In this document: positions 1-64,000 of the stretch, one piece after another
How positions within the stretch are numbered: the stretch's first letter is position 1
How the letters are laid out: each line of letters opens with the position of its first letter
Notes under the pieces: model-generated
What the model was told of the DNA's origin: nothing
What the model saw: the letters and a program-made list of their open reading frames with translations, nothing else
The model's database searches: none
Translations under genes and position numbers: made by a program
DNA from: Myxococcales bacterium
GTDB lineage: Bacteria > Myxococcota_A > UBA9160 > UBA4427
DNA length: 64,000 bases
Direction: 5' to 3'
NCBI GenBank assembly: GCA_022563535.1
Contig: JADFNE010000007.1
Span: forward strand, 1 to 64,000

Positions 1-1244
1 TGAATCGCGTAAGCGAAGTCGATCGGCGTGGCGCCGCTCGGCAAGTTGATCACCTCGCCTCGGGGTGTAAACACAAACACCTCGTCGGGAAACAGATCGA
101 CTTTGACGGCATCCAGAAATTCGTGTGGATCATCGAGTTCGCTCTGCCACTCGAGCAGTTGCCGCAGCCAGGCGAACCGTCGCTCATCTTCCGCGTCTGA
201 GTCGATCCGGCCTTCCTTGTATTTCCAGTGCGCGGCGATTCCCATTTCCGCAGACCGATGCATGTCGCTCGTTCGAATCTGCACCTCCATGCGCTCGCCG
301 TAGGCGCCAATCACCACAGTGTGAAGCGACTGGTAGCCATTGGGTTTGGGAAGCGCGACGTAGTCCTTGAAGCGTCCGGGCACGGGACTCCAGATGCTGT
401 GAATGATGCCTAGCGCCGCGTAGCAATGTTCTTCATTGCCGGAGAGAATTACGCGAAACGCGATCACGTCGTAGATCTCGTCGAGGCTGACACCCTGGGC
501 TTCCATCTTGGCGTGGACCGAAGCCAGATCTTTGACTCGACCGGTCACCTCGGCGCGTATCCCCACCTGGGAGAGACGGGTCGCGAGGCTGCTGATCACT
601 TCTTCGATGTACTTCTCGCGCTCTCCGCGTCCCCCAGCCAGTTGTTTCTCGAGCTCCTCTGCAATCTGGGGATGAAGCACGGTAAAGGCCAAATTCTGGA
701 GTTCTTGCTGCACCCAGTGAATACCCAGGCGATTGGCCAGCGGCACATAGATCTCCACCGTCTCCTGTGCGATGCGAGACTGGGTATCTTCGGCCAGGTA
801 ATTGAGCGTTCGCATGTTGTGCAGGCGATCGGCCAGTTTGATCAGCAAGATGCGAATGTCTTTCGACATGGCGATCAGCATCTTGCGAAAGTTTTCGGCC
901 TGTCGTTCTCTTTGCGAAGTAAATTCGATCTGGGCGATCTTCGTGACACCGTCGACCAAAAACGCAACTTGCTCGCCGAACAGGCGTTCCAGTTCGTCGC
1001 GGGTTGTGAGCGTGTCTTCGAGGGTGTCGTGCAGCAAACCGGCGGCTACCGAGACGTCGTCCATGCGCATCTCGACGAGGATGCCCGCCACCTCGAGGGG
1101 ATGAATGAGATACGGCTCGCCGCTGAGCCGTTCCTGCCCCTCGTGAACCTTCGCTGAAAAAACGTAGGCGCGCTGAAGCAGCTCCAGGTCGATGCCGGGG
1201 TTGTACTCCAGCATGCGGTCGGCAATGTCATTGAAGCGAAGCAT
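1..1244 (-). CDS. spoT: RelA/SpoT-family (p)ppGpp synthetase/hydrolase, C-terminus cut by window edge
   Basis: Bifunctional-type alarmone enzyme making or degrading (p)ppGpp in the stringent response. The reverse strand is open from the ATG at 1244 to base 1, giving 414 codons. The N-terminal HD hydrolase domain is intact: VFSAKVHEGQ and GEPYLIHPLEVA near residues 30-50, then LLHDTLEDT and the conserved KLADRLHNMRTL. The synthetase domain follows (RFKDYVALPKPNGYQSLHT, EVQIRTSDMHRSAEMGIAAH). The last visible residues (GATPIDFAYAIH) are the beginning of the TGS domain; TGS remainder, helical and ACT regions lie outside. The intact HD motif suggests hydrolase ability, so SpoT/Rel rather than a RelA with a dead HD. 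It is last of the minus-strand gmk block, 239 bases after gmk; rpoZ, often found between them, is absent. Two 9-bp inverted repeats precede it. Confidence 0.95.
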   Translation of the reverse strand, partial: MLRFNDIADRMLEYNPGIDLELLQRAYVFSAKVHEGQERLSGEPYLIHPLEVAGILVEMRMDDVSVAAGLLHDTLEDTLTTRDELERLFGEQVAFLVDGVTKIAQIEFTSQRERQAENFRKMLIAMSKDIRILLIKLADRLHNMRTLNYLAEDTQSRIAQETVEIYVPLANRLGIHWVQQELQNLAFTVLHPQIAEELEKQLAGGRGEREKYIEEVISSLATRLSQVGIRAEVTGRVKDLASVHAKMEAQGVSLDEIYDVIAFRVILSGNEEHCYAALGIIHSIWSPVPGRFKDYVALPKPNGYQSLHTVVIGAYGERMEVQIRTSDMHRSAEMGIAAHWKYKEGRIDSDAEDERRFAWLRQLLEWQSELDDPHEFLDAVKVDLFPDEVFVFTPRGEVINLPSGATPIDFAYAI

Positions 1245-1270
1245 CGGTTTTACCAATATCGTCCCCGGCC

Positions 1271-1294
1271 GGGATTGGTCCGATCACCAATCCC
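1271..1294 (-). promoter_or_regulatory. Perfect 9-bp inverted repeat in the spoT leader
   Basis: GGGATTGGT (1271-1279) and ACCAATCCC (1286-1294) are exact complements around a 6-base loop. The element lies about 27 bases upstream of the spoT ATG on the transcribed strand, so the mRNA would form a hairpin just before the ribosome entry region. It could be a translational control hairpin, an operator or chance; no family is recognised. Confidence 0.5.
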
Positions 1295-1326
1295 ATTTCT
1301 CTTGCTAGATCAATGGGTTGACAGAA

Positions 1327-1359
1327 TTGTCCGGGGGTGGGGAGAAGGTACCCGGACAA
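1327..1359 (-). promoter_or_regulatory. Second 9-bp inverted repeat between gmk and spoT
   Basis: TTGTCCGGG (1327-1335) pairs exactly with CCCGGACAA (1351-1359) across a 15-base loop. On the minus strand it lies after the gmk stop and before the hairpin at 1271-1294. No run of T follows it in either direction, so a simple intrinsic terminator is not supported. It could be a processing or attenuation hairpin between the two genes. Confidence 0.45.
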
Positions 1360-1483
1360 GCCTTCTGCAGCAATGCTGGCAGAGCAGACCTGCGCGGCTC
1401 GGTAGCGGGTTGTGCTGGGCAACGCCGGTCTGCATCAGTGCGAAATCGCAGCCGATCTTTGATTCATCGCGAGAATCGTACTG

Positions 1484-2113
1484 CTACTCGACCAGCCTCA
1501 GCCAGTTCTCCAGCACCTTGGCAACGCCGAATCGCGCGCGAACGTCTTTGATTTCACCGGTGCGTTCGGCACAAATGATCTCCTGAACCTGCTCTACGGT
1601 GTTCAGGAGTTTGTCGTTGATCACCGCATAATCGAAAATTTTGGCCATCGTGATCTCGGCGTTCCCCTCGCTCAGACGTTGCTTGATCAATTCCTCGGTG
1701 TCCGTACCTCGATCTCGCAATCTCTGCTCGAGAATCTCCATGGAAGGGGGCAGCAAAAAGATGAACACAGCCTCGAACTTTCTGTTCCGGATCAGTTGCG
1801 CGCCCTGCACCTCGATTTCCAGCATGATGTCGCGCCCGGCTTCGAGGGTGCCGCGGATGGCGGCAAAACTCGTCCCGTAGAGATTGCCGGCGTAACGAGC
1901 TGATTCCAAAAACGCTTCTTCCGCGACCAGCCGATTGAACTCAACTTCGTCTACGAAGTGGTAATTGACTCGGTCCATTTCGCCCAGGCGAGGTTTTCGC
2001 GTGGTGTGGGACACCGAGAAGCGAAGTTTATCGTCCTGCTCGATGAGGTTTTGACACACAGTCGTCTTGCCCGTGCCCGACGGCGCTGAAATGACGAAGG
2101 TCATACCGCTCAT
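1484..2113 (-). CDS. gmk: Guanylate kinase
   Basis: Cytoplasmic enzyme phosphorylating GMP to GDP with ATP. The 209-residue length is normal for the family. The P-loop [10 protein letters not shown] lies at residues 9-18, followed by the GMP-binding segment ([21 protein letters not shown]) and the family motif AGNLYGTS. The ATG at 2113 overlaps the remA stop by 4 bases (ATGA); an internal ATG three codons later is also possible. The gene sits between remA and spoT, an arrangement that couples guanine nucleotide supply to the alarmone enzyme downstream. Confidence 0.97.
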
Positions 2114-2439
2114 GACGACGTCCCTGATGTATCGGGTGCCAGTCGTGCGGCGATCGTTTCTGGATTGATGGCCGAGAGGATTACGTGATCGCTATCGGTC
2201 ACCAGGATCGACCGGGTACGACGTCCCTCGGTCGCGTCGACCAACTTGTTCCGCTCCGCTGCCTCTTCTCGAAGTCGCCGCATGGGAGACGCAGTAGGTG
2301 ATACCACCGCAATCACCCGTGACGCCAACACGAGATTGCCATAACCAATATTGAGCATGCGAACGACAGCGCTGCCCGGATCCCCAGCCCGGGATTTCCG
2401 CCCCGATTTGCCGCTCGTGCGCCCTTCGGCCTTACTCAC
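2110..2439 (-). CDS. remA: RemA/DUF370-family regulatory protein
   Basis: Small DNA-binding-type protein of the DUF370 (RemA) family, which in Bacillus activates extracellular matrix genes; its role in Gram-negatives is little characterised. The core [20 protein letters not shown] and [19 protein letters not shown] are diagnostic. The frame opens at a GTG (2439) that overlaps the yicC stop by 8 bases and adds a basic, Lys/Arg/Ser-rich tail of 27 residues. An ATG at 2358 would give the classic short form starting MLNIGYG. Neither start has a strong ribosome-binding site. Position between yicC and gmk is the usual one for this family. Confidence 0.9.
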
Positions 2440-3346
2440 AATTTTGAACCTGCTCTCTGATTCGCTCGAGTTCTGTTTTCACCTCGACGACATCGTGGGC
2501 GAGTGGCGCATCATTTGCCTTGCTCCCCACCGTGTTTGCTTCGCGACCCAGTTCCTGGAGCAGGAAGTCGAGTCGTCGCCCCACCATCTGCGCCGGTCCG
2601 GCCGATGCCAGTATCGCATGAAACTGTTCAAGGTGACTGCGCAGTCGCGCGATCTCCTCGCTGACGTCCAGGCGGTCCGCTGCGATGACAATTTCTTGAT
2701 GTAGGCGCGCCTCATCGACCAACCCCGTTTCGAGTTCCAATTGTCCCGCGCGCTTTCGAAGTCGGTCCTTGACACTCTGTCGCACGACGCCGGAGCGCGA
2801 ATCGAGTTTTTCGATCAATTCGGAGACAAGAGCGAGTCGATTCTCGAAGTCCGCCCGAATCGTGTTGCCCTCGGTGAGTCTCGTATGATCAACCGCGACC
2901 AGCGCACGATCGATCGCGTCGCACAGTACCTGCGAGAGTTCCGATTCTTCGAGACCGGGTTCGACAAAGCGCGTCACTCCGGGCATGGCGATGAGCGCCG
3001 TCACGTCCAGTGCGCCCGTCACCTCGAAGCCGCGCGAGAGTTGGTGCGCAGCGTCTACATATTGTCCTGCCACGTGCTCGTCGATCTCGAGTTCCGCAGT
3101 GGGTCTCGCCCCTGCGGCGAGGTTCACCGAGAGATCCACCTTGCCGCGCCCGAGGTAATGGGAAACTCGAGCGCGCGCATCTGATTCGCAGCTTGCGAAC
3201 TGGCGTGGCAATTTCAGGCGCAGATCGAGATGACGGTGATTCACGGTACGAATCTCGACCTCGAAGGCCAAATCGCTGATCGTAAAAGACGCGCTGCCAA
3301 AGCCGGTCATGCTGCGAAGACCTGGCGCACGCGATGAATCGGTCAT
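2432..3346 (-). CDS. yicC: YicC-family endoribonuclease
   Basis: YicC/YloC family protein of 304 residues, the standard length. E. coli YicC is reported as an endoribonuclease linked to sRNA turnover. The N-terminus carries the diagnostic [10 protein letters not shown] and [20 protein letters not shown]; the C-terminus has the DUF1732 signature [20 protein letters not shown] followed by a helix with a [17 protein letters not shown] ending. Its start overlaps the hldA stop (ATGA at 3343-3346) and its stop overlaps the remA GTG, so translation of these three genes is likely coupled. Confidence 0.95.
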
Positions 3347-4371
3347 GCAAATCCTTCCCTGGCGGCGGCGAGTGCCGCGGGTAGACGTGCCGCAATTTCG
3401 TCGCGGCTCGCTGTAGCGGTGCCTATTTTTTCAACGACCACTCCGGCGGCCGCATTGGCCAGCACCGCAGCTTCGATCAGAGTTGCCCCTGCCGCGCGGG
3501 CCAGGGCGAGCACGGCAATGGTTGTGTCTCCAGCGCCCTGTACGTCGAACACCTCCTGGTTGCTCGTCGCCACATCACATCGCGATTCGCCGGGCACGAA
3601 GAGCGACATCCCACTGCCGCCGCGGGTAATGACCAAATCGGCATTCCCCACCGCCCCGCGAAGCTTTTTGGCAATTCGGTCGAGACCACCCTTTTCGCTG
3701 GCGGAGACCCCAGTGAGATGTTCGGCTTCCCGAAGATTCGGCTTCAGCAATGCCGCTCCTTTAAACGGTCGCAATTTCGATTTGGGATCGACCGAGACCG
3801 GAACGTTAGCGCTTGTACAGCACGCGATGATTTTTCGTATCGCTGCTGGAACCAACAAGCCCTTGCCGTAGTCCTCGAGGACCGCGGCATCCGATGCGCG
3901 AAGACGTTCGGGCAGGCGCTCCAGCAATTGCGTGAGCACGGGTTTGGATATCGGTTCGCGGGTTTCGCGATCGACGCGCACGATCTGCTGCCCTCGGGCG
4001 ACGACTCGGGTCTTGCGGGTGGTCGGCCTGCCCTCTGCACGGACCACGCCCCCGGCGTCCACCCCCAGTTCCTCCAACAGCGAAATCACGCGGTCTCCAT
4101 CCGAGTCGTTTCCAACAACCGAAGAAAACTCACAGCCTGCTTCAAGTGAAACCACATTGCGAACCACATTGCCGGCTCCGCCCAAAACAATCGCTTCGCC
4201 CTGCACATGAACGACCGGGACCGGAGCCTCCGGACTGATCCGCAGAGCGTCGCCTCGCAGATATTCGTCGAGCAAGACATCGCCGATGACCGCGAGCCGC
4301 ACTCGCGAGAAATCCTTCAGCAACTTCTCAAGCCGTCGCATATCCAACTTCGGTTTTCGCGCCTGAGCCAC
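3343..4371 (-). CDS. hldA: D-glycero-beta-D-manno-heptose-7-phosphate kinase (HldA/RfaE1 domain)
   Basis: PfkB/ribokinase-fold kinase making heptose 1,7-bisphosphate for the ADP-heptose of LPS inner core. At 342 residues it contains only the kinase domain of HldE; the cytidylyltransferase half is absent. Visible motifs are GDVLLDEYLRGDALRISPEA at the N-terminus, GGAGNVVRNVVSLEAG, DPKSKLRPFKGAALLKPN in the centre and DVQGAGDTTIAVLALA near residue 280, where the GAGD Asp is the expected catalytic base. It lies between a glycosyltransferase (117-base gap) and yicC (4-base overlap), in the same direction as two heptosyltransferases that would use its product. Confidence 0.93.
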   Translation of the reverse strand: MAQARKPKLDMRRLEKLLKDFSRVRLAVIGDVLLDEYLRGDALRISPEAPVPVVHVQGEAIVLGGAGNVVRNVVSLEAGCEFSSVVGNDSDGDRVISLLEELGVDAGGVVRAEGRPTTRKTRVVARGQQIVRVDRETREPISKPVLTQLLERLPERLRASDAAVLEDYGKGLLVPAAIRKIIACCTSANVPVSVDPKSKLRPFKGAALLKPNLREAEHLTGVSASEKGGLDRIAKKLRGAVGNADLVITRGGSGMSLFVPGESRCDVATSNQEVFDVQGAGDTTIAVLALARAAGATLIEAAVLANAAAGVVVEKIGTATASRDEIAARLPAALAAAREGFA

Positions 4372-4488
4372 GCCCTTCCTTTCTCCGGCTTTCGGCTGCT
4401 TTGTGCGGGATCGTAGCAGCCCGGTGCAGAACTCCCGCCCTTGCCCGGCACGCGTTTTTTACTCCGACGGGAGTTCCGGAGCGGACTG

Positions 4489-5463
4489 CTACCCCACGCT
4501 GGGCGCAGATTCCGAGAGTCCCCAGCTCGCCGGACGACCGATCGCGTGCCAGAGCAGCAGCCGACCAACGCTGCGAAGACGCATCCTGTGATACGGCGAA
4601 ACCACCGCCAGCAATGCCAGCGGCGGGATCGAGACGAGTCCCTTCAAGATCCGAAGCGCTCGTACCCCCGTAGCACTCGAGACACCGCGGTTGACCCGCA
4701 GAAAATGATATAGCGAGCGGTGATATTCGATTCGCGTTGCGATCGGATCCTTCTTCTTGCTACTCGCCCCGGAGTGATGGAGCGCTCGGGCTCCCGGGAT
4801 GTGGTAAATCGAAAAGCCCGCGCGACGCATCTGCCAGCACCAGTCGGTTTCCTCCAAAAAGAAAAAATAGGCTTCGGGCAGAAGCCCCACGCGCTCGAGC
4901 ACTTCGCGTCGTACGAAGAGCACGGCCCCCAACACGGATTCAACTTCAATTGGCGCGCGCACCGGACGTCGCTTCGAGGGGAAGCGACCCGGTACCAGGG
5001 TTTCGAGCAACCAGACCGGAAACACTTCGCGCGGGAAGCTCGGATACCGGTGAATCGAATTTTGCAGACGCCCGTCTGGATGAATCAACTGAATCCCCGC
5101 CGCGCCGACCTGTGGATGTTCTTCGAGGAAAGCGAAGGTGGTTTCGATCGAACCGGGTTCGAGCACGACATCGCTGTTGAGCAATAGAACGATCCGACCG
5201 CGCGCGCGTGCAAGGGCCAGGTTGTTGCCGCGGGCATAGCCAATATTTTTTTTGAGGGCGATCACGTCGACCCAGGAGAAATTTTCGCGCAGCGCGCTGA
5301 CCGACCCGTCATTCGATCCGTTGTCTACGACGATGACTTCGCTCGTACGCTTCATGTCGGGCCCGCAAATTTCGCGCTCGACCGACTCCAGGCACTCGAG
5401 TAGATGCGCCCGGGTATTGAAGCTCAAGATCACGACCGAGAGATCAATTACATTGTCAGGCAT
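4489..5463 (-). CDS. Family 2 glycosyltransferase (rhamnosyltransferase-like)
   Basis: GT-A fold glycosyltransferase of 324 residues, probably adding a sugar to LPS core or O-antigen at the inner membrane face. It opens LSVVILSFNTRAHLLECLES, then VIVDNGSNDGS, the nucleotide-sugar LLLNSDVVLEPGS segment near residue 95, and the acceptor-side FLEETDWCWQMRRAGFSIYH, a pattern of the WbbL/RfbN rhamnosyltransferase-like group. The ATG at 5463 forms a TGATG junction with the waaF stop; an in-frame GTG lies one codon upstream. The hydrophobic C-terminal stretch (GLVSIPPLALLAVV) may anchor it to the membrane. Sugar and acceptor cannot be read from the sequence. Confidence 0.88.
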   Translation of the reverse strand: MPDNVIDLSVVILSFNTRAHLLECLESVEREICGPDMKRTSEVIVVDNGSNDGSVSALRENFSWVDVIALKKNIGYARGNNLALARARGRIVLLLNSDVVLEPGSIETTFAFLEEHPQVGAAGIQLIHPDGRLQNSIHRYPSFPREVFPVWLLETLVPGRFPSKRRPVRAPIEVESVLGAVLFVRREVLERVGLLPEAYFFFLEETDWCWQMRRAGFSIYHIPGARALHHSGASSKKKDPIATRIEYHRSLYHFLRVNRGVSSATGVRALRILKGLVSIPPLALLAVVSPYHRMRLRSVGRLLLWHAIGRPASWGLSESAPSVG

Positions 5464-6506
5464 CACGGGGCCAGGCCCAGGGTTGCTTTTGCGAGATTGA
5501 TCACACGCCCCGGATCGATCCCCGTCATACAGCGGTGATCAATCGGGCAGGTGCGCTTGTAACAGGGGCGGCAATCGTCGTCGGTTTGGAGGACCTCGAC
5601 TCCGTCGAGGTTGAGGTTGGTCTTTTCGAGACTGGTCGGTCCCATGAACACAATGGACGGAACCCCAAAGGCTGTAGCAATGTGGCGCGCCCCCGCATCG
5701 TTGCAGATCACGAGCGCGGCCCTGCGGACGAGCGCTTTCGCCTCGGCGAGAGACAGCACCCCGGCAAGATCGATGGGACGCTCGCTCATCGCTTCGGAAA
5801 CCTTCGAGGTCAGCGCGGCTTCGGATGCGGCACCCAACAGTGCCACCCGCACAGAGCACTTCATGAGCGCATCAGCGACCCGGGCATAGGACGCGGCAGG
5901 CCACCATTTTGACGAACCGAACGACGCCCCGGGAGCGAGGATCACCAGAGGATCGTTCGCCGCCACACCATGCTGCCGTAGTACGGCATCGACGCGCTGG
6001 TCTTCCTGAACCGAGGTGAAGAGTTCGAGATGAGTTCCGCGTTCCTTGCAGCCAACCGCTTCCATCAGGCCCAGCACGAAGTGCTCTCGTGGGACGAACT
6101 TGCGAGGGCCCCATGCCGCCGGCACGGGAACCCGCTGATGCAACAGAGCTTCCCGGACTCCTCCGGCATATCCTACAATTTTTTGTGTACCGGCCAACCG
6201 CTGCAGCAGGGCCGACGAGAACGAGTCGGGGATACAAATCCCAAGCTCGAAGCGGCCTTGCCGGCGCAACTCCAGACCTTCGCGAATCAAGGCCCCCACA
6301 CCCCGATGGTATGAATGCACGGGCATCACGTCGTCCACGAATGGACATGCGGTCAAGAGACCCTCGAGACCGTTTCGAAGCTGCAAACGAATACGCGCGT
6401 CGGGAAACTCGGCCCGCAATGCGCGCAGACCGGGGGTAGCCATGACTACGTCCCCCACCCAGTTTGGACCGCGAACGAGAATTTCCGACGGGGAACTCAG
6501 GCCCAT
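5463..6506 (-). CDS. waaF: Lipopolysaccharide heptosyltransferase II
   Basis: GT9 family ADP-heptose:LPS transferase adding the second heptose of the inner core. The diagnostic N-terminus is ILVRGPNWVGDVVMATPGLR; later come LAPGASFGSSKWWP, CNDAGARHIATAFGVPSIVF and the WaaF-type tail CRPCYKRTCPIDHRCM. The open frame extends 52 codons upstream to 6662, but the ATG at 6506 places the GPNWVGD motif at the normal distance from the start and overlaps the waaC stop by 10 bases, so that start is preferred. Length is 347 residues. Confidence 0.93.
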   Translation of the reverse strand: MGLSSPSEILVRGPNWVGDVVMATPGLRALRAEFPDARIRLQLRNGLEGLLTACPFVDDVMPVHSYHRGVGALIREGLELRRQGRFELGICIPDSFSSALLQRLAGTQKIVGYAGGVREALLHQRVPVPAAWGPRKFVPREHFVLGLMEAVGCKERGTHLELFTSVQEDQRVDAVLRQHGVAANDPLVILAPGASFGSSKWWPAASYARVADALMKCSVRVALLGAASEAALTSKVSEAMSERPIDLAGVLSLAEAKALVRRAALVICNDAGARHIATAFGVPSIVFMGPTSLEKTNLNLDGVEVLQTDDDCRPCYKRTCPIDHRCMTGIDPGRVINLAKATLGLAP

Positions 6507-7786
6507 GGCTGTGCGATGGCGACTGCTGGGGTTCGAGACAACGCCATCCGCTTTGCGGCTGACGAGTTGCGGGAATCGGCGAGGCATTCGAGCGCGGCTT
6601 CCAACACGAGATCGTGGGGGATGATCGCCATGCAGGTCGCCTGGGCGCAACCTCGACGACACGGGCTACAGGGAACCGGTAGCCGCACCCGCTTCCAGTG
6701 CGTGCCCCGCCGCGGTTCGTTTTCAATGGGATCCGTCGGCCCCATGATCTGAACCGCCGGAGTTCCGAGGGACGTGGCAAGGTGGAGTGGCCCACTGTCG
6801 CTCCCGACAAACAGGCGCGCGCGGTCGATCAATGCGATCAGTTCTGCGAGGTCTGAAGTTGCGGGAGCCAGGCGTGCCGCACCGCGAGAACCTGCGACAA
6901 TTTCTTCGGCGAGTGCGCGCTCCTCCGCGCTGGTGCCCAGGGCTACGATCGAGTCGAGACCGGTTCTGCGCTTCAGCCCACGCGCCAGATCCGCATAACC
7001 CGAAGGTCGGTAGCGCTTGTAGTCCGCCCCGCTGCTCGAACCGGGGTGGATCAAGATCCAGGCCTTCGAGCCATTGAGGGCCAGACCCATACGCGTGTCC
7101 GCAGCTTTATCGACAGTGAGTATTGCTGTTTCGACCGAATCGATCGCCAAGAACTTCAGTAGACCCGCGTTGCGGTCGTAGCGACTCATCTTGTGCGGGG
7201 ACAATCGAGCGCGATGGTTGGCGAACAAGAAACTCCACTCGCGACTGAACGGCCGGGAGTACGACACCCGCGTCCGAGCGCCGCTCAGCATCGCGAGTAC
7301 ACCGCTCTTGAGAATTGCATGGAAATCGATGACCAGATCGAATTGCTCGGCGCGCAGAGCCCGCACGAATCCTGTGAGTTGTTGCCACAACTCATCGAAT
7401 TGACGACGGCGCAACAAATCCATCAGGTGTTCGCGCGGAAACTGAATCACCCGATCGAGATCGTCGCGCCCCTCGAGCACGCCTGCCGCGCGTTTCTCGA
7501 CCAGCCAACTGATATGCGCATCTGGGTAGGCAACGCGCAGGGCCTGCAACGCGGGCAGCGTGCGGACCACGTCACCCATCGCGCCCAGTCGAATGATCAA
7601 GACACGCTCTGCATGGGGTGGTGATGAGAGTGGGTTGAGACAGTGAACGATGACGGGCCTCGCCAAAACTGGGTGGGGCAGACACAATACCTCGCGCGGC
7701 AGACTTCGCGCACACTCCCGTCCTTCGGCCAGCAATCTCGAAACCATAATTGGAGACGTCCGCGCATTCTCGAAACGTGTGGCCAA
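6497..7786 (-). CDS. waaC: Lipopolysaccharide heptosyltransferase I
   Basis: GT9 heptosyltransferase, expected to attach the first heptose to Kdo. Core motifs are RVLIIRLGAMGDVVRTLPAL, ILIHPGSSSGADYKRYRP and VGSDSGPLHLATSLGTPAVQ. A WaaC role rather than another GT9 is inferred from its partner waaF. The longest frame starts at an ATG at 7786 and gives about 57 residues before the family core. Relatives usually begin within about 15 residues of the core, so the ATG at 7747 or a TTG at 7666 may be the true start; no strong ribosome-binding site settles it. First gene of the minus-strand LPS block and divergent from the kinase gene at 7857. Confidence 0.9.
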   Translation of the reverse strand: MATRFENARTSPIMVSRLLAEGRECARSLPREVLCLPHPVLARPVIVHCLNPLSSPPHAERVLIIRLGAMGDVVRTLPALQALRVAYPDAHISWLVEKRAAGVLEGRDDLDRVIQFPREHLMDLLRRRQFDELWQQLTGFVRALRAEQFDLVIDFHAILKSGVLAMLSGARTRVSYSRPFSREWSFLFANHRARLSPHKMSRYDRNAGLLKFLAIDSVETAILTVDKAADTRMGLALNGSKAWILIHPGSSSGADYKRYRPSGYADLARGLKRRTGLDSIVALGTSAEERALAEEIVAGSRGAARLAPATSDLAELIALIDRARLFVGSDSGPLHLATSLGTPAVQIMGPTDPIENEPRRGTHWKRVRLPVPCSPCRRGCAQATCMAIIPHDLVLEAALECLADSRNSSAAKRMALSRTPAVAIAQPWA

Positions 7787-7856
7787 AGTTGTTGGGAGCG
7801 CGACCAGATGCTATTTCGTCGTCACCCTCGGCCCCACAGAGAGTGCGACAGACGCC

Positions 7857-8726
7857 ATGGCCCCAGCGAATTCGAGCAACACCGACGAGTTTCGAGAACT
7901 CTCGATTGGCCCCTGGAACGTGGTGGTCGCCGAATCCCTGGCGGAACCCTTCAAACAGGCCACCCAATCTCTGCGATTCGATCGAGACGGAGACCTCGCG
8001 GCACTGCTGGGGACGATCCGTGGCTCCAGCGGCCGAGGCAACACTGCAATCTTGGACTTGCCCGGAACCTCGACGCGGCTGCACATCCGGCCCCTGATCC
8101 ACGGAGGCTCCCTGGCCCGCATCACAGGTGCGAGGTTCCTCAGTCTCGATCGACCTCTGGCTGAACTTCGCACGACGGCGGCGCTCGCAAAACTCGGAGC
8201 GCCGGTGCCCAAGCCTGGGTTCGTGGCGGGCAGGCGAAGGGGTTGGTTCTGGCAGGCCGCACTTGCGAGTGTTCACGTGGATGAGGCCATGGACGGGGTC
8301 GCGTTTCTCGCAGCCGGGCCCGACAGGACGACGCTGTTGCGGGCTGCGCGCGCAGCGGGTTCAGCCGTTCGCCAGCTTCACGATCTCGGGTGCCGACACG
8401 CGGATCTCCATATCAAGAATCTGTTGATCCGCGGATCTGCACATGCAGGTGATGCCATCGATGCAATCGACGTCATCATTGTCGATCTCGATCGAGCACG
8501 ACTAGGCAATGAACTTACGCCGAGACGTCGCATGGTGGAACTCATGCGGCTGTATCGATCGCTGCACAAACACGGTACGCGCGACGCCCTTCGCCCCCGA
8601 ACCCTTGCGGCGTTCTTTTCCGCCTATCACCGCGGCGATCGCCAATTGCGAAGCCGACTGCTCGCGCACCGACGCTTTGAGGCTTGGCGCATCAGCGCGC
8701 ACACTTTATTCTACCGAGCCCGCTGA
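7857..8726 (+). CDS. LPS kinase, Kdo-kinase/WaaP-like
   Basis: Protein-kinase-fold enzyme of the lipopolysaccharide kinase family (KdkA/WaaP), which phosphorylates Kdo or heptose of the inner core using ATP. The catalytic-loop-like CRHADLHIKNLL near residue 180 and the metal-binding VIIVDLDRAR near residue 208 are clear, and the C-terminus has the RLYRSLHKHG segment common in this group. The frame is open from 7650, but the ATG at 7857 (MAPANSSNTDEF) leaves a sensible N-terminus and avoids overlap with the divergent waaC gene. Chromosomal position next to waaC supports inner-core modification; which sugar is phosphorylated cannot be decided. Confidence 0.85.
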   Translation: MAPANSSNTDEFRELSIGPWNVVVAESLAEPFKQATQSLRFDRDGDLAALLGTIRGSSGRGNTAILDLPGTSTRLHIRPLIHGGSLARITGARFLSLDRPLAELRTTAALAKLGAPVPKPGFVAGRRRGWFWQAALASVHVDEAMDGVAFLAAGPDRTTLLRAARAAGSAVRQLHDLGCRHADLHIKNLLIRGSAHAGDAIDAIDVIIVDLDRARLGNELTPRRRMVELMRLYRSLHKHGTRDALRPRTLAAFFSAYHRGDRQLRSRLLAHRRFEAWRISAHTLFYRAR

Positions 8727-8821
8727 ATCGGATTCCCGACGTTCGCCTGTTGGATTATCGAGGCTCGGCGGTACCATGTCGCCTTGCCAAACCTCGATGT
8801 ACCTATTAAATGGAGCGATAC

Positions 8822-9694
8822 GTGACAGCTGTACTGGGAATCATCGGTGGAAGCGGAATCTATGAGATCGAGGGACTGGGTCAGCTTCAGTGGGAGACGG
8901 TGAGCTCCCCCTTTGGCGATCCCTCCGATCAACTTTTGTTTGGCGAGCTCGAAGGACAAAAGTTGATCTTCCTGCCCCGTCACGGGCGCGGCCATACGCT
9001 TTCGCCGAGCGCCATCAATTACCGGGCCAACATCGATGTCTTGAAGCGAGCCGGCGTAACCGAGATCCTATCCCTGAGTGCGGTCGGATCTTTCAAGGAG
9101 GAGTTGGCTCCCGGAACCTTCGTGGTGATCGATCAGTTCATCGATCGGACCCGCAATCGCGTCAAGACATTCTTCGAGCGCGGCGTGATCGCGCATGTTT
9201 CCATGGCGCATCCAATCTGCGAGCGCCTCGCAAACCTGGCGTACGACAGCGCCCGGGATCTGGGCCTGAACGTAGTGCGAGGGGGAACCTACCTTGCCAT
9301 GGAGGGGCCGCAGTTCTCCACTCTCGCCGAATCGAAGCTGTACAAGAGCTGGGGTTGCGATGTCATCGGCATGACGAACCTTCCCGAAGCCTCCCTCGCT
9401 CGCGAAGCGGAGATCTGTTACGCCACGGTCGGCATGGTGACGGATTACGACTGCTGGCATCCAGACCACGACGCCGTCCAGGTCGCGGACATCGTGAGGG
9501 TATTGCTCGCAAACGCGGACAACGCCCGCACGCTGGTCAAGCAGATTGCACCCAAGATTCATCCACTCGAACGCCCTTGCCCCAGCGGCTGCCATCGGGC
9601 GCTCGAGGACGCCATCATCACCGGACCGGACGCGCGCGATCCGAGTGTCTTGCGCACCCTGGACGCCGTGGCCGGGCGCGTTTTACAGCCCTGA
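8822..9694 (+). CDS. mtnP: S-methyl-5'-thioadenosine phosphorylase
   Basis: Purine nucleoside phosphorylase family 2 enzyme cleaving methylthioadenosine to adenine and 5-methylthioribose 1-phosphate. Motifs: LGIIGGSGIYEIEGL at the start, FLPRHGRGHTLSPSAINYRA (phosphate site), AMEGPQFSTLAES, GMTNLPEASLAREAEICYA and VTDYDCWH. The GTG at 8822 is preceded by GGAG at 8812-8815 with 6-base spacing, so it is preferred to the ATG at 8810, which lacks a ribosome-binding site. The apt gene follows directly and would salvage the adenine released, so the pair forms a compact route from MTA to AMP. Confidence 0.94.
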   Translation: MTAVLGIIGGSGIYEIEGLGQLQWETVSSPFGDPSDQLLFGELEGQKLIFLPRHGRGHTLSPSAINYRANIDVLKRAGVTEILSLSAVGSFKEELAPGTFVVIDQFIDRTRNRVKTFFERGVIAHVSMAHPICERLANLAYDSARDLGLNVVRGGTYLAMEGPQFSTLAESKLYKSWGCDVIGMTNLPEASLAREAEICYATVGMVTDYDCWHPDHDAVQVADIVRVLLANADNARTLVKQIAPKIHPLERPCPSGCHRALEDAIITGPDARDPSVLRTLDAVAGRVLQP

Positions 9695-9734
9695 GCTAAA
9701 CGACAGTCCTGAATTGAACGAGGAGATAGCTACT

Positions 9735-10262
9735 GTGGCGATTGTTGATTTTATTCGTACGATTCCCGACTTCCCCAAAGCCGGCATCCAGTATCGCGAC
9801 ATCACGACGCTACTTTCCAATCCCGAAGGGTTGCGTCAGGCCATCGATGCGATCGTAGACCACTATAAGGACAAAGAGATCAGCTGCGTGGCCGGGATCG
9901 AGGCGAGAGGCTTCCTCTTCGGCACAGCGGTCGCCTACAAGTTGGGCCTCGGCTTTGTGCCGATGCGCAAATCGGGGAAGCTGCCCGGTGAGACCATCGG
10001 CATGTCTTATCAACTCGAATACGGCGAGGACCGTCTGGAGATCCATCGGGACGCGATCGATTCCGGGGCCAATGTGCTGTTGATCGACGATCTGATCGCA
10101 ACCGGAGGCACGGCGGAAGCCGCTGCCAAGTTGATCCAGGAAACCGGAGCGAATATCGCCGGATGCTGTTTTGTAATCGACCTGCCGGACCTCGGCGGCA
10201 TGAAACGGCTGCGCGCGATGGGAATCGAGTGCTTCGCGCTATGCGAATTCGAGGGCGATTGA
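9735..10262 (+). CDS. apt: Adenine phosphoribosyltransferase
   Basis: Converts adenine and PRPP to AMP. The 175-residue length is normal. The N-terminus FIRTIPDFPKAGIQYRDITT and the PRPP loop VLLIDDLIATGGTAEAA are diagnostic, with ARGFLFGTAVAYKLG in between. The GTG at 9735 follows AGGAGA at 9720-9725, spaced about 9 bases, which decides the start although the frame is open further upstream through the mtnP 3' end. Operon partner of mtnP; converges with the unknown gene at 10278. Confidence 0.95.
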   Translation: MAIVDFIRTIPDFPKAGIQYRDITTLLSNPEGLRQAIDAIVDHYKDKEISCVAGIEARGFLFGTAVAYKLGLGFVPMRKSGKLPGETIGMSYQLEYGEDRLEIHRDAIDSGANVLLIDDLIATGGTAEAAAKLIQETGANIAGCCFVIDLPDLGGMKRLRAMGIECFALCEFEGD

Positions 10263-10277
10263 GGTTCGCGCAGACTC

Positions 10278-10697
10278 CTAGTACGCCTTCTCTTCGAGCA
10301 GGATGTAGAGCCGTTCCCCGAGATTCCGAATCGTCCCGATTCCTGCTTTCAGTTCTTTCAGGAAATCGCTGAGTTCGTATAGATCGGGATCTTCACCATC
10401 CCACTCCGCAGTCTCGAGCCACAACCGCGCGATGTCATCGATGTCGTCCTCGATCAGATTTGCCAACGCCTTCACGACGGACGGCTCGAAGGTGAAGATG
10501 GGAAACGACTGACACGTCGCATCGCGAAGCGGCTGCAACGGGCCCTGCTCCCCGCCGGAAATGGCCGCAGCCAGTGCGACGAGGGTCTTGCATGACGCGA
10601 TCTCCAGGGGTTCGCCAATCGGCTCGACCGGGAGATCGTCGTAGTGACGAACTCCGATGGCCTGTTGCTGTTTGGCGACGAAGAACGTGGCTTCCAT
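10278..10697 (-). CDS. Conserved-looking hypothetical protein, acidic, 139 residues
   Basis: No family is recognised. The protein is soluble, without signal peptide or membrane segment, and acidic, with the run NLIEDDIDDIARLWLETAEW and a helical C-terminus ending GERLYILLEEKAY. The start at 10697 (ATG) has only a weak ribosome-binding site. It lies between the convergent apt gene (15-base gap) and the lhr gene upstream (69 bases), same strand as lhr, so it may be cotranscribed with it. Reality as a gene is supported by the filled intergenic space and codon usage like its neighbours. Confidence 0.72.
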   Translation of the reverse strand: MEATFFVAKQQQAIGVRHYDDLPVEPIGEPLEIASCKTLVALAAAISGGEQGPLQPLRDATCQSFPIFTFEPSVVKALANLIEDDIDDIARLWLETAEWDGEDPDLYELSDFLKELKAGIGTIRNLGERLYILLEEKAY

Positions 10698-10766
10698 AAC
10701 CGGAACTATCGGACCTCGAGGCCCCGATCTGAAGGATCATCCCGCAACGGGCATCCCGGGGACGAT

Positions 10767-13700
10767 TCAATAGGGCAACGAGCCCTGTTCATTGCCGACT
10801 TCATTGCCAACGACAGCAGCTTGTCCTTGCTCGTGCGTCTCACCGATCTCATCGGTAACTGGGATGCCATCGCGATAGACGACTTCTCCACCGCGAACGG
10901 CGGGGATCCGAACGCCGGGGGTGATGATCCCGACGAGATTCAGTGGATCGCACGCCGAGACTCTCACAATTTCGCCATTGCGTTCCATTTTTCGAGTGCG
11001 GCGCAGCGCATCTACTGCTCCGGGCAGTGCGTACTGTTCACCGGCGAACCCGCTGACGAAGCGACCTCCGCGAATGCTGCCGCGGGCTTCCATGCGTCGA
11101 AACGCCCAGGAAATTTCGCGCCACGGTACAGCGAGAGTTTCCCGGGCGACGAGATCCCGGAACACGATCCCGTAGCGCACGAGCAATTGTTCGGCGATCG
11201 CTTCGGCGAGTTCGTCCGCATCGAGGTCTTCAGCCGCACCCATGTTTCGCCCTGGAAAGACAGACCAGCGGCCCTCCGCATTCGTGCTGCCACGGGTCCC
11301 CCGACGCAGGCCACGCTGCACTCGTCGGCGCGCCGTGTTGCGGGCCCATCGACTTCGCGAACTCAGCAGCGAGCGAACGGCCTGAAAGCCATCGGCACTG
11401 ACGAGACCCCGGGATACCAGTTCCCAAAGTCCCTCTTCGATCTCGACCGGCAGGCGATTCGAACACGCACCCAATTCACTGTGGAAGAGCGCGCCCTTTT
11501 CGCGCAGTACCTCGAATACCTCGAGCGCGGCACCCGGGCCGGGTTCACTGGGTTGTACATCACCGCGAGTTGCCGCGAGCAACCAGGGAAGATCTGCGCG
11601 CAACAAAAATGATATCGGCGTAGCCTTTGAAGGGGCGCCGCCACCGCGACTCGGCTTCGCTCCCCCTTCCAACGCTTTGGGAGTCAAGCGTCCCCAGGCC
11701 ACTTCGCCGGACATGCAGTGACCGTCGAGCCAACTCGAGCGATAGCCCTTGACCCGGCTCGCGAAGATCGCCTCTTCCCACGCGCCCGCTGCAATTTCGA
11801 AACCCTGCAGTTGCTCGACTACCGAGAGCACTCCCCGGCGACCTTCGCGCCGGGTTTCGGGCGTCACGCGCTGCCAGCGAAGCAAGAAGCGCATGAGATC
11901 CTGCGCGGTGACCGGCTCGATCTCGCGGCGCAGTCGTTCCTGGGTTCCAAGGTGGATTCGCACCAACAACCGACGCGCGCAGAATTGTTCGCCGCGGCCG
12001 CAATCGAATTCCCCGCGCAGGGCGAAGCCTTCGGTTTCGAGGGTCGCAAACGCAATCTCGACATCGACGGGTTCGAGTCCCGTGCGGTGCACCATTTCTG
12101 CAGTGTCGACGGGGCCGGTGCAATCGAGGTGGCCGCGCACGATCTCCCGGATGATCACCTCTGGAGTCCCGGGATCTTCGGCGGCAATCACCTCGGGCAG
12201 GGGTCGATCGGGTTCGAAGCGAACCTCTTTGAAAACGACTTCCGCTCCACGTCGGCGCTCGGTCGCGCACCAGAGTCGCTGATCTCCCAGACAGACTGCA
12301 TACGCCCGTCCCTGCTCGACCAGAGAATCGAAATGCGCGCCATACTCGGGCTCGGGGCGCATCACGCCGAGGGACAACAACCAGTCGTGCAACTCTTCGG
12401 GATCGCGAGGATTCGGGCGCGCTTCTTCGCGCACCTGAGCGAGTGCTTTGGGAGAGAGGGTCGCGAGTTCGCGCGCTTCGACCGGAAGCCCGCGGCGCAT
12501 GGACACTGCGCGGGTGCGGCGCTCTTCCAGAGGAGCATCATCGAGAAAGGTGTAGGGCCGGCTGTTCAAGATCTCGTGGGAGAGCACGGACGGTTCGGTG
12601 GTATCGACGCAGTGCACCCGCACCTTGCCCGAGCGAATCCCCTTGACGAGTTCGATCACGCCATCGATATCCATCGCTTCGTGCAGACAATCGTAAAGTG
12701 TCTGTCGCACAATGGGATGGTCCGGGATTTCGATGGGCCCCGCGTCCATATTGTCCGCGCACGCCGCCAGGCTTGGAAATAGTGCGACCATCCAGTCGTC
12801 GGCCTGCATGCGTTGAATCGCGGGGGGATTGCGCCGTCCACCCTGAAAACGCAAGACGAGCAGGGAGCGGTTCAGGTTCCAGCGCCAGCGCGCGGTGAAC
12901 ATCGGCGAGACGAGGACCGCCTGAGAAAGTACTGCTTCCGTGGTGTCGGGGTGGAGAAACTTCGGGACGTCTGCCAGGGGAAAACTGTGTTGGGGGCCGA
13001 GGGAGAGCACGATGGCGTCGTCGCTCGCAGCCGCCTGCAACTCAAAATCGAAGTTCACGCAGAACTTCTTGCGCAGGGCGAGCCCGAGGCCCCGATTGAT
13101 GCGGCCGCCCAGGGGCGAGTGCACCACGAGCTGCATGCCCCCGGTATCGTCGAAGAAACGTTCGATCACGAGATGATCGCGAGTCGGCAAGACGCCGAGG
13201 TTGGTGCGCGCGGCGCTCAGATAGCGCGCGATTTGATCGGCGGCGCTCTTGTTGATGCCGCATTGCTCCTGCAGCCAGCCGCGTCCACCCTCGAAATCGT
13301 TCCGGTCGAGCCACTCGGAAAAGCCGCGGCGCAAGTTCGATACTTCGTCGGAAAGTTCTTTGGTACGCGCCGGGGCCTCACCGACCCAAAATGGAATGGT
13401 CGGCGGAGCACCCTGGGCGTCGGTCACTCGCACGACCCCCGCCTCGATCCGACGTATGCGCCACGAGGTACTTCCCAGCAGGAAGATATCCCCCGCCATG
13501 CTCTCGATGGCCCAATCTTCGTCCACCGTTCCCACGAAGGTGTCGTCCGGATCCATGATCACGCGGTAGTCCGCGCGATCGGGGATGGCACCTCCCGAGG
13601 TCAGTGCGGCGAGCCGCGCACCGCGACGACCTTTCAATTTACCGTTGACCCGGTCCCGGTGCAGATAGGCGCCGCGGCGTCCCCTCGACGTCACGACACC

Positions 13701-15143
13701 GTCGGAAAGCATTGCGATCAGTTCATCGAACTCGGCGCGCGTCACTCCGGCGAAGGGCGACGCCTTTGTAATGAGTTCGTAGAGTGCGTCCTCGGTCCAG
13801 TCTTCGGCCGCACAAGCCGCGACGATCTGTTGCGCGAGTATGTCCAGCGGGGCAACCGGTGGCAGGATCGCGTCGAGCTGACCCGCTTGGATCCCATGCA
13901 ACAGCCCGGCGCACTCGACCAGCTCGTCCCGCGTCAATGGGTAGAGCCGTCCCTTCGGCGTGCCGCGGCGGGAGTGCCCGGAGCGCCCGACCCGTTGCAG
14001 GAATGTGGCGATCGCCCGGGGCGAACCAATCTGACATACGAGATCGACCGGGCCGATATCGATCCCCAATTCGAGGGATGCAGTGGCGACCAGCACACCC
14101 AAGTCCCCCGCGCACAGTCGGGTTTCGACCCGCAGACGTCGGTCCTTTGACAAGCTGCCGTGATGGGCCGCCACGCTATCTGCCGGGAGCCGTTCAACCA
14201 GCAGATGCGCCAGCCGTTCGGACAGCCGTCGTGTGTTGACGAAGACCAGGGTCGTGGTGTGCTGCTTGACGAGTTCTGCGATGCGGTCGAGCACCTCGCC
14301 CATCTGCTCGCCCGAGGCCACCGCTTCCAGATCGCTCCCGGGCAACTCGATCGCCAGATCGAGTTTGCGCTGATGACCGCAGTCGACCACGCGACACTTG
14401 GGGGTGCCATCGTCCCGGTTGCGACCGACTCCAGATCCAACCAACAGCCGCGACACCGTTTCAATGGGACGCTGGGTCGCCGAGAGGCCGATGCGAACGG
14501 GGCGTTCGTCGCAGAGTGCTTCGAGACGTTCCATTGAGAGTGCCAGGTGAGAGCCGCGTTTGTCTCGGGCCACCGCGTGAATCTCGTCGACGATCAGCGT
14601 GCGAACGCCGCGCAAAATCTCGCGGCTGCGTTCGGCCGTGATCATCAAGTAGAGCGATTCGGGAGTCGTGATCAATAGCTGAGGGGGGCGGCGCAGCATC
14701 GCGGCGCGTTGGCTGGGTGTCGTGTCACCGCTCCGCACCGCGACCCGAATCTCCGGCACCACATAGCCAAGTTCCTTGGCAATGACTGCAATCTCCGCGA
14801 TCGGTTCGTCGAGATTCTTCTTGATGTCGACCCCGAGCGCCTTGAGGGGCGAGACATACACGACCTCGACGCCTTCCCGCTCGGGGGTCTCGATGGCGTC
14901 GAGGCAAAACGCCTGGCTGTTCTTCGCGGCTTTCTTGTAAAAACGATCAATACAAATCAAGAAGGCCGAGAGCGTCTTGCCGGAACCGGTCGGCGCTGCG
15001 ATCAGCGTGTCTTCATTCTGCGCAATCGCCGGCCACCCCTCGACCTGCGGCTCTGTCGGCCCTTCCGGAAACTTGCGCTCAAACCAGGTCCGCACCGCGG
15101 GATGAAACGCTTCGAGAACAAGTTTGCTAGCGGATTCATTCAT
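10767..15143 (-). CDS. lhr: Lhr-type ATP-dependent helicase, full length
   Basis: Large helicase-related superfamily 2 enzyme, 1458 residues, the size of long Lhr with its C-terminal extension; members act as 3'-5' helicases in DNA repair. Visible motifs in order: Q-motif region (FPEGPTEPQVEGWPAIAQ), Walker A AAPTGSGKT near 50, DEIHAVARDKRGSHL near 188, GLSATQRPIE near 222, and QRVGRSGHSRRG near 395. The winged-helix/Lhr core follows (VIMDPDDTFVGTVDEDWAIE), then the DUF4011-free long C-terminal part with FPLADVPKFLHPDTTEAVL. No frameshift is seen across 4.4 kb. Gene 10278 follows on the same strand. Confidence 0.95.
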   Translation of the reverse strand: MNESASKLVLEAFHPAVRTWFERKFPEGPTEPQVEGWPAIAQNEDTLIAAPTGSGKTLSAFLICIDRFYKKAAKNSQAFCLDAIETPEREGVEVVYVSPLKALGVDIKKNLDEPIAEIAVIAKELGYVVPEIRVAVRSGDTTPSQRAAMLRRPPQLLITTPESLYLMITAERSREILRGVRTLIVDEIHAVARDKRGSHLALSMERLEALCDERPVRIGLSATQRPIETVSRLLVGSGVGRNRDDGTPKCRVVDCGHQRKLDLAIELPGSDLEAVASGEQMGEVLDRIAELVKQHTTTLVFVNTRRLSERLAHLLVERLPADSVAAHHGSLSKDRRLRVETRLCAGDLGVLVATASLELGIDIGPVDLVCQIGSPRAIATFLQRVGRSGHSRRGTPKGRLYPLTRDELVECAGLLHGIQAGQLDAILPPVAPLDILAQQIVAACAAEDWTEDALYELITKASPFAGVTRAEFDELIAMLSDGVVTSRGRRGAYLHRDRVNGKLKGRRGARLAALTSGGAIPDRADYRVIMDPDDTFVGTVDEDWAIESMAGDIFLLGSTSWRIRRIEAGVVRVTDAQGAPPTIPFWVGEAPARTKELSDEVSNLRRGFSEWLDRNDFEGGRGWLQEQCGINKSAADQIARYLSAARTNLGVLPTRDHLVIERFFDDTGGMQLVVHSPLGGRINRGLGLALRKKFCVNFDFELQAAASDDAIVLSLGPQHSFPLADVPKFLHPDTTEAVLSQAVLVSPMFTARWRWNLNRSLLVLRFQGGRRNPPAIQRMQADDWMVALFPSLAACADNMDAGPIEIPDHPIVRQTLYDCLHEAMDIDGVIELVKGIRSGKVRVHCVDTTEPSVLSHEILNSRPYTFLDDAPLEERRTRAVSMRRGLPVEARELATLSPKALAQVREEARPNPRDPEELHDWLLSLGVMRPEPEYGAHFDSLVEQGRAYAVCLGDQRLWCATERRRGAEVVFKEVRFEPDRPLPEVIAAEDPGTPEVIIREIVRGHLDCTGPVDTAEMVHRTGLEPVDVEIAFATLETEGFALRGEFDCGRGEQFCARRLLVRIHLGTQERLRREIEPVTAQDLMRFLLRWQRVTPETRREGRRGVLSVVEQLQGFEIAAGAWEEAIFASRVKGYRSSWLDGHCMSGEVAWGRLTPKALEGGAKPSRGGGAPSKATPISFLLRADLPWLLAATRGDVQPSEPGPGAALEVFEVLREKGALFHSELGACSNRLPVEIEEGLWELVSRGLVSADGFQAVRSLLSSRSRWARNTARRRVQRGLRRGTRGSTNAEGRWSVFPGRNMGAAEDLDADELAEAIAEQLLVRYGIVFRDLVARETLAVPWREISWAFRRMEARGSIRGGRFVSGFAGEQYALPGAVDALRRTRKMERNGEIVRVSACDPLNLVGIITPGVRIPAVRGGEVVYRDGIPVTDEIGETHEQGQAAVVGNEVGNEQGSLPY

Positions 15144-15218
15144 GGGCCAATACCCAGACTAGCAGCGCCGCACCCCTGCGAGCATCAATCTCTGCGGAAA
15201 CCCCGACTGAATCACTCG

Positions 15219-15932
15219 CTACGCGCTGGCGAGTCGCGAGAGGCGGATCATCTCGGCGCGCACCGCCTGGCTCGTGCTGCACAGCACGTCAAAGCTCAAG
15301 TAGTGGATGTGGTTCGGGGTGCGGACGTGAAAACCATTCGGGTCCAGGGAGAGCATCTCGGCGGATTCACATTCGTCCGCGACAAAACGCCGACACATGG
15401 CGCTGAGAGAATCCGAGTGATCGTCGTTCATGTGGCCGATGATCGAGGCTTCGTCAGCTTGCCACTGCGGAACTTCCTGTATCCATTCTTCCTTCTCGAC
15501 CCAGTGAATGTCCCCGAACCCCGCGATGTAGCGGATGCGAATGGGTTCGATTTCAACGAAGCTGAAGTCGTGGACGTTCGCGTAGCCCCGCGCTGACCCG
15601 AAAAAAGCGAAGTAGCGCCGACTGACTTCCTCCACGCGATCCTGCGAAACCATCTGCGCGTCACCCAGGAGGGTCACTCGACCGGAAGCCTGGGAGTCGT
15701 CTTCCCGTTCCGCCACCGTCAGACAGACCTTGTGATCCGACAGGATGTTGTGGGTGTGTTGAGCAATGCTGCTGAGATAGATCAAGATGCTGCCATTGGG
15801 CATGAGAACGTACGGAGTAATCGACCCGAACGGATAACCCTCGTGTTCCACGGAATGGGTCGATAGGACGCCCGAGTCGACACTTCGAACCAGGATGCGC
15901 GCCTGATCGGCGATATCTCGAGCTTGTTCCAT
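15219..15932 (-). CDS. HugZ-like pyridoxamine-phosphate-oxidase-fold protein with DUF2470
   Basis: Split-barrel flavin/heme-binding type protein of 237 residues. The N-terminal domain (SVDSGVLSTHSVEHEGYPFG, then ILIYLSSIAQHTHNILSDHK) resembles PNPOx-like proteins and the C-terminal part (IIGHMNDDHSDSLSAMCRRF) is a DUF2470 domain; this architecture is found in HugZ heme oxygenases and related PNPOx proteins. Heme use is therefore possible but not shown. ATG at 15932. It precedes lhr on the same strand by 75 bases. Confidence 0.85.
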   Translation of the reverse strand: MEQARDIADQARILVRSVDSGVLSTHSVEHEGYPFGSITPYVLMPNGSILIYLSSIAQHTHNILSDHKVCLTVAEREDDSQASGRVTLLGDAQMVSQDRVEEVSRRYFAFFGSARGYANVHDFSFVEIEPIRIRYIAGFGDIHWVEKEEWIQEVPQWQADEASIIGHMNDDHSDSLSAMCRRFVADECESAEMLSLDPNGFHVRTPNHIHYLSFDVLCSTSQAVRAEMIRLSRLASA

Positions 15933-16157
15933 CGGTTTGAACTCCTGGTATCGGATCCCGAGGCCTGCTCCCCATCGCTGCGTCTTCGTTCGATGTGCGG
16001 GCTTCGGCCTGCCAGTCTAACCGATGCTTTCGGTCGGCCGCGTCGGGACTCGCTTCTATGCGGTAGACGACCCTGCCCCGACGCTAGCGGCAGTCTCGAC
16101 TTCGAAGTCAGCCTCTAATCTGGTTCAATCGCGATTCACTGCTAGATTCGGCCGCCC

Positions 16158-17486
16158 ATGAAGTGGCTGTCTCCCAACTTTCCGTTCTCGCCGAAGCGGC
16201 TTCCTTTCTTTTACGGATGGGTGATTGTCGGGGTGGCCACCCTCGGTGTAGTGATGAGCATCCCCGGGCAAACCATGGGGGTAAGTGTCTTTACCGATCA
16301 TCTGATCCGGGTGACGGGACTTACCCGGCTCGAACTCACCTACACCTACCTCGCCGGAACCCTCGCGAGCAGCCTGCTCCTGCCCCTGGGCGGGACCTAT
16401 CTCGATCGCCACGGTGCCCGGGCGACCGGGTTCGTCGCATGCCTGGTGGTCGCCGCGACCCTGTGCCTGCTGACACAGGTCGACACGATCGCTAACGGTC
16501 TCTCGTCCCTCGCTGGCGTGGGCTCGATCCCGGCAGCCGCCGCCGTTCTGACCCTGGGGTTCATGATGTTGCGCTTCAGCGGCCAGGGGATACTCACGAT
16601 GGCCTCGCGCACGATGATGGCCAAATGGTTCGAACGACGACGCGGGCTTGCATCGGGAGTATCCGGCGTGTTCGTCTCCGGCGGTTTCGCGATCGCGCCG
16701 CTGCTCTTGCTGTGGCTGATCGATCTCGCGGATTGGCGCGGGGCGTGGTTGATCCTCGCCGGCCTGGTCGGAGTCGGCATGGGCCTGGTGATTCTCGTTT
16801 TTTTTCGAGAGAACCCCGAAGAATGCGGACTGCGCATGGATGGCGAATCCCCTGACTACGAAAAAACAACGGCGACGCACTTGGACATGTTCGATGAACC
16901 CTGTTTCACCCGCGAACAAGCGATGCGTACTGCGCCCTTCTGGTCGGTGACATTCGTGCTCTCGCTCCAGGCGATGGTCTTTACAGGTGTCACGTTTCAC
17001 ATCATCGACCTCGGGGCCGACACCGGGATCGGTGGGCGCGAGGCCGTCAAACTGTTCATCCCCACGGCGATCGTCAGCACGATGGTTGGAATGATCTCGG
17101 GGTGGTTGGCCGACCGGGTACCGGTGCGCGTGCTCGTTCTGGCTTGCGTAAGCTTTCAAACCATTGCGTTCATCGGGGCGGGACGACTCGGTGATACCCT
17201 CTTCATGGTGATGTTGGTCGTGGGATGGGGTTGCGCCAGCGGACTCTTCAGCACCCTGCTCAATGTGGCGATCCCCAACTTCTTTGGCCGCACGCATCTC
17301 GGCGCAATTTCGAGTGTTCAGATGAGTTGCATGGTGGCAGCGAGCGCAGTCGGCCCGGCGTTTCTCGCAGCGGCCAAGACCTACCTCGGGTCGTATCGAG
17401 TCGGGTTGTTGTGGTGCTGCGCGCTGGCCGGGGCAGTCTTTCTCTTTGCCCTCGTCACCCCGTCAACTCCCCGCAGAACGGCTTGA
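16158..17486 (+). CDS. Major facilitator superfamily transporter
   Basis: Inner-membrane secondary transporter of 442 residues with about 12 hydrophobic segments in two halves separated by a charged loop near residues 225-250 (ENPEECGLRMDGE). It begins LPFFYGWVIVGVATLGVVMS, which with the GxxxDRxGxR-like segment (GGTYLDRHGARATG) places it among MFS/monocarboxylate-like permeases. Substrate is not predictable. Start is the ATG at 16158. Its neighbour on the other strand is the NnrU gene, converging 6 bases after the stop. The opposite-strand frame inside is a shadow. Confidence 0.9.
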   Translation: MKWLSPNFPFSPKRLPFFYGWVIVGVATLGVVMSIPGQTMGVSVFTDHLIRVTGLTRLELTYTYLAGTLASSLLLPLGGTYLDRHGARATGFVACLVVAATLCLLTQVDTIANGLSSLAGVGSIPAAAAVLTLGFMMLRFSGQGILTMASRTMMAKWFERRRGLASGVSGVFVSGGFAIAPLLLLWLIDLADWRGAWLILAGLVGVGMGLVILVFFRENPEECGLRMDGESPDYEKTTATHLDMFDEPCFTREQAMRTAPFWSVTFVLSLQAMVFTGVTFHIIDLGADTGIGGREAVKLFIPTAIVSTMVGMISGWLADRVPVRVLVLACVSFQTIAFIGAGRLGDTLFMVMLVVGWGCASGLFSTLLNVAIPNFFGRTHLGAISSVQMSCMVAASAVGPAFLAAAKTYLGSYRVGLLWCCALAGAVFLFALVTPSTPRRTA

Positions 17487-17492
17487 GCCGAC

Positions 17493-18167
17493 CTACCCCC
17501 CGAACCATTGCGCATGAAAATATCGCAAGGTGATGGCCAGGCCGATGCCCGCCAGATAGGCGATGGGTGAGATCTCTCTCAAGCCGCGAAGGACACGGCC
17601 CCCCGTAAATGGAATCAAGGGCGTCTCGGCATGAAATTCTAGATAGCGTTTTGCGTCGGTCACGAGCTTTCGCTGATCCTGGTGTACGCAGCCCATCACG
17701 GCGAAAATCGGAAAGCCGGCAAAGAACGCGATATCGCTCGCGAACCCGTTGGGGATCAGATGTATCAAACCAAAGATCCCGATCGACATGAACACCGCGT
17801 GGCGCGTGATGAAATGCACGCCGCGTACTTCGACAGGCTTGTGGGCCGGAACGGAGAGCGAAGCCGGACTCGGGGTGATGAGCCCGGCGACCAAGATGAG
17901 CACCGCCACTCCCATCGCGATCGTCACCAACGCTTCGAGCGGAGGAGTCATCGCGACGGACCAGAGCATGGGACCCGCGTGTTTATTGTCGAAGTAGATC
18001 GTGACCATCGGCACGAAGATCGCGAGGGCGATCAGGGAGTAGGCACCCATGAAGCCCTTCTCGCCGAGGACGGCGACGAGCCTGGGCCTGAGATTGAGAC
18101 TGGAAAGTGCGAGGTGGCTGGCGGCGAAAGCCAACCAGAGCAGGACGATCATCAACGTGGGATTCAT
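17493..18167 (-). CDS. NnrU-family integral membrane protein
   Basis: NnrU family, 224 residues with about six membrane helices. NnrU is linked genetically to nitrite/nitric oxide reduction in some alphaproteobacteria, but most family members sit outside denitrification loci and have no assigned reaction. The N-terminus LLWLAFAASHLALSSLNLRP and the GEKGFMGAYSLIALAIFVPM segment are typical. ATG at 18167. It is the last gene of an apparent operon, amidohydrolase-Rieske-NnrU, with 24 bases to the Rieske stop. No denitrification gene lies nearby. Confidence 0.85.
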   Translation of the reverse strand: MNPTLMIVLLWLAFAASHLALSSLNLRPRLVAVLGEKGFMGAYSLIALAIFVPMVTIYFDNKHAGPMLWSVAMTPPLEALVTIAMGVAVLILVAGLITPSPASLSVPAHKPVEVRGVHFITRHAVFMSIGIFGLIHLIPNGFASDIAFFAGFPIFAVMGCVHQDQRKLVTDAKRYLEFHAETPLIPFTGGRVLRGLREISPIAYLAGIGLAITLRYFHAQWFGG

Positions 18168-18191
18168 GGAATCTCCTCGTCGGGCGCGGGC

Positions 18192-18500
18192 TCAGTCTAG
18201 CGAAATCAATGCGCCGCCGGCAACGCGGGTCACGGAGAATACCCTCAGTCCGCGGCGCGCGGGGCGACACATCACGATGCCTGAGCGCGCGTCGAAACGC
18301 GCACCGTGGACCGGACACTCGATATCAGAGCCGATCAATCTGGCAGTGGTGAGGGAGACTCGCGCGTGGGTGCATATGTTTTCAACCCCGAACAGTTCCC
18401 CATCCACGTTGCAGATGAGGACCTTGAACGGACCGAATTCCACGGCGCAGGTTTGGCCGGGCTCGGGTTCTTCGAATTCTATGACTTCAGACTCGCTCAT
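18192..18500 (-). CDS. Rieske-type [2Fe-2S] ferredoxin
   Basis: Small soluble Rieske protein, 102 residues, with both cluster motifs: CTHARVSL (Cys and His of box 1) and CPVHGARFD (box 2). Such proteins carry single electrons in dioxygenase systems or, like nitrite reductase small subunits, in other redox enzymes. The ATG at 18500 overlaps the amidohydrolase stop by 4 bases (ATGA), so the two are translationally coupled. No oxygenase alpha subunit lies in the operon, so its electron partner is unknown. Confidence 0.92.
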   Translation of the reverse strand: MSESEVIEFEEPEPGQTCAVEFGPFKVLICNVDGELFGVENICTHARVSLTTARLIGSDIECPVHGARFDARSGIVMCRPARRGLRVFSVTRVAGGALISLD

Positions 18501-20281
18501 CTAACCAAGCACTGTGCTCCGCGGATCACGGCACCTGGTCGGGCCCCCGTTTCTTCGCCGTCGCGGAAGGTCACCACGCCGCTTACGATCGTGGCGGTGT
18601 ATCCCACAGCCTTTTGAATCAGACGCTTGGCACCGCCCGGCAGATCGTTGACCAGGTAGGGGAGTTCCAGGCGCAGACGGTCGTAGTCGATCACGTTGAT
18701 ATCCGCCTTGTACCCGACCTTGAGCTGCCCGCGATCGTTCAGCGAGTAGAGCTCTGCCGTATCCTTGGTCATCTTCTTGACCGCGAACTCCAGCGAGAGC
18801 TTCGGGCCGCGCTTGCGGTCCCGCGTCCAGTGCGTGAGCAGGTACGTGGTCATCGATGCGTCGCAGATGGCTCCCACGTGGGCGCCACCGTCTCCCAGGC
18901 CAAAGGCAGTGTCGGGGTGCTCGAGCATCTCGCGCATGGCCTCGAGGTTGCCGTCGGCGTAACCCACGAGGGCCACCATCAGCAAGGCCTTGCCATCGAG
19001 TTCGAGCATTGCGTCGTAGAGAACGTCGTGTTCGTCTCGACCGCTTGCTTTGGCAATCGCTTCGATGCTCTTGTCGGCGGTTGGCTCGTAGTCGGGCACT
19101 TCTCCGAGCAAGAAGATCTTGTGCATGCCCGAAAGCACGAATGCGAGCAACGGGTCCTCGTCCACCGGGGCTTCGCCCAGGATCTGCGCCTTGATCTCGG
19201 GTTTGCGCAATTCACGCACGCGCTCGTCGAGGGGAAGCTCGGCCAGTGCCGCATACGTGGGACGGAAGCTGTAGGGAGAGAATGTTTGCAAGCCGATCAG
19301 CAACATGGTCGGACGCGAGCCCACCTGTGGACGCAAGTCGGACCCCTCTTCCTTGCTCTCGTCACAAATTTCGAGAATTTCCTGCCAGAGCTTGGGCTGT
19401 TGATCAATCTGTAGCAGCGCGAAACTCACCGGACGGTTGATCTCCCGGGAAAGCTTGCGCATCCAGGCGACTTCTTTGCGTGGGGCCGCCAGGTCTTCGC
19501 CCATCACCCCAGCCGGCGCCAACTCAAAGACGCCGGCACCCGCTTCCTTGAGCGCCATCCCGATGCCAAAGAGTTCGTCTTCCGCCGCGAAGGTTCCGGG
19601 CACGGGCTCGCCGTCGAGCGCGCGATGTACCAGGGTGCGCGAGGAAGAGAAACCGAGGGCACCGGCTTCGATCGCTTCTTTGACGATGGCAGCCATGGCC
19701 TCAATGTCTGCGGGGGTGGCGGGCTCGTTCTTGGCGCCTCGATCGCCCATCACATAACCCCGCACAGCACCATGAGGAATCTGCGTTCCGATATCCATGG
19801 CGTGGGGGTGTTTCTCGAGGGCATCGATGAATTCGGGAAAGGTTTCCCAATCCCATTGGATGCCTTCGCTGAGAGCCGATCCGGGAATGTCCTCGACGCC
19901 TTCCATCAATTCGACAAGCCAGTTGCGCGCCTCGGGCTTCACCGGCGCAAAGCCGACTCCGCAATTGCCCATCACGACGGTGGTGACGCCGTGCCAGCAA
20001 GAAGGGGTGAGCAACGGGTCCCAGGTCGCTTGCCCGTCAAAGTGGGTATGAATGTCGACCCAGCCGGGCGTCACGATTTGACCCTTGGCGTCAATCGTCT
20101 CGCTGGCGGCATTGGCATTGTCTATTTCGTCTATATCACCTATTTCGCCTATTTCACCAATTTCGCCGATTTCACCAATTGCAACAATCTTGCCGTCTCG
20201 AACAGCGACATCACCTCGGTAGGGTGGGGCGCCGGTTCCGTCTACGATGGTTCCGTTCACGATGAGAAGGTCGTACGTCAT
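18497..20281 (-). CDS. Amidohydrolase, N-acyl-D-amino-acid deacylase (D-aminoacylase) family
   Basis: Metal-dependent hydrolase of 594 residues. Signature features are the N-terminal small beta domain (DLLIVNGTIVDGTGAP), the HxH metal motif in VDIHTHFDGQATWDP, MGNCGVGFAPVKP, GLGDGGAHVGAICDA and the C-terminal KVGYKADINVIDYD. Family members deacylate N-acyl-D-amino acids or related amides. Between residues 36 and 52 there is an IGE/IGD/IDE repeat encoded by a 9-bp DNA repeat, absent from relatives I can recall. First gene of an operon with Rieske and NnrU genes; the divergent M20 peptidase region lies 100 bases upstream on the same strand. Confidence 0.88.
   Translation of the reverse strand: MTYDLLIVNGTIVDGTGAPPYRGDVAVRDGKIVAIGEIGEIGEIGEIGDIDEIDNANAASETIDAKGQIVTPGWVDIHTHFDGQATWDPLLTPSCWHGVTTVVMGNCGVGFAPVKPEARNWLVELMEGVEDIPGSALSEGIQWDWETFPEFIDALEKHPHAMDIGTQIPHGAVRGYVMGDRGAKNEPATPADIEAMAAIVKEAIEAGALGFSSSRTLVHRALDGEPVPGTFAAEDELFGIGMALKEAGAGVFELAPAGVMGEDLAAPRKEVAWMRKLSREINRPVSFALLQIDQQPKLWQEILEICDESKEEGSDLRPQVGSRPTMLLIGLQTFSPYSFRPTYAALAELPLDERVRELRKPEIKAQILGEAPVDEDPLLAFVLSGMHKIFLLGEVPDYEPTADKSIEAIAKASGRDEHDVLYDAMLELDGKALLMVALVGYADGNLEAMREMLEHPDTAFGLGDGGAHVGAICDASMTTYLLTHWTRDRKRGPKLSLEFAVKKMTKDTAELYSLNDRGQLKVGYKADINVIDYDRLRLELPYLVNDLPGGAKRLIQKAVGYTATIVSGVVTFRDGEETGARPGAVIRGAQCLVR
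20121..20183 (-). repeat. Seven-copy 9-bp tandem repeat inside the amidohydrolase gene
   Basis: Seven contiguous 9-base units with the plus-strand form CCTATTTCG/CCTATTTCA and variants (CCAATTTCG, CCGATTTCA) run through this stretch. Each unit encodes three residues, Ile-Gly/Asp-Glu/Asp on the minus strand, so gain or loss of copies keeps the frame. The units are AT-richer than the surrounding gene. It falls in the small N-terminal beta domain, before the metal-binding motif. Confidence 0.9.
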
Positions 20282-20382
20282 ACTGAACTCCCAGAGCCAT
20301 GCGTCGGGCGCTCGATCGGCTCAGAGTTGGACTGGGGGCGCCAAGATAGCGTCAATTTGAGCGACCGTATATCCCGAAGCGA

Positions 20383-21837
20383 CTAGCGCGCGGCATGCCG
20401 CCCCAGCACCTCTGCCACACAACACGTCACCCGCTTCCCGGTGGGAATCTCCAGAAATTCGTTTGGCCCATGAGCGTTCGAACCGGGACCCAGCACACCT
20501 GTGATCAAGAACTGCGCGTCAGGAAACTTCTCTCCCAGCATGCCCATGAACGGGATCGAACCTCCCTCGCCCATGTAGACCGCGGGTGCGTCGAAATAAT
20601 TTTGCGATGCGGAGTCGACCGCCTCTTTGAGCCAATCTGCCAGCGCCGGGGCCTCCCAGCCCTGGCCTGGTTCGCCGAGTTCGAACGTAACGGTCGTTGC
20701 ATAGGGCGGGTCCGCTTCGAGAATTTGCTTCAACTGATCCGCTGCTTCGCTGGCAACAACCGTGGGAGGGAGTCGCAGCGACAACTCCATCGCCGTAAAG
20801 GGACGTAGCACGTTGCCAGCGCTTTCGAGGGACGGCATACCCGCCACACCGGTGACGGAAAGTGCCGGCCGCCAGGTGCGGTTGAGCACGAGCTCTGCCC
20901 GGTCCTCGGAAGTCGCGTGCGCACTTCCCGCAAAGGGGTACTTCTCGGTAACGATATCGCCCAGTACTTCGGCGGCGAGTTGCGCCTGTTCTTTTCGCGC
21001 ATCGGTGATCTGGCTATGGAACTCGTCGACTCGGATCTCTCCGGTGATTGGATCTTCGATGCGATCGAGCAGTGAACGCAGGATGCGGAAGCTCGAGGGA
21101 ACGACCCCACTCGCATCTCCCGAGTGCACGCCCTCTTCCAACACTTCAACGCGCAGGGTTCCGGTGACGAGCCCGCGCAAGCTCGTGGTGCTCCAGAGTT
21201 GGTCGTAGTTGCCACATCCAGAATCCAGACAGATCACCAGACTGGGCGAACCGATGCGATCCGCCAACTGTTCGATGTAGTGAGGCAAGTCGTAGCTACC
21301 GCTCTCTTCGCAACCTTCGATCAAGATCGAGCAGCGAACATGACTGCCGCCAAAAAGCTCTAGTGCCCGGATCGCCGTCAGGGAAGCGAAAGCCGCATAG
21401 CCATCATCTGCACCGCCGCGCCCGTAGAGCTTGTCCCCTTCGAGCACCGGCTTCCAGGGACCGAGGTCCTCTCGCCAGCCGGTCATTTCGGGCTGCTTGT
21501 CGAGATGACCGTAGAGGAGCACCGAATCTTCCAAGCCGCCTGCGCCTGGAGTCGCGGGCACCTCCATGTAGATGACGGGCGTGCGGCCTTCGAGTTGCAT
21601 GACCTCGACCGTGAGCCCCTCGATCTGCTGAGCGCGGCACCAGCTTTCAATCAGCGTGACCGCCTTCGCCATATACCCGTTCGCCTCCCAGTCGGGATCG
21701 AAGGCAGGAGACTGATTTGGAATGGCGATGTAGTTGATCAACTCCGGAACGATGCTTTCGTCCCATACCCCGGAGACGAACTCGGCGAGCGCAGTGCAAT
21801 CAAGCTCAGAGCCGGGCGCGAGAATGGTGTTCGGCAT
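20383..21837 (-). CDS. M20-family metallopeptidase (dipeptidase-like)
   Basis: Zinc peptidase of 484 residues. Metal ligands and catalytic residues are visible: VLLYGHLDKQPEMTGW (His-x-Asp), LYGRGGADDGYAAFASL (bridging Asp and following), LIEGCEESGSYDLP (Glu-Glu) and the C-terminal GPGSNAHGPNEFLEIPTG (His). The middle insert is the dimerisation domain. The frame is open to 22065, but the ATG at 21837 (MPNTILAPG) fits the family start; the upstream stretch is Cys/His/Trp-rich, uncharacteristic, and probably the shared promoter region with ltaE. The substrate is probably a dipeptide or N-acyl amino acid. Confidence 0.9.
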   Translation of the reverse strand: MPNTILAPGSELDCTALAEFVSGVWDESIVPELINYIAIPNQSPAFDPDWEANGYMAKAVTLIESWCRAQQIEGLTVEVMQLEGRTPVIYMEVPATPGAGGLEDSVLLYGHLDKQPEMTGWREDLGPWKPVLEGDKLYGRGGADDGYAAFASLTAIRALELFGGSHVRCSILIEGCEESGSYDLPHYIEQLADRIGSPSLVICLDSGCGNYDQLWSTTSLRGLVTGTLRVEVLEEGVHSGDASGVVPSSFRILRSLLDRIEDPITGEIRVDEFHSQITDARKEQAQLAAEVLGDIVTEKYPFAGSAHATSEDRAELVLNRTWRPALSVTGVAGMPSLESAGNVLRPFTAMELSLRLPPTVVASEAADQLKQILEADPPYATTVTFELGEPGQGWEAPALADWLKEAVDSASQNYFDAPAVYMGEGGSIPFMGMLGEKFPDAQFLITGVLGPGSNAHGPNEFLEIPTGKRVTCCVAEVLGRHAAR

Positions 21838-21997
21838 GGCGCGATGGTATGGGATGAAGCTCGACTTCGCCCCGATCGCGGCCAAGCGCTGAAGCGCAAC
21901 GGAGTGATACCATTGACTTCCAGATACCGCGTGCTCGACGACCCCAAAGTCACAATGCCAGGAGCATATGGGGAACGCGCACCGAGGAGAATGAGTA

Positions 21998-23104
21998 GTG
22001 GCAGCGACGCGATCCACCTCCACCGAAAGCGACAGCAATACCGGCAGAGACACCAGCCGAGACAATTACATATTCGCCAGTGACAATACGGCGGGAATCT
22101 GTCCGGAGGCCTGGACTGCGCTCGCCGATGCGAACGCGGGACACGTCCCCTCCTACGGAGACGATCACTGGACCGCGGAAGCGTCCGACAAATTCAGGGA
22201 GATCTTCGACACTGATTGCGAAGTCTTTTTCTGCTTCAACGGAACAGCCGCCAATTCCATGACCCTGGCGTCTCTCTGCAAGTCCTACCACGGCATCATT
22301 TGCCACGAACGAGCACACCTCGAAACCGATGAGTGCGGCGGGCCCGAGTTCTTTTCGAACGGCACCAAGATTCTTCTTGTCGGCGGAGACGACGGCAAAG
22401 TAGACGTCGATCAGATCTCCGAGGTCGTCGGCCGGCGAACCGACATCCACTTTTCAAAACCGCGAGTCGTGAGCATCACCCAGGCCACCGAACTCGGGAC
22501 CGTCTACACCCCGGAAGAAGTCAAAGCCGTGGGAGAGACGGCACGCAAACTCAACCTGCTTTTCCATATGGATGGAGCGCGTTTTGCCAACGCTGTCGCG
22601 TCTCTGAATGTGGCGCCAAAGGAGATCACCTGGCAGGCGGGGGTCGATGTCTTGTGTCTTGGCGGCACGAAGAATGGGTTGCCGTCGGGAGAAGCAATCA
22701 TCTATTTCGACCGGGAACTCGCCGAGGATTTTGCGTACCGCTGCAAGCAGGCTGGACAACTCGCATCGAAGATGCGGTTCATTTCTGCACCCTGGGTCGG
22801 CATCCTTCACGATGATGTCTGGCTCCGACACGCTGCCAACGCGAACGCCCGGGCAAAGCAACTCGCGGCCGGCTTGCAGGGGATCGAGGGCATCGAGATC
22901 ATTGCACCCACTGAGGCCAACGCGGTGTTCGCAGAGCTGCCGCTCCGAGTGCAGAAGGGACTTCGAGAGCGGGGATGGCGCTTCTATACCTTCGTCGGAA
23001 CCGGCGGAGCGCGATTCATGTGCCCATGGAACACCAGCGAAAGTGACGTCGAAGCGCTCGTTGCGGCCGCAAGCGAGATCACGGCGGCGGAAGCGGGGCC
23101 TTGA
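21998..23104 (+). CDS. Low-specificity threonine aldolase
   Basis: PLP enzyme cleaving L-threonine (or allo-threonine) to glycine and acetaldehyde; 368 residues. Motifs: FASDNTAGICPEAW, GTAANSMTLASLCKSYHGII, HMDGARFANAVASL and the PLP-lysine segment CLGGTKNGLPSGEA. The start is a GTG at 21998, preceded by GAGGAG at 21984-21989. Its last codons overlap the next gene (TGATG), pointing to coupled translation with the alpha/beta hydrolase. D-versus-L specificity cannot be told from sequence. Confidence 0.92.
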   Translation: MAATRSTSTESDSNTGRDTSRDNYIFASDNTAGICPEAWTALADANAGHVPSYGDDHWTAEASDKFREIFDTDCEVFFCFNGTAANSMTLASLCKSYHGIICHERAHLETDECGGPEFFSNGTKILLVGGDDGKVDVDQISEVVGRRTDIHFSKPRVVSITQATELGTVYTPEEVKAVGETARKLNLLFHMDGARFANAVASLNVAPKEITWQAGVDVLCLGGTKNGLPSGEAIIYFDRELAEDFAYRCKQAGQLASKMRFISAPWVGILHDDVWLRHAANANARAKQLAAGLQGIEGIEIIAPTEANAVFAELPLRVQKGLRERGWRFYTFVGTGGARFMCPWNTSESDVEALVAAASEITAAEAGP

Positions 23105-23901
23105 TGCAGAAGCTGCTCATGCTTGGCGGCGCCCTGATCTTGATCCTCGTGGTCCTCGCCTACTTTGGAATGGGTGGGGCACAGCGTCGGATCCTGTATC
23201 CGAGGCCGCCCGTGCCGCCGGGTGAACCCCGCATACCCCGCGGCGCCGAAGTCGTATGGCTCGGCCCCGACGCGAACGTCGAGGCCTGGTTCATGCGTCC
23301 AGCCGCAATCGACCGCCCCTTTCCCGTTGTCATCTTCACTCACGGCAATGGTGAATTGATCGACCATTGGGGCCAGGTGTTTACGCGACTGTCCAAATCT
23401 GGAGTCGGCGTCCTGTTGCTGGAGTATCCCGGCTACGGGCGCTCCGGCGGCAAGCCAAGCCAGAGTTCCATCACGGAAACGATTGTGGCCGCCTACGACT
23501 TTGTCATCGATCAAGCGGATGTCGACCCCGACGCCATCGTGGCTTACGGCCGATCCCTCGGCGGCGGTGCCGCCTGTGCACTCACGACGCAACGCCCGGT
23601 TTCCGCATTGGTCTTGGAGTCGACATTCACCAGTGTCAAAGCGATGGCAAAGCGTTTTGGGTTTCCGGGTTCGCTCGTGATCGATCCCTTCGACAACCTC
23701 GAAGTCGTCAAATCCCTCGACATTCCAGTCCTGGTGCTCCACGGCGAGCGCGACACCCTGATTCCAGTTTCACACGGTGAATCCCTGGCTGCCGCGGCAG
23801 AAACGACGCTGGTCCGCATGCCGTGCGGTCACAACGATTGTCCGTTTGCCTGGCCCAAGGTCGAGGCGTTCATGTCGGAGCAGGGTCTACTGCGTCATTG
23901 A
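23104..23901 (+). CDS. Membrane-anchored alpha/beta hydrolase (BEM46/ABHD13-like)
   Basis: Serine hydrolase of 265 residues with an N-terminal hydrophobic anchor (LMLGGALILILVVLAYFGM). The oxyanion segment is VIFTHGNGELIDHWG, the nucleophile elbow AYGRSLGGGAACALT, the acid Asp is in VLHGERDTLIP and the catalytic His in MPCGHNDCPF. The ATG at 23104 shares its bases with the threonine aldolase stop (TGATG); an in-frame TTG at 23101 is less likely. Substrate unknown; it resembles the family of small membrane-associated lipases and esterases. Confidence 0.87.
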   Translation: MQKLLMLGGALILILVVLAYFGMGGAQRRILYPRPPVPPGEPRIPRGAEVVWLGPDANVEAWFMRPAAIDRPFPVVIFTHGNGELIDHWGQVFTRLSKSGVGVLLLEYPGYGRSGGKPSQSSITETIVAAYDFVIDQADVDPDAIVAYGRSLGGGAACALTTQRPVSALVLESTFTSVKAMAKRFGFPGSLVIDPFDNLEVVKSLDIPVLVLHGERDTLIPVSHGESLAAAAETTLVRMPCGHNDCPFAWPKVEAFMSEQGLLRH

Positions 23902-23911
23902 ACGATCGACG

Positions 23912-24484
23912 TCAACTTTCCAGTCGTTGGGTAAACTGAATGAATTTGCTGACGAGTCGCCGACTGCGTTTTGCCAGCGATTCGTCCGCGAATTCTCTCT
24001 GATCCGTAAATGCACCGTAAGCAGAAGGCACGGCCAGCGATTTGGGATATACGATCGAACCGATTCCGGACAGCATGGTTCTCAGGTGTGTGGCCCCTCG
24101 ACCACCACCACCGGAGCCAGGAGATGCGCTCGCAATCAAGACCGTTTTGTCCGCGAATCCCGACATATCTGCAGATCCATCTTCAGATCGCGTGCACCAG
24201 TCGATTGCATTGATGAGCAAGGGCGTCATGAAGCCGTTGTATTCGGGGCATGCAACGATAAACCCTGCGTTTTCCTGCAGCAGGGTTTTTAATCGCTTGG
24301 CTGCCTCCGGGAGGCCTTCGGCGACCTCCAGATCGCCGTTGTAGATCGGAAAGTCATAGTCCGCGAGATTGGCCAATGTAGCTTCTGCGCCTTCCTGTCC
24401 TGCGATCGACGCGAGTTGAGTCGCGAGCTTCAGATTGACGGACTCTGCTCGGATACTGCCGCTAAAAATCAATATCTTCGTCAT
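23912..24484 (-). CDS. NADPH-dependent FMN reductase
   Basis: Flavodoxin-like fold reductase, 190 residues. FMN-binding segments are ILIFSGSIRAESVNLKLA and ACPEYNGFMTPLLINAIDW; the GSGGGGRGATHLRTML loop follows. Start ATG at 24484; a TTG two codons earlier is not needed. Converges with the hydrolase gene with only 10 bases between them. Family members reduce flavins, quinones, azo dyes or chromate; the physiological acceptor here is unknown. Gene 24523 lies just upstream on the same strand. Confidence 0.92.
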   Translation of the reverse strand: MTKILIFSGSIRAESVNLKLATQLASIAGQEGAEATLANLADYDFPIYNGDLEVAEGLPEAAKRLKTLLQENAGFIVACPEYNGFMTPLLINAIDWCTRSEDGSADMSGFADKTVLIASASPGSGGGGRGATHLRTMLSGIGSIVYPKSLAVPSAYGAFTDQREFADESLAKRSRRLVSKFIQFTQRLES

Positions 24485-24522
24485 GGTCAAATTCCGCTTC
24501 CCGAAAAACGGGTCAAGGCACG

Positions 24523-24972
24523 CTAGCGATCCCGGGGAACCAGGCGGATGGGAATCGCATTATCACGAGAGAAAAAGAAGCCAATGTAGCTGTCGGCCCA
24601 GCCGTACTTCTCTCGCATCAGGCCATTCACCGCTTCGCGATAATTTTCTGTGGGCAACGCGGTATAGGATTTTTTCTCCGAGTCCCGGAGCACCTCGACA
24701 TCTGTTTTTTCGAGGATGTTGCGATACCAACTTTGAATCTCACCACCGCTGCGGAGCCACTGGCTCCCCTCGTGATCGACAATCCAGAGACGCGTTTCTT
24801 GCGCCTCTCCGCTCGAAGTCTCCGTAGTCAGCACGACAACTTCAGCGCTTTCTGCTGCGATCATCTGGACTGCGTACATGGCCAGCATGACAGCGACCAA
24901 GACTCCGAACCCGTGCAATACACGTTTCACTCGATCGTGCTCCCATTCCGCTTGTCGTCTATGCTGCTGCAC
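24523..24972 (-). CDS. Small split-barrel protein, deazaflavin-nitroreductase-like, membrane-anchored
   Basis: 149 residues. An N-terminal membrane segment (HGFGVLVAVMLAMYAVQMIA) is followed by a domain with the pattern TRLWIVDHEGSQWLRSGGEI, WYRNILEKTDVEVLRD and SRDNAIPIRLVPR. This pattern matches the PNPOx-like split-barrel fold of deazaflavin-dependent nitroreductase and DUF2255-like families; the assignment is by pattern and is tentative. The start at 24972 is a GTG without a clear ribosome-binding site; an ATG at residue 29 is an alternative. It is divergent from a similar protein at 25062, with 89 bases between them. Confidence 0.7.
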   Translation of the reverse strand: MQQHRRQAEWEHDRVKRVLHGFGVLVAVMLAMYAVQMIAAESAEVVVLTTETSSGEAQETRLWIVDHEGSQWLRSGGEIQSWYRNILEKTDVEVLRDSEKKSYTALPTENYREAVNGLMREKYGWADSYIGFFFSRDNAIPIRLVPRDR

Positions 24973-25061
24973 GCCGGGTAGAGTCGCCAGCCTTTTGTCG
25001 CGCGGCAGGTTTCATACGCTTCCCGTCGTTTGCACCCGGAGACCCACCAGGAGGACTTCTC

Positions 25062-25466
25062 ATGGATCCATCGTTTCGAATCGCGTTGCTCGTATTGCTG
25101 ACGTCGCTGCTTGTCATCAGCTGTGGCGGTCCTTTTCTTGTTTTTCCAGGTGGACGTCTTGCTGGAGAGGTCGTGAGCGAAAGGATCTCCGATTGGTCGT
25201 TTGCCCAAGATCACTTCGTCGACGTCGAGACCCGCCCGGACGATCCCTACTCCGTCGAACTCAACTACGTCATCAAAGAGGGCAATCTCTATATCGACCC
25301 CGCCGAAGGTCGCCGCTGGCTGGACTACATCCGCGCGGATCCTAACCTGAGGGTGCGTTTTGGCGACAAGATCTACCCCGTGAGGGCTGTGTTGGTTGGA
25401 AAGCCGGGAGAACTCGAGGGCTTTGATTCGGACCGCTTCATCTACAGGTTGGATTCGCGAGAGTAA
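25062..25466 (+). CDS. Putative lipoprotein with split-barrel domain
   Basis: 134 residues with a lipoprotein-type signal, LLVLLTSLLVISCGG, in which Cys 21 would be lipidated. The mature part (VELNYVIKEGNLYIDPAEGR, RRWLDYIRADPNLRVRFGDK, IYPVRAVLVG) resembles the same PNPOx-like/deazaflavin-nitroreductase group as the divergent gene at 24523. The ATG at 25062 follows GGAGG with 7-base spacing. Exported location and the similarity to its neighbour suggest a pair of paralogues; no substrate can be named. Confidence 0.72.
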   Translation: MDPSFRIALLVLLTSLLVISCGGPFLVFPGGRLAGEVVSERISDWSFAQDHFVDVETRPDDPYSVELNYVIKEGNLYIDPAEGRRWLDYIRADPNLRVRFGDKIYPVRAVLVGKPGELEGFDSDRFIYRLDSRE

Positions 25467-25700
25467 AGCAGGCCGACAAATCGGACCTGGGAAATGAAGA
25501 CTCCAGAGCGCAGAACGCGAGCGGCGATCCAACGCGCTGGACGCAATTCTCTACAGCAAGGTCTGGAACTGGCCGAAACTGAAGACTCAGCTTCGCGATT
25601 GGTGTGACGATCGGTTGCGCAGCACTATGATGCGCTTCGCTCCTGTGCCGCCCTGGCTAGCTTCTGTGCCCAGCGCGCTCAATGAGCCCGGGAGTGGTCG

Positions 25701-28184
25701 ATGGATACTCAACCCCAGCCCAGTAATCGCAGCGAAGTCGCCCTTACCAATTGGGGCCGTTGGATCATACGTCATCGCTGGGCTGCCATCGCGGTGCCAC
25801 TGCTGTGCACGATCTATTTTGTTTCATACTTGCCACAGCTGACCATCGACAATTCCACCGAATCATTCCTTCACGCGGATGACCCCGCTTCCATCCTGTA
25901 CCGATCGTTTCGCGACCGCTTTGATCGAGACGATCGCATCATCATCGCCCTGGCGCCCGAAGATACGTTCGGTTTCGAGTTTCTCCAGAAGCTGCGCCGC
26001 TTTCACATCGCCCTCGAAAACGAACTGCCTTACGTCGAAGAGATCACCAGCGTATTCAATGCTCGCTCGACCCGGGGAGAGGAAGACGAGCTCATCGTCG
26101 AAGACCTGCTGGAAGGCTGGCTCGACGAATGGCCCACTGATGCGGCCGCACAGCTCGTGGGTCTTCGCGAGCGAGTGCTCGCCAACCCACTGTTCGTCAA
26201 CACCCTGGTTTCCGAAGACGCACGTCTCACGACCATAACGATCAAGCCCTTTACCTACTCGACCTTGAACGATTCGCAACTGAACGACGATGCGCTCGCC
26301 CAGTTCGATAGCGAAGACAGCTCCGAACCAGTCGAAGCCCCGGAAATGCTCACCGCCAAAGAAAATGATGAACTGATCTCGGAGATTCACGCAATCATCA
26401 AAAGCTACGCGTCCCCAGCCTTTCCCATTCATCTGGCGGGTGGGCTCGCGATGACGGATCACATCAACCGCTCGATGGAGCGAGACCTGGGGCCCTTCAT
26501 GGGGCTGAGCCTGCTCATCATGCTCGGGTTGTTGTTTGCTCTCTTTGGTCGCTTGAGTGGTTCGCTCCTCCCGATCTTCGTGGTTTCACTCTCGGTCTTG
26601 TCGACCCTGGGCATCATGGTGATGATCAACATCCCGGGGTCCCAAGCAATACAAATTTTGCCCGTGTTCCTGCTCTCGGTGGGGATCTGCGACGCGGTCC
26701 ACATTCTGACAATTGTCTACCAGCGCATGCGAGTTGGAGACGACCAGAACGAAGCCATCGTGTATGCCATCGGCCACTCTGGGCTCGCAGTCGTCATGAC
26801 GAGCGTTACGACCGCAGCGGGCATGGCTTCTTTCGCGGCCGCGCCCATGGCTCCGATCGCTCAACTCGGAATCATCACGCCCATCGGCGTGATGTTGGCG
26901 CTCATCTATACCCTGGTTCTGTTGCCCGCAGTCCTGTCCGTAGTCCCCTTGCGACAACCCAAGGCCCACAGCAGCAGCTTGAGCGGCGCCCTTACCCGAA
27001 CACTCGTTCGGGTGGGCGATATCTCGGCCGACCATCCCATGCGTGTCCTCTTCGCGACGGCGGGGGTGCTGTGCTTCTTTGCCTATGGCATCACCCTCGT
27101 CGTGTTTTCGCACCGCGCAACGGATTGGTTCCCGGAAGACGACCCCATGCGCATTTCTGCGCTACTGCTCGATGACCAACTCAAGGGAACGATGTCCCTC
27201 GAGGTCGTGCTCGATACCGGACGTGAAAATGGCCTGCTCGATCCCGACGTGTTGGCTCGCATTGAAGCGGCAGCGCGCCACGCCGAGACGATCAGAAGCG
27301 GGGAGCTCTTCATTGGCAAGGCGACTTCCATCGTCGACATCGTCAAGGAAATCCATCAGGCTCTGAACGAGAACCAGGCCAGTTTCTATCGGCTACCAAC
27401 AGACCGAAAGCTGATCGCACAGGAACTGTTGCTGTTCGAAAACAGCGGCGTCGACGATCTCGAAGAAATCGTCGATACCCAGTTCCGGACCGCACGCCTC
27501 TCCCTGCGAGCACCCTTCGTAGACGCATTGCTGTACGAGCCTTTTATCGAGAAGGTGCGAGTCGAGCTCGGTGAAATCCTGGGTGACGACATCAAAATCG
27601 AAATGACGGGCTTCATGCCTGTCCTCACGACGGTCATTGCAGCGGTCATCACCAGCATGGCGCGTTCCTATACGATCGCGCTCTTTATCATTACGCCGCT
27701 GATGATGTTGTTGTTGCGCGATATTCGGCTCGGATTGATGAGCATGATTCCCAACCTCATTCCTGTGGTGGTCATTGTCGGAATGATGGGCTGGTTGGAG
27801 ATACCGATCGATGCCACCACCATGATGGTCGGCGCCATGATTATCGGTCTCGCAGTCGATGACACGATCCACTTCATGCACAAATTCCGCATCTACTACT
27901 CGGAGACTGGCGAATCGAAACTCGCCATTCGCGCCACCCTCGAAAGTACCGGAGCAGCACTGCTCTTCACGAGCCTCGTACTCGCGGGAGGGTTTGGTGT
28001 CTTCTTGCTCGCCAGCATGATCAACACCCAGCGCTTCGGATTGCTTGCGGCGACAGGTGCGATCGTGGCCTTTCTCGCCGACCTCATCGTCGCACCGGCC
28101 CTATTGACCCTGGCTACCCGCAACGACCACCGAGCTCGGAACCAGAGCCCGGGAGAAGAGGTCGGAACGCTGGCATCGATGTGA
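25701..28184 (+). CDS. RND-superfamily MMPL-type transporter
   Basis: Inner-membrane exporter of 827 residues with two repeats, each of one membrane helix, a large periplasmic domain and a bundle of five helices. Examples are the helix LGPFMGLSLLIMLGLLFALF and, in the second half, MMVGAMIIGLAVDDTIHFMH, which carries the conserved Asp pair of the proton relay. It belongs to the COG1033/MMPL group (HpnN-like or hopanoid/lipid exporters) rather than drug-type HAE-RND pumps: no membrane fusion protein is near. ATG at 25701 follows GGGAG. The Smr gene follows 10 bases later. Confidence 0.9.
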   Translation: MDTQPQPSNRSEVALTNWGRWIIRHRWAAIAVPLLCTIYFVSYLPQLTIDNSTESFLHADDPASILYRSFRDRFDRDDRIIIALAPEDTFGFEFLQKLRRFHIALENELPYVEEITSVFNARSTRGEEDELIVEDLLEGWLDEWPTDAAAQLVGLRERVLANPLFVNTLVSEDARLTTITIKPFTYSTLNDSQLNDDALAQFDSEDSSEPVEAPEMLTAKENDELISEIHAIIKSYASPAFPIHLAGGLAMTDHINRSMERDLGPFMGLSLLIMLGLLFALFGRLSGSLLPIFVVSLSVLSTLGIMVMINIPGSQAIQILPVFLLSVGICDAVHILTIVYQRMRVGDDQNEAIVYAIGHSGLAVVMTSVTTAAGMASFAAAPMAPIAQLGIITPIGVMLALIYTLVLLPAVLSVVPLRQPKAHSSSLSGALTRTLVRVGDISADHPMRVLFATAGVLCFFAYGITLVVFSHRATDWFPEDDPMRISALLLDDQLKGTMSLEVVLDTGRENGLLDPDVLARIEAAARHAETIRSGELFIGKATSIVDIVKEIHQALNENQASFYRLPTDRKLIAQELLLFENSGVDDLEEIVDTQFRTARLSLRAPFVDALLYEPFIEKVRVELGEILGDDIKIEMTGFMPVLTTVIAAVITSMARSYTIALFIITPLMMLLLRDIRLGLMSMIPNLIPVVVIVGMMGWLEIPIDATTMMVGAMIIGLAVDDTIHFMHKFRIYYSETGESKLAIRATLESTGAALLFTSLVLAGGFGVFLLASMINTQRFGLLAATGAIVAFLADLIVAPALLTLATRNDHRARNQSPGEEVGTLASM

Positions 28185-28194
28185 GAAGACGGGC

Positions 28195-28767
28195 ATGACA
28201 AAGCCGGGGCGTCCTCCAGCCAAAGACTCTGGAAAGAAAGAGTCGATCGACGGCGGAGACTTCGCCGCCGCAGTAGAAGCGATCGGCGGCGTCGAGCCAT
28301 TGGATCGCTCGAAGCTGAGCGATCAAGCCCCTCCAGCGCAGCACCGCGCAAGTCTTGATGCCTCGGCGGGCGACAGCGAACCGGGCACCGCCCCGAAGTC
28401 GAACCGCGACTCGAACTCAGCACCAGGCAGCGAGTCCGTCGTCCGCGCCACGCGCGCGGAAATGCGTCGCCTGCGCGCCGGCAAGATTCGCCCGCAGCGA
28501 ACCGTAGACCTGCACGGCTTCTCCCAGAGCAATGCCTACTCGAAGCTCTGCAATGACATTGGGCGGGCGGTTGCCGAAGACGTTTGCTGCTTGCTCGTAA
28601 TCCACGGCAAGGGAATCAATTCTCCGGACGGGCGTTCCGTTCTCAAGCAGGCACTAGGGGACTGGCTCGCCCGGCCTCCCCTTGTCAGTCAGGTCACGGG
28701 TTGCTGTCCGGCACAACCTGCTGACGGAGGTGATGGCGCGTCATATTTGCTGCTGCGACCTGAATAA
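28195..28767 (+). CDS. Smr-domain protein
   Basis: 190 residues. The first 90 are low-complexity, rich in Ser, Ala, Asp and Pro and probably disordered. The C-terminal half is a Smr domain: RTVDLHGFSQSNAYSKL (the DLHG motif) and CLLVIHGKGINSPDGRSVLK (the HGKG motif). Smr domains of this stand-alone YdaL-like type are nucleases or RNA/DNA-binding modules. The usual TGxG-like end is partly replaced (VTGCCPAQPADGGDGASYLL). It follows the MMPL gene by 10 bases. An antisense terminator lies directly after the stop. Confidence 0.88.
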   Translation: MTKPGRPPAKDSGKKESIDGGDFAAAVEAIGGVEPLDRSKLSDQAPPAQHRASLDASAGDSEPGTAPKSNRDSNSAPGSESVVRATRAEMRRLRAGKIRPQRTVDLHGFSQSNAYSKLCNDIGRAVAEDVCCLLVIHGKGINSPDGRSVLKQALGDWLARPPLVSQVTGCCPAQPADGGDGASYLLLRPE

Positions 28768-28811
28768 AAAACCCGCGAAGCGAGCGGCCTGAACCGTCCG
28801 TCATCGCGGGT
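28764..28811 (-). terminator. Intrinsic terminator oriented on the minus strand
   Basis: ACCCGCGA (28771-28778) pairs perfectly with TCGCGGGT (28804-28811). Read on the minus strand the stem is followed immediately by TTTTTTATTC, the U-tract of an intrinsic terminator; read on the plus strand there is no U-tract. The 25-base loop has further weak pairing. It therefore ends a transcript coming from the right, where no minus-strand gene is visible, and only weakly protects the Smr transcript. Confidence 0.7.
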
Positions 28812-28855
28812 AGACCCTATCGAGTGCCACCGCGGCAATACCCCAGTATTCAATG

Positions 28856-28872
28856 AATCACACTCTGTGATT
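28856..28872. promoter_or_regulatory. 17-bp palindrome, possible operator of the TetR gene
   Basis: AATCACA (28856-28862), CTC, TGTGATT (28866-28872) is an exact 7+7 palindrome with a 3-base centre, in otherwise gene-free DNA about 300 bases before the TetR start. TetR-family operators are palindromes of this size, and the TCACA/TGTGA halves also look like half-sites of Crp/Fnr-type proteins, though the spacing (3) is not the usual 6. In a minus-strand RNA it would be a small hairpin. Confidence 0.4.
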
Positions 28873-29170
28873 CGACGGCGACGCTCGATCAGGCTGAAAT
28901 CATGCTGCTCAATCTTCAATCTACGAGTCACCCTGCATCCTTTCCACTCGCATTGCTTTCTGGAGAAACGCCCGCAAGCTACTGGATTCATTCTATTTTC
29001 TGAAACATCAAGTCGCCACTCATATTCTTTTCACAGACTCGAGTCGGCCTGGGGGGAGATCCCCTATCGTGTGGATCACGGTGTGGGCACCGCGAAACTG
29101 TCGGTCCGCCGGCTTCGATGAGCTGAGTTCAATCGAGGTTGGGGAACGGACGGCGAAGGAGCGTTGCGCG

Positions 29171-29986
29171 ATGCCCAGTGTAAACCGCGAGCCGGGACCC
29201 CAGTCCGAGGCCGAAACCATTCCAAGAGTTGCAAGAGCAAAGACGATCGACGCGGCGCGCGCGACTGCGGCGCTGCGCGCCGAGCCTAGAAACAGCTCGC
29301 GCAGCGATCGCACCCATGCTTCCAACATGCGTCGGGTCCCGCGTCAGGAACGATCGAAAATCATGGTGGACTGCATCCGCATCGCCGCTTCGGAAATTCT
29401 CGAGAAAGACGGCCCGACGGCACTTACCACGAACAACATCGCAGCCAGGGCCGGGGTGAGCATCGGCTCGCTGTATCAGTACTTCGCAAACAAGGAAGAG
29501 ATCCTCGAGGCAGTGTTTCGCGAACAAGCGGATCGCAGCTTCGAGAGTTATCGCGATTGGGCGGACTGGTTGAAGACCCAGCCGCTGCGGGATGTGATCC
29601 GACTACTGGTGGAGCGGGCCGTGAAGCGACACCGCGAATTTCATTCGTTTCACCCCGAATTCTACCAACAACACCACGACGAACTACACGTGGGTCTGCG
29701 GCTGCGACCCAGCGACGGGGCCAATGACGACGGGGAGCCCTATGCCGTTACCTGGCTGCACCAGCTCTTCGAGGCGAGACGCGACGAACTTCGCGTACCC
29801 AATTCGCGACTCGCTTCCGTCGCACTCGCGTACGGAATGTCGGCAACACTCCACGGGCTGGTAGAAAACGATCTGAGCCTGCTCTACGAGGCTACGCTCG
29901 CCGACGACCTCACGGAAATGGTTTGTGGCCATCTCTTGCGCGATGAACCGGTGAGCGCAGCACTGGCTAGTGATCGTATTGGCTGA
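29171..29986 (+). CDS. TetR-family transcriptional regulator
   Basis: 271 residues. The helix-turn-helix is typical: RIAASEILEKDGPTALTTNN, IAARAGVSIGSLYQYFANKE. The C-terminal ligand domain resembles the TetR_C group but names no ligand. The ATG at 29171 is preceded by AAGGAG (29156-29161) at 9 bases and gives a 52-residue Arg/Ala/Ser-rich N-terminal tail; an ATG at 29327 (MRRVPRQERS) would give a more standard length. Its last 20 bases overlap the chemoreceptor remnant on the other strand. No divergent gene identifies its target. Confidence 0.9.
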   Translation: MPSVNREPGPQSEAETIPRVARAKTIDAARATAALRAEPRNSSRSDRTHASNMRRVPRQERSKIMVDCIRIAASEILEKDGPTALTTNNIAARAGVSIGSLYQYFANKEEILEAVFREQADRSFESYRDWADWLKTQPLRDVIRLLVERAVKRHREFHSFHPEFYQQHHDELHVGLRLRPSDGANDDGEPYAVTWLHQLFEARRDELRVPNSRLASVALAYGMSATLHGLVENDLSLLYEATLADDLTEMVCGHLLRDEPVSAALASDRIG

Positions 29987-31404
29987 CCGCGCCCTTGAGT
30001 TCGCCGGCAAGACCCGCCAGTTCTCGACAGTTGCCTTCGATCGTTACGGCACGATCTGCCGTCGATTGAACCTCGTCGCCAACTTCGTTGATGCTGCGCA
30101 CCAGACTGCTCACGCCGCTTGAAGCATCGGCAGCACTGCGCGCGATCTCGCTCGCACCCACAGCCAGTTCCTCTGCGTTCTGCGCGACGTTCTTCGCGCT
30201 ATCGCTGGCCTCGTTTACGTTGCGTTCGATCACCCGAACCGCGTCGGTCGCACTGCTCAACGCGTTCACCATATCCTCGGCGGTGGAATGCTGTCCAGCG
30301 ACGGCGGATTCGATCGCGCGCGAAGTCGTATTGATCTCGGTAATGATGCCTACGATCTCTTGAATCGCCGACACCGCATCCGCGGTATTGGTCTGAATCT
30401 CTTCGACCTTGCTGGCAATTTCGTTGGTCGCCTCTGAGGTCTGCTTGGCGAGTTCCTTCACCTCGTTCGCCACCACTGCAAAACCGCGACCGGCTTCTTG
30501 CCGATGCGGCTTCGATCGTCGCGTTGAGTGCCAGCAGATTGGTCTGAGCGGCGATGTCGTCAATCACGCTGATCACCTTGCCAATTTCCTGCGCAGACTG
30601 ACCCAGAGCGCTGATGATCTGATCTGAACGGGTCGCGGTGCCGGTGGCCCGTTCGGCAATTTCGACGGCATGGGTCGAATTCTCTGTCACTTTCACCATC
30701 GAAGTTTGCATTGCGGTTACGGCGCTCTCGGCAGAATCTACCGTGTTGGTCATCGTCGCAGCATTGTTGGAGATCGACACCAGGTTGGCGGACATCTCTT
30801 CGACTGCGGTCGCGACGTTGCGCACGTTGCTCGAAAATTCTTCTACTGCCGCCGCTACGGTATTGATGTTCGAACCCATCTCACCGGTCACGCCCGCCAC
30901 CGACTCTGCGGTCTCCCGAATGTTACGGGTGTCGTGGGCCATGGCTTCGACATCAGACGTCAGCGTCTGCAAACCGGTGTCGAGTTTCCCTCCACTCGAC
31001 ACGACCGTCGTCAGGTTCGAGCGGAGTTTGCCAAACAAATCCGAGAGCGAGGAAGCAATTTTACCAACTTCACCGCTGGCGACTCCGGGATCGCAGCGAA
31101 AGTCTCCGCGGCCGGCCGCGTCGATAGACGCGAGCAGGTCCGAAAGCCCCGCCCCTCTCGAGCCAGAGTAGGTCGCGACAACGACTCCGAGAAACACACC
31201 GGCCAGGATCACAAGAGCCGGGCTGATGGGCGCGACTACGCAAAGCGCGAGCAACAAGTGCGAAGCAAGGATCCGGCCCTGGGGAGCCCGAGGGTCGAGA
31301 TAGTCGAGCCACGGACTGGCCGTCGTTGCGGTTGGCTCTATCGACGTTGAATCTGATTCGCTCACTCTGATGATCCTCAATGTAAAGACAGCACTTCGCT
31401 CCAT
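29967..31404 (-). pseudogene. Methyl-accepting chemotaxis protein, frameshifted
   Basis: The ATG at 31404 opens a frame with a hydrophobic pair of helices (ASHLLLALCVVAPISPALVI), a HAMP-like segment and the start of the signalling domain, reading IDDIAAQTNLLALNATIEAA. There the reading leaves frame: the canonical continuation EAGRGFAVVANEVKELAKQT is found in another frame, down to 29967. The break lies at about 30499-30503; the pattern fits loss of two bases. Together the parts give about 478 residues. No periplasmic sensor domain is present, and no che genes lie nearby. It is either a recent pseudogene or a sequencing error, since both halves remain well conserved. Confidence 0.88.
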
Positions 31405-31521
31405 CGCAAACAGTCGTATTGCATTCGCCGACGAAAGGGTTTCCCCTTCATCGCACGATCGCAGCGGTGGCTTGAACTTCGAATGGGTTTGCAGCTGGTT
31501 CTCACAACCGATCGAATCGGT

Positions 31522-31962
31522 TCAGTCGTTTCCGTCGTCGACTACGGTCACGACAAATCTGTTGACCGAGATGACGCGGATCTGGGTCCCACGGCTGAGG
31601 TTCGAAATTCCTTCAGCAGGTCGTGCCGACCATCGCTCCGCGCCCAGGCGCACCGAACCCTCCGGGGTGAGAGCGTCAACCACGACCCCGCGCAGTCCCA
31701 CCAGCGCAGCCGTGCCGTGGGGCGGCCCCGGTCCATAGGCGGCCCGGACGAAGCGATACATCAGTGCATCTTTGATACACCAGCCAACGAAGAACGCTGC
31801 GGCGGTTAGCAACGACAACAATTCGGTCGCGTGGAGCCATACCAGCAGGAAGCCCACCAGGATGGCGCCGGGAATTTGAAGCAAAATGTACTTCCGCAGC
31901 GTCTTGCCGGCTTCTTGGGACTCACGTGTTTTCTCGTCTGACGGCTGATCCAAGGTCTCCAT
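31522..31962 (-). CDS. NfeD-like membrane protein
   Basis: 146 residues with two membrane helices (LLQIPGAILVGFLLVWL and LLSLLTAAAFFVGWCIKDAL) and a C-terminal OB-fold (GLRGVVVDALTPEGSVRLGAERWSA shortened to its key G-x-V-x-L pattern, ending IRVISVNRFVVTVV). This is the short NfeD1b-type protein, normally partnered with a flotillin/SPFH or stomatin protein; no such partner lies here. The ATG at 31962 is preferred; the frame begins at a TTG at 31998. Confidence 0.82.
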   Translation of the reverse strand: METLDQPSDEKTRESQEAGKTLRKYILLQIPGAILVGFLLVWLHATELLSLLTAAAFFVGWCIKDALMYRFVRAAYGPGPPHGTAALVGLRGVVVDALTPEGSVRLGAERWSARPAEGISNLSRGTQIRVISVNRFVVTVVDDGND

Positions 31963-32167
31963 CCACCGTATCCATGGCGCGGACTGCACGCGGGACAAAA
32001 GGTTGAGCGGCTCAACCCTATCGCGTTCGGGAGTCGGGAGCCCATCGGCGCTTCACCCGGACACCGAACGGTTCTTCGGCCGCACTTTGCTGCTAGAGTT
32101 GCGCCGTTTCGTCCGCATTCCCGGGCTGCAGTGACCGTTCCGCATTTACCGATCTAGGAGGCCGCGA

Positions 32168-32749
32168 TTGAAGGCGCTGATCTTCGATACCGAGACCACA
32201 GGCATGGTGAATTGGAAGCAACCGCCAGAGCACCCGGGACAGCCCGATCTCGTACAGCTCGCCATGTTGTTGGTCGATCGCGACGACTGGTCGGCCAAGA
32301 ATCAAGTGTCTTTTATCGTGCAGCTCGCGCCAGGCGTTCGGATCGAACCCGAAGCCCAGGCCACTCACGGAATTTCAGCCGACGATTGTGAACGCTACGG
32401 CGTCGCCCCGGTCGTGGCCGTTTCTTTATTCAATCAACTCTGTATGCAAGCCGACGTAATCGTCGCCCACAACATCAGCTTTGATCAATCGATCATGCTC
32501 ACCGCCCTTCATCGCCTGGGCAACAAGCCCAACCGAATGGAGGGAAAGGCCCTGGTCTGCACAAAGGAGGCTACGACCGACGTCTTGAAGCTGCCGGGCA
32601 AGTACAACAGCTACAAATGGCCCACCCTGGCCGAGGCGTACTGCCACTACACGGGACTCGAGATCGAAGGCGCCCACGATGCGCTAGCGGACACGCAGGC
32701 TTGTTTGACGGTGTATCGAGCGCTGGTCTCTGAAGGGGTACTGCCGTAG
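32168..32749 (+). CDS. DEDDh 3'-5' exonuclease (DnaQ-like)
   Basis: 193 residues. The exonuclease motifs are present: ALIFDTETTGM (Exo I, DxE), VIVAHNISFDQSIMLTAL (Exo II) and EGAHDALADTQACL (Exo III with His and Asp). Similar to DNA polymerase III epsilon domain and RNase T-like stand-alone exonucleases. The start is a TTG at 32168 with a strong AGGAGG at 32157-32162 five bases upstream; no ATG is available in that position. Stands alone, between NfeD (opposite strand) and RAYT. Confidence 0.9.
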   Translation: MKALIFDTETTGMVNWKQPPEHPGQPDLVQLAMLLVDRDDWSAKNQVSFIVQLAPGVRIEPEAQATHGISADDCERYGVAPVVAVSLFNQLCMQADVIVAHNISFDQSIMLTALHRLGNKPNRMEGKALVCTKEATTDVLKLPGKYNSYKWPTLAEAYCHYTGLEIEGAHDALADTQACLTVYRALVSEGVLP

Positions 32750-32825
32750 GACACGTGGCGGGGGGATCCTTCTACCCGGCTTGGTTGCACTTTAGGCGGT
32801 TAGGGAAAAGGGCGGTTTGGTAGTG

Positions 32826-32868
32826 CGGACGGGGTGGGCGTCGGCGAGAGGGTTGGGGTGGGGGAGAG
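32826..32868 (+). repeat. G-tract cluster (possible G-quadruplex) right of the exonuclease
   Basis: Between the exonuclease stop and the RAYT stop, the plus strand has the runs GGGG, GGG, GGG, GGGG and GGGGG separated by short loops, matching a G-quadruplex pattern. The preceding 60 bases are also G/T-rich. A matching C-rich tract flanks the other side of RAYT (33684-33740), so the two flanks are inverted in composition. Confidence 0.55.
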
Positions 32869-32871
32869 TTC

Positions 32872-33582
32872 TTAGCCAGGTATTGCGGAGAGGTCGATTA
32901 GGCCGCGTCTGCGCCAGCCTTTGCTGAGGAGCCAGCTCGCTGCCTTGGCGACTCCTACTTCTTCCTGGGTGGATGCCTTCACGCGCAAGCTCTTTGAGCT
33001 TGCGCGCCAGCCGTCGAACTGGCTGCCCGAAGAGGCTTCATCGATCTTCACCGGCGGCGCATGCCCGTTCCGCTGTTTGAAGTGCTTTCGAATGTTGAGA
33101 AGTACATAACGAAGCGCGTTGCGCACCTGCTGGGGCGAGGTGAGAAGCTGAACGTGATAGCGGCCTGCAATCACCTTACCTGTGCGCTTAAAGACTCGAT
33201 TCACAGCCAGTGCAAACCGCGCAGCAATCGACTTCATGCCCCGGGAGAGGGCATCTTGAGACTCCGCCTCAACGATCATGTGAAGATGGTTGTGCTGGAT
33301 GGAATACTCAACCAACCGAAAGTCGCCGCGCTCACACCCCTGGGCGAAGGTCTTCCGCACTTCCATTACGAGTGATCGTCGCCGAAGGTTCGAGAGCCCC
33401 TTTACTACGCGCAACGTCACATGGGCGGGAGTAAGTTTCTGAAACTTAGTTCGCTGTCGATGAGGCACCTGGCCCCGCCCAACCCGCTTGGCCCCAGCCC
33501 CTTTGCGCGGCCCGCCATGCCCAGAGGTCATGCGCTTCTGCAAGACATAGTCAGCGAGTTCCAACTGCTTGATTACTGCCAT
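32872..33582 (-). CDS. REP-associated tyrosine transposase (RAYT)
   Basis: 236-residue Y1_Tnp domain protein of the RAYT group, single-copy chromosomal relatives of IS200/IS605 transposases that act on REP palindromes. The HUH motif is YSIQHNHLHMIVEAES and the nucleophile tyrosine region is RNALRYVLLNIRKHFKQ. The N-terminus has the Gly/Arg-rich GGPRKGAGAKR block common in RAYTs. ATG at 33582. It is flanked by low-complexity G/C-tract regions and an AT-rich promoter region (33605-33670), and its own coding sequence holds a perfect hairpin. No neighbouring REP array is recognisable, and domestication is likely. Confidence 0.92.
   Translation of the reverse strand: MAVIKQLELADYVLQKRMTSGHGGPRKGAGAKRVGRGQVPHRQRTKFQKLTPAHVTLRVVKGLSNLRRRSLVMEVRKTFAQGCERGDFRLVEYSIQHNHLHMIVEAESQDALSRGMKSIAARFALAVNRVFKRTGKVIAGRYHVQLLTSPQQVRNALRYVLLNIRKHFKQRNGHAPPVKIDEASSGSQFDGWRASSKSLRVKASTQEEVGVAKAASWLLSKGWRRRGLIDLSAIPG
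32982..33006. repeat. Perfect 10-bp inverted repeat within the RAYT gene
   Basis: CGCGCAAGCT (32982-32991) and AGCTTGCGCG (32997-33006) are exact complements around CTTTG. The size, GC-rich stem and short loop resemble REP sequences, the targets of this transposase family. It lies in the part encoding the C-terminal region (RASSKSLRVKAS). It is unusual for such a perfect palindrome to be tolerated in coding sequence. Confidence 0.75.
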
Positions 33583-33835
33583 GCCTCTACTGTAGCAGAA
33601 CCATCGCTCTTATTAACACAATAATGAGTCAGATAAATAAAATAAACACAACTACAATTCGCGAACTTTCATTCACCCCCTGTCCGCGCCACCACCACAC
33701 CCCGCACCAACCCACCACCCCTCAACCACCCTTCCCCCCTCATCGCCCAAATGGCAACATGCCCAGTAAAGCGAGGGCGCCCGAGGCCTACTCCCAAAGC
33801 CTCGCAACCCAACCCCGCCGAACCGCGCGCAACCC
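33583..33835. other. Compositionally odd intergenic region upstream of RAYT
   Basis: From 33605 to 33670 the sequence is strikingly AT-rich for this window (repeated AATAAA/ATAAAT words) and probably holds the RAYT promoter on the minus strand. From 33675 to 33760 it becomes C-rich on the plus strand with CCACC, CCCCTC and CCCTTCCCCCC runs and almost no G; its complement is a run of G-tracts. No gene is supported here; a short frame at 33624-33866 is composition-driven. Confidence 0.6.
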
Positions 33836-34804
33836 CTACGCATCAACCTTCGACAGCCGCCGCTGAATCTCGCCAACCAACGACTCGGCTAGCTTCAACA
33901 AGTCTGGGCCAGAGTCTTCGTCGACCAGCTTTCCGAATCGCGACAGGGCTGATTCTGCGAACTGTAGATAGCTCCGTTCATCGTCGCCGGGGTCGGAGGC
34001 GAGCCAGTCCTCGAAAGACTCGAGGCTCAGGGCGTAGGCCCCGACTGAGAAGCGGATCATTCCGGTGGCGTAGCTTCGCAATCGAGCGAGTTCTGCGCCC
34101 TTGGGGTCGCCCTGTTTGGTCCGGGCCTTTGTGAGCTCCTCCAATTTGTCGAGACACGCGATGGCCTCGCTGAAGAAAGCGCTGGCGAGATAGGAGTGCG
34201 CTGCGACGCGATAACCGGCGGCAGTGTCGCCGTGGATTTCAGCCAGGATGGTGGCCAGGTCGGTTTCGAAAACATCTTCGATGAGTTTGTGATTCTCCAC
34301 CAGGCTGCGCGTAACCAGACCGCCCTCGGGATTGGCCGCCAGCAGGGCGAGGAGTTGGTCGCGGGTTTGATCGAGCAACAGTTCGGTTTCTCGCAGTGCG
34401 TCCAGTGTTCGATCCGCTCCAGCAATTTGGATATGCTCGAGTTCGCGGAAGAACTTGCCGTCGTCGCGCCCGTGCTCTTCGAGCAGGCGCTCGACCTTGG
34501 GCATGTAGATTTCTTGTTGATAAAGATTCTCGCGCAGCTTCATGGCTTCGTGGAACAGAGAGCCCACCGTCAAGTCGAACAAGACTTCGTTGTGGATCTG
34601 GGACGAAGCGCCCGGGTCTCGACGAAACAGCGCGTGACACCGCTCCTTTAGACGAAAAAGAACGCTGTCGTCCGAGTCGCCAACCAGCTGCGCCACGTCG
34701 TCAAAGCACGGTTCTCCCTGCTGAAAGCGATCAAACACCGTGCGCAGTGTTTGGTTGACGGTGACGTACTCGCGAACGAGTTCGACGAATTCCCATTCAT
34801 TCAT
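33836..34804 (-). CDS. Hypothetical protein, mostly alpha-helical, 322 residues
   Basis: No family is recognised. The protein has no signal peptide and is predicted by eye to be almost all helix with acidic and Leu-rich stretches (ELVREYVTVNQTLRTVFDRF, LVGEIQRRLSKVDA at the end), reminiscent of TPR or helical-repeat scaffolds; a repeat near residues 195-250 (YLASAFFSEAIACLDKLEEL) looks TPR-like. The frame is open to 34873, but the ATG at 34804 (MNEWEF) is preferred. Divergent from the ETF-QO gene with 349 bases between. Confidence 0.78.
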   Translation of the reverse strand: MNEWEFVELVREYVTVNQTLRTVFDRFQQGEPCFDDVAQLVGDSDDSVLFRLKERCHALFRRDPGASSQIHNEVLFDLTVGSLFHEAMKLRENLYQQEIYMPKVERLLEEHGRDDGKFFRELEHIQIAGADRTLDALRETELLLDQTRDQLLALLAANPEGGLVTRSLVENHKLIEDVFETDLATILAEIHGDTAAGYRVAAHSYLASAFFSEAIACLDKLEELTKARTKQGDPKGAELARLRSYATGMIRFSVGAYALSLESFEDWLASDPGDDERSYLQFAESALSRFGKLVDEDSGPDLLKLAESLVGEIQRRLSKVDA

Positions 34805-35153
34805 GGACGGGACCGGAGCCAACTCGCGCGCGGCGGAACGAAACAAAACTAATCGGTACGATCCCTGGGGCAAGGTCTTCGCGGCCCTCTACGGCATTCT
34901 CGGAAACCATCAGTTTGGGCCTTGTGTCTCGATTGGCTGGAGCAGGTTGCAATTGAATTGAGAGCGGTCGTCGGGTGCGACGAAGTCGAGATTAGAAAAG
35001 CCGCTCGCATGGGTCAACGAACACCGGGTCGATCGCGACATCCCTGCTTTGCGCCCGATCAGAGTCTTCCCTACCCTGCGCCCGAGTCCAAATGGATACG
35101 CGAAGGGGTTGATTTCGAACCGATTTCAGAACTGGAATCGTGTCGGAGAACAA
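34805..35153. other. Divergent intergenic region with no recognised element
   Basis: This 349-base gap separates the divergent unknown gene and ETF-QO gene and must hold both promoters. I see an AT-richer patch at 34945-34965 (TTGCAATTGAATTGAG), plausible as part of a promoter, but no clear -35/-10 pair, terminator or operator. Confidence 0.5.
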
Positions 35154-36848
35154 ATGATGAGCGAGCCCGAACGAGAAAGCATGGAAGTCGACGTCCTCTA
35201 CGTCGGAGCGGGGCCCGGCAATTTGGCCTCGGCCTACCATCTGGTCAAGCAGATCGAGGCGCAGAACGCGGCAGCTGAGGCGAATGGTGACACACCGATC
35301 GAAATGCCCGTCATCTTGGTCATCGAAAAGGCCGCCGGGCTCGGCGATCACCAGCTTTCCGGAGCCGTCATCAATCCCCGGGCGATCGAGGAACTGATGC
35401 CCGACTTCGTCGAGCAGGGCTTCCCCACCGAATACGTCTGCAACGACTCGCAGTTTCGCATGTTCTGGCGCAGCGGCGACATCAAGTTTCCCATCTGTCC
35501 GCCCCCCTTCTACAAGAACGGCTATCACATCGCGTCGCTGAGCAATGTGGTCAAGTGGCTCGGAGCAAAGTGCGAAGAAATCGGGATCGATATCTACCCC
35601 GGCTTTGCAGCGTCGGAGATCCTCACCGAAGGAGATCGCGTACTCGGTGTCCGAACCGGTGACATGGGGATCGCCGCCGACGGCAGTCACAAGCCCACCT
35701 ACCAGCCCGGAATGGACATCCTGGCCAAGGTCACTGTGCTCGGAGAAGGTGTGCGGGGCAACTGCACCAAGCAACTCCTCGATCTATTCGAGATGCACGG
35801 CGCCAACCCGCAGACCTACGAGACCGGCATCAAGGAAATCTGGCGCGTCAAGCCGGAGAAGCACAAGCCGGGCCGCGTGATTCACGGTTCCCTGTTGCCC
35901 GAACTCGCCAGCGGACTCAATGGCATGTGGCTCTACGACATGAAGGACAACCTCGTCTCCTACGGTTTTGTAACCGGCCTGAGTTCCGAGAACCCCAACA
36001 ACGATCCGCACCTCGCCTCTCAGATCTTCAAGACCACCGCCTTCATGCGCGATTTGTTGGATGGAGCAGAGTTGATCCGCTACGGCGCCAAGTGCATCCC
36101 CACCGGATCACTCTACGCCCAGCCCAAGCTCTACTGCAACGGCGCCATGATCCTCGGCGACGGAGCGAGCATGCTCAACATCATGAAGCTCTCGGGGGTG
36201 CACATGGCCATGAAGAGCGGAATGTTGGTGGCCGAAACCATTATTGACGGACTCATCGCCAACGACTTCACTGCGCTTACCCTCGGCGCCTACGCCGAAC
36301 GCTTCCGCGACAGTTGGGCCTACCAAGAACACCTCGAGTCGCGCAATTTCACGGGCTCGATGGAAATGGGCACCCCGTTCGCGATGGGTTTGAACCTGCC
36401 GATCATGATGATCACCGGAGGCCGTGGCCTGATCGATCCGATCAAGACACACCCGAGCCACACGGGGATGAAAAAAATCTGGGAATTGCCTCGGAGTCAA
36501 CAGGAGCCCGAACCCTTCGAGTTCGACGGCGTGCTGACGTTCAGCAAGGAGCACCTGGTCGGCTTCAGCGGTGCGACCCACGAAGTAGATCAGCCTCACC
36601 ACCTCAAGGTGGCGGACACCAACATTTGTTCAAACGAGTGTGCGCGGGACTACGGCAATCCGTGCGAAAAATTTTGCCCGGCTGCGGTGTACGAAATGGT
36701 GGAAAACAAAGAGAGCGGCGTGAAAGAACTCTTCATCCACCACGAAAACTGCGTCCACTGCAAGACCTGCGACATTGCAGACCCCTATCAGATCATTACC
36801 TGGACGACTCCGGAAGGTGGAGAAGGCCCCGACTACACGCAGATGTAG
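35154..36848 (+). CDS. Electron transfer flavoprotein-ubiquinone oxidoreductase
   Basis: Membrane-associated enzyme (564 residues) passing electrons from reduced ETF to the quinone pool. The FAD-binding Rossmann start is VDVLYVGAGPGNLASAYHLV; the family segment VIEKAAGLGDHQLSGAVINP follows, then GYHIASLSNVVKWL and, at the C-terminus, the 4Fe-4S cluster region with CSNECARDYGNPCEKFCPAA and CVHCKTCDI. The ATG at 35154 follows GGAG by about 6 bases; the frame is open further upstream without good start signals. It would serve acyl-CoA dehydrogenases such as the one at 43031. Confidence 0.94.
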   Translation: MMSEPERESMEVDVLYVGAGPGNLASAYHLVKQIEAQNAAAEANGDTPIEMPVILVIEKAAGLGDHQLSGAVINPRAIEELMPDFVEQGFPTEYVCNDSQFRMFWRSGDIKFPICPPPFYKNGYHIASLSNVVKWLGAKCEEIGIDIYPGFAASEILTEGDRVLGVRTGDMGIAADGSHKPTYQPGMDILAKVTVLGEGVRGNCTKQLLDLFEMHGANPQTYETGIKEIWRVKPEKHKPGRVIHGSLLPELASGLNGMWLYDMKDNLVSYGFVTGLSSENPNNDPHLASQIFKTTAFMRDLLDGAELIRYGAKCIPTGSLYAQPKLYCNGAMILGDGASMLNIMKLSGVHMAMKSGMLVAETIIDGLIANDFTALTLGAYAERFRDSWAYQEHLESRNFTGSMEMGTPFAMGLNLPIMMITGGRGLIDPIKTHPSHTGMKKIWELPRSQQEPEPFEFDGVLTFSKEHLVGFSGATHEVDQPHHLKVADTNICSNECARDYGNPCEKFCPAAVYEMVENKESGVKELFIHHENCVHCKTCDIADPYQIITWTTPEGGEGPDYTQM

Positions 36849-36877
36849 TTTGGAGGGTGTAGTAGCGCCGCTCGGCG

Positions 36878-37714
36878 TTACATCGTCGCCAGCGCTTCGT
36901 CCAGGTGTTCGAGTTGTGAGGGCTCGCTCGCTACGAGCAACGTCGCCGACTGCGTCTGCATGTCGTCGGGAAATTCCGAGCCATTCGCCGCCCGAACCAG
37001 TGCCCCACCTTCCCGGGCGATCAAGACCCCTACCCGCCCGCGGATACTGATGCCGAGTTCCGAGTCGGACCAGCGCACTCCGGCGCACACTCCCTTGACC
37101 AGGGGAGCGACCGCGACCGCGCCACCACACGCCGGGATCACTTCGTAGTTCCGCGAACGCAGCGCGTCCATCACCGACTCGGGCATTCCGTGGGAGACGA
37201 GAACCCGATTGCCATCGCAAGCGGCCCGAATGGGCCGGCGCACTCGGCCGCTGACCAACGCGAATGCGCCCTGGCCGAGTGTTGCGTCGAAGAACAGCCC
37301 CTCGCGCGGAAGCGAAACCAGGGCGGCCCGATAGATTCCCCGAACCGCCAGCCCGACGATCACCGCGTAGGGGCCACTCGCCTCGAGGTAGGAGCGGAGC
37401 GTGCCATCGATCGGGTCGATCACCACTTGCGCGTCCGCGTCCTGGGGAAACTTCGCGACCAACTCGGTGTCTTCTTCCGCGGCCAGACACACGTCTGGAT
37501 ACAACTCGAGCAAGGCTTTGAGAATGATTTCCTGGGTCCCGACGTCGGCCGAGGTAAGGGCTTGCTTGACGGCTGAGGTCTCGTTCAGTTTGGGCGCATT
37601 GCTGACCCTGCCCTCGAGACTGCGCGCGAACTCGGCCGCGCACCGGACCGCAGGCCCAAGTTTTTCGGCAAACTCGCCGTGACACGCCCGTTCGATTGGA
37701 CTCGTACCCGACAT
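36878..37714 (-). CDS. Inositol monophosphatase-family phosphatase
   Basis: 278-residue sugar-phosphatase-fold enzyme. The metal site motifs are LAAEEDTELVAKF and VVIDPIDGTLRSYLEASG (DPxDGT); the C-terminal site has RWSDSELGISIRGRVGVLIA in place of the usual WD. Related to 3'(2'),5'-bisphosphate nucleotidase (CysQ) and IMPase; the C-terminal Trp-Asp pair is altered to Arg-Trp-Ser-Asp, which leaves the substrate open. Located 26 bases before the start of nrdJ's 3' end on the same strand. The other IMPase-family gene in this window is at 42273. Confidence 0.85.
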   Translation of the reverse strand: MSGTSPIERACHGEFAEKLGPAVRCAAEFARSLEGRVSNAPKLNETSAVKQALTSADVGTQEIILKALLELYPDVCLAAEEDTELVAKFPQDADAQVVIDPIDGTLRSYLEASGPYAVIVGLAVRGIYRAALVSLPREGLFFDATLGQGAFALVSGRVRRPIRAACDGNRVLVSHGMPESVMDALRSRNYEVIPACGGAVAVAPLVKGVCAGVRWSDSELGISIRGRVGVLIAREGGALVRAANGSEFPDDMQTQSATLLVASEPSQLEHLDEALATM

Positions 37715-37740
37715 CCCGCCAATTCGATCGCTCGAGAGGT

Positions 37741-40626
37741 TTAGCTACAGCCGCTCGTACTACCGCAGTTGAGACACTTGTAGCACGCCCCGTTGCGAAT
37801 CATGATCGCACCGCAATCCATACAAGAAGGCGCGTCCGCCTGATTGACGAAACTCATTTGCGCGACCGTTCGACTCGCGACCGCCTCCGACCCCCCAGCG
37901 ACGGCACCCCGCGCTGGTTCGGCGATCGTGAGCCCGGTCGCGCCCCCCGAATCTCCCCCCGAATCAAAGGAGGAGGTATCGGCCTCACCCGAGAGGTAGC
38001 GATTCCCGAGATATCGGAACACGTAGTCGGTAATCGACTTGGCGATCGGGATGTTGCGATTGTTGGTAAAGCCCGAGGGTTCGAAGCGCGTGTGACTGAA
38101 CTTGTCCACCAACGTCCGCAGGGGCACTCCGTATTGCAATGCCATGGAGGTCATGGTCGCAATCGTATCCATGAGCCCCGAGACCGTGCTGCCCTCCTTT
38201 GCCATGCGCAGGAAGATCTCGCCGGGCATGCCGTTGTCGTACATGCCGATCGTGAGATATCCCTCGTGTCCCGCAATGGAGAACTTGTGGGTCAGCGCCT
38301 GGCGTTCGTCCGGAAGCTTGCGACGGTAGGGACTTGCCGTGCGTTGATTGGCGGTCGTCGTGGATCCGATCGCCTCGGTGATCGGGGTGACGTTGCTCTT
38401 CTCGTCGCGACTGGTATTCAGCGGCTGGGTTCGCTTGCTGCCGTCACGGTAGACCGCCAGCGCCTTGAGCCCGAGCTTCCAGCCCTCGACGTAAGCCGCC
38501 ACGACGTCTTCCGACGTGGCATCTTCGGGCAGGTTGACCGTCTTGCTGATCGCCCCGGAAAGGAAGGGCTGGATGGCGCCCATCATGCGCAGATGCCCCA
38601 TCCAATCTATCGAGCGCGTGCCGTTCTGCGCGCGAAAGGCACAGTCGAAGATCGACAGATGTTCGGGCTTGAGAGCGCTCGATCCCTCGATCGTCTCATG
38701 CTTGTCGATGTGAGCGAGAATCGCTTCGACCTCTTCCGCGCTGTAGCCAAGCTGGTCGAGCGCCATCGGCACCGTGCGGTTGACGATCTTGAGAAAGCCG
38801 CCGCCCACGAGTTTCTTGTATTTCACCAAAGCGATGTCGGGTTCGACGCCCGTGGTGTCGCAGTCCATCATGAAGGCGATGGTTCCCGTCGGTGCAAGCA
38901 CGCTGATCTGGCCGTTGCGGTACCCGAACTCCTTGCCCTTGGCCAATGCTTTGGACCAGGAGTCGAGGGATGCGGCGAACAGATCATCCGCCACGCCAAG
39001 CTTGGGAATTTCGCTCGCGGCGTCCGTGTGCATTCCAATGACGTCAATGAAGGACGTCGCGTTGGCCGGATACTGGGAAAAGGGACCCATGGCTTCGGCG
39101 ACTTCCGCACTGGTGAGATAAGCCTGACCCGACATTACGGAGGTGATCGCTGCAGCCAGGTTGCGCCCGGTGTCGCTGTCGTACGGCAAACCAAACGACA
39201 TCAGCAACGCGCCGAGGTTGGCGTACCCGATACCGAGCGGACGGTAGAGGTGGCTGTTTTCGGCGATCAACTCGGTCGGGTAGTCCGCGGGATCGACAAT
39301 GATCTCCATCGCCAGAATTGTCGTCGCCACCGCGGCACGGAAATCCTCGACCTGGAAGTTTCGCTCGTGAGCGTCTTCGGAGGTGAAGGTCATCAGGTTG
39401 AGACTGGCCAGATTGCAGGCCGTGTCGTCGAGGAACATGTACTCCGAACACGGATTGCTCGAGTTGATGCGCCCCGACGCCTTCACGGGATTCCAGCGAT
39501 TGATCGTCGTGTCGTACTGAATCCCCGGATCACCGCAGAGGTGAGTGGCATCGGCCATCGCATTCAGAACATCTTGGGCCTTGTAGGTTTCGACGACGTC
39601 GCCCGTAGTCACGGACAAGGTGTCATACGAGTCGCCACGCTCGGCTGCGCGCATGAAGTTGTCGTTCACCCGGACCGAGTGATTGGCGTTCTGGAAGAAC
39701 ACCGAGTCGTAGGCACCACCCGGGACGTTGAAGCCCCCGTCGTAACCATTGTCGATGAGCGACCAGGCCTTCTTCTCTTCCGACGATTTCGACTCGATGA
39801 AGTCCATGATGTCCGGATGATCGACGTTCAAAATCACCATCTTGGCCGCTCTGCGCGTTTTCCCGCCGCTTTTGATCACACCGGCAAACGCGTCGAAACC
39901 GCGCATGAACGACACCGGGCCCGAGGCCACGCCGCCGCCCTTGAGGGTCTCGTGCGAGGAGCGAATCTTCGACAGGTTGCTGCCGGCACCCGAGCCGCCC
40001 TTGAACAGCATCGCCTCGGTCTTGGCGAGGTCCATGATGGATTCCATCGTGTCTTCGACCGAATTGATGAAACAGGCGCTCGCCTGCTGGGCCGTTCCGT
40101 CCACGCCGAGGTTGAACCACACGGGACTGTTGAACGCGACCTTCTGATTCACGAGCAGATGGGTGAGCTCGTCGGCAAACGCCTGAGCATCGTCCTCAGA
40201 CCTGAAATAGCCCCCCTCGCAGCCCCATTCTCGGATCCTGCCGACCACGCGTCCGATCAGTTGCCGAACGCTGGTCTCGCGACCGGGGGTGTCCAGGTGT
40301 CCGCGAAAATACTTGGAGACCACGACGTTGGTTGCGAGTTGCGACCACTGCGCGGGAATCTCGACGTCGTTTTGCTCGAACACCGAGTCGCCGGATTCGT
40401 TGGTAATCTTGGCTGAGCGGATCTCCCATTCGACCGAGTCGAAGGGATCTTCTCCGGGGCGCGTGAAGTGACGGGTGATGGCGAGGCCGTGTTTCGCGTG
40501 GGGTCGGGTCTTAGAGGATGATTTCGATTTTCTCTGTATCCCTGCTGTCCTTGCCGAGCGCCCTTTGCGATTTGCTTTGGCAGCCTTGGCTCGCTTGCCA
40601 CGTCGTCCGCCCTCGGTGTCACCCAT
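37741..40626 (-). CDS. nrdJ: Vitamin B12-dependent ribonucleotide reductase (class II)
   Basis: Cytosolic adenosylcobalamin-dependent reductase of 961 residues. Visible pieces: VAFNSPVWFNLG and QQASACFINSVEDTMESI (active-site Cys), KGGSGAGSNLSKIRSS, SSNPCSEYMFLDDTACNLAS (Asn-x-Cys-x-Glu radical site), a VLAPTGTIAFMMDCDTTGVE loop and the C-terminal cysteine tail (PSCMDCGAIMIRNG, CYKCLNCGSTSGCS). The first 45 residues are an Arg/Lys-rich, probably disordered tail not typical of the family. ATG at 40626 with GGGGGAAAG upstream. It is preceded by an unusually long, structured leader (40627-41211). Confidence 0.96.
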   Translation of the reverse strand: MGDTEGGRRGKRAKAAKANRKGRSARTAGIQRKSKSSSKTRPHAKHGLAITRHFTRPGEDPFDSVEWEIRSAKITNESGDSVFEQNDVEIPAQWSQLATNVVVSKYFRGHLDTPGRETSVRQLIGRVVGRIREWGCEGGYFRSEDDAQAFADELTHLLVNQKVAFNSPVWFNLGVDGTAQQASACFINSVEDTMESIMDLAKTEAMLFKGGSGAGSNLSKIRSSHETLKGGGVASGPVSFMRGFDAFAGVIKSGGKTRRAAKMVILNVDHPDIMDFIESKSSEEKKAWSLIDNGYDGGFNVPGGAYDSVFFQNANHSVRVNDNFMRAAERGDSYDTLSVTTGDVVETYKAQDVLNAMADATHLCGDPGIQYDTTINRWNPVKASGRINSSNPCSEYMFLDDTACNLASLNLMTFTSEDAHERNFQVEDFRAAVATTILAMEIIVDPADYPTELIAENSHLYRPLGIGYANLGALLMSFGLPYDSDTGRNLAAAITSVMSGQAYLTSAEVAEAMGPFSQYPANATSFIDVIGMHTDAASEIPKLGVADDLFAASLDSWSKALAKGKEFGYRNGQISVLAPTGTIAFMMDCDTTGVEPDIALVKYKKLVGGGFLKIVNRTVPMALDQLGYSAEEVEAILAHIDKHETIEGSSALKPEHLSIFDCAFRAQNGTRSIDWMGHLRMMGAIQPFLSGAISKTVNLPEDATSEDVVAAYVEGWKLGLKALAVYRDGSKRTQPLNTSRDEKSNVTPITEAIGSTTTANQRTASPYRRKLPDERQALTHKFSIAGHEGYLTIGMYDNGMPGEIFLRMAKEGSTVSGLMDTIATMTSMALQYGVPLRTLVDKFSHTRFEPSGFTNNRNIPIAKSITDYVFRYLGNRYLSGEADTSSFDSGGDSGGATGLTIAEPARGAVAGGSEAVASRTVAQMSFVNQADAPSCMDCGAIMIRNGACYKCLNCGSTSGCS

Positions 40627-40861
40627 TAGTGCTTTCCCCCATTTCTATGCTTCATCGCTTCATCTTCAATGCTGATCGCTGATGTTTCCGCCGGACTGAA
40701 CAGAGTAACGCGGCCGACGATAATTTCTCTCCGGATCGATCTGTTTTTAGCTTTTGGCGTTCGCTTGATTTCTTGTTGTCCGTCTTGCTCGTTTGCTCTG
40801 TCCTAAATCAAAACATCGTTACTAACTGCGATACCTTTTTTTGCGGCGCACGAACCATTCA

Positions 40862-40883
40862 CGCGTTCCCGACCTGGAACGCG
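40862..40883 (-). promoter_or_regulatory. 8-bp inverted repeat in the nrdJ leader
   Basis: CGCGTTCC (40862-40869) and GGAACGCG (40876-40883) are exact complements with a 6-base loop, about 236 bases before the nrdJ start on the transcribed strand. The mRNA would form a stable hairpin here. No U-tract follows it on the minus strand, so it is not an intrinsic terminator. Confidence 0.5.
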
Positions 40884-40911
40884 CGGCATCTCAAAACTTC
40901 AATTAATTCCT

Positions 40912-41060
40912 CGTGCTTGGTTTGCTTGGCTTGGTCTGGCTTGAACGGTTGGCTGGCGCTTGGTTGTGCTTGGTAGTCGGTTCCCGGTTGGCGCTGTTGT
41001 TGGAGCTGTTATTGGAGCTGTTGTTGGAGCCGATGTTGGCTCTTTCGTTGGCACTGGGTA
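40912..41060 (-). repeat. C/A-rich, G-poor leader tract with 12-bp tandem repeats
   Basis: On the plus strand this stretch is built from TTGG/GCTTGG words, and 40993-41040 holds four 12-base units (GCTGTTGTTGGA, GCTGTTATTGGA, GCTGTTGTTGGA, GCCGATGTTGGC). The nrdJ-sense RNA is thus rich in CCAA, CAAC and AACAGCTCC, poor in G and U, and likely unstructured. Such C-rich, G-poor leaders can be Rho-loading (rut) sites; that is inference. Confidence 0.7.
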
Positions 41061-41069
41061 GTCCGATTG

Positions 41070-41211
41070 CAGTGATGAGAAGGACGCCAAGTTTCCTTGG
41101 CGTCCTCGAGTAGGAGCAGGGTCCTCCGTCCCTATCTCAGACTCAAGTTCCTCCCCGCAACCACTCGGTTGCGACCCCCCCAGGCTACAGGAGGAACCTC
41201 ACATCCCCGTC
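41070..41211 (-). ncRNA. Candidate structured RNA in the nrdJ leader
   Basis: Starting just after the promoter at 41217-41245, the minus-strand RNA can fold as: an end stem GATG/GAG near 41205 with CTC/CATC near 41074; hairpin 1, GTTCCTCC with GGAGGAAC and an inner CGCAACC-GAGT-GGTTGCG; hairpin 2, GAGT...ACTC with AGGG...CCCT; hairpin 3, AGGACGCCAAG-GAAA-CTTGGCGTCCT (41081-41106), an 11-bp stem with a GAAA tetraloop. There are several GGA motifs in loops or linkers. It fits no riboswitch or ncRNA consensus that I can recall (cobalamin, TPP, 6S, RNase P and SRP were checked by eye). It could be a riboswitch-like leader of nrdJ or an independent small RNA. Confidence 0.5.
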
Positions 41212-41216
41212 TTTGC

Positions 41217-41245
41217 TTTGTACGACCATGACAGGCACGCGTCAA
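41217..41245 (-). promoter_or_regulatory. Sigma70-like promoter for the structured RNA/nrdJ
   Basis: Read on the minus strand, TTGACG (41245-41240) and TACAAA (41222-41217) are separated by exactly 17 bases. Expected transcription start is about 41210-41211, immediately before the end stem of the candidate RNA. It lies 216 bases after the npdG stop in the same direction, so nrdJ need not depend on npdG transcription. Confidence 0.6.
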
Positions 41246-41461
41246 CCGAAAAAACACAAAATATGGGGGTTGGATCGACCTACAACCACAACTGCTTGAG
41301 TTTCAAGGCAAAGGTCGGCAAAAAAACTTCGACCCTCCTCGCGAGCGGAAAGCGTGACGCAGATATCGGCCTCAAAGGCTCGAATTCGTGGTGATTTCCC
41401 GGCCTGCTCCGCGCGGGTCTGGTGCAACCGCTGAGCGTCGCCCTGGTGGGTCCTGGAATCT

Positions 41462-42148
41462 CTAGACTTCAGGCAGTCCGGTGAAGCGGATGCCGACTCC
41501 CTCGGGAAGCTTGTAACGAATGTTGATCCCGATCATCAGGGCCGTCATCTCTTCGACGATTCTCGCGTTGGAGAGCCCGCCGCCGTTGAGGCCGCGCAAC
41601 CCGGGGATCAGGCTGCACAAGCCGATCACGGTATCGCGCGCGTCCTTGGGCCCCGAAACCACGACGTCGCAGTCGACCTCGCGGTCGAGATCTCGCAAGC
41701 GATGGGCCGAAACATTCTGAAAGGCACTCACCACCGCGACGCCGTCGGGTACCAGCGACTTCACCAACTCGGCGCAGGAACCCTGCCAGATGCCGAGGGT
41801 GCGGACAGCGCCGTCGCCCACCGCCGTGGCCAGGGGAACTGCCATGGACACGAGAATCTGCCCATCGGACAGCGACTCCCGGATGCCCTTGACGGTTGCC
41901 GCCGTGTGTTCGAAGGGCACCGAGAGAATCACGATCGCCGCGCGCTTCACGGCCTCTGCATTGCCGCAGCCCGACACAGGCGCCCCGGGCACGGCTGACG
42001 TCACCTCTTCTGCAGCAGCAATTGCGCGTTCGGCTTTTCGCGAACCGATTACGACCGGGCGGCCCGCCTTGGCAAAGCGAAGTGCGAGACCGAGACCCTG
42101 GTCTCCCGTCCCACCCAGTATTGCAATTGCATCATTTTGACTGGCCAT
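41462..42148 (-). CDS. npdG: NADPH-dependent F420 reductase
   Basis: Transfers hydride between NADP(H) and coenzyme F420; 228 residues, the family norm. The Rossmann start AILGGTGDQGLGLALRFAKA and VVIGSRKAERAIAAAEEV are the NpdG/Fno hallmark, followed by VILSVPFEHTAATVKG and the C-terminal ALMIGINIRYKLPEGVGIRF. It implies that the organism makes or uses F420, a cofactor patchy among Gram-negatives; no F420 biosynthesis gene (fbi/cof) is in this window. ATG at 42148. It is divergent from the IMPase-like gene at 42273. Confidence 0.9.
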   Translation of the reverse strand: MASQNDAIAILGGTGDQGLGLALRFAKAGRPVVIGSRKAERAIAAAEEVTSAVPGAPVSGCGNAEAVKRAAIVILSVPFEHTAATVKGIRESLSDGQILVSMAVPLATAVGDGAVRTLGIWQGSCAELVKSLVPDGVAVVSAFQNVSAHRLRDLDREVDCDVVVSGPKDARDTVIGLCSLIPGLRGLNGGGLSNARIVEEMTALMIGINIRYKLPEGVGIRFTGLPEV

Positions 42149-42272
42149 CGGGCGGCAACTCTAGCCCGCTGCCGATGGACCTGCTGGGGTTCTCGAGGAA
42201 GCGCTGAAAACGCGCCTATTTGGGGGCTCCCCGGTCGAGTCCGTCCTCCCGCCTCGTGTTAGACTGCGCGCC

Positions 42273-43034
42273 GTGAAACCCGAAATCCTGGAACAGGCGG
42301 CACGCACGGCGTGCCTGGCGAGCGACGCGGCGCGCAAAGAAATCGTCTCGCGCTTTCGCAGCGTATCGATTGAGATCAAAGCCGATGGCTCGCCGGTGAC
42401 CGAAGCCGATCTCGCCGCCGAGACCGCCATCCGCAAGATCTTGCGCCGGGCATTTCCGGAGTTTGGGGTCATGGGGGAGGAGTTCGGGACCGAGGGCTCA
42501 ACAGACGTGCAGTGGATCGTCGATCCGATCGACGGGACCATCGCCTACGCCCGCGGCATTCCCCTTTACTCGACGATCATCGCGCTGGTCGAGGACGGAG
42601 AGCCGGTGCTCGGTCTGATCGATCTTCCCGCCCTCGACGAGCGGATCCTCGGCTGGAAAGGCGGCGGCTGCCGCTTGAACGGCCAGCCGGTCAAGGTCTC
42701 CGAGGCCAGCGACCTCAGCCGCGCGCTGATTTCTCACGGCGATGCATTTTTGTTCGACAGAGCCGGTGAAAGGGAAGCCTACGAGCGAATGACCCGAGAC
42801 ATCCCGATGCTTCGGGGCTATACCGACGCCTTCGGCCACGCCCAGGTGATCTGCGGCGGCGTCGACGCCATGGTGGACATGGATCTCAATCCCTGGGACG
42901 CTGCGGCCACCCAGATTCTCATCCCAGAAGCGGGAGGCCGTTGCGTCTCCCGCACACGACCGGGCAACAAGCTCGATTTGGTATTCGGCAGCGCAGCCCT
43001 GGTCGACGAACTTACGGACTATTTGAAGAAATGA
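42273..43034 (+). CDS. Inositol-phosphatase-family protein, histidinol-phosphatase-like
   Basis: 253 residues. The complete motif set of the IMPase fold is seen: GVMGEEFGTEG (metal Glu), WIVDPIDGTIAYARGIPL (DPIDGT) and DLNPWDAAATQILIPEAGGR (WDxA). This combination is commonest in histidinol-phosphatase (HisN) or inositol-1-monophosphatase annotated proteins; the substrate is not certain. Start is a GTG at 42273. It overlaps the start of the downstream acyl-CoA dehydrogenase (ATGA at 43031), so translation of the two is coupled. Confidence 0.88.
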   Translation: MKPEILEQAARTACLASDAARKEIVSRFRSVSIEIKADGSPVTEADLAAETAIRKILRRAFPEFGVMGEEFGTEGSTDVQWIVDPIDGTIAYARGIPLYSTIIALVEDGEPVLGLIDLPALDERILGWKGGGCRLNGQPVKVSEASDLSRALISHGDAFLFDRAGEREAYERMTRDIPMLRGYTDAFGHAQVICGGVDAMVDMDLNPWDAAATQILIPEAGGRCVSRTRPGNKLDLVFGSAALVDELTDYLKK

Positions 43035-44704
43035 CCCAGAACACGACCCCATCTCCGAATTCACAGCCCAGCATTGACGAGGTCAAGAGCCTGCTCGCCG
43101 CAGCGACCCGTCTGCTCGAAGAAGCCGTTTCCCGTGCGAAAGACATCACGGATCGAGGCAAGACCCTCGACGACCACCAGGTCCTGACGTCGCGCATCGC
43201 CTATGCGTCGACCGAAGCGGTCGCAGCCCATCAGGTGCTGAACGACTTCGATACTCTCGCCGCCGACGGAAACAGCAACCCCGAGCGCGAGCGGGTCGCG
43301 GTGGCAGCGGTGGGCGAATTGGTGACTGGCCTCTACAACCGGCTGTGTGCAGCCGGCATTGATCTCGGTCTCGACGATGCAGCCCTTGAATCGCTGTTTT
43401 CGTCGGAAGCCCGGGCGATCGTCCGGCGCGCAACCAGCCAGACCGTGATGCGCGCGATCGGCGTCCACGTGTGCGAGACCCGAGGCTCGAACGATCTGCC
43501 CATGGACGAACTCCACGAGCAGGTGCGGGCGCAGGTGCGCGAGTTTGCCCTGAACGAAGTCATGCCCCGGGCCGAACACATCCACCGCACCGACGATCTG
43601 GTCCCCGAAGAACTGCTCGAGGGCATGGCGGAGCTGGGCTTCTTTGGCCTTGCCATTCCCGAAAAATACGGCGGCATCGAGATGGGCAATCTCGCCATGA
43701 TCCTGACCACGGAAGAACTCTCCCGCGCTTCCCTGGCCGGAGCGGGCTCACTCATCACCCGTCCTGAGATCTTGGCCAAGGCGCTGCTCGGCGGCGGGAC
43801 CGACGAGCAGAAGTCTCATTGGCTGCCCAAGCTCGCCTCGGGTGAAATCATGGTGGGGATCGCGGTCACCGAACCCGGCATCGGTAGCGACGTCGCCTCG
43901 CTGCGCTGCCGGGCGGAACGCGGGACCGTCGACGGCCAGGAGGGCTGGATCCTCAACGGACCCAAGGCCTGGTGCACCTTCGCCGGTCGCGCCGACGTAC
44001 TCGCCCTGCTCGCCCGCACGGACCCCGACCTTTCGAAGGGCCAGAAGGGGCTTTCACTGTTCATCGTCCCCAAGGAGTCGTACCGAGGGCATGAGTTTGA
44101 ATGTATCCAGCCCGGCGGAGGTCGCATGGTCGGCAAAGCCGACGCGACACCGGGCTACCGCGGTATGCACTCCTTCACGCTGCAGATCGAGAACTACTTT
44201 GTCCCCAACGACCATCTAGTAGGCGGCGAAGCCCAACTCAACCGGGGTTTCTATCTGCAGATGGCGGGCTTTGGTGCCGGGCGTCTCCAGACCAGTGGAC
44301 GCGCCTGCGGACTGGCCCAGGGATCGCTCGAAGAGACCGCGCGCTACGTGGTAGATCGCGAGCAGTTCGGACAGCCGATCTCCGAGTTCCAACTCACCCA
44401 GTACACCCTCGGCCGGATGGCGGCCCGCATCGCCGGGGCCCGGGCGATCACCTATGCCGCGGCCATCGCCTTCGACGAAGATCCGCGTGCGGCCGGCACC
44501 TTGGCCTCCCAGGCAAAGCTTCTGGCCTGCGACGTCGCCGTCACCGTGAGCCAGGAGGGGCAGGTGCTGCACGGCGGCTGGGGCTACGCCGAGGAGTATC
44601 CGATCAGTCGCTACGTGGTCGATGCCACGGTGCTTCCGATTTTCGAGGGCGTAAAGGCAATTCTCGAACTCAAAGTCATCGGTCGCGCCATTCTCGCGGG
44701 GTAG
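43031..44704 (+). CDS. mcd: Acyl-CoA dehydrogenase, probable (2S)-methylsuccinyl-CoA dehydrogenase
   Basis: 557-residue FAD enzyme with about 150 extra residues before the usual dehydrogenase core. The length, the N-terminal helical extension and the segments AGSLITRPEILAKALLGGGT, LNGPKAWCTFAGRADVLALL, ARTDPDLSKGQKGLSLFIV and TPGYRGMHSFTLQ match, from memory, (2S)-methylsuccinyl-CoA dehydrogenase of the ethylmalonyl-CoA pathway. That enzyme oxidises methylsuccinyl-CoA to mesaconyl-CoA and passes electrons to ETF, which fits the ETF-QO gene at 35154. The frame is open to 42941, but the ATG at 43031 overlaps the previous stop. Assignment within the family is probable, not certain. Confidence 0.82.
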   Translation: MTQNTTPSPNSQPSIDEVKSLLAAATRLLEEAVSRAKDITDRGKTLDDHQVLTSRIAYASTEAVAAHQVLNDFDTLAADGNSNPERERVAVAAVGELVTGLYNRLCAAGIDLGLDDAALESLFSSEARAIVRRATSQTVMRAIGVHVCETRGSNDLPMDELHEQVRAQVREFALNEVMPRAEHIHRTDDLVPEELLEGMAELGFFGLAIPEKYGGIEMGNLAMILTTEELSRASLAGAGSLITRPEILAKALLGGGTDEQKSHWLPKLASGEIMVGIAVTEPGIGSDVASLRCRAERGTVDGQEGWILNGPKAWCTFAGRADVLALLARTDPDLSKGQKGLSLFIVPKESYRGHEFECIQPGGGRMVGKADATPGYRGMHSFTLQIENYFVPNDHLVGGEAQLNRGFYLQMAGFGAGRLQTSGRACGLAQGSLEETARYVVDREQFGQPISEFQLTQYTLGRMAARIAGARAITYAAAIAFDEDPRAAGTLASQAKLLACDVAVTVSQEGQVLHGGWGYAEEYPISRYVVDATVLPIFEGVKAILELKVIGRAILAG

Positions 44705-44740
44705 CTCGCGGGGTAGCCGGTGGGGGCGAGAAGGGTGCCG

Positions 44741-46048
44741 TCAGGCGCCACTTCCGAAAAACGCTTCCATCACGTCCACCATCGGTTCGACATCGGCGGT
44801 GCCCGCCATCTCGCGACACGAGTGCATCGAGAGCATCGGGTTTCCGACGTCGACCGTGGGGATGCCGAGCTTCGATGCGGTGATGGGACCGATCGTGGAA
44901 CCACACGCGAGGTCGCTGCGCGAGACGAAGTACTGGGGCGTGATCCCCTTCTCCTCGCACAGATCTACGAATGTGGCCGAGGTCACGGCGTCGGTCGCGT
45001 AAGCCTGGTTGTTGTTGATCTTGATCACCGGTCCTTTGCCAACCACCGGTCGGTGGCTCGATTCGTGGCGATCGGAATAGTTGGGGTGTACCGCGTGCGC
45101 CATATCGGCAGAAATCAAGATTGAATTTGCCAGCGCCCGGGACAGTCCTTGGGGCTCTCCGCCCTTGACCCCCGCCACGATCCGATCGAGGGAGTCGACC
45201 AGGAAGGGACCTGCGGCGCCGGTCGCGCTGCGGCTCCCCACTTCTTCGTGGTCGTAGAGGACCACGACTCGAGTGTACCCGGGCAGGTTGCCGTCCCCGG
45301 TGCCGAGCAGCGCCGAAACTGCGGCGTGACAGGAAGCGAGATTGTCGAGCCTGGAGGCATGAATGAACTCTCCCCTGAACCCCGAGACACTGGCGGGCTG
45401 GATGTCGTAGGCCATCAGGTCCATGCCGAGAATTTTGTCCGGGGACACTTCGGCCAACTCCTGAGCGCGCAATTCCGTCGCGACCAGATCCCGCAGCTTC
45501 GGCCCGCCGTCGAGTCCGGAAATGGGGACCAGGTGTTTTTGCGCGTTGAGCTTGAGGCCCTCTTGTTTGACCTCGCGGTTGAGGTGAATGGCGAGATTGG
45601 GAACCCGCAGCAGCGGGCGGGCAAAGTCGAGCAAGACCACGCGCGGGCCATCGGGGCCCCGGACCACGACGCGCCCGGCAAGGGACAGATCGCGATCGAG
45701 CCAGGTGTGGAGCAGCACCCCGCCATAGGGTTCCACGGCCAGCTGTTTGTAGCCGTGGGCGGCGACGTCCGGGAGCGGCTTCAGTCTCAGATTTGGGGAA
45801 TCGGTATGGGCACCGATGATGCGGAAGCCACCCTTGGCGGGCATCGCGGTCCCAATGTGGAAAGCCACCATGCTGCCGTCCCCGCGCACGACATAGCACC
45901 GGCTTCCAGGTACGAGATCCCATACCGCAGGTTCCTCGAGACGCACGAACCCGGCACCTCTTAGCTGGCGCTCGGTTTCGGCCACCGCGTGATAGGGCGA
46001 CGGCGATCGATCGATAAATGCGAGTAAATCGGCAACGAGATCTCTCAT
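44741..46048 (-). CDS. M18-family aminopeptidase
   Basis: Zinc-dependent aspartyl-type aminopeptidase of 435 residues. The metal motifs are GAHTDSPNLRLKPLPD, LYDHEEVGSRSATGAA and SADMAHAVHPNYSDRHE; the C-terminus has GNPMLSMHSCREMAG. The frame runs to 46363, but an ATG at 46048 (MRDLVADLLAFI) gives the normal family start and leaves 61 bases to the divergent surE gene. Cleaves N-terminal acidic residues in well-studied members; cytosolic. Confidence 0.93.
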   Translation of the reverse strand: MRDLVADLLAFIDRSPSPYHAVAETERQLRGAGFVRLEEPAVWDLVPGSRCYVVRGDGSMVAFHIGTAMPAKGGFRIIGAHTDSPNLRLKPLPDVAAHGYKQLAVEPYGGVLLHTWLDRDLSLAGRVVVRGPDGPRVVLLDFARPLLRVPNLAIHLNREVKQEGLKLNAQKHLVPISGLDGGPKLRDLVATELRAQELAEVSPDKILGMDLMAYDIQPASVSGFRGEFIHASRLDNLASCHAAVSALLGTGDGNLPGYTRVVVLYDHEEVGSRSATGAAGPFLVDSLDRIVAGVKGGEPQGLSRALANSILISADMAHAVHPNYSDRHESSHRPVVGKGPVIKINNNQAYATDAVTSATFVDLCEEKGITPQYFVSRSDLACGSTIGPITASKLGIPTVDVGNPMLSMHSCREMAGTADVEPMVDVMEAFFGSGA

Positions 46049-46109
46049 GTCCGCATCATAGCTGGGCTTCGAGCCCACCGCGTGCGGTACAGACGCTACT
46101 CTGCGGGCC

Positions 46110-46928
46110 ATGACGACAACCCTGCTACTCACCAACGACGACGGCGTGACATCTCCCGCGTTGATCCCGCTGATTCGGGCGCTCGAAGGAATCGAAGACG
46201 TCGGGATCGTCAATACCCTGGTGCCCGACTGCGAACGGAGCTGGATTTCGAAGGCGGTGACGCGCTTCGAGGACATCAAGGTGTTCACCCGCAAAGCAAG
46301 CGAGGGTGAGCCGCGCATCATGACCTCGACCGGAACTCCGGCCGACTGCGCCAACCTCGGCATTCACACCGTGTTCGACGAGCGACCCGATCTCGTGGTC
46401 GCCGGCATCAACATCGGATTGAACCACGGCCTGGCTTTTGTGATGAGCAGTGGCACGGTGGGCGCCGCCACCGAAGGGGTCATTGCGGGACTGCCGGCCA
46501 TCGCCTTCTCGATCGGTGTGCGGGGAGGCCATGTTGCCTTCACTGAGTATGCGAGGTCGGTCGAGGGCAAGGAACTCTGGCAGCGCAGCGCAGAGGTGGC
46601 TGCGGACATCGTACGCGGCGTGCTCGCCCAGGGACTACCGCCCGGCGTCGATCTGTTGAATGTGAACTTTCCTCGAGAGGTATCGCTGGCGACACCGAGG
46701 GTCGTGACCGAGATCGCCCAGGTGGGCTACGACGCCTTGTTCAAGCTACGCGAGGGACCTGTCTACACCGGCGACTACCAGGGCTTGAAAGAACGCCGAC
46801 CGAGCGACGCCCAAACCGATCTGGCGATCGTGAGTGAAGGGAGGGTTTCGATCACGCCCTTGAGGCTGTTCCAGGCGGTGCCGATCGATGCCGCCCTGCG
46901 CGAAGCGCTGGGGTCCGGTCCCGGCTAA
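46110..46928 (+). CDS. surE: 5'/3'-nucleotidase SurE
   Basis: 272 residues, standard size. The metal-binding start LLLTNDDGVTSPALIPLIR, STGTPADCANLGIH and VVAGINIGLNHGLAFVMSSG are diagnostic. SurE dephosphorylates nucleoside monophosphates and is a survival protein often beside pcm or nlpD; neither is here. ATG at 46110. Its 3' end overlaps the unknown secreted gene at 46925 by 4 bases in convergent orientation. Confidence 0.94.
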   Translation: MTTTLLLTNDDGVTSPALIPLIRALEGIEDVGIVNTLVPDCERSWISKAVTRFEDIKVFTRKASEGEPRIMTSTGTPADCANLGIHTVFDERPDLVVAGINIGLNHGLAFVMSSGTVGAATEGVIAGLPAIAFSIGVRGGHVAFTEYARSVEGKELWQRSAEVAADIVRGVLAQGLPPGVDLLNVNFPREVSLATPRVVTEIAQVGYDALFKLREGPVYTGDYQGLKERRPSDAQTDLAIVSEGRVSITPLRLFQAVPIDAALREALGSGPG

Positions 46929-47284
46929 AACCTGAACTCGACCATCACGATCGAATTGCGCTTGCCGGGACTCTTCAGGCGTACGACCAGATCTTCTTTG
47001 AGGAGCTTGATCTCGCGGCTCACGTTCAGGATGACGAAGTTACGAGCGCGGTAGAGACCCGGGCGAAACTCCGCTGCCGCCAGGCCCTCGGATGCGATCA
47101 GCCCGCTGGCGTGTTGCGTGGCCGCGTTGGCTGCGTTGGGTTGATAGGACGCCAGCGAGAAATAGGCGGCCGGAACAACGTCGTGATTGGCGGCGGCTGG
47201 GGTGGCAGACAATCCCGCGAAGACCGCGACAGCGAGCGCGGCTGCGAGATGCTTCCCTAGTCTTGTCGACCTGCTGACTTCCAT
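46925..47284 (-). CDS. Small secreted protein of unknown function
   Basis: 119 residues with a classic Sec signal (GKHLAAALAVAVFAGLSATP, cleavage near PAAANH). The mature part of about 85 residues is basic and has a beta-rich end (FVILNVSREIKLLKEDLVVR, NSIVMVEFRF). No family recognised. The open frame continues to 47506, but the ATG at 47284 (MEVSRSTRLG) gives the signal peptide and is preferred. A 246-base AT-rich leader lies upstream. Confidence 0.75.
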   Translation of the reverse strand: MEVSRSTRLGKHLAAALAVAVFAGLSATPAAANHDVVPAAYFSLASYQPNAANAATQHASGLIASEGLAAAEFRPGLYRARNFVILNVSREIKLLKEDLVVRLKSPGKRNSIVMVEFRF

Positions 47285-47530
47285 CGAATCGGTGTCCTCG
47301 TTCCCCTCGCACCGCCCTCCCGCGGGAATGATCAACCTCTTTCGTCCGTACTGTGGGGTAATCACTGCAACCGCTATGCCATTACCTGATCGACCATATA
47401 GACGTAAATCATTAATTTTAAAAGGTTTTTTAATCCCCGGGGTTACCGGAACCCGTGGGAAGTCGACCAGTCGTGCGTAAGAGGGAAACAAATTACACAC
47501 CGGCAAATCCCTGCGGGATGTTGCAGCCTG

Positions 47531-48103
47531 CTAGTCCCGAGGCAGAGACGCGAGCAGCGAATGGGCCTTGGTATTCATCCGCAGCATGCTCTCGTCGTCG
47601 AGCATGTCGGGCAGTGAGCCGATGGGGAACCAGCGCAGGTCCAGCGACTCGTCGCTGACGACCAACTCTTGACCGGGTTCGGCGATCAGCAGGTAGCGAA
47701 TGTCGTGGTGCTCGTGGGCGGGTTCGTTTTTGTGCGCGGGAATCAGGTGGACGTCGACGTCGAGCGGAACCGCCAACTCGTCCGGACCCACGACCCGGAA
47801 CTGCTGCATTCCCGACTCCTCACGGGCTTCGCGCAGGGCGACGTCGAGCACACAGGGTTCACCGTCCGCGTGTCCCCCGAGTTGAAGCCAGAGACCGAGC
47901 TTGCGGTGATGGGTGAGCAAAACTCGCTCGAGATCGTGGGAGACAATCCAGCTCGAAGCCGTGATGTGCCCGGGCAGACAATCGCGATCGAAACACCTCT
48001 CGTTGGCGATGACGAGGCTGCGGATCTTCTCCACTACGACTGATTCTTCGGGGGCTCCCCGCTGATATACGTCGAGAAGATCGAGCAGGGGTCTGCGGTG
48101 CAT
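47531..48103 (-). CDS. NUDIX hydrolase
   Basis: 190 residues. The Nudix box GGHADGEPCVLDVALREARE followed by ESGM carries the metal-binding REUxEE pattern, in the middle of a fold that includes SSWIVSHDLERVLLTHHRKL before it. Substrate unknown. ATG at 48103 follows GGAG by 7 bases and is preferred to the GTG one codon upstream. Divergent from glnE. Confidence 0.9.
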   Translation of the reverse strand: MHRRPLLDLLDVYQRGAPEESVVVEKIRSLVIANERCFDRDCLPGHITASSWIVSHDLERVLLTHHRKLGLWLQLGGHADGEPCVLDVALREAREESGMQQFRVVGPDELAVPLDVDVHLIPAHKNEPAHEHHDIRYLLIAEPGQELVVSDESLDLRWFPIGSLPDMLDDESMLRMNTKAHSLLASLPRD

Positions 48104-48224
48104 CACATTTCTCCGCGGAGTCTTTTGCTTTCACGCCACACGGCTCGAGGTCGGCCACACAGTAAGAGACGGGCCACTCAAATGCCCGCTCGGAAGCCGT
48201 TCACGACTGGGCTAGTTTCATCGC

Positions 48225-51200
48225 GTGGCCGACAGCCCGATCAGCTATGCGGCGCGTTTTGAATCCCAGGGCGGCCTCAACGCCGAGGGGTGCGAGTGGC
48301 TCGAAACCGTAGCCCGCGCTCTCGACGACGCGCCCCAGGTCGATCAGGCGAAAAACCTCGCCGCCAAGCTTCTCGATCAAGCCGATCCCACGGCCTTGCT
48401 CCCGCGAGCGGAGGCGGACCCCGCGAAGCTCGGGCGTATTTTGTATGCGCTGTGCGGAATTGCCCCGTTTTTCGCCAACGTTCTCGGGCGGCATCCCGAA
48501 CTTCTGATCCATCTGCTCGATGACGACCTCACAACGCACCCGCAGCCCCAAGAACTCGAGCAGCGACTCGATGCTCTGCTCGATCAACCCGGCGACCACG
48601 ACCCCGCCGAACGGTTGCGTATTTTCAAATACCGCGAACTCGCCCGCATCACCGTACGCGACTGCTGCTCCGACTGGGTCCCGCTCGCCCGCAGCGAAGT
48701 CACCCTGCTCGACCTGAGCCAACTCGCAGATGTGATCCTCGATCGCGCTTTGTTCATGGCAGAGGCACGCGTCGGCGTGCAACTCGAGCCTCCGGCCTAC
48801 CGCGATCCCGAAGGCCTTCTGCATCCGCTTCGCTTCTGTGTCCTCGCGCTCGGCAAGCTCGGCGCCGGGGAGCTCAACTACTCGTCTGATGTCGATCTCG
48901 TCTATGTCTGTGACGCCGCTCCCCCGGGCGAAACCCTCGAGGGCAGCGAACCGACGATCTACTTCGATCGCCTGGCCCAGGAGTTTGGCAACCTCGTCAG
49001 CGCAAACATGCAGGAGGGATTTCTTTACCGGGTCGATCTCGAACTCAGACCCCACGGCACCCAGGGTGCGTTGGTCGTGACCGACGAAGCGCTCGTGTCC
49101 TATTACGAATCGTGGGCACACACCTGGGAAAAAGCAGCGTTCGTGAAGGCCAGACCGGTGGCGGGCGCCGTGGCATTGGGCTGGCACGCGATCCTTTCGG
49201 CCGCCCCGGCAATCTACAACGCCACCCTGAACTACCGGATCGCAGACGGCATTCGCGACCTCAAGCACAAGATCCAGAGTGCTCGGGGCGGGGAGTCCGA
49301 TGCCTTCGACGTCAAGATCGACCCGGGCGGCATCCGCGACGTCGAGTTCATCGCCCAGGCACTCCAGCTACTCCACGGAGGTCGCATCCTGCAACTGCGG
49401 GATCGATCGACCCAGGGCGCCCTGCGCAACCTGGAAGCCGTCGGCCTGCTCAATCCGGAAACTGCTGTCGAACTCCACGACACCTATCTCTTCTTGCGCC
49501 GGATCGAAAACCGGCTGCAGATGGAGGGAGAACGTCAGCTTCACCGAGTGCCCACGTCCGAGAACGGCTTCAAGCGACTCGCGCGCGCGATGAATTATCT
49601 CGAAGAAGACGCAGCGGAACAGCTCCAGCGGGAAATCGACCGGCGAAGAACCTTCTTGCGGGGTCTGGCCACGGATTCGGTCGGCGAAGGAAACCGGGAA
49701 CGGGTGCAGGAGTTGTTCGAGCGCGCGGTTCCCGAACTTTTCGAATTTGATTTGATGCGGGATCTCATCGCCGAACTCGTCAGCCGCTTTTCCTCGGCGA
49801 TAGACGAATGCGCGGATTCCGACCGCGCGCTCAACAACCTCGACCGGTTTCTTGCCGGCACGGGCAGGCGGCGTTTCTACTTCGAGTTGCTGCTCGATCG
49901 CCCCGAACTCGTTCCCCGGCTGACCGCCTTGTTCGGGGCATCGAACTTTTTGTCGAACTACCTCGCCCGCTATCCCCGACTGATCGAGCCCCTGTTTCAG
50001 GATCCCAACACACTGCTGTTCGATCGCACACAGCTTGCGCTGGACTACGCAAACGTCGCCGCCCAGTCCAGCTCGAAAGACGGCGGAGACGATCTCGAAG
50101 AACAGCTCGATACCCTGCGCCTCTTTCATCATCGCCACACCTTCAACGTGGCCCTGATCGATCTCGCCAAAAAGGCCCAACGCTACGAGACCGAACGCGC
50201 GCTCAGCGAGATTGCCGAAGTGTGTATCGAAGAAGCCCTGAAGCTCAGCAAACTGCAACTGGCAGCGAGCCGGAGCGACGCCAGCGCGACGTCGAAACAG
50301 GGTGAGTTCTTGGTCGTGGGCATGGGCAAACTCGCGAGTTTCGAACTCACCTATGGCAGTGACCTCGACCTGATCTTCATCTACACGCGCGCCGAGGGAG
50401 CCACGATTTCCGAGGCCTCGGCCCAGGACTACTACGTGCGGCTGGCCCAACGCTTCATCTCGGCGCTGCAAACCCCGACCGCGCTCGGCTCGTGCTATCA
50501 GGTCGATGCTCGACTGCGTCCCAGCGGCAACCAGGGCCTGCTCGTGTGTTCGCTGCAGGCCTATACGCGTTATCACGCCGAACAAGCGGCGACGTGGGAG
50601 CGACAGGCATTGCTGCGCGCACGCCCGGTCGCCGGTAGCGAAGAACTCGCCGAGCGTTATCGCGAGTTGCGTCGGGACATCCTCGCCAAGCCCAACCCGG
50701 AGCACCTGGCCAGTGAGATCCATCAATTGCGCACCCGCATGGAATCAGAACTCGCTCGCGAAACGAATCGGCTGCGGGATTACAAAACCGGCCGCGGTGG
50801 TTCCCTCGACATTGAATGCGCCGTTCAGTACCTGCAGCTACTACACGCTGGCGACTACCCCGAACTGCTCGAAGTCACCACCCTCGATATCCAGCGCGGA
50901 AATCTCCAGCGTCTACGGCTGATCGATTCCAAGACCGCGCGCACCCTGAAAGACGGTTGGGAATTTTTGCAGGAACTGGGCAGTCGGCTGCGGATCGTAG
51001 AGAACCGCTCGATCTCGAGTTTGGACGTCGAACACGGCGACCTCGACGCGATCGCTCGCCAACTCGGTTACACCGAAACAGGCAGCGAAGGCGGAGCGCG
51101 ACGCGCCCTGCAGAAGGACTACCGGGACATCACCGAGCGCATCCGGAGCTGCTACCTCGAGATCATGGGCATCGATCCCGAAAGCGACACAGCGAACTGA
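48225..51200 (+). CDS. glnE: Glutamine synthetase adenylyltransferase/adenylyl-removing enzyme
   Basis: Bifunctional regulator of glutamine synthetase by reversible AMP attachment; 991 residues, family length. Both nucleotidyltransferase domains are present: N-terminal LALGKLGAGELNYSSDVDLV (removing activity) and C-terminal GMGKLASFELTYGSDLDLIF (adding activity), each with GxxxxxSDxDL. Between them lies a helical GlnD-like regulatory region. The start is a GTG at 48225. No glnB or glnA lies in the window. Confidence 0.95.
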   Translation: MADSPISYAARFESQGGLNAEGCEWLETVARALDDAPQVDQAKNLAAKLLDQADPTALLPRAEADPAKLGRILYALCGIAPFFANVLGRHPELLIHLLDDDLTTHPQPQELEQRLDALLDQPGDHDPAERLRIFKYRELARITVRDCCSDWVPLARSEVTLLDLSQLADVILDRALFMAEARVGVQLEPPAYRDPEGLLHPLRFCVLALGKLGAGELNYSSDVDLVYVCDAAPPGETLEGSEPTIYFDRLAQEFGNLVSANMQEGFLYRVDLELRPHGTQGALVVTDEALVSYYESWAHTWEKAAFVKARPVAGAVALGWHAILSAAPAIYNATLNYRIADGIRDLKHKIQSARGGESDAFDVKIDPGGIRDVEFIAQALQLLHGGRILQLRDRSTQGALRNLEAVGLLNPETAVELHDTYLFLRRIENRLQMEGERQLHRVPTSENGFKRLARAMNYLEEDAAEQLQREIDRRRTFLRGLATDSVGEGNRERVQELFERAVPELFEFDLMRDLIAELVSRFSSAIDECADSDRALNNLDRFLAGTGRRRFYFELLLDRPELVPRLTALFGASNFLSNYLARYPRLIEPLFQDPNTLLFDRTQLALDYANVAAQSSSKDGGDDLEEQLDTLRLFHHRHTFNVALIDLAKKAQRYETERALSEIAEVCIEEALKLSKLQLAASRSDASATSKQGEFLVVGMGKLASFELTYGSDLDLIFIYTRAEGATISEASAQDYYVRLAQRFISALQTPTALGSCYQVDARLRPSGNQGLLVCSLQAYTRYHAEQAATWERQALLRARPVAGSEELAERYRELRRDILAKPNPEHLASEIHQLRTRMESELARETNRLRDYKTGRGGSLDIECAVQYLQLLHAGDYPELLEVTTLDIQRGNLQRLRLIDSKTARTLKDGWEFLQELGSRLRIVENRSISSLDVEHGDLDAIARQLGYTETGSEGGARRALQKDYRDITERIRSCYLEIMGIDPESDTAN

Positions 51201-52553
51201 TCAGCGCGGCGTACGCATGGTGACGAACTCTTCCGCCGAGGTCGGGTGAACGCCGATCGTCGCGTCGAATTGCGCCTTGGTCGCGCCGCACTTCAACGCC
51301 ACAGCGAACCCCTGCACGATTTCCCCCGCCTCCGGTCCCACCATATGGAGCCCCACCACGCGATCTGTTTTGCGATCCACGATCAGCTTCATGTAGGTCT
51401 TTTCTTCGCCCTTGGTGAGCGTGTGCTTGAGCGCTCGAAAGCTCGACTCGAAGACATCGATCTCCGCGTATTCCTCCCGGGCCTGGGCTTCGGTCAAGCC
51501 GACGGTTCCGATCGGAGGCTGGCAGAAAACCGCCGCGGGGACATCTCGGTGGACCGGCATCATGGGCGTGTCGTTGAACAGCGTATTGGCGAGACATACC
51601 CCTTCGTGAATCGCCACCGGGGTGAGGTTGATGCGGTTGGTGACGTCGCCGACTGCGTAAATATTCGGAACCGAGGAGCGCGAGTATTCGTCGACTGCGA
51701 TGGCACCCTTTGCATCGAGTTCGACGCCGACGTTCTCGAGGCCCAGCTTCGCAGTGAGTGGGGCGCGACCGGTTGCGTACAGGATCTGGTCCACCTCGAG
51801 TTCCGTGCCGTCGGTCAGCGCCGCACGCAATCCGCCCTCGACCTTTTCGATCGACTCGACGTTCACTTCGAAGCGCAAGTCGATCCCGTGTTTTCGGGTT
51901 TCGGTTGCAATATGAGCGCGCACGTCGTCGTCAAAACCGCGCAAGAACAAAGGACCTCGATAGACCTGAACCACATCGCTTCCCAGGCCGTTGAAGATGC
52001 CCGCGAACTCGATTGCGATGTAGCCGCCGCCCACGATCAACACGCGCTGGGGCTGCTCTTCGAGAAAGAACACCTCGTTCGAGCTGATCGCGTGTTCGAT
52101 CCCGGGGAGTTCGGGCAGCCGTGGCCAGCTCCCGGTTGCAATCAGGATGGATTCGGTCGAATACGTCTTGCCCGCGACCTCGACCGTGTGGGGATCGATG
52201 ATCGTCGCATGACCTTCGACGTGTCCGACGCCAGCGCCATCGAGCAGTCCGTCGTAGATTCCGTTCAATCGTTCGATTTCGACGTTCTTGTTCTCGATCA
52301 GGGTTGGCCAGTCGAAACTCGAGGCCCCCACCCTCCAACCAAAGCCGCGCTCGGCGTCGCGAAAGTCCTCGGCGAAGTGTGAAGCGTAGACGAGAAGCTT
52401 TTTCGGAATGCAACCGACATTGACGCAGGTGCCGCCCAGATAGCGTTCCTCGGCAACCGCCACCCGCGCGCCGAAGTCGGCGGAAAACCGCGCCGCCCGA
52501 ACGCCTCCCGAACCCGCTCCGATGACGAATAGATTCAGCTCACGATCGGCCAT
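51201..52553 (-). CDS. gor: Glutathione-disulfide reductase
   Basis: FAD/NADPH disulfide reductase of 450 residues. N-terminal FAD site [20 protein letters not shown], redox-active disulfide [23 protein letters not shown] site [20 protein letters not shown], and at the C-terminus [18 protein letters not shown] with the catalytic His-Pro-Thr-x-Glu-Glu. The HPTSAEE tail favours glutathione reductase over dihydrolipoamide or trypanothione enzymes. ATG at 52553 is preceded by GAGGAGA. It converges with glnE (stop overlap region only 1 base apart). Confidence 0.94.
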
Positions 52554-52724
52554 GACATTCTCCTCTGACTAGCGGTTCAAGACGACTGGCGATAGACGAC
52601 TTGCTCCAGTCAGACTGCGGCGAAAACCCGCCCTCGCAGCATTGGGGGAACAATAGCGGTCCGACAGGCGGGGGTACGAAAATCGAAGCGAGACCCGCGC
52701 GGATCCCCTATCTCTGGGGGAGTC

Positions 52725-53672
52725 ATGCGTGAGATTGAAGCAAATAAACAGGCAAAGGCACCGCAAAACCAAAGCCAAGGCCAATCCCCGGAGCGCATCC
52801 CGGCGCTGGTGGTTTCTGGCTTTCTCGGCTCCGGCAAGACGAGCCTGGTCCAGCATCTGCTGGCCAATGCACAGCAGTTGGGACTGCGGGTCGCGATCGT
52901 TTCCAACGAGCTGGGCGAACTCGGCGTGGATCGCGCGATGCTCGGAGCTTCTGGCGAAGCCTTTGTCGAGATCGAAGGCGGGTGTGTTTGCTGCGAACTC
53001 TCCGACGACCTGATCGAAACCCTCGAAATGCTACACAAACAAGTGAATCCCGATCGAATTGTGATCGAAACCTCGGGCGTGGCACTGCCCTTTGACACCC
53101 AGCTCAATTTTTGGCGCAAGCCCGTCTCGGCCTGGATCGGAGACGACATGGCGATCGTCGTCGTCAATGCCGAACAAATCGCCGAAGGCCGCGATCTCGA
53201 GGGGACCTTCCGGGATCAGGTGTCGTCGGCCGATCTCCTGGTTCTCAACAAGATCGACCTGATCGAAGCCTCCGATCTCCCGGACGTCGAGGCCAGACTG
53301 CGCGAAATCGAACCCGATGCACCCATCGTCCGCGCCGTGCGCGGCCAGATCGAACCCGAGCTTCTGTTTCCGCCCGACGCAACTGCCGTGGATCGCAATG
53401 GCACGCCCCCAGAATCGAGACCCCACCATCATGAAGAATTCAGCACCAGGATCTGGGAAGTTCCCAGCGGAACCCGCGAATCACAGATCGAAGAGGAACT
53501 CGCGGGCAAGGGCAATTTGCGAGCCAAGGGGTTCGTCGAAACCGAACGCGGCCTGCGATTGATTCAACTCGTGGGTCGACGGATCGAATGGACCGACGTC
53601 GAATTCCCACCCGACTCGCGCCAGATCGGACGCGTGGTCCTGATTCGGCGCGCGGACACGACGGGACCCTGA
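52725..53672 (+). CDS. CobW/COG0523-family GTPase (metallochaperone-like)
   Basis: 315-residue SIMIBI GTPase. Walker A is VVSGFLGSGKTSLVQHLLAN, the metal-binding CxCC motif is EGGCVCCELSDDLIETLE, the guanine-specific NKxD is LLVLNKIDLIEASDLPD, and the CobW C-terminal domain follows (TRIWEVPSGT to the end). A His-rich loop (SRPHHHEEF) precedes that domain. Such proteins insert zinc or cobalt into client enzymes; the client is unknown. ATG at 52725 follows GGGGGAG. Confidence 0.92.
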   Translation: MREIEANKQAKAPQNQSQGQSPERIPALVVSGFLGSGKTSLVQHLLANAQQLGLRVAIVSNELGELGVDRAMLGASGEAFVEIEGGCVCCELSDDLIETLEMLHKQVNPDRIVIETSGVALPFDTQLNFWRKPVSAWIGDDMAIVVVNAEQIAEGRDLEGTFRDQVSSADLLVLNKIDLIEASDLPDVEARLREIEPDAPIVRAVRGQIEPELLFPPDATAVDRNGTPPESRPHHHEEFSTRIWEVPSGTRESQIEEELAGKGNLRAKGFVETERGLRLIQLVGRRIEWTDVEFPPDSRQIGRVVLIRRADTTGP

Positions 53673-53699
53673 AGCGTCAGCACTTCGTCTATTGTTTTT

Positions 53700-54353
53700 T
53701 TACTTTTTCTTCGCCTCTTCACGGATTCGCTTCTGGGTCGCTGCCCAGGAACAAATCGGGCAGGCGGACAAGTCGTGAGAGCGCGCCGGACAGTGCTCCC
53801 GACCGAAGAAGATCATTTGCAGATGCACCCGTCCCCAGCTCTCCCGAGCAAACAGCAGCTTGAGGTCGCGCTCGGTCTTCTCGACCGAGTGGCCGTTGCT
53901 GAGCCCCCAACGCCCAGCGAGTCGATGGATGTGGGTATCCACCGGAAAGGCGGGATGCCCAAAGGCCTGGCTCATCACCACGCTCGCAGTTTTGTGCCCG
54001 ACTCCGGGCAACGCCTCGAGGTCTGCAAAATTCTCCGGCACCCGGCCCGCGTGTCGCTCGACCAGAAGCTTCGAAAGCCCGTGAATGGCCTTCGACTTTT
54101 GCGGGGACAACCCGCAAGAACGAATGGTCGCTTGAATTTTGGCGACCGTGGTCTCGCTCATCTGCTGCGGCGTCGCCGCGAGGTCGAACAGCGCGGGGGT
54201 CACTTGGTTGACCCGCAGGTCGGTGCACTGTGCCGACAGCAGTACTGCGACGAGCAACGTAAAGGGGTCGTTGTGGTCGAGCGGGATTGGGGTGCGGGGA
54301 TAACAGGCGTCGAGAAGCTTGCGAATCTTCTCCGCCTTTTCAGCTCTGGTCAT
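53700..54353 (-). CDS. nth: Endonuclease III
   Basis: DNA glycosylase/AP lyase removing oxidised pyrimidines. 217 residues. The helix-hairpin-helix with catalytic Lys is LEALPGVGHKTASVVMSQAF and the catalytic Asp is in FPVDTHIHRLAGRWGL. The C-terminal cluster region reads HCPARSHDLSACPICSWAAT: only three cysteines with C-x9-C-x2-C spacing, unlike the canonical C-x6-C-x2-C-x5-C, so the [4Fe-4S] cluster is probably absent. ATG at 54353; the in-frame TTG upstream is not needed. Confidence 0.93.
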   Translation of the reverse strand: MTRAEKAEKIRKLLDACYPRTPIPLDHNDPFTLLVAVLLSAQCTDLRVNQVTPALFDLAATPQQMSETTVAKIQATIRSCGLSPQKSKAIHGLSKLLVERHAGRVPENFADLEALPGVGHKTASVVMSQAFGHPAFPVDTHIHRLAGRWGLSNGHSVEKTERDLKLLFARESWGRVHLQMIFFGREHCPARSHDLSACPICSWAATQKRIREEAKKK

Positions 54354-54792
54354 GAGCAATCACCATAGCGGACCCCAGCTTCCAGACTGTGCGCTGCAAG
54401 CGCCCGCCCTACCTGCGTACGGGTTGCGTATCTGCGCCGGACCTGCAGAGAACCCGGACCCAAATGGCGTCGATTCGCAGCGAGAATCGCGACACAAATG
54501 GCTTCGAGAAACCACATTATTGAAGACGCCCTCGCCGCCAATTGGGATATTTTCCCCCCGATGGCGGGTCGTGAGTGGAGTATGAGAGTCGACAGCGCTT
54601 ACGAATTGGCTCAAAGCAAGGCTGAGACGGTTCTGCAGTTATCCCGGCAAGTGCTCGAAAGTGTGTATAAATTGCCGTGGGGAAGTACAATAATTGGTTC
54701 CCTGTCGGCTGCGTCGAGGAGTTCGGCGCACCAGCGACACGGCGCAAATTGTGCGGGATGGACTGCAAATTGAAGCAGGCAGAAGGAATCGA
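54354..54792. other. Intergenic region before the TPR-barrel gene
   Basis: No gene is convincing here; a 91-residue frame from 54498 lacks a ribosome-binding site and family features. There is a 6-bp inverted repeat, CGGCAA at 54645-54650 with TTGCCG at 54672-54677, with a TATAAA word in the loop. It may form part of the promoter region of the TPR-barrel gene. Nothing else is recognised. Confidence 0.5.
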
Positions 54793-56361
54793 ATGACGAG
54801 GGAAATTGAACAGCAACACCCGAAGCGGCCGCGCCGCGGCCGTTTCGCGCTGCTGCCGACGCTGCTGTGGCTGGCCATCGCCTGGGGGGTGAGCGGCTCG
54901 GCCGCGGCCTCGGTCGAATCGGAACTCGCCTACCACCGGGGGGTCGTCGCCTTTGGCGAAAACGATCTCGACGCGGCCAGGAGTCACTTTGAAGTGGCGC
55001 TGTCCGGGAATCCGGAAGACGCGTCGACCCTCCAGTTCCTCGGCATCATTGCAAGCGATCAGGGCCAACCCGAACTGGCCATTGAGTTTTTCCAACGCGC
55101 GGTGACCGCCGACCCCGAAGACCCGGAGATCCGCTTTACCCTGGGTGTCGCCCTGCTTCACCGCGACCGCGCCGCAGAGGCGGCGCTGGAGTTTGATCGC
55201 GTGCTGGCGGTCGAGCCCGACAACGGCCAGGCGGAGTACTACGCCGGCGTTGCGGACTATCGCCAGCAGAATTTTCCCGAGACGGTCCTTCACATGCAGT
55301 CCGCCCTGAGCCTCGACCCGTCGATCCGTCTGCAGGCGCGCTACTACATGGGCCTCGCCGAAGTCTTCATGGGCAATCTCGCGGCCTCGACCGCGGCCTT
55401 CGCGGACGCCGCTTCGCTCTCACCGTCTGACCCCCTGGCCCTTTCCGCCGACCTGCTGGGCAAGAAGATCCAACCCGAATCACGTTGGTGGGGCTTCGAT
55501 GCCAGCACCGGGATCGAATATGACAGCAACCCGACTTACGTCGGCACCTCGCGGATCCCACAAGGATTCAGCACTTTTACTCCGAAACGCGAAGGTGGCG
55601 CCACGGGCGTCTTTTCCATCGACACGTATTACGACGTCGTGGACTGGGAACAGATCACGGTACGACTCGGCTATAGCGGTTTTCTGAGCCTGCACAGCGA
55701 GACCGACGAGGTCGATCAATTTACCAACGTGGGGTGGCTGGGTCTCGGCTGGGAGCTTGGCGATTTTCGTGCGGGCCTCCGCCTCGATTACGGAATAACC
55801 AAACTCGACCTCAGCAACTCGTATCGAGACATGAGACGGGTGGCGCCGTCGCTCACCTACACGAATGACGATTGGGGAGTCACCCAGCTGCTGTATCAGT
55901 TCCACGACTTCGATTACGATAAATCGATCGGCGGGCAGAGCGCCTTCGACCCCGACGGCCAACTCCATATCGTCGGAGTGAGCCAGTTCATTTACTTGCC
56001 CGCGCCCCTTACCTTCGCCCGGGTCGGAATGGCCTACGAACGTTCGACGACCAAGGGCACCGAATTCGACTACGACGGCTTTGAACTCGCTACCGGCGCG
56101 GGGATCGAACTCCCGCGCGACATGCGCGCCGCAGTGCTGCTCAAGTATCAATATCAACAATACGACCATCGAACCATCGTCAACGTAAACGGTAAAAAGC
56201 GCGAAGACAGTATCTACACGATAAAATTGGACCTGACCGTGCCAATGACACCCTACGTGGAACTTGCGCTTCGCGGTTCATTCACATTTAACGACTCAAA
56301 CGTCGATGACTACGACTTCAACCGACACGTCGTCGGAAGCTATGTCACTTTCACCTTCTGA
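54793..56361 (+). CDS. TPR protein with C-terminal outer-membrane beta-barrel
   Basis: 522 residues. A signal-type hydrophobic stretch (FALLPTLLWLAIAWGVSG) is followed by about six TPR-like repeats (residues 45-240; AFGENDLDAARSHFEVALSG, IEFFQRAVTADPEDPEIRFT). From residue 250 to the end the sequence alternates polar and aromatic residues, with beta strands ending in SYVTFTF, a C-terminal Phe typical of outer-membrane barrels. The architecture resembles surface lipoprotein assembly modifier/DUF560 proteins. ATG at 54793 follows AGAAGGA; upstream open frame is not needed. Co-directional with FecR-domain gene 38 bases later. Confidence 0.82.
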   Translation: MTREIEQQHPKRPRRGRFALLPTLLWLAIAWGVSGSAAASVESELAYHRGVVAFGENDLDAARSHFEVALSGNPEDASTLQFLGIIASDQGQPELAIEFFQRAVTADPEDPEIRFTLGVALLHRDRAAEAALEFDRVLAVEPDNGQAEYYAGVADYRQQNFPETVLHMQSALSLDPSIRLQARYYMGLAEVFMGNLAASTAAFADAASLSPSDPLALSADLLGKKIQPESRWWGFDASTGIEYDSNPTYVGTSRIPQGFSTFTPKREGGATGVFSIDTYYDVVDWEQITVRLGYSGFLSLHSETDEVDQFTNVGWLGLGWELGDFRAGLRLDYGITKLDLSNSYRDMRRVAPSLTYTNDDWGVTQLLYQFHDFDYDKSIGGQSAFDPDGQLHIVGVSQFIYLPAPLTFARVGMAYERSTTKGTEFDYDGFELATGAGIELPRDMRAAVLLKYQYQQYDHRTIVNVNGKKREDSIYTIKLDLTVPMTPYVELALRGSFTFNDSNVDDYDFNRHVVGSYVTFTF

Positions 56362-56399
56362 TCCGATCCCCCAGAACCCTCGGAAATTGGAGCCACGCC

Positions 56400-57359
56400 A
56401 TGATCCCCCAAACTCGAACCATTCTCTTTCCCAAATCGATTTCACAGAAGACAGCGATCGCTTGTGCGCTGCTCCTGGTGGCGATGTCCCTTGCGGGGGT
56501 CGCTGGCGCGGCAACCGTGCTGACTTCGACCACGGGCAATGTGACCACCGAAAGCGCGAATCTCGCTCAGGATGACGTACTCGCACCGGGTGATCGGATT
56601 GAACTCGAAGGCAACGCGACGGCATCGCTGATGGTGGACGACGCTGCGATCGTGAGACTTTGTCACGGCGCATCACTCGGTTTTCTGGGCGATCCCGACG
56701 GAAGCCCGAGCGCGATGCATTTGCGAACCGGACAGCTGAAGATCAGCGCTGGCGAACGCGCGACGGACGACCCGCTCGCAATTCACACCCCGACCGCCAT
56801 CGCAACCGTGCTCGGAACGGAAGCCCACCTGGCAGTAGACCTGTTGACGGGGGACACAGTCGTCACGTCCCTGGACCGTGACGTTCGGGTCGCGGGAATC
56901 GGCGATTTCGCCCACCAGAGCGTCGTCATCTCCACGGGCCAGAAGGTCACGATCCGAAAGGATTCTGGGCCGGGAGAGGTCGAAGCGGCCGATATTGCTT
57001 CCGCCTCATTTTCGAGTGCTTGCCTGGACGACTCTCGCTATCGCGTCGCCGCGGTCAAGACCGCACGTCACACATACGGCAAGAGCTCGGTACAAATGAT
57101 TGCCATGATGGACGTGGAAGAAACGCTCCCCATCGTCTCGGCCGGCCCGCCGATCATCCCGACCGGCACGCTCGGGCCCCCGCCAATCGCCACGGTCAAC
57201 CCCTGCCTCTCGTACCAACAGTGTGTACAAGCGGCGGTTCCGCCTCCAGAATTAATCCCAGGTCCAGATCCGGGTCCAGCGCCGCCACCTCCGTCTCCAG
57301 AATTCAGCCCAGGTCCAGATCCGGGTCCAGCGCCGCCACCTCCGGCCCCGGCACCCTAG
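56400..57359 (+). CDS. FecR-domain periplasmic protein with proline-rich tail
   Basis: 319 residues with a signal peptide (ALLLVAMSLAGVAGAA). A FecR domain follows (VLTSTTGNVTTESANLAQDD, HTPTAIATVLGTEAHLAVD) and the last 45 residues are Pro/Gly-rich (PGPDPGPAPPPP twice) with an isolated CLSYQQC segment before them. No FecI-type sigma factor or TonB receptor lies nearby, so the role is likely in cell-envelope structure rather than iron signalling. Probably cotranscribed with the TPR-barrel gene. Confidence 0.83.
   Translation: MIPQTRTILFPKSISQKTAIACALLLVAMSLAGVAGAATVLTSTTGNVTTESANLAQDDVLAPGDRIELEGNATASLMVDDAAIVRLCHGASLGFLGDPDGSPSAMHLRTGQLKISAGERATDDPLAIHTPTAIATVLGTEAHLAVDLLTGDTVVTSLDRDVRVAGIGDFAHQSVVISTGQKVTIRKDSGPGEVEAADIASASFSSACLDDSRYRVAAVKTARHTYGKSSVQMIAMMDVEETLPIVSAGPPIIPTGTLGPPPIATVNPCLSYQQCVQAAVPPPELIPGPDPGPAPPPPSPEFSPGPDPGPAPPPPAPAP
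57245..57346 (+). repeat. Two copies of a 51-bp direct repeat at the end of the FecR-domain gene
   Basis: Copies begin at 57245 and 57296. They share almost identical sequence across CCCAGGTCCAGATCCGGG and the GCCGCCACCTCCG ends and differ in a few positions (AATTAA versus AATTCA). Each copy encodes 17 residues, so the frame is kept. Confidence 0.9.
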
Positions 57360-57380
57360 CCGCCTGACTTCATCCGGCGA

Positions 57381-59042
57381 TCAACGAAGCAACGAGACGT
57401 CGTAGTCCTCGGGCGCCTGCAAGCCATGTAGCTGAAGCAGGGTCGCGGCGATATTGCCCAGGCTCGCACCCGTTATGTTCGGGTCGAGCTCGAGCCGGTG
57501 GCCCGGAGCGTAGATGGCGAGGGGCACCGGGTTCAGGGTGTGGCTGGTTTTTGCCGCGATCGCGCCACTGGCGTCTCGTTTGACTTCGCCGGTCTCGGGG
57601 TCGAACTCGTACATGCAGTCGGCGTTGCCGTGGTCGGCGGTGACGACGAGGGCCCCCTTCATCTTTTCGATCAGCGGGATCAGCCGACCAATTTCTGCGT
57701 CGACCACTTCTACGGCCTTGATCGAGGCGTCGCGATCGCCGGTGTGTCCCACCATGTCGCCGTTGGCGTAATTGAGTCGCGCGTGCTTGTAGCGGCCGGT
57801 CGCCAGTTCGGCGAGCACGGTGTCGGTAATTTCTGCGGCCTTCATCCACGGCCGCTCTTCGAAGGGCACGCGATCACTCGGGATCTCGATATAGGTTTCG
57901 CGCTGATCGTCGAAGCAACCGCTCTTGTTGCCATTCCAGAAAAAGGTGACGTGTCCGAACTTCTGGGTTTCGCTCACGGCGAGCAGCGACACCCCGTTTC
58001 GCACCAGGTGCTCCCCCATGGTTCGGTCGATGTCGGGTGGGTCGACGAGAAAGCGATTCGGAATCAGCAGGTCTCCGTCGTATTGCATCATGCCGGCGTA
58101 GAGCACGTCGGGCCGCTGGCCCCGATCAAAGTGCTGAAAGGTCTCGGACTCGAAAGCTTCACTGATTTCGAGTGCGCGATCGCCCCGGAAGTTCAGGTAC
58201 ACCACGGCAGCGCCGTCGCGAATCGGACCGATGGGCTCGTCCACGCCGCTAACGTCGTCGGCGATGATGAACGCCGGAAGAAATTGATCGCCGATGTCCT
58301 TGTCCTCATCGCGATAGGTCTCGATGGCCTCGCGCGCGCTGGTGAAGCGTCGCCCCTCGGCATGAACGTGGGTGTTCCAGCCGCGTTCGACCATGTTCCA
58401 GTCGGCGCCGTAGCGATCCATCGTGATCGTCATCCGGCCACCGCCCGAGGCGATGCGGTAGTCGCGCTGCTTCTTCTGACTGATTCCCCGAAGCATGACC
58501 TCGAGGGCATCAATGAATTCGAGGGCGCTGGTCTCCGCAACGTCGCGTCCGTCGAGCAGGACGTGGATGCGAACCATGTGCACGTCTTCTGCGTCGCAGC
58601 GCCCGAGCAGGGCAAACAGATGATCGATGTGGCTGTGTACGTTGCCGTCCGACAGCAAGCCCAAAAAGTGCAGCGCTTCTCCCGATTCCCTCACCCTCTG
58701 CGTGATCGACTGCCATACCGGCCCGGCAAACAGGCTGCCCGAAGTGATGGCGCGGCCGACGAGCTTGGCCCCCTGGTCGACGATGCGGCCGGCGCCGAGG
58801 GCGTTGTGCCCGACTTCGCTGTTGCCCATGTCGTCATCACTGGGCATCCCCACGCCTCGTCCATGGGCGATCAACTGGGTGCACAGGGCAATTTCGTGCA
58901 GGCGATCGAGATTGGGGGTTCGCGCGAGCCAGACCGCGTCGGACTCGTCGCGGCGACCGACTCCCACGCCGTCCATCACGCAGATCAGCACGGGCCCCTC
59001 GACCCCGGGAAACCCCTTATGCGGTTGTAAATGAAAACTCAT
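57381..59042 (-). CDS. gpmI: 2,3-bisphosphoglycerate-independent phosphoglycerate mutase
   Basis: Glycolytic enzyme interconverting 3- and 2-phosphoglycerate; 553 residues. The alkaline-phosphatase-fold metal and Ser motifs are seen: LICVMDGVGVGRRDES, DDDMGNSEVGHNALGAGRIV (the Ser nucleophile), LLDGRDVAETSAL, MVGHTGDRDASIKAVEV and VVTADHGNADCMYEFD. ATG at 59042. The large plus-strand frame opposite it is a shadow. The OmpA-like gene lies upstream on the same strand. Confidence 0.95.
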   Translation of the reverse strand: MSFHLQPHKGFPGVEGPVLICVMDGVGVGRRDESDAVWLARTPNLDRLHEIALCTQLIAHGRGVGMPSDDDMGNSEVGHNALGAGRIVDQGAKLVGRAITSGSLFAGPVWQSITQRVRESGEALHFLGLLSDGNVHSHIDHLFALLGRCDAEDVHMVRIHVLLDGRDVAETSALEFIDALEVMLRGISQKKQRDYRIASGGGRMTITMDRYGADWNMVERGWNTHVHAEGRRFTSAREAIETYRDEDKDIGDQFLPAFIIADDVSGVDEPIGPIRDGAAVVYLNFRGDRALEISEAFESETFQHFDRGQRPDVLYAGMMQYDGDLLIPNRFLVDPPDIDRTMGEHLVRNGVSLLAVSETQKFGHVTFFWNGNKSGCFDDQRETYIEIPSDRVPFEERPWMKAAEITDTVLAELATGRYKHARLNYANGDMVGHTGDRDASIKAVEVVDAEIGRLIPLIEKMKGALVVTADHGNADCMYEFDPETGEVKRDASGAIAAKTSHTLNPVPLAIYAPGHRLELDPNITGASLGNIAATLLQLHGLQAPEDYDVSLLR

Positions 59043-59051
59043 TCGCGACCT

Positions 59052-59096
59052 GACTCAAAGCTTATGACGCACAGACGATGCGTCGGGCCCTGAGTC
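59052..59096 (-). promoter_or_regulatory. Nested inverted repeat between the OmpA-like gene and gpmI
   Basis: GACTCA (59052-59057) pairs with TGAGTC (59091-59096), and within it GACGCA (59066-59071) pairs with TGCGTC (59079-59084). On the minus strand this would be a bulged hairpin following the OmpA-like gene and preceding gpmI. No long U-tract follows, so it may be a weak terminator or processing site. Confidence 0.45.
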
Positions 59097-59151
59097 TTGC
59101 AGCCCTGGCCACTTGGCACAAGCACGGGGGCAGACTGCGAATCGCAGGCTC

Positions 59152-59679
59152 CTAGAAGTCGGAACCCAGGTTGATGATTTCGACTCGCCGGTTGTGCTGG
59201 CGTCCCTTGTTCGTCACGTTCGTATCGATGGGCTCCGCTTCGCCGCGACCCACGGACTTCAAGCGATCCTTGGAAACACCGCGATCCTGCAGGAACGCGC
59301 GTACGACTTCGGCGCGTCGCTCGGAGAGAGTCGCGTTGAAACTTTCCTCCCCGACGCTGTCCGTATGTCCTTCGACGGAGAATTTGAACGATTCGAGATC
59401 CGTGGCGCTCAGCGCCTTGCTCACCTTGGCAAGCAGCACCAACGCTTCTGGTTTGAGCTTGGCGGAATTGGACTCGAAGTAAACCGGCAATCGAACCCGG
59501 GGTCGGGCATCGGCGCGAACCTTGGTGCCGCGTGGCACGGCCAGCGCTTCGACGATATCACCGGATTCGATGATCTGAACGTTGACGGTGCTCAGGTCCG
59601 TGACCGACGATGATTCCGCACCGGCGGAAAGGGCCAGCCCAAGACAGAGGGCGACCGTGACGCCGAGCTTCGCAAGCAT
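59152..59679 (-). CDS. OmpA-family envelope protein
   Basis: 175 residues. A signal peptide (MLAKLGVTVALCLGLALSAG) is followed by a short segment and an OmpA C-terminal peptidoglycan-binding domain: VEGHTDSVGEESFNATLSER, RAEVVRAFLQDRGV and NKGRQHNRRVEI, with the conserved Asp and Arg ligands of diaminopimelate. There is no barrel, so it is a periplasmic, peptidoglycan-linked protein. ATG at 59679 with AGGTGG upstream is preferred over 59733. Confidence 0.87.
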   Translation of the reverse strand: MLAKLGVTVALCLGLALSAGAESSSVTDLSTVNVQIIESGDIVEALAVPRGTKVRADARPRVRLPVYFESNSAKLKPEALVLLAKVSKALSATDLESFKFSVEGHTDSVGEESFNATLSERRAEVVRAFLQDRGVSKDRLKSVGRGEAEPIDTNVTNKGRQHNRRVEIINLGSDF

Positions 59680-59743
59680 CGAGCCACCTCGGTTTGCTTT
59701 GAGCGCCTTGGGCGGCGAGGTCCGCATGGTCATTTCGAGGCTT

Positions 59744-59788
59744 CCTTCTATCTATTTATCTATCTCTCTCTATATATATCTATCTACA
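59744..59788. repeat. TCTA/TA-type microsatellite
   Basis: A low-complexity run of CTAT, TCTA and CTCTC/TATATA words, AT-rich within GC-rich surroundings, lies between the OmpA-like gene (minus) and the DUF3516 helicase (plus). Simple repeats of this length are uncommon in bacterial genomes and can vary by slippage, here in the shared divergent promoter region. Confidence 0.8.
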
Positions 59789-59902
59789 CTTCAGAATGCT
59801 ACCGAGTATGCGTTCCTGGTTCACTGTCTAATAGAGATTCGACAGTCTGACTTCGAAGAAAGTTCTCCTTTTGTTCGCGTGAACGACGAAATCGAAGCTT
59901 CT

Positions 59903-62551
59903 ATGAGTACCAAGCAGAGTCTCGATGGTTCCGCATCGAGTGGCGATGACATAAACGACGACGCGACCGGCGCGAAAGCAGCGCCGATCGCCACCGATGC
60001 GCCCAGACTTCACGAACGCATCCCAGAGGGTCGTCTGTTCGATTCCTCAGTCATCCTCGACCGATTCATGCGCTGGATCAGCGATGTTTCTCTCGCCGCC
60101 TACCCCGCCCAGGAAGAGGCGCTGCTCGAACTCTCCACCGGTCAGCACGTCATTCTGAGCACACCCACCGGGTCGGGAAAATCCCTGGTCGCTCTCGGCC
60201 TCCATTTCAAGGCGCGCTGCGAGGGCAAACGGTCCTTCTACACCGCTCCAATCAAAGCCCTCGTCAACGAGAAATTCTTCGACTGGTGCGATCAGTTCGG
60301 TGCCGAGAACGTCGGCATGTTGACCGGCGATGCGAGCATCAACCGGGACGCCCCGATCATCTGCTGTACGGCGGAAATACTCGCCAACATGGCGGTCTCC
60401 GAGGGCAAAGCCCTCGACGCTCCCTATGTGGTGATGGACGAGTTCCACTACTTCGGCGATCGCGACCGCGGCATGGCGTGGCAGCTCCCATTGCTCGAAC
60501 TGCCCGACACCCAGTACTTGCTCATGTCGGCCACGCTGGGCGACACCCGTGCCATCGAAGACTTGATCAAGCGTCGCAACACACGGACCACAGTGCGCAT
60601 TCACAACGATGATCGGCCCGTGCCGCTCGACTTTTCCTATCGCGAGACGCCCGTCCACGAAACGGTCGAGAAACTGCTGGCGAGTGGCCTGGCGCCGATT
60701 TACATCGTCCACTTTACCCAGCGCGAGTGTGCGGATCAGGCCCAGGCCCTGACCAGTTCGAACATCAGCGACAAAGAGGAGAAGCGTGCGCTCTCCGAAG
60801 CCATGATCGGATTTCGTTTCGACACGCCTTATGGAAAGGATGTACAGCGATTTCTGCGCCATGGAATCGGCATTCACCATGCGGGGCTGCTGCCCAAGTA
60901 CCGGCTACTCGTCGAACGCCTCGCCCAACGCGGACTGCTCAAGGTGATCTGCGGAACCGACACCTTGGGGGTCGGAGTAAACATTCCGATTCGCACCGTA
61001 TTGTTCAGCAAGCTCTGCAAGTTCGACGGAGAGAAGGTGGGGATTCTCTCCGTGCGCGAGTTCCTGCAGATCTCCGGCCGCGCCGGGCGCAAAGGATTCG
61101 ACAATGAGGGCAGCGTGGTGTGCCAGGCGCCCGAACACGTGATCGAAAACAAGCGACTCGAAGCCAAGGCGGCCGGGGCGTCGGCGGGAAAGAAAAAGAA
61201 GCTCGTCAAAAAGAAGCCACCGACCAAGGGCTATGTCGCCTGGGACCAGGATACCTTGACCCGGCTCTCCACCAGCCCTCCAGAGCCGTTGGTCTCTCGC
61301 TTTCAGGTCTCGGTGGGGCTTCTGGTCAACTGTTTGAAGAGCACGGCGGGGCCGCGTGACCGCGGCGCAGGCTATGGGCGCATGATCGATATGATCGGCC
61401 GCTCTCTCGAAGAACCGAGTCGCAAACGGCAACTCGTAGCGGACGCGGCCGTGCTCTTCCGTGCCCTGCGAAGTGCTGGCATCTTGGAACTCACAACCGA
61501 TCCGGACCGGATCGGCAGTCGAGTGCAGGTGAGCAAAGAATTGCAGCCAGACTTTTCGCTCCACCACGCGCTCTCCCTCTACCTGGTCGAAGTTCTCGAA
61601 GCACTCGATAGCGAGGGAGAAGAGCGCGCCCTCGACGTGCTCGCCCTGGTCGAATCAATACTCGAAAATCCGAGAGCGCTTTTGATCGCCCAGGAGCGGC
61701 GCATCAAGAGCGAACTCATGGCCCAGCTCAAGGCAGAAGGTGTGCCCTATGAGGAGCGAATCGCAAAGCTCGACGAAGTGAGTTGGCCCAAGCCCAACGC
61801 AGAATTCATCTACCGGACCTTCAACATGTTTGCAGAGAAACACCCCTGGGTCGGCGGGAGCAACATCAGGCCCAAGGCGATCGCCCGGGAACTCTTCGAG
61901 AGCTACTCAGCGTTCAACGACTTCGTAAAGCTCAACCAGATGGCGCGCATCGAAGGTGTGCTGCTTCGATACTTGAGCCAGGTACACAATACACTGTCGC
62001 AAACGATCCCCGAGGCACACAAGACCACAAGCGTCCTCGACATGATCGCCTACTTCCGCACGCTTCTCTCCCGGGTCGACGCCAGCTTGCTCGAAGAGTG
62101 GGAAGATCGAATGAACCCCGATCGAGTTTCCGATAAAAAGAGACAGGGCATCGCAGACCCCGGCGAGTCGCGTCCAACCCTCGACCCGAAGGCCTTCGAA
62201 GCGCGCGTGCGATCGGAACTGCATCACCTCATGCGTTGCGTCGCAAAGCGCGACTACGAAAACGCCACGACGTGTGTCCACCAGGACCGAGACGACCCCT
62301 GGGACGCCGCCCGCTTCGAAGCCGAACTCCTCCCCTTCTACGCTGAATACGAGGCGATCCTGTTTCAGCCGAGCGCCCGGCAAGCTCATCTCGCCAGCGT
62401 CAAAGAAATTCGGCCCGGGGTATACGAGGCCAGGCAGGTGTTGAGCGATGAAATCGGCGACAACCTCTGGAACCTGGAAGCCGAGGTCCACGTCGAGAGA
62501 CTCCCGCTGCCGGACGGGCCGCTACTGCGGTTGCGGCGAATTGGGACTTAG
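59903..62551 (+). CDS. DEAD/DEAH-box helicase with DUF3516 C-terminal region (Ski2-like)
   Basis: 882 residues. Motif I is ILSTPTGSGKSLVALGLH, motif II is VMDEFHYFGDRDRG (DEFH), motif III is LMSATLGDTRAIED, and motif VI is EFLQISGRAGRKGFDN. A Lys-rich insert (AGKKKKLVKKKPPTKG) separates the helicase core from the C-terminal part, which resembles the DUF3516 region known mainly from actinobacterial helicases. RNA or DNA substrate is unknown. ATG at 59903; the frame extends upstream through the microsatellite. Confidence 0.88.
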   Translation: MSTKQSLDGSASSGDDINDDATGAKAAPIATDAPRLHERIPEGRLFDSSVILDRFMRWISDVSLAAYPAQEEALLELSTGQHVILSTPTGSGKSLVALGLHFKARCEGKRSFYTAPIKALVNEKFFDWCDQFGAENVGMLTGDASINRDAPIICCTAEILANMAVSEGKALDAPYVVMDEFHYFGDRDRGMAWQLPLLELPDTQYLLMSATLGDTRAIEDLIKRRNTRTTVRIHNDDRPVPLDFSYRETPVHETVEKLLASGLAPIYIVHFTQRECADQAQALTSSNISDKEEKRALSEAMIGFRFDTPYGKDVQRFLRHGIGIHHAGLLPKYRLLVERLAQRGLLKVICGTDTLGVGVNIPIRTVLFSKLCKFDGEKVGILSVREFLQISGRAGRKGFDNEGSVVCQAPEHVIENKRLEAKAAGASAGKKKKLVKKKPPTKGYVAWDQDTLTRLSTSPPEPLVSRFQVSVGLLVNCLKSTAGPRDRGAGYGRMIDMIGRSLEEPSRKRQLVADAAVLFRALRSAGILELTTDPDRIGSRVQVSKELQPDFSLHHALSLYLVEVLEALDSEGEERALDVLALVESILENPRALLIAQERRIKSELMAQLKAEGVPYEERIAKLDEVSWPKPNAEFIYRTFNMFAEKHPWVGGSNIRPKAIARELFESYSAFNDFVKLNQMARIEGVLLRYLSQVHNTLSQTIPEAHKTTSVLDMIAYFRTLLSRVDASLLEEWEDRMNPDRVSDKKRQGIADPGESRPTLDPKAFEARVRSELHHLMRCVAKRDYENATTCVHQDRDDPWDAARFEAELLPFYAEYEAILFQPSARQAHLASVKEIRPGVYEARQVLSDEIGDNLWNLEAEVHVERLPLPDGPLLRLRRIGT

Positions 62552-62583
62552 CGGAACCATGTTGATCGTGGGAGCGGTCTAGC

Positions 62584-63480
62584 TCAATCCTCCGACAGAT
62601 CTTCGAGTTCGCGATCGTACTGCGCGAAACCCACGAGATCTCGCAGCGACTCAAATGACGTCAAGCGTGCGGGGGCTGTTCCCTTGCCGATCGATTCGAG
62701 GGCGTCGCGCATGGCCTCAACCGCGGCCGAGAGCAAGGTCAGAGGATAGGCGGCCAATTTGAAGCCCAGTTCTTCGAGCCGTTCGGGGGGAAGCATGGGT
62801 GTGTCTCCCTGCTCGACCATGTTTGCCATTTTGGGTCCGGGCAGTGCGTCACACAATTTTGCCATCTCTGCTTCGGAATGTGGCGCTTCGAGAAACAAGA
62901 TATCGGCTCCGAGGTCGGCGAAGATTCGGCAGCGCTCGATCGCTTCGGCCAGTCCGTGACCATGGCGCGCGTCGGTTCGGGCCATGATGAGAATGTCGTG
63001 TCCCTCTTCCCGGACCTTCACCGCGGCGCGAATGCGTGCCGCCGCTTCTTCGCGACCCACGACTTCTTTGCCACAGGTGTGGCCGCAGCGCTTGGGAGCG
63101 ACCTGGTCTTCGATCATCGCGCAGGCAAAGCCCGCACGCGCAAAGCCTGCAACGGTGCGCTTGACGTTCATCGAGTTGCCGTAACCGGTATCGGCGTCAC
63201 CGATGACAGGGATGCTGACCGCGTCACAAATGTTTCGGCCCTGATCGAGCATCTCCCCGTAGGAGATGAGCCCGGTGTCGGGCACCCCGAGCCTCGCCGC
63301 CGCAACCGCGAAGCCGCTCATGAAGGTCAGCGGAAACCCGGCTCGTTCGACGAGTTTGGCCGAGAGCGCGTCAAAGCAGCACGGCATGGGCTGAATACCC
63401 GGAGCCTCGATCAACCGACGCAGCGCGTCTGCGCGCGAGCCGGCACTGCCGGGTGGTGTGGATTCCGAAGGTTCTGCCAT
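62584..63480 (-). CDS. Isocitrate lyase/PEP mutase-family enzyme
   Basis: 298 residues. Metal and catalytic motifs: IPVIGDADTGYGNSMNVKRT, AMIEDQVAPKRCGHTCGKEV (the KRCGH catalytic loop) and LIMARTDARHGHGLAEAIER. This group includes 2-methylisocitrate lyase, oxaloacetate decarboxylase and carboxyphosphonoenolpyruvate mutase. KRCGH favours a C-C lyase over a mutase. With a probable methylsuccinyl-CoA dehydrogenase elsewhere in the window, a C4/C5 acid role is possible but unproven. Confidence 0.88.
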   Translation of the reverse strand: MAEPSESTPPGSAGSRADALRRLIEAPGIQPMPCCFDALSAKLVERAGFPLTFMSGFAVAAARLGVPDTGLISYGEMLDQGRNICDAVSIPVIGDADTGYGNSMNVKRTVAGFARAGFACAMIEDQVAPKRCGHTCGKEVVGREEAAARIRAAVKVREEGHDILIMARTDARHGHGLAEAIERCRIFADLGADILFLEAPHSEAEMAKLCDALPGPKMANMVEQGDTPMLPPERLEELGFKLAAYPLTLLSAAVEAMRDALESIGKGTAPARLTSFESLRDLVGFAQYDRELEDLSED

Positions 63481-63489
63481 TGCGAGACT

Positions 63490-64000
63490 CTACTCGCTCG
63501 CGTGCTCCGAAACAGCACCTGGATCGATTGCAACGGCGGGGCCGCTGGGTAGCACCAGCGTAAATTGAGTGCCCCGCCCCGCTTCAGATTCAACGCGCAG
63601 CTCCCCGCCGTGATTGCGGACGATATAGTGGGAAATCGCAAGACCGAGACCTGTCCCGTGGCCAACGGGCTTGGTGGTGAAAAATGGATCGAAGATGCGC
63701 GCGATCACATCTGGCGATATTCCAATGCCGTCATCTTCAATGGAAATCCAGACCTCACTCCCATGCTGCCAACTCGAGAGTTGAACTCGACCGGCGCCCT
63801 CGATTGAATGAAAGGCATTGACCAACAGGTTCACCAGCACTTGTACGATTTCGCCCGGCATACAGAGAACAGGCGACAAGTGCTCGAAATTTCTCTCCAC
63901 CACGATCTCGGAACTCGCTCGAGCACTCGCGATCCTCACGGCATCTTCGATCAAGTCGTTGAGGTCTGCGGCTTCGACCGGACCCGATGCTCCCGATGCA
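63490..64000 (-). CDS. Sensor histidine kinase, catalytic part (5' end beyond window)
   Basis: The minus-strand frame is open from the right edge and ends at 63490; 170 codons are visible. The HATPase_c domain has the N box (VLVNLLVNAFHSIEGAG), G1 (SIEDDGIGIS), F (IFDPFFTTKPVG) and G2 (GTGLGLAISHYIV), all intact. The phosphoacceptor His (DHp domain) and any sensor domain lie outside. No response regulator is visible. It lies 9 bases before the PEP-mutase-family gene on the same strand, so that gene is probably cotranscribed after it. Confidence 0.93.
   Translation of the reverse strand, partial: ASGASGPVEAADLNDLIEDAVRIASARASSEIVVERNFEHLSPVLCMPGEIVQVLVNLLVNAFHSIEGAGRVQLSSWQHGSEVWISIEDDGIGISPDVIARIFDPFFTTKPVGHGTGLGLAISHYIVRNHGGELRVESEAGRGTQFTLVLPSGPAVAIDPGAVSEHASE

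What the first reader, a model, noticed from the sequence alone, without database searches (positions are those of the whole stretch)
41070..41245. Undescribed structured RNA with its own promoter upstream of a B12-dependent nrdJ
On the minus strand a 17-base-spaced TTGACG/TACAAA promoter is followed at once by about 140 bases that fold as a closed multibranch structure: an end stem, two complex hairpins, and an 11-bp perfect hairpin with a GAAA tetraloop at 41081-41106. It lies in the 835-base leader of nrdJ, an enzyme that needs adenosylcobalamin. It lacks the GCCACTG box of cobalamin riboswitches and any other motif I can recall. A riboswitch-like leader, a processed leader RNA or an independent small RNA would all be new. 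The structure was read by eye, so base pairs are a model.
Basis: partly seen in the sequence, partly recalled or inferred. Interest (0 to 1): 0.62.

Follow-up and report, generated by a model that had tools for sequence, protein, structure and literature searches.

The report
New structured leader RNA of nrdJ
In one class of uncultured Myxococcota, the messenger RNA for the vitamin-B12-dependent enzyme that makes DNA building blocks begins with a previously undescribed, evolutionarily conserved folded RNA of about 140 bases, which probably sets how much enzyme is made but whose trigger is unknown.

Summary
Confirmed and extended. Window 41070-41210 (minus strand) encodes a real structured RNA. 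Homologues occur in 71 of 80 genomes of the same order and 8 of 11 of the sister order, but not confidently in the other ~288 Myxococcota genomes sampled. nrdJ lies downstream on the same strand in all 61 loci examined with enough flank. The architecture is a closed four-way junction: P1 plus three hairpins, P2-P4. Covariation is strong: 17/47 pairs on an unfitted alignment, and 41/46 across both orders on a model-fitted one. The most conserved unpaired feature is a run of 5-7 G in the P2 loop. The RNA starts right behind a promoter carrying two NrdR-box-like palindromes 31-32 bp apart, so it is probably the 5' end of an NrdR-controlled nrdJ mRNA. Rfam 15 has no match. The same genomes carry ordinary cobalamin riboswitches elsewhere, so the lack of a B12 box is not a detection failure. 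No conserved terminator, Rho-like C-rich tract or Shine-Dalgarno-sequestering partner was found downstream, and the leader behind the element is unconserved and 30-1344 nt long. Best reading: a new family of cis-acting nrdJ leader RNA, riboswitch-like or factor-binding. Ligand, mechanism and transcription are untested.

The parts
41286..41301 (-). upstream NrdR-box-like palindrome (ACTCAAGCAGTTGTGG)
   Evidence: second box at 32-bp centre spacing in most own-order loci, 31 bp in the sister order; nrdR gene found in 12/12 genomes
41254..41269 (-). downstream NrdR-box-like palindrome (CCCCCATATTTTGTGT), 8 nt before the -35
   Evidence: match score 17 of 22 for the window; conserved position in most loci; consensus recalled from knowledge, box pair about three helical turns apart per PMC9110341
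41217..41245 (-). sigma-70-type promoter TTGACG-17-TACAAA
   Evidence: hexamers at the same distance from the RNA in relatives; predicted start near 41210; no transcript data
41069..41211 (-). conserved structured RNA element (whole model match)
   Evidence: R1 142.8 bits (a building sequence); R2 120 bits; related sequences in 71/80 own-order and 8/11 sister-order genomes
41199..41209 (-). P1 closing helix, 5' strand
   Evidence: pairs with 41070-41080; replaced by an unrelated complementary pair (CAAGGA/UCCUUG) in the sister order
41070..41080 (-). P1 closing helix, 3' strand (CTCATC...)
41147..41197 (-). P2 hairpin (strands 41197-41183 and 41162-41147) with loop 41182-41163 holding the GGGGGGG run
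   Evidence: 13/15 and 14/15 pairs change on both sides; apical part of P2 formed (at least 6/7 pairs) in 48/49 sequences
41107..41145 (-). P3 hairpin with apical loop around ACGGAGGA
   Evidence: the GGAGGA loop is kept outside two genera of the own family, lost in g10 and g11
41081..41106 (-). P4 perfect hairpin, GAAA loop
   Evidence: 99.8-100% of cells paired, 5/10, 7/10 and 8/10 pairs with changes on both sides
40635..40640 (-). poly-G Shine-Dalgarno-like site of nrdJ (GGGGGA)
   Evidence: GGGGG before nrdJ in 23/34 loci, before proC in 1/46
37741..40626 (-). nrdJ, class II (adenosylcobalamin-dependent) ribonucleotide reductase
   Evidence: PF02867 1.3e-133, PF08471 4.8e-23, PF12637

Best explanation
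The element is a new family of cis-acting leader RNA of nrdJ. RNA polymerase starts at about 41210 from a promoter that NrdR represses when dATP is high. The first ~140 nt of the transcript fold into a four-way junction (P1-P4) that presents an invariant G-rich P2 loop. This folded 5' end then sets how much nrdJ mRNA is completed, survives or is translated, by binding a cell factor: a small molecule (riboswitch-like; adenosylcobalamin or a nucleotide are the natural candidates), a protein, or the ribosome. SHOWN by comparison: the structure, its class-wide conservation, its exclusive placement before nrdJ, the shared promoter and box pair, and the absence of a Rfam relative. INFERRED: NrdR control, transcription start, regulation in cis. 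UNKNOWN: the ligand or partner and the regulatory step. My split within this reading: ligand-sensing about half; protein or ribosome binding or mRNA stabilisation the other half.
For: Homologues in 71/80 genomes of the order and 8/11 of the sister order. Covariation: 17 of 47 pairs, 52 cells against 17.9 in shuffles and 4-13 when slid, on an unfitted MAFFT alignment; 34/46 and 41/46 pairs on model-fitted alignments. nrdJ downstream on the same strand in all 61 loci checked. Two NrdR-box-like sites at constant 32- or 31-bp spacing next to the -35; nrdR in 12/12 genomes. In the genus the block from promoter to P1 (79-85% identical) ends at P1, and only a short SD/start block aligns before the coding region. 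No Rfam family. Own-order losses are mostly genomes with fragmentary or missing nrdJ.
Against: No transcript or expression data. No conserved expression platform: SD sequestration, intrinsic terminators and C>G tracts downstream are at chance level or not general. Distance from element to start codon varies from about 30 to 1344 nt, unusual for a classical riboswitch. The association with a single gene and a single class gives no ligand clue. One family (f9: G037, G044) keeps the box and promoter but has lost the element, so it is dispensable.
Confidence: 0.75

Rival explanations
1. A true riboswitch of a new class: the four-way junction binds adenosylcobalamin or a nucleotide and switches nrdJ expression, adding a second sensor to NrdR.
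For: P1-closed multi-helix domain at the 5' end of an mRNA for a cofactor-dependent, allosterically regulated enzyme; strong conservation of specific unpaired bases.
Against: No expression platform found; only one gene type; the invariant bases lie in hairpin loops rather than in the junction; genomes already use normal cobalamin riboswitches.
Confidence: 0.35
2. Translational control through Shine-Dalgarno mimicry: the P2 loop (GGGGGG) and P3 loop (GGAGGA) look like ribosome-binding sites, and the nrdJ ribosome-binding site is itself poly-G. The element acts as a standby or decoy site for the 30S subunit, or for a protein that also binds the nrdJ start (for example autoregulation by NrdJ).
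For: GGGGG before nrdJ in 23/34 loci, against 1/46 proC genes of the same loci and 2/42 other window genes; P2 G-run in all loci aligned; P3 GGAGGA in both orders.
Against: P3 loop motif is lost in two genera (g10, g11); G-runs are common in GC-rich DNA; start codons were chosen by a heuristic.
Confidence: 0.2
3. An independent small RNA, co-controlled with nrdJ by NrdR, released by processing at P4/P1 and acting on other mRNAs through the G-rich loop.
For: Own promoter, compact closed fold, unconserved spacer of variable length to nrdJ.
Against: Never found convincingly away from nrdJ; P4 has no U-tract, so no intrinsic terminator.
Confidence: 0.15
4. A divergent cobalamin riboswitch.
For: nrdJ needs adenosylcobalamin; AGCCAGG in some sister-order P2 loops resembles the start of the B12 box (recalled).
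Against: No RF00174 match even at E up to 5 although RF00174 is found elsewhere in 10/10 genomes tested; different helix layout.
Confidence: 0.03
5. Chance fold, IS remnant or DNA-level conservation only.
For: GC-rich region with many possible pairs.
Against: Compensatory changes far beyond shuffled and slid controls; about one copy per genome at one place; no relatives in the viral contigs by pattern.
Confidence: 0.02

Closest known systems
Cobalamin (adenosylcobalamin) riboswitch, RF00174
   Same: Multi-helix leader RNA; tied to B12 metabolism through its gene.
   Different: No model match, no B12 box, other architecture; the same genomes carry ordinary RF00174 copies elsewhere.
2'-deoxyguanosine riboswitches (purine riboswitch variants)
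   Same: Known riboswitch reported in the context of deoxynucleotides and ribonucleotide reductase (PMC8872408, PMC12268651; found by search, abstracts only).
   Different: Purine riboswitches are three-way junctions with a conserved core (recalled); here a four-way junction and no Rfam match to any purine model.
nrdJ motif / other comparative-genomics orphan RNAs (Weinberg et al. 2017, recalled, paper not held)
   Same: I recall a candidate RNA named after nrdJ from that study.
   Different: No match to any of the 4227 Rfam 15 families; I could not confirm that this motif is in the library or read the paper, so identity by name is not excluded with certainty.
NrdR regulon promoters (paired NrdR boxes)
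   Same: Two boxes about three helical turns apart over the promoter of an RNR gene, as in PMC9110341.
   Different: Here an NrdR-type promoter is combined with a conserved structured RNA at the transcript's start.

Membership tests
Cobalamin riboswitch RF00174 | Match to the family model above gathering score | tested here: not met
   Searches (window; 15 diverse loci): none; positive control in the same genomes
Any Rfam 15 RNA family | Match at gathering score | tested here: not met
   best sub-threshold matches at E about 1 or worse
Conserved structured RNA (covariation-supported) | Compensatory changes above shuffled and slid controls | tested here: met
   (unfitted)
NrdR regulon | Paired palindromic boxes 31-32 bp apart at the promoter of an RNR gene | tested here: met
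   a few loci scored poorly because the scan picked another TTGAC or loop
NrdR regulon | nrdR gene in the genome | tested here: met
   12/12 above cut-off
NrdR regulon | Binding of NrdR to the boxes | not testable with these tools
   needs a binding assay
Riboswitch | Ligand-dependent structural change | not testable with these tools
   needs in-line probing or SHAPE
Riboswitch | Recognisable expression platform (terminator, SD sequestration) | tested here: not met
   terminator-like 1 observed, 0.9 expected; duplex z-scores near 0; C>G tract in 26/61
CsrA-bound leader | CsrA present wherever the GGA loop is present | tested here: not met
   CsrA found in 6/10 genomes; absent from G007, G039, G046, G089, which have the element

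The most novel reading that the evidence does not exclude
A new riboswitch class dedicated to class II ribonucleotide reductase, which senses adenosylcobalamin or a (deoxy)nucleotide and gives nrdJ a second, RNA-level sensor behind the dATP-sensing NrdR promoter.
Probability: 0.35. Interest if true: 0.85.

Novelty: new variant of a known kind. Interest (0 to 1): 0.62.

Why it matters
Ribonucleotide reductase sets the supply of DNA precursors, and its known general transcriptional control is through NrdR. A conserved RNA domain locked to nrdJ across a whole bacterial class points to a second control layer on this enzyme. It is compact and can be tested directly in vitro with a short list of candidate ligands, and it gives a covariance model for annotating an uncultured clade.

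Tried and rejected
Rfam at gathering and permissive thresholds: nothing. Intrinsic terminator behind P4 or in the leader: no U-tract, chance level. Rho-type C>G tract: striking in the window's own leader but in only 26/61 loci. SD sequestration by P1, P2 or P4 strands: z near 0. CsrA: missing in 4/10 genomes with the element. Local CGCAAC/GUUGCG hairpin instead of the long P2: it has no compensatory change, and a local stem of 5 or more pairs is possible in 17/49 loci, against 48/49 for the long P2. Distant relatives elsewhere: only three weak matches (E 0.003-0.09) in the other Myxococcota classes; nothing convincing at 15 nrdJ leaders of other classes; none in viral contigs by pattern; 35 genome-contig pattern hits, all titled Myxococcota, Deltaproteobacteria/Proteobacteria or unnamed bacterium. 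Papers on an nrdJ RNA motif: none held beyond unrelated uses.

Full report
Observation. On the minus strand, TTGACG (41245-41240), a 17-nt spacer and TACAAA (41222-41217) are followed directly by a sequence that folds far better than shuffles (201 nt, -93.3 kcal/mol, z -5.25, 0/200). The 3' hairpin 41106-41081 with a GAAA loop is as described. The 835 nt quoted is the proC-nrdJ gap; the predicted leader is about 584 nt. nrdJ (37741-40626) is class II RNR by Pfam.

Conservation. A blastn search of relatives found the sequence in 28 of 61 genomes, all 28 among the 30 of the own family. A covariance model from 20 sequences found it in 71 of 80 genomes of the order, mostly once per genome. Own-order genomes without a hit are mostly those whose nrdJ is missing, partial or at a contig edge. 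The exception is family f9 (G037, G044), where box and promoter remain but the element is gone. The second model with filters off confirmed 7 loci at E of 4e-9 or better, and the third, which includes those sequences, found 8 of 11 genomes. The remaining ~288 Myxococcota genomes gave three weak matches only. Names from a pattern scan: uncultured Myxococcota/Deltaproteobacteria, including UBA9160 and TMED88. That the class is GTDB UBA9160 is my inference.

Structure. Numbered from 41211 downwards: P1 3-13/132-142, P2 15-29/50-65, P3 67-82/91-105, P4 106-116/121-131. On the plain MAFFT alignment 95.2% of cells pair, 17 pairs change on both sides and 52 cells do so, against 17.9 in shuffles and 4-13 in slid controls. 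On model-fitted alignments (which lean towards the structure) 34/46 and 41/46 pairs covary. In the sister order P1 is rebuilt from other sequence (CAAGGA/UCCUUG), a multi-base compensatory replacement. RNAfold and RNAalifold on the own family prefer two small hairpins at the top of P2, but the long P2 is formed in 48/49 sequences and a local stem is possible in 17/49. The P2 loop always holds 5-7 consecutive G; its remainder varies in length. The P3 loop (GGAnGGAGGAC) is kept in both orders but lost in genera g10 and g11.

Context. Two NrdR-box-like palindromes sit 32 bp apart (31 bp in the sister order), the nearer about 8-9 nt from the -35 in most loci. This agrees with the two boxes about three helical turns apart bound by dATP/ATP-loaded NrdR in PMC9110341. 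nrdR is present in 12/12 genomes. nrdJ follows on the same strand in 61/61 loci; proC precedes in nearly all own-order loci. In the genus, the promoter-plus-RNA block is 79-85% identical and ends at P1; behind it only a ~50-nt block around the SD and start aligns before the coding region (80-82%).

Mechanism. NrdR control and start are inferred from sequence. The constant neighbour and 5' position argue for action in cis on nrdJ. A conserved platform is missing: no terminator, no general C>G tract, no SD pairing. The spacer length is free. That fits a domain that works by itself at the 5' end (co-transcriptional, mRNA stability, or factor binding) as well as a riboswitch with a varied platform. 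One lead: the nrdJ SD is poly-G in 23/34 loci, against 1/46 for proC in the same loci, resembling the invariant G-run of the P2 loop; a shared binding partner would explain both. This is a correlation with heuristic start calls, not a test.

Known families. RF00174 is excluded by model, with positive controls in the same genomes. No other Rfam family matches. A motif named after nrdJ is recalled from a 2017 survey that is not held here; identity with it could not be checked directly. CsrA is not general.

Verdict. A real, undescribed (as far as these libraries show) structured leader RNA family. Existence is near certain; cis-regulatory function probable; riboswitch activity possible.

Noticed in passing
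G000 contig C122:1295-1438 (L058): A second nrdJ with its own copy of the element in the window's assembly; its NrdJ is 87-89% identical to genus g29 of another family, so probably a binning contaminant rather than a paralogue.
   Followed up: partly
upstream of proC in the related loci; window proC 41462-42148 (-): Most proC genes of the clade show GCTAGnnT about 8-12 nt before the ATG and no Shine-Dalgarno site, suggesting leaderless transcription.
   Followed up: no
window 40635-40640 and nrdJ starts of 34 loci: nrdJ uses a poly-G ribosome-binding site far more often than neighbouring genes, and frequently GTG starts.
   Followed up: partly
window 40930-41060 (-): C-rich, G-poor repetitive stretch (CCAACAACAGCTCCAA...) right behind the element, rut-like, but not general in relatives.
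   Followed up: partly
L120 (G088), about 1090-1130: Sister-order genome in which only the P2 hairpin core (CAGGGGGGGCUUUCGGG) is recognisable, hinting that P2 is the functional heart.
   Followed up: no
10 genomes of the class: One or two ordinary cobalamin riboswitches per genome, not at nrdJ in those tested; their target genes were not examined.
   Followed up: no
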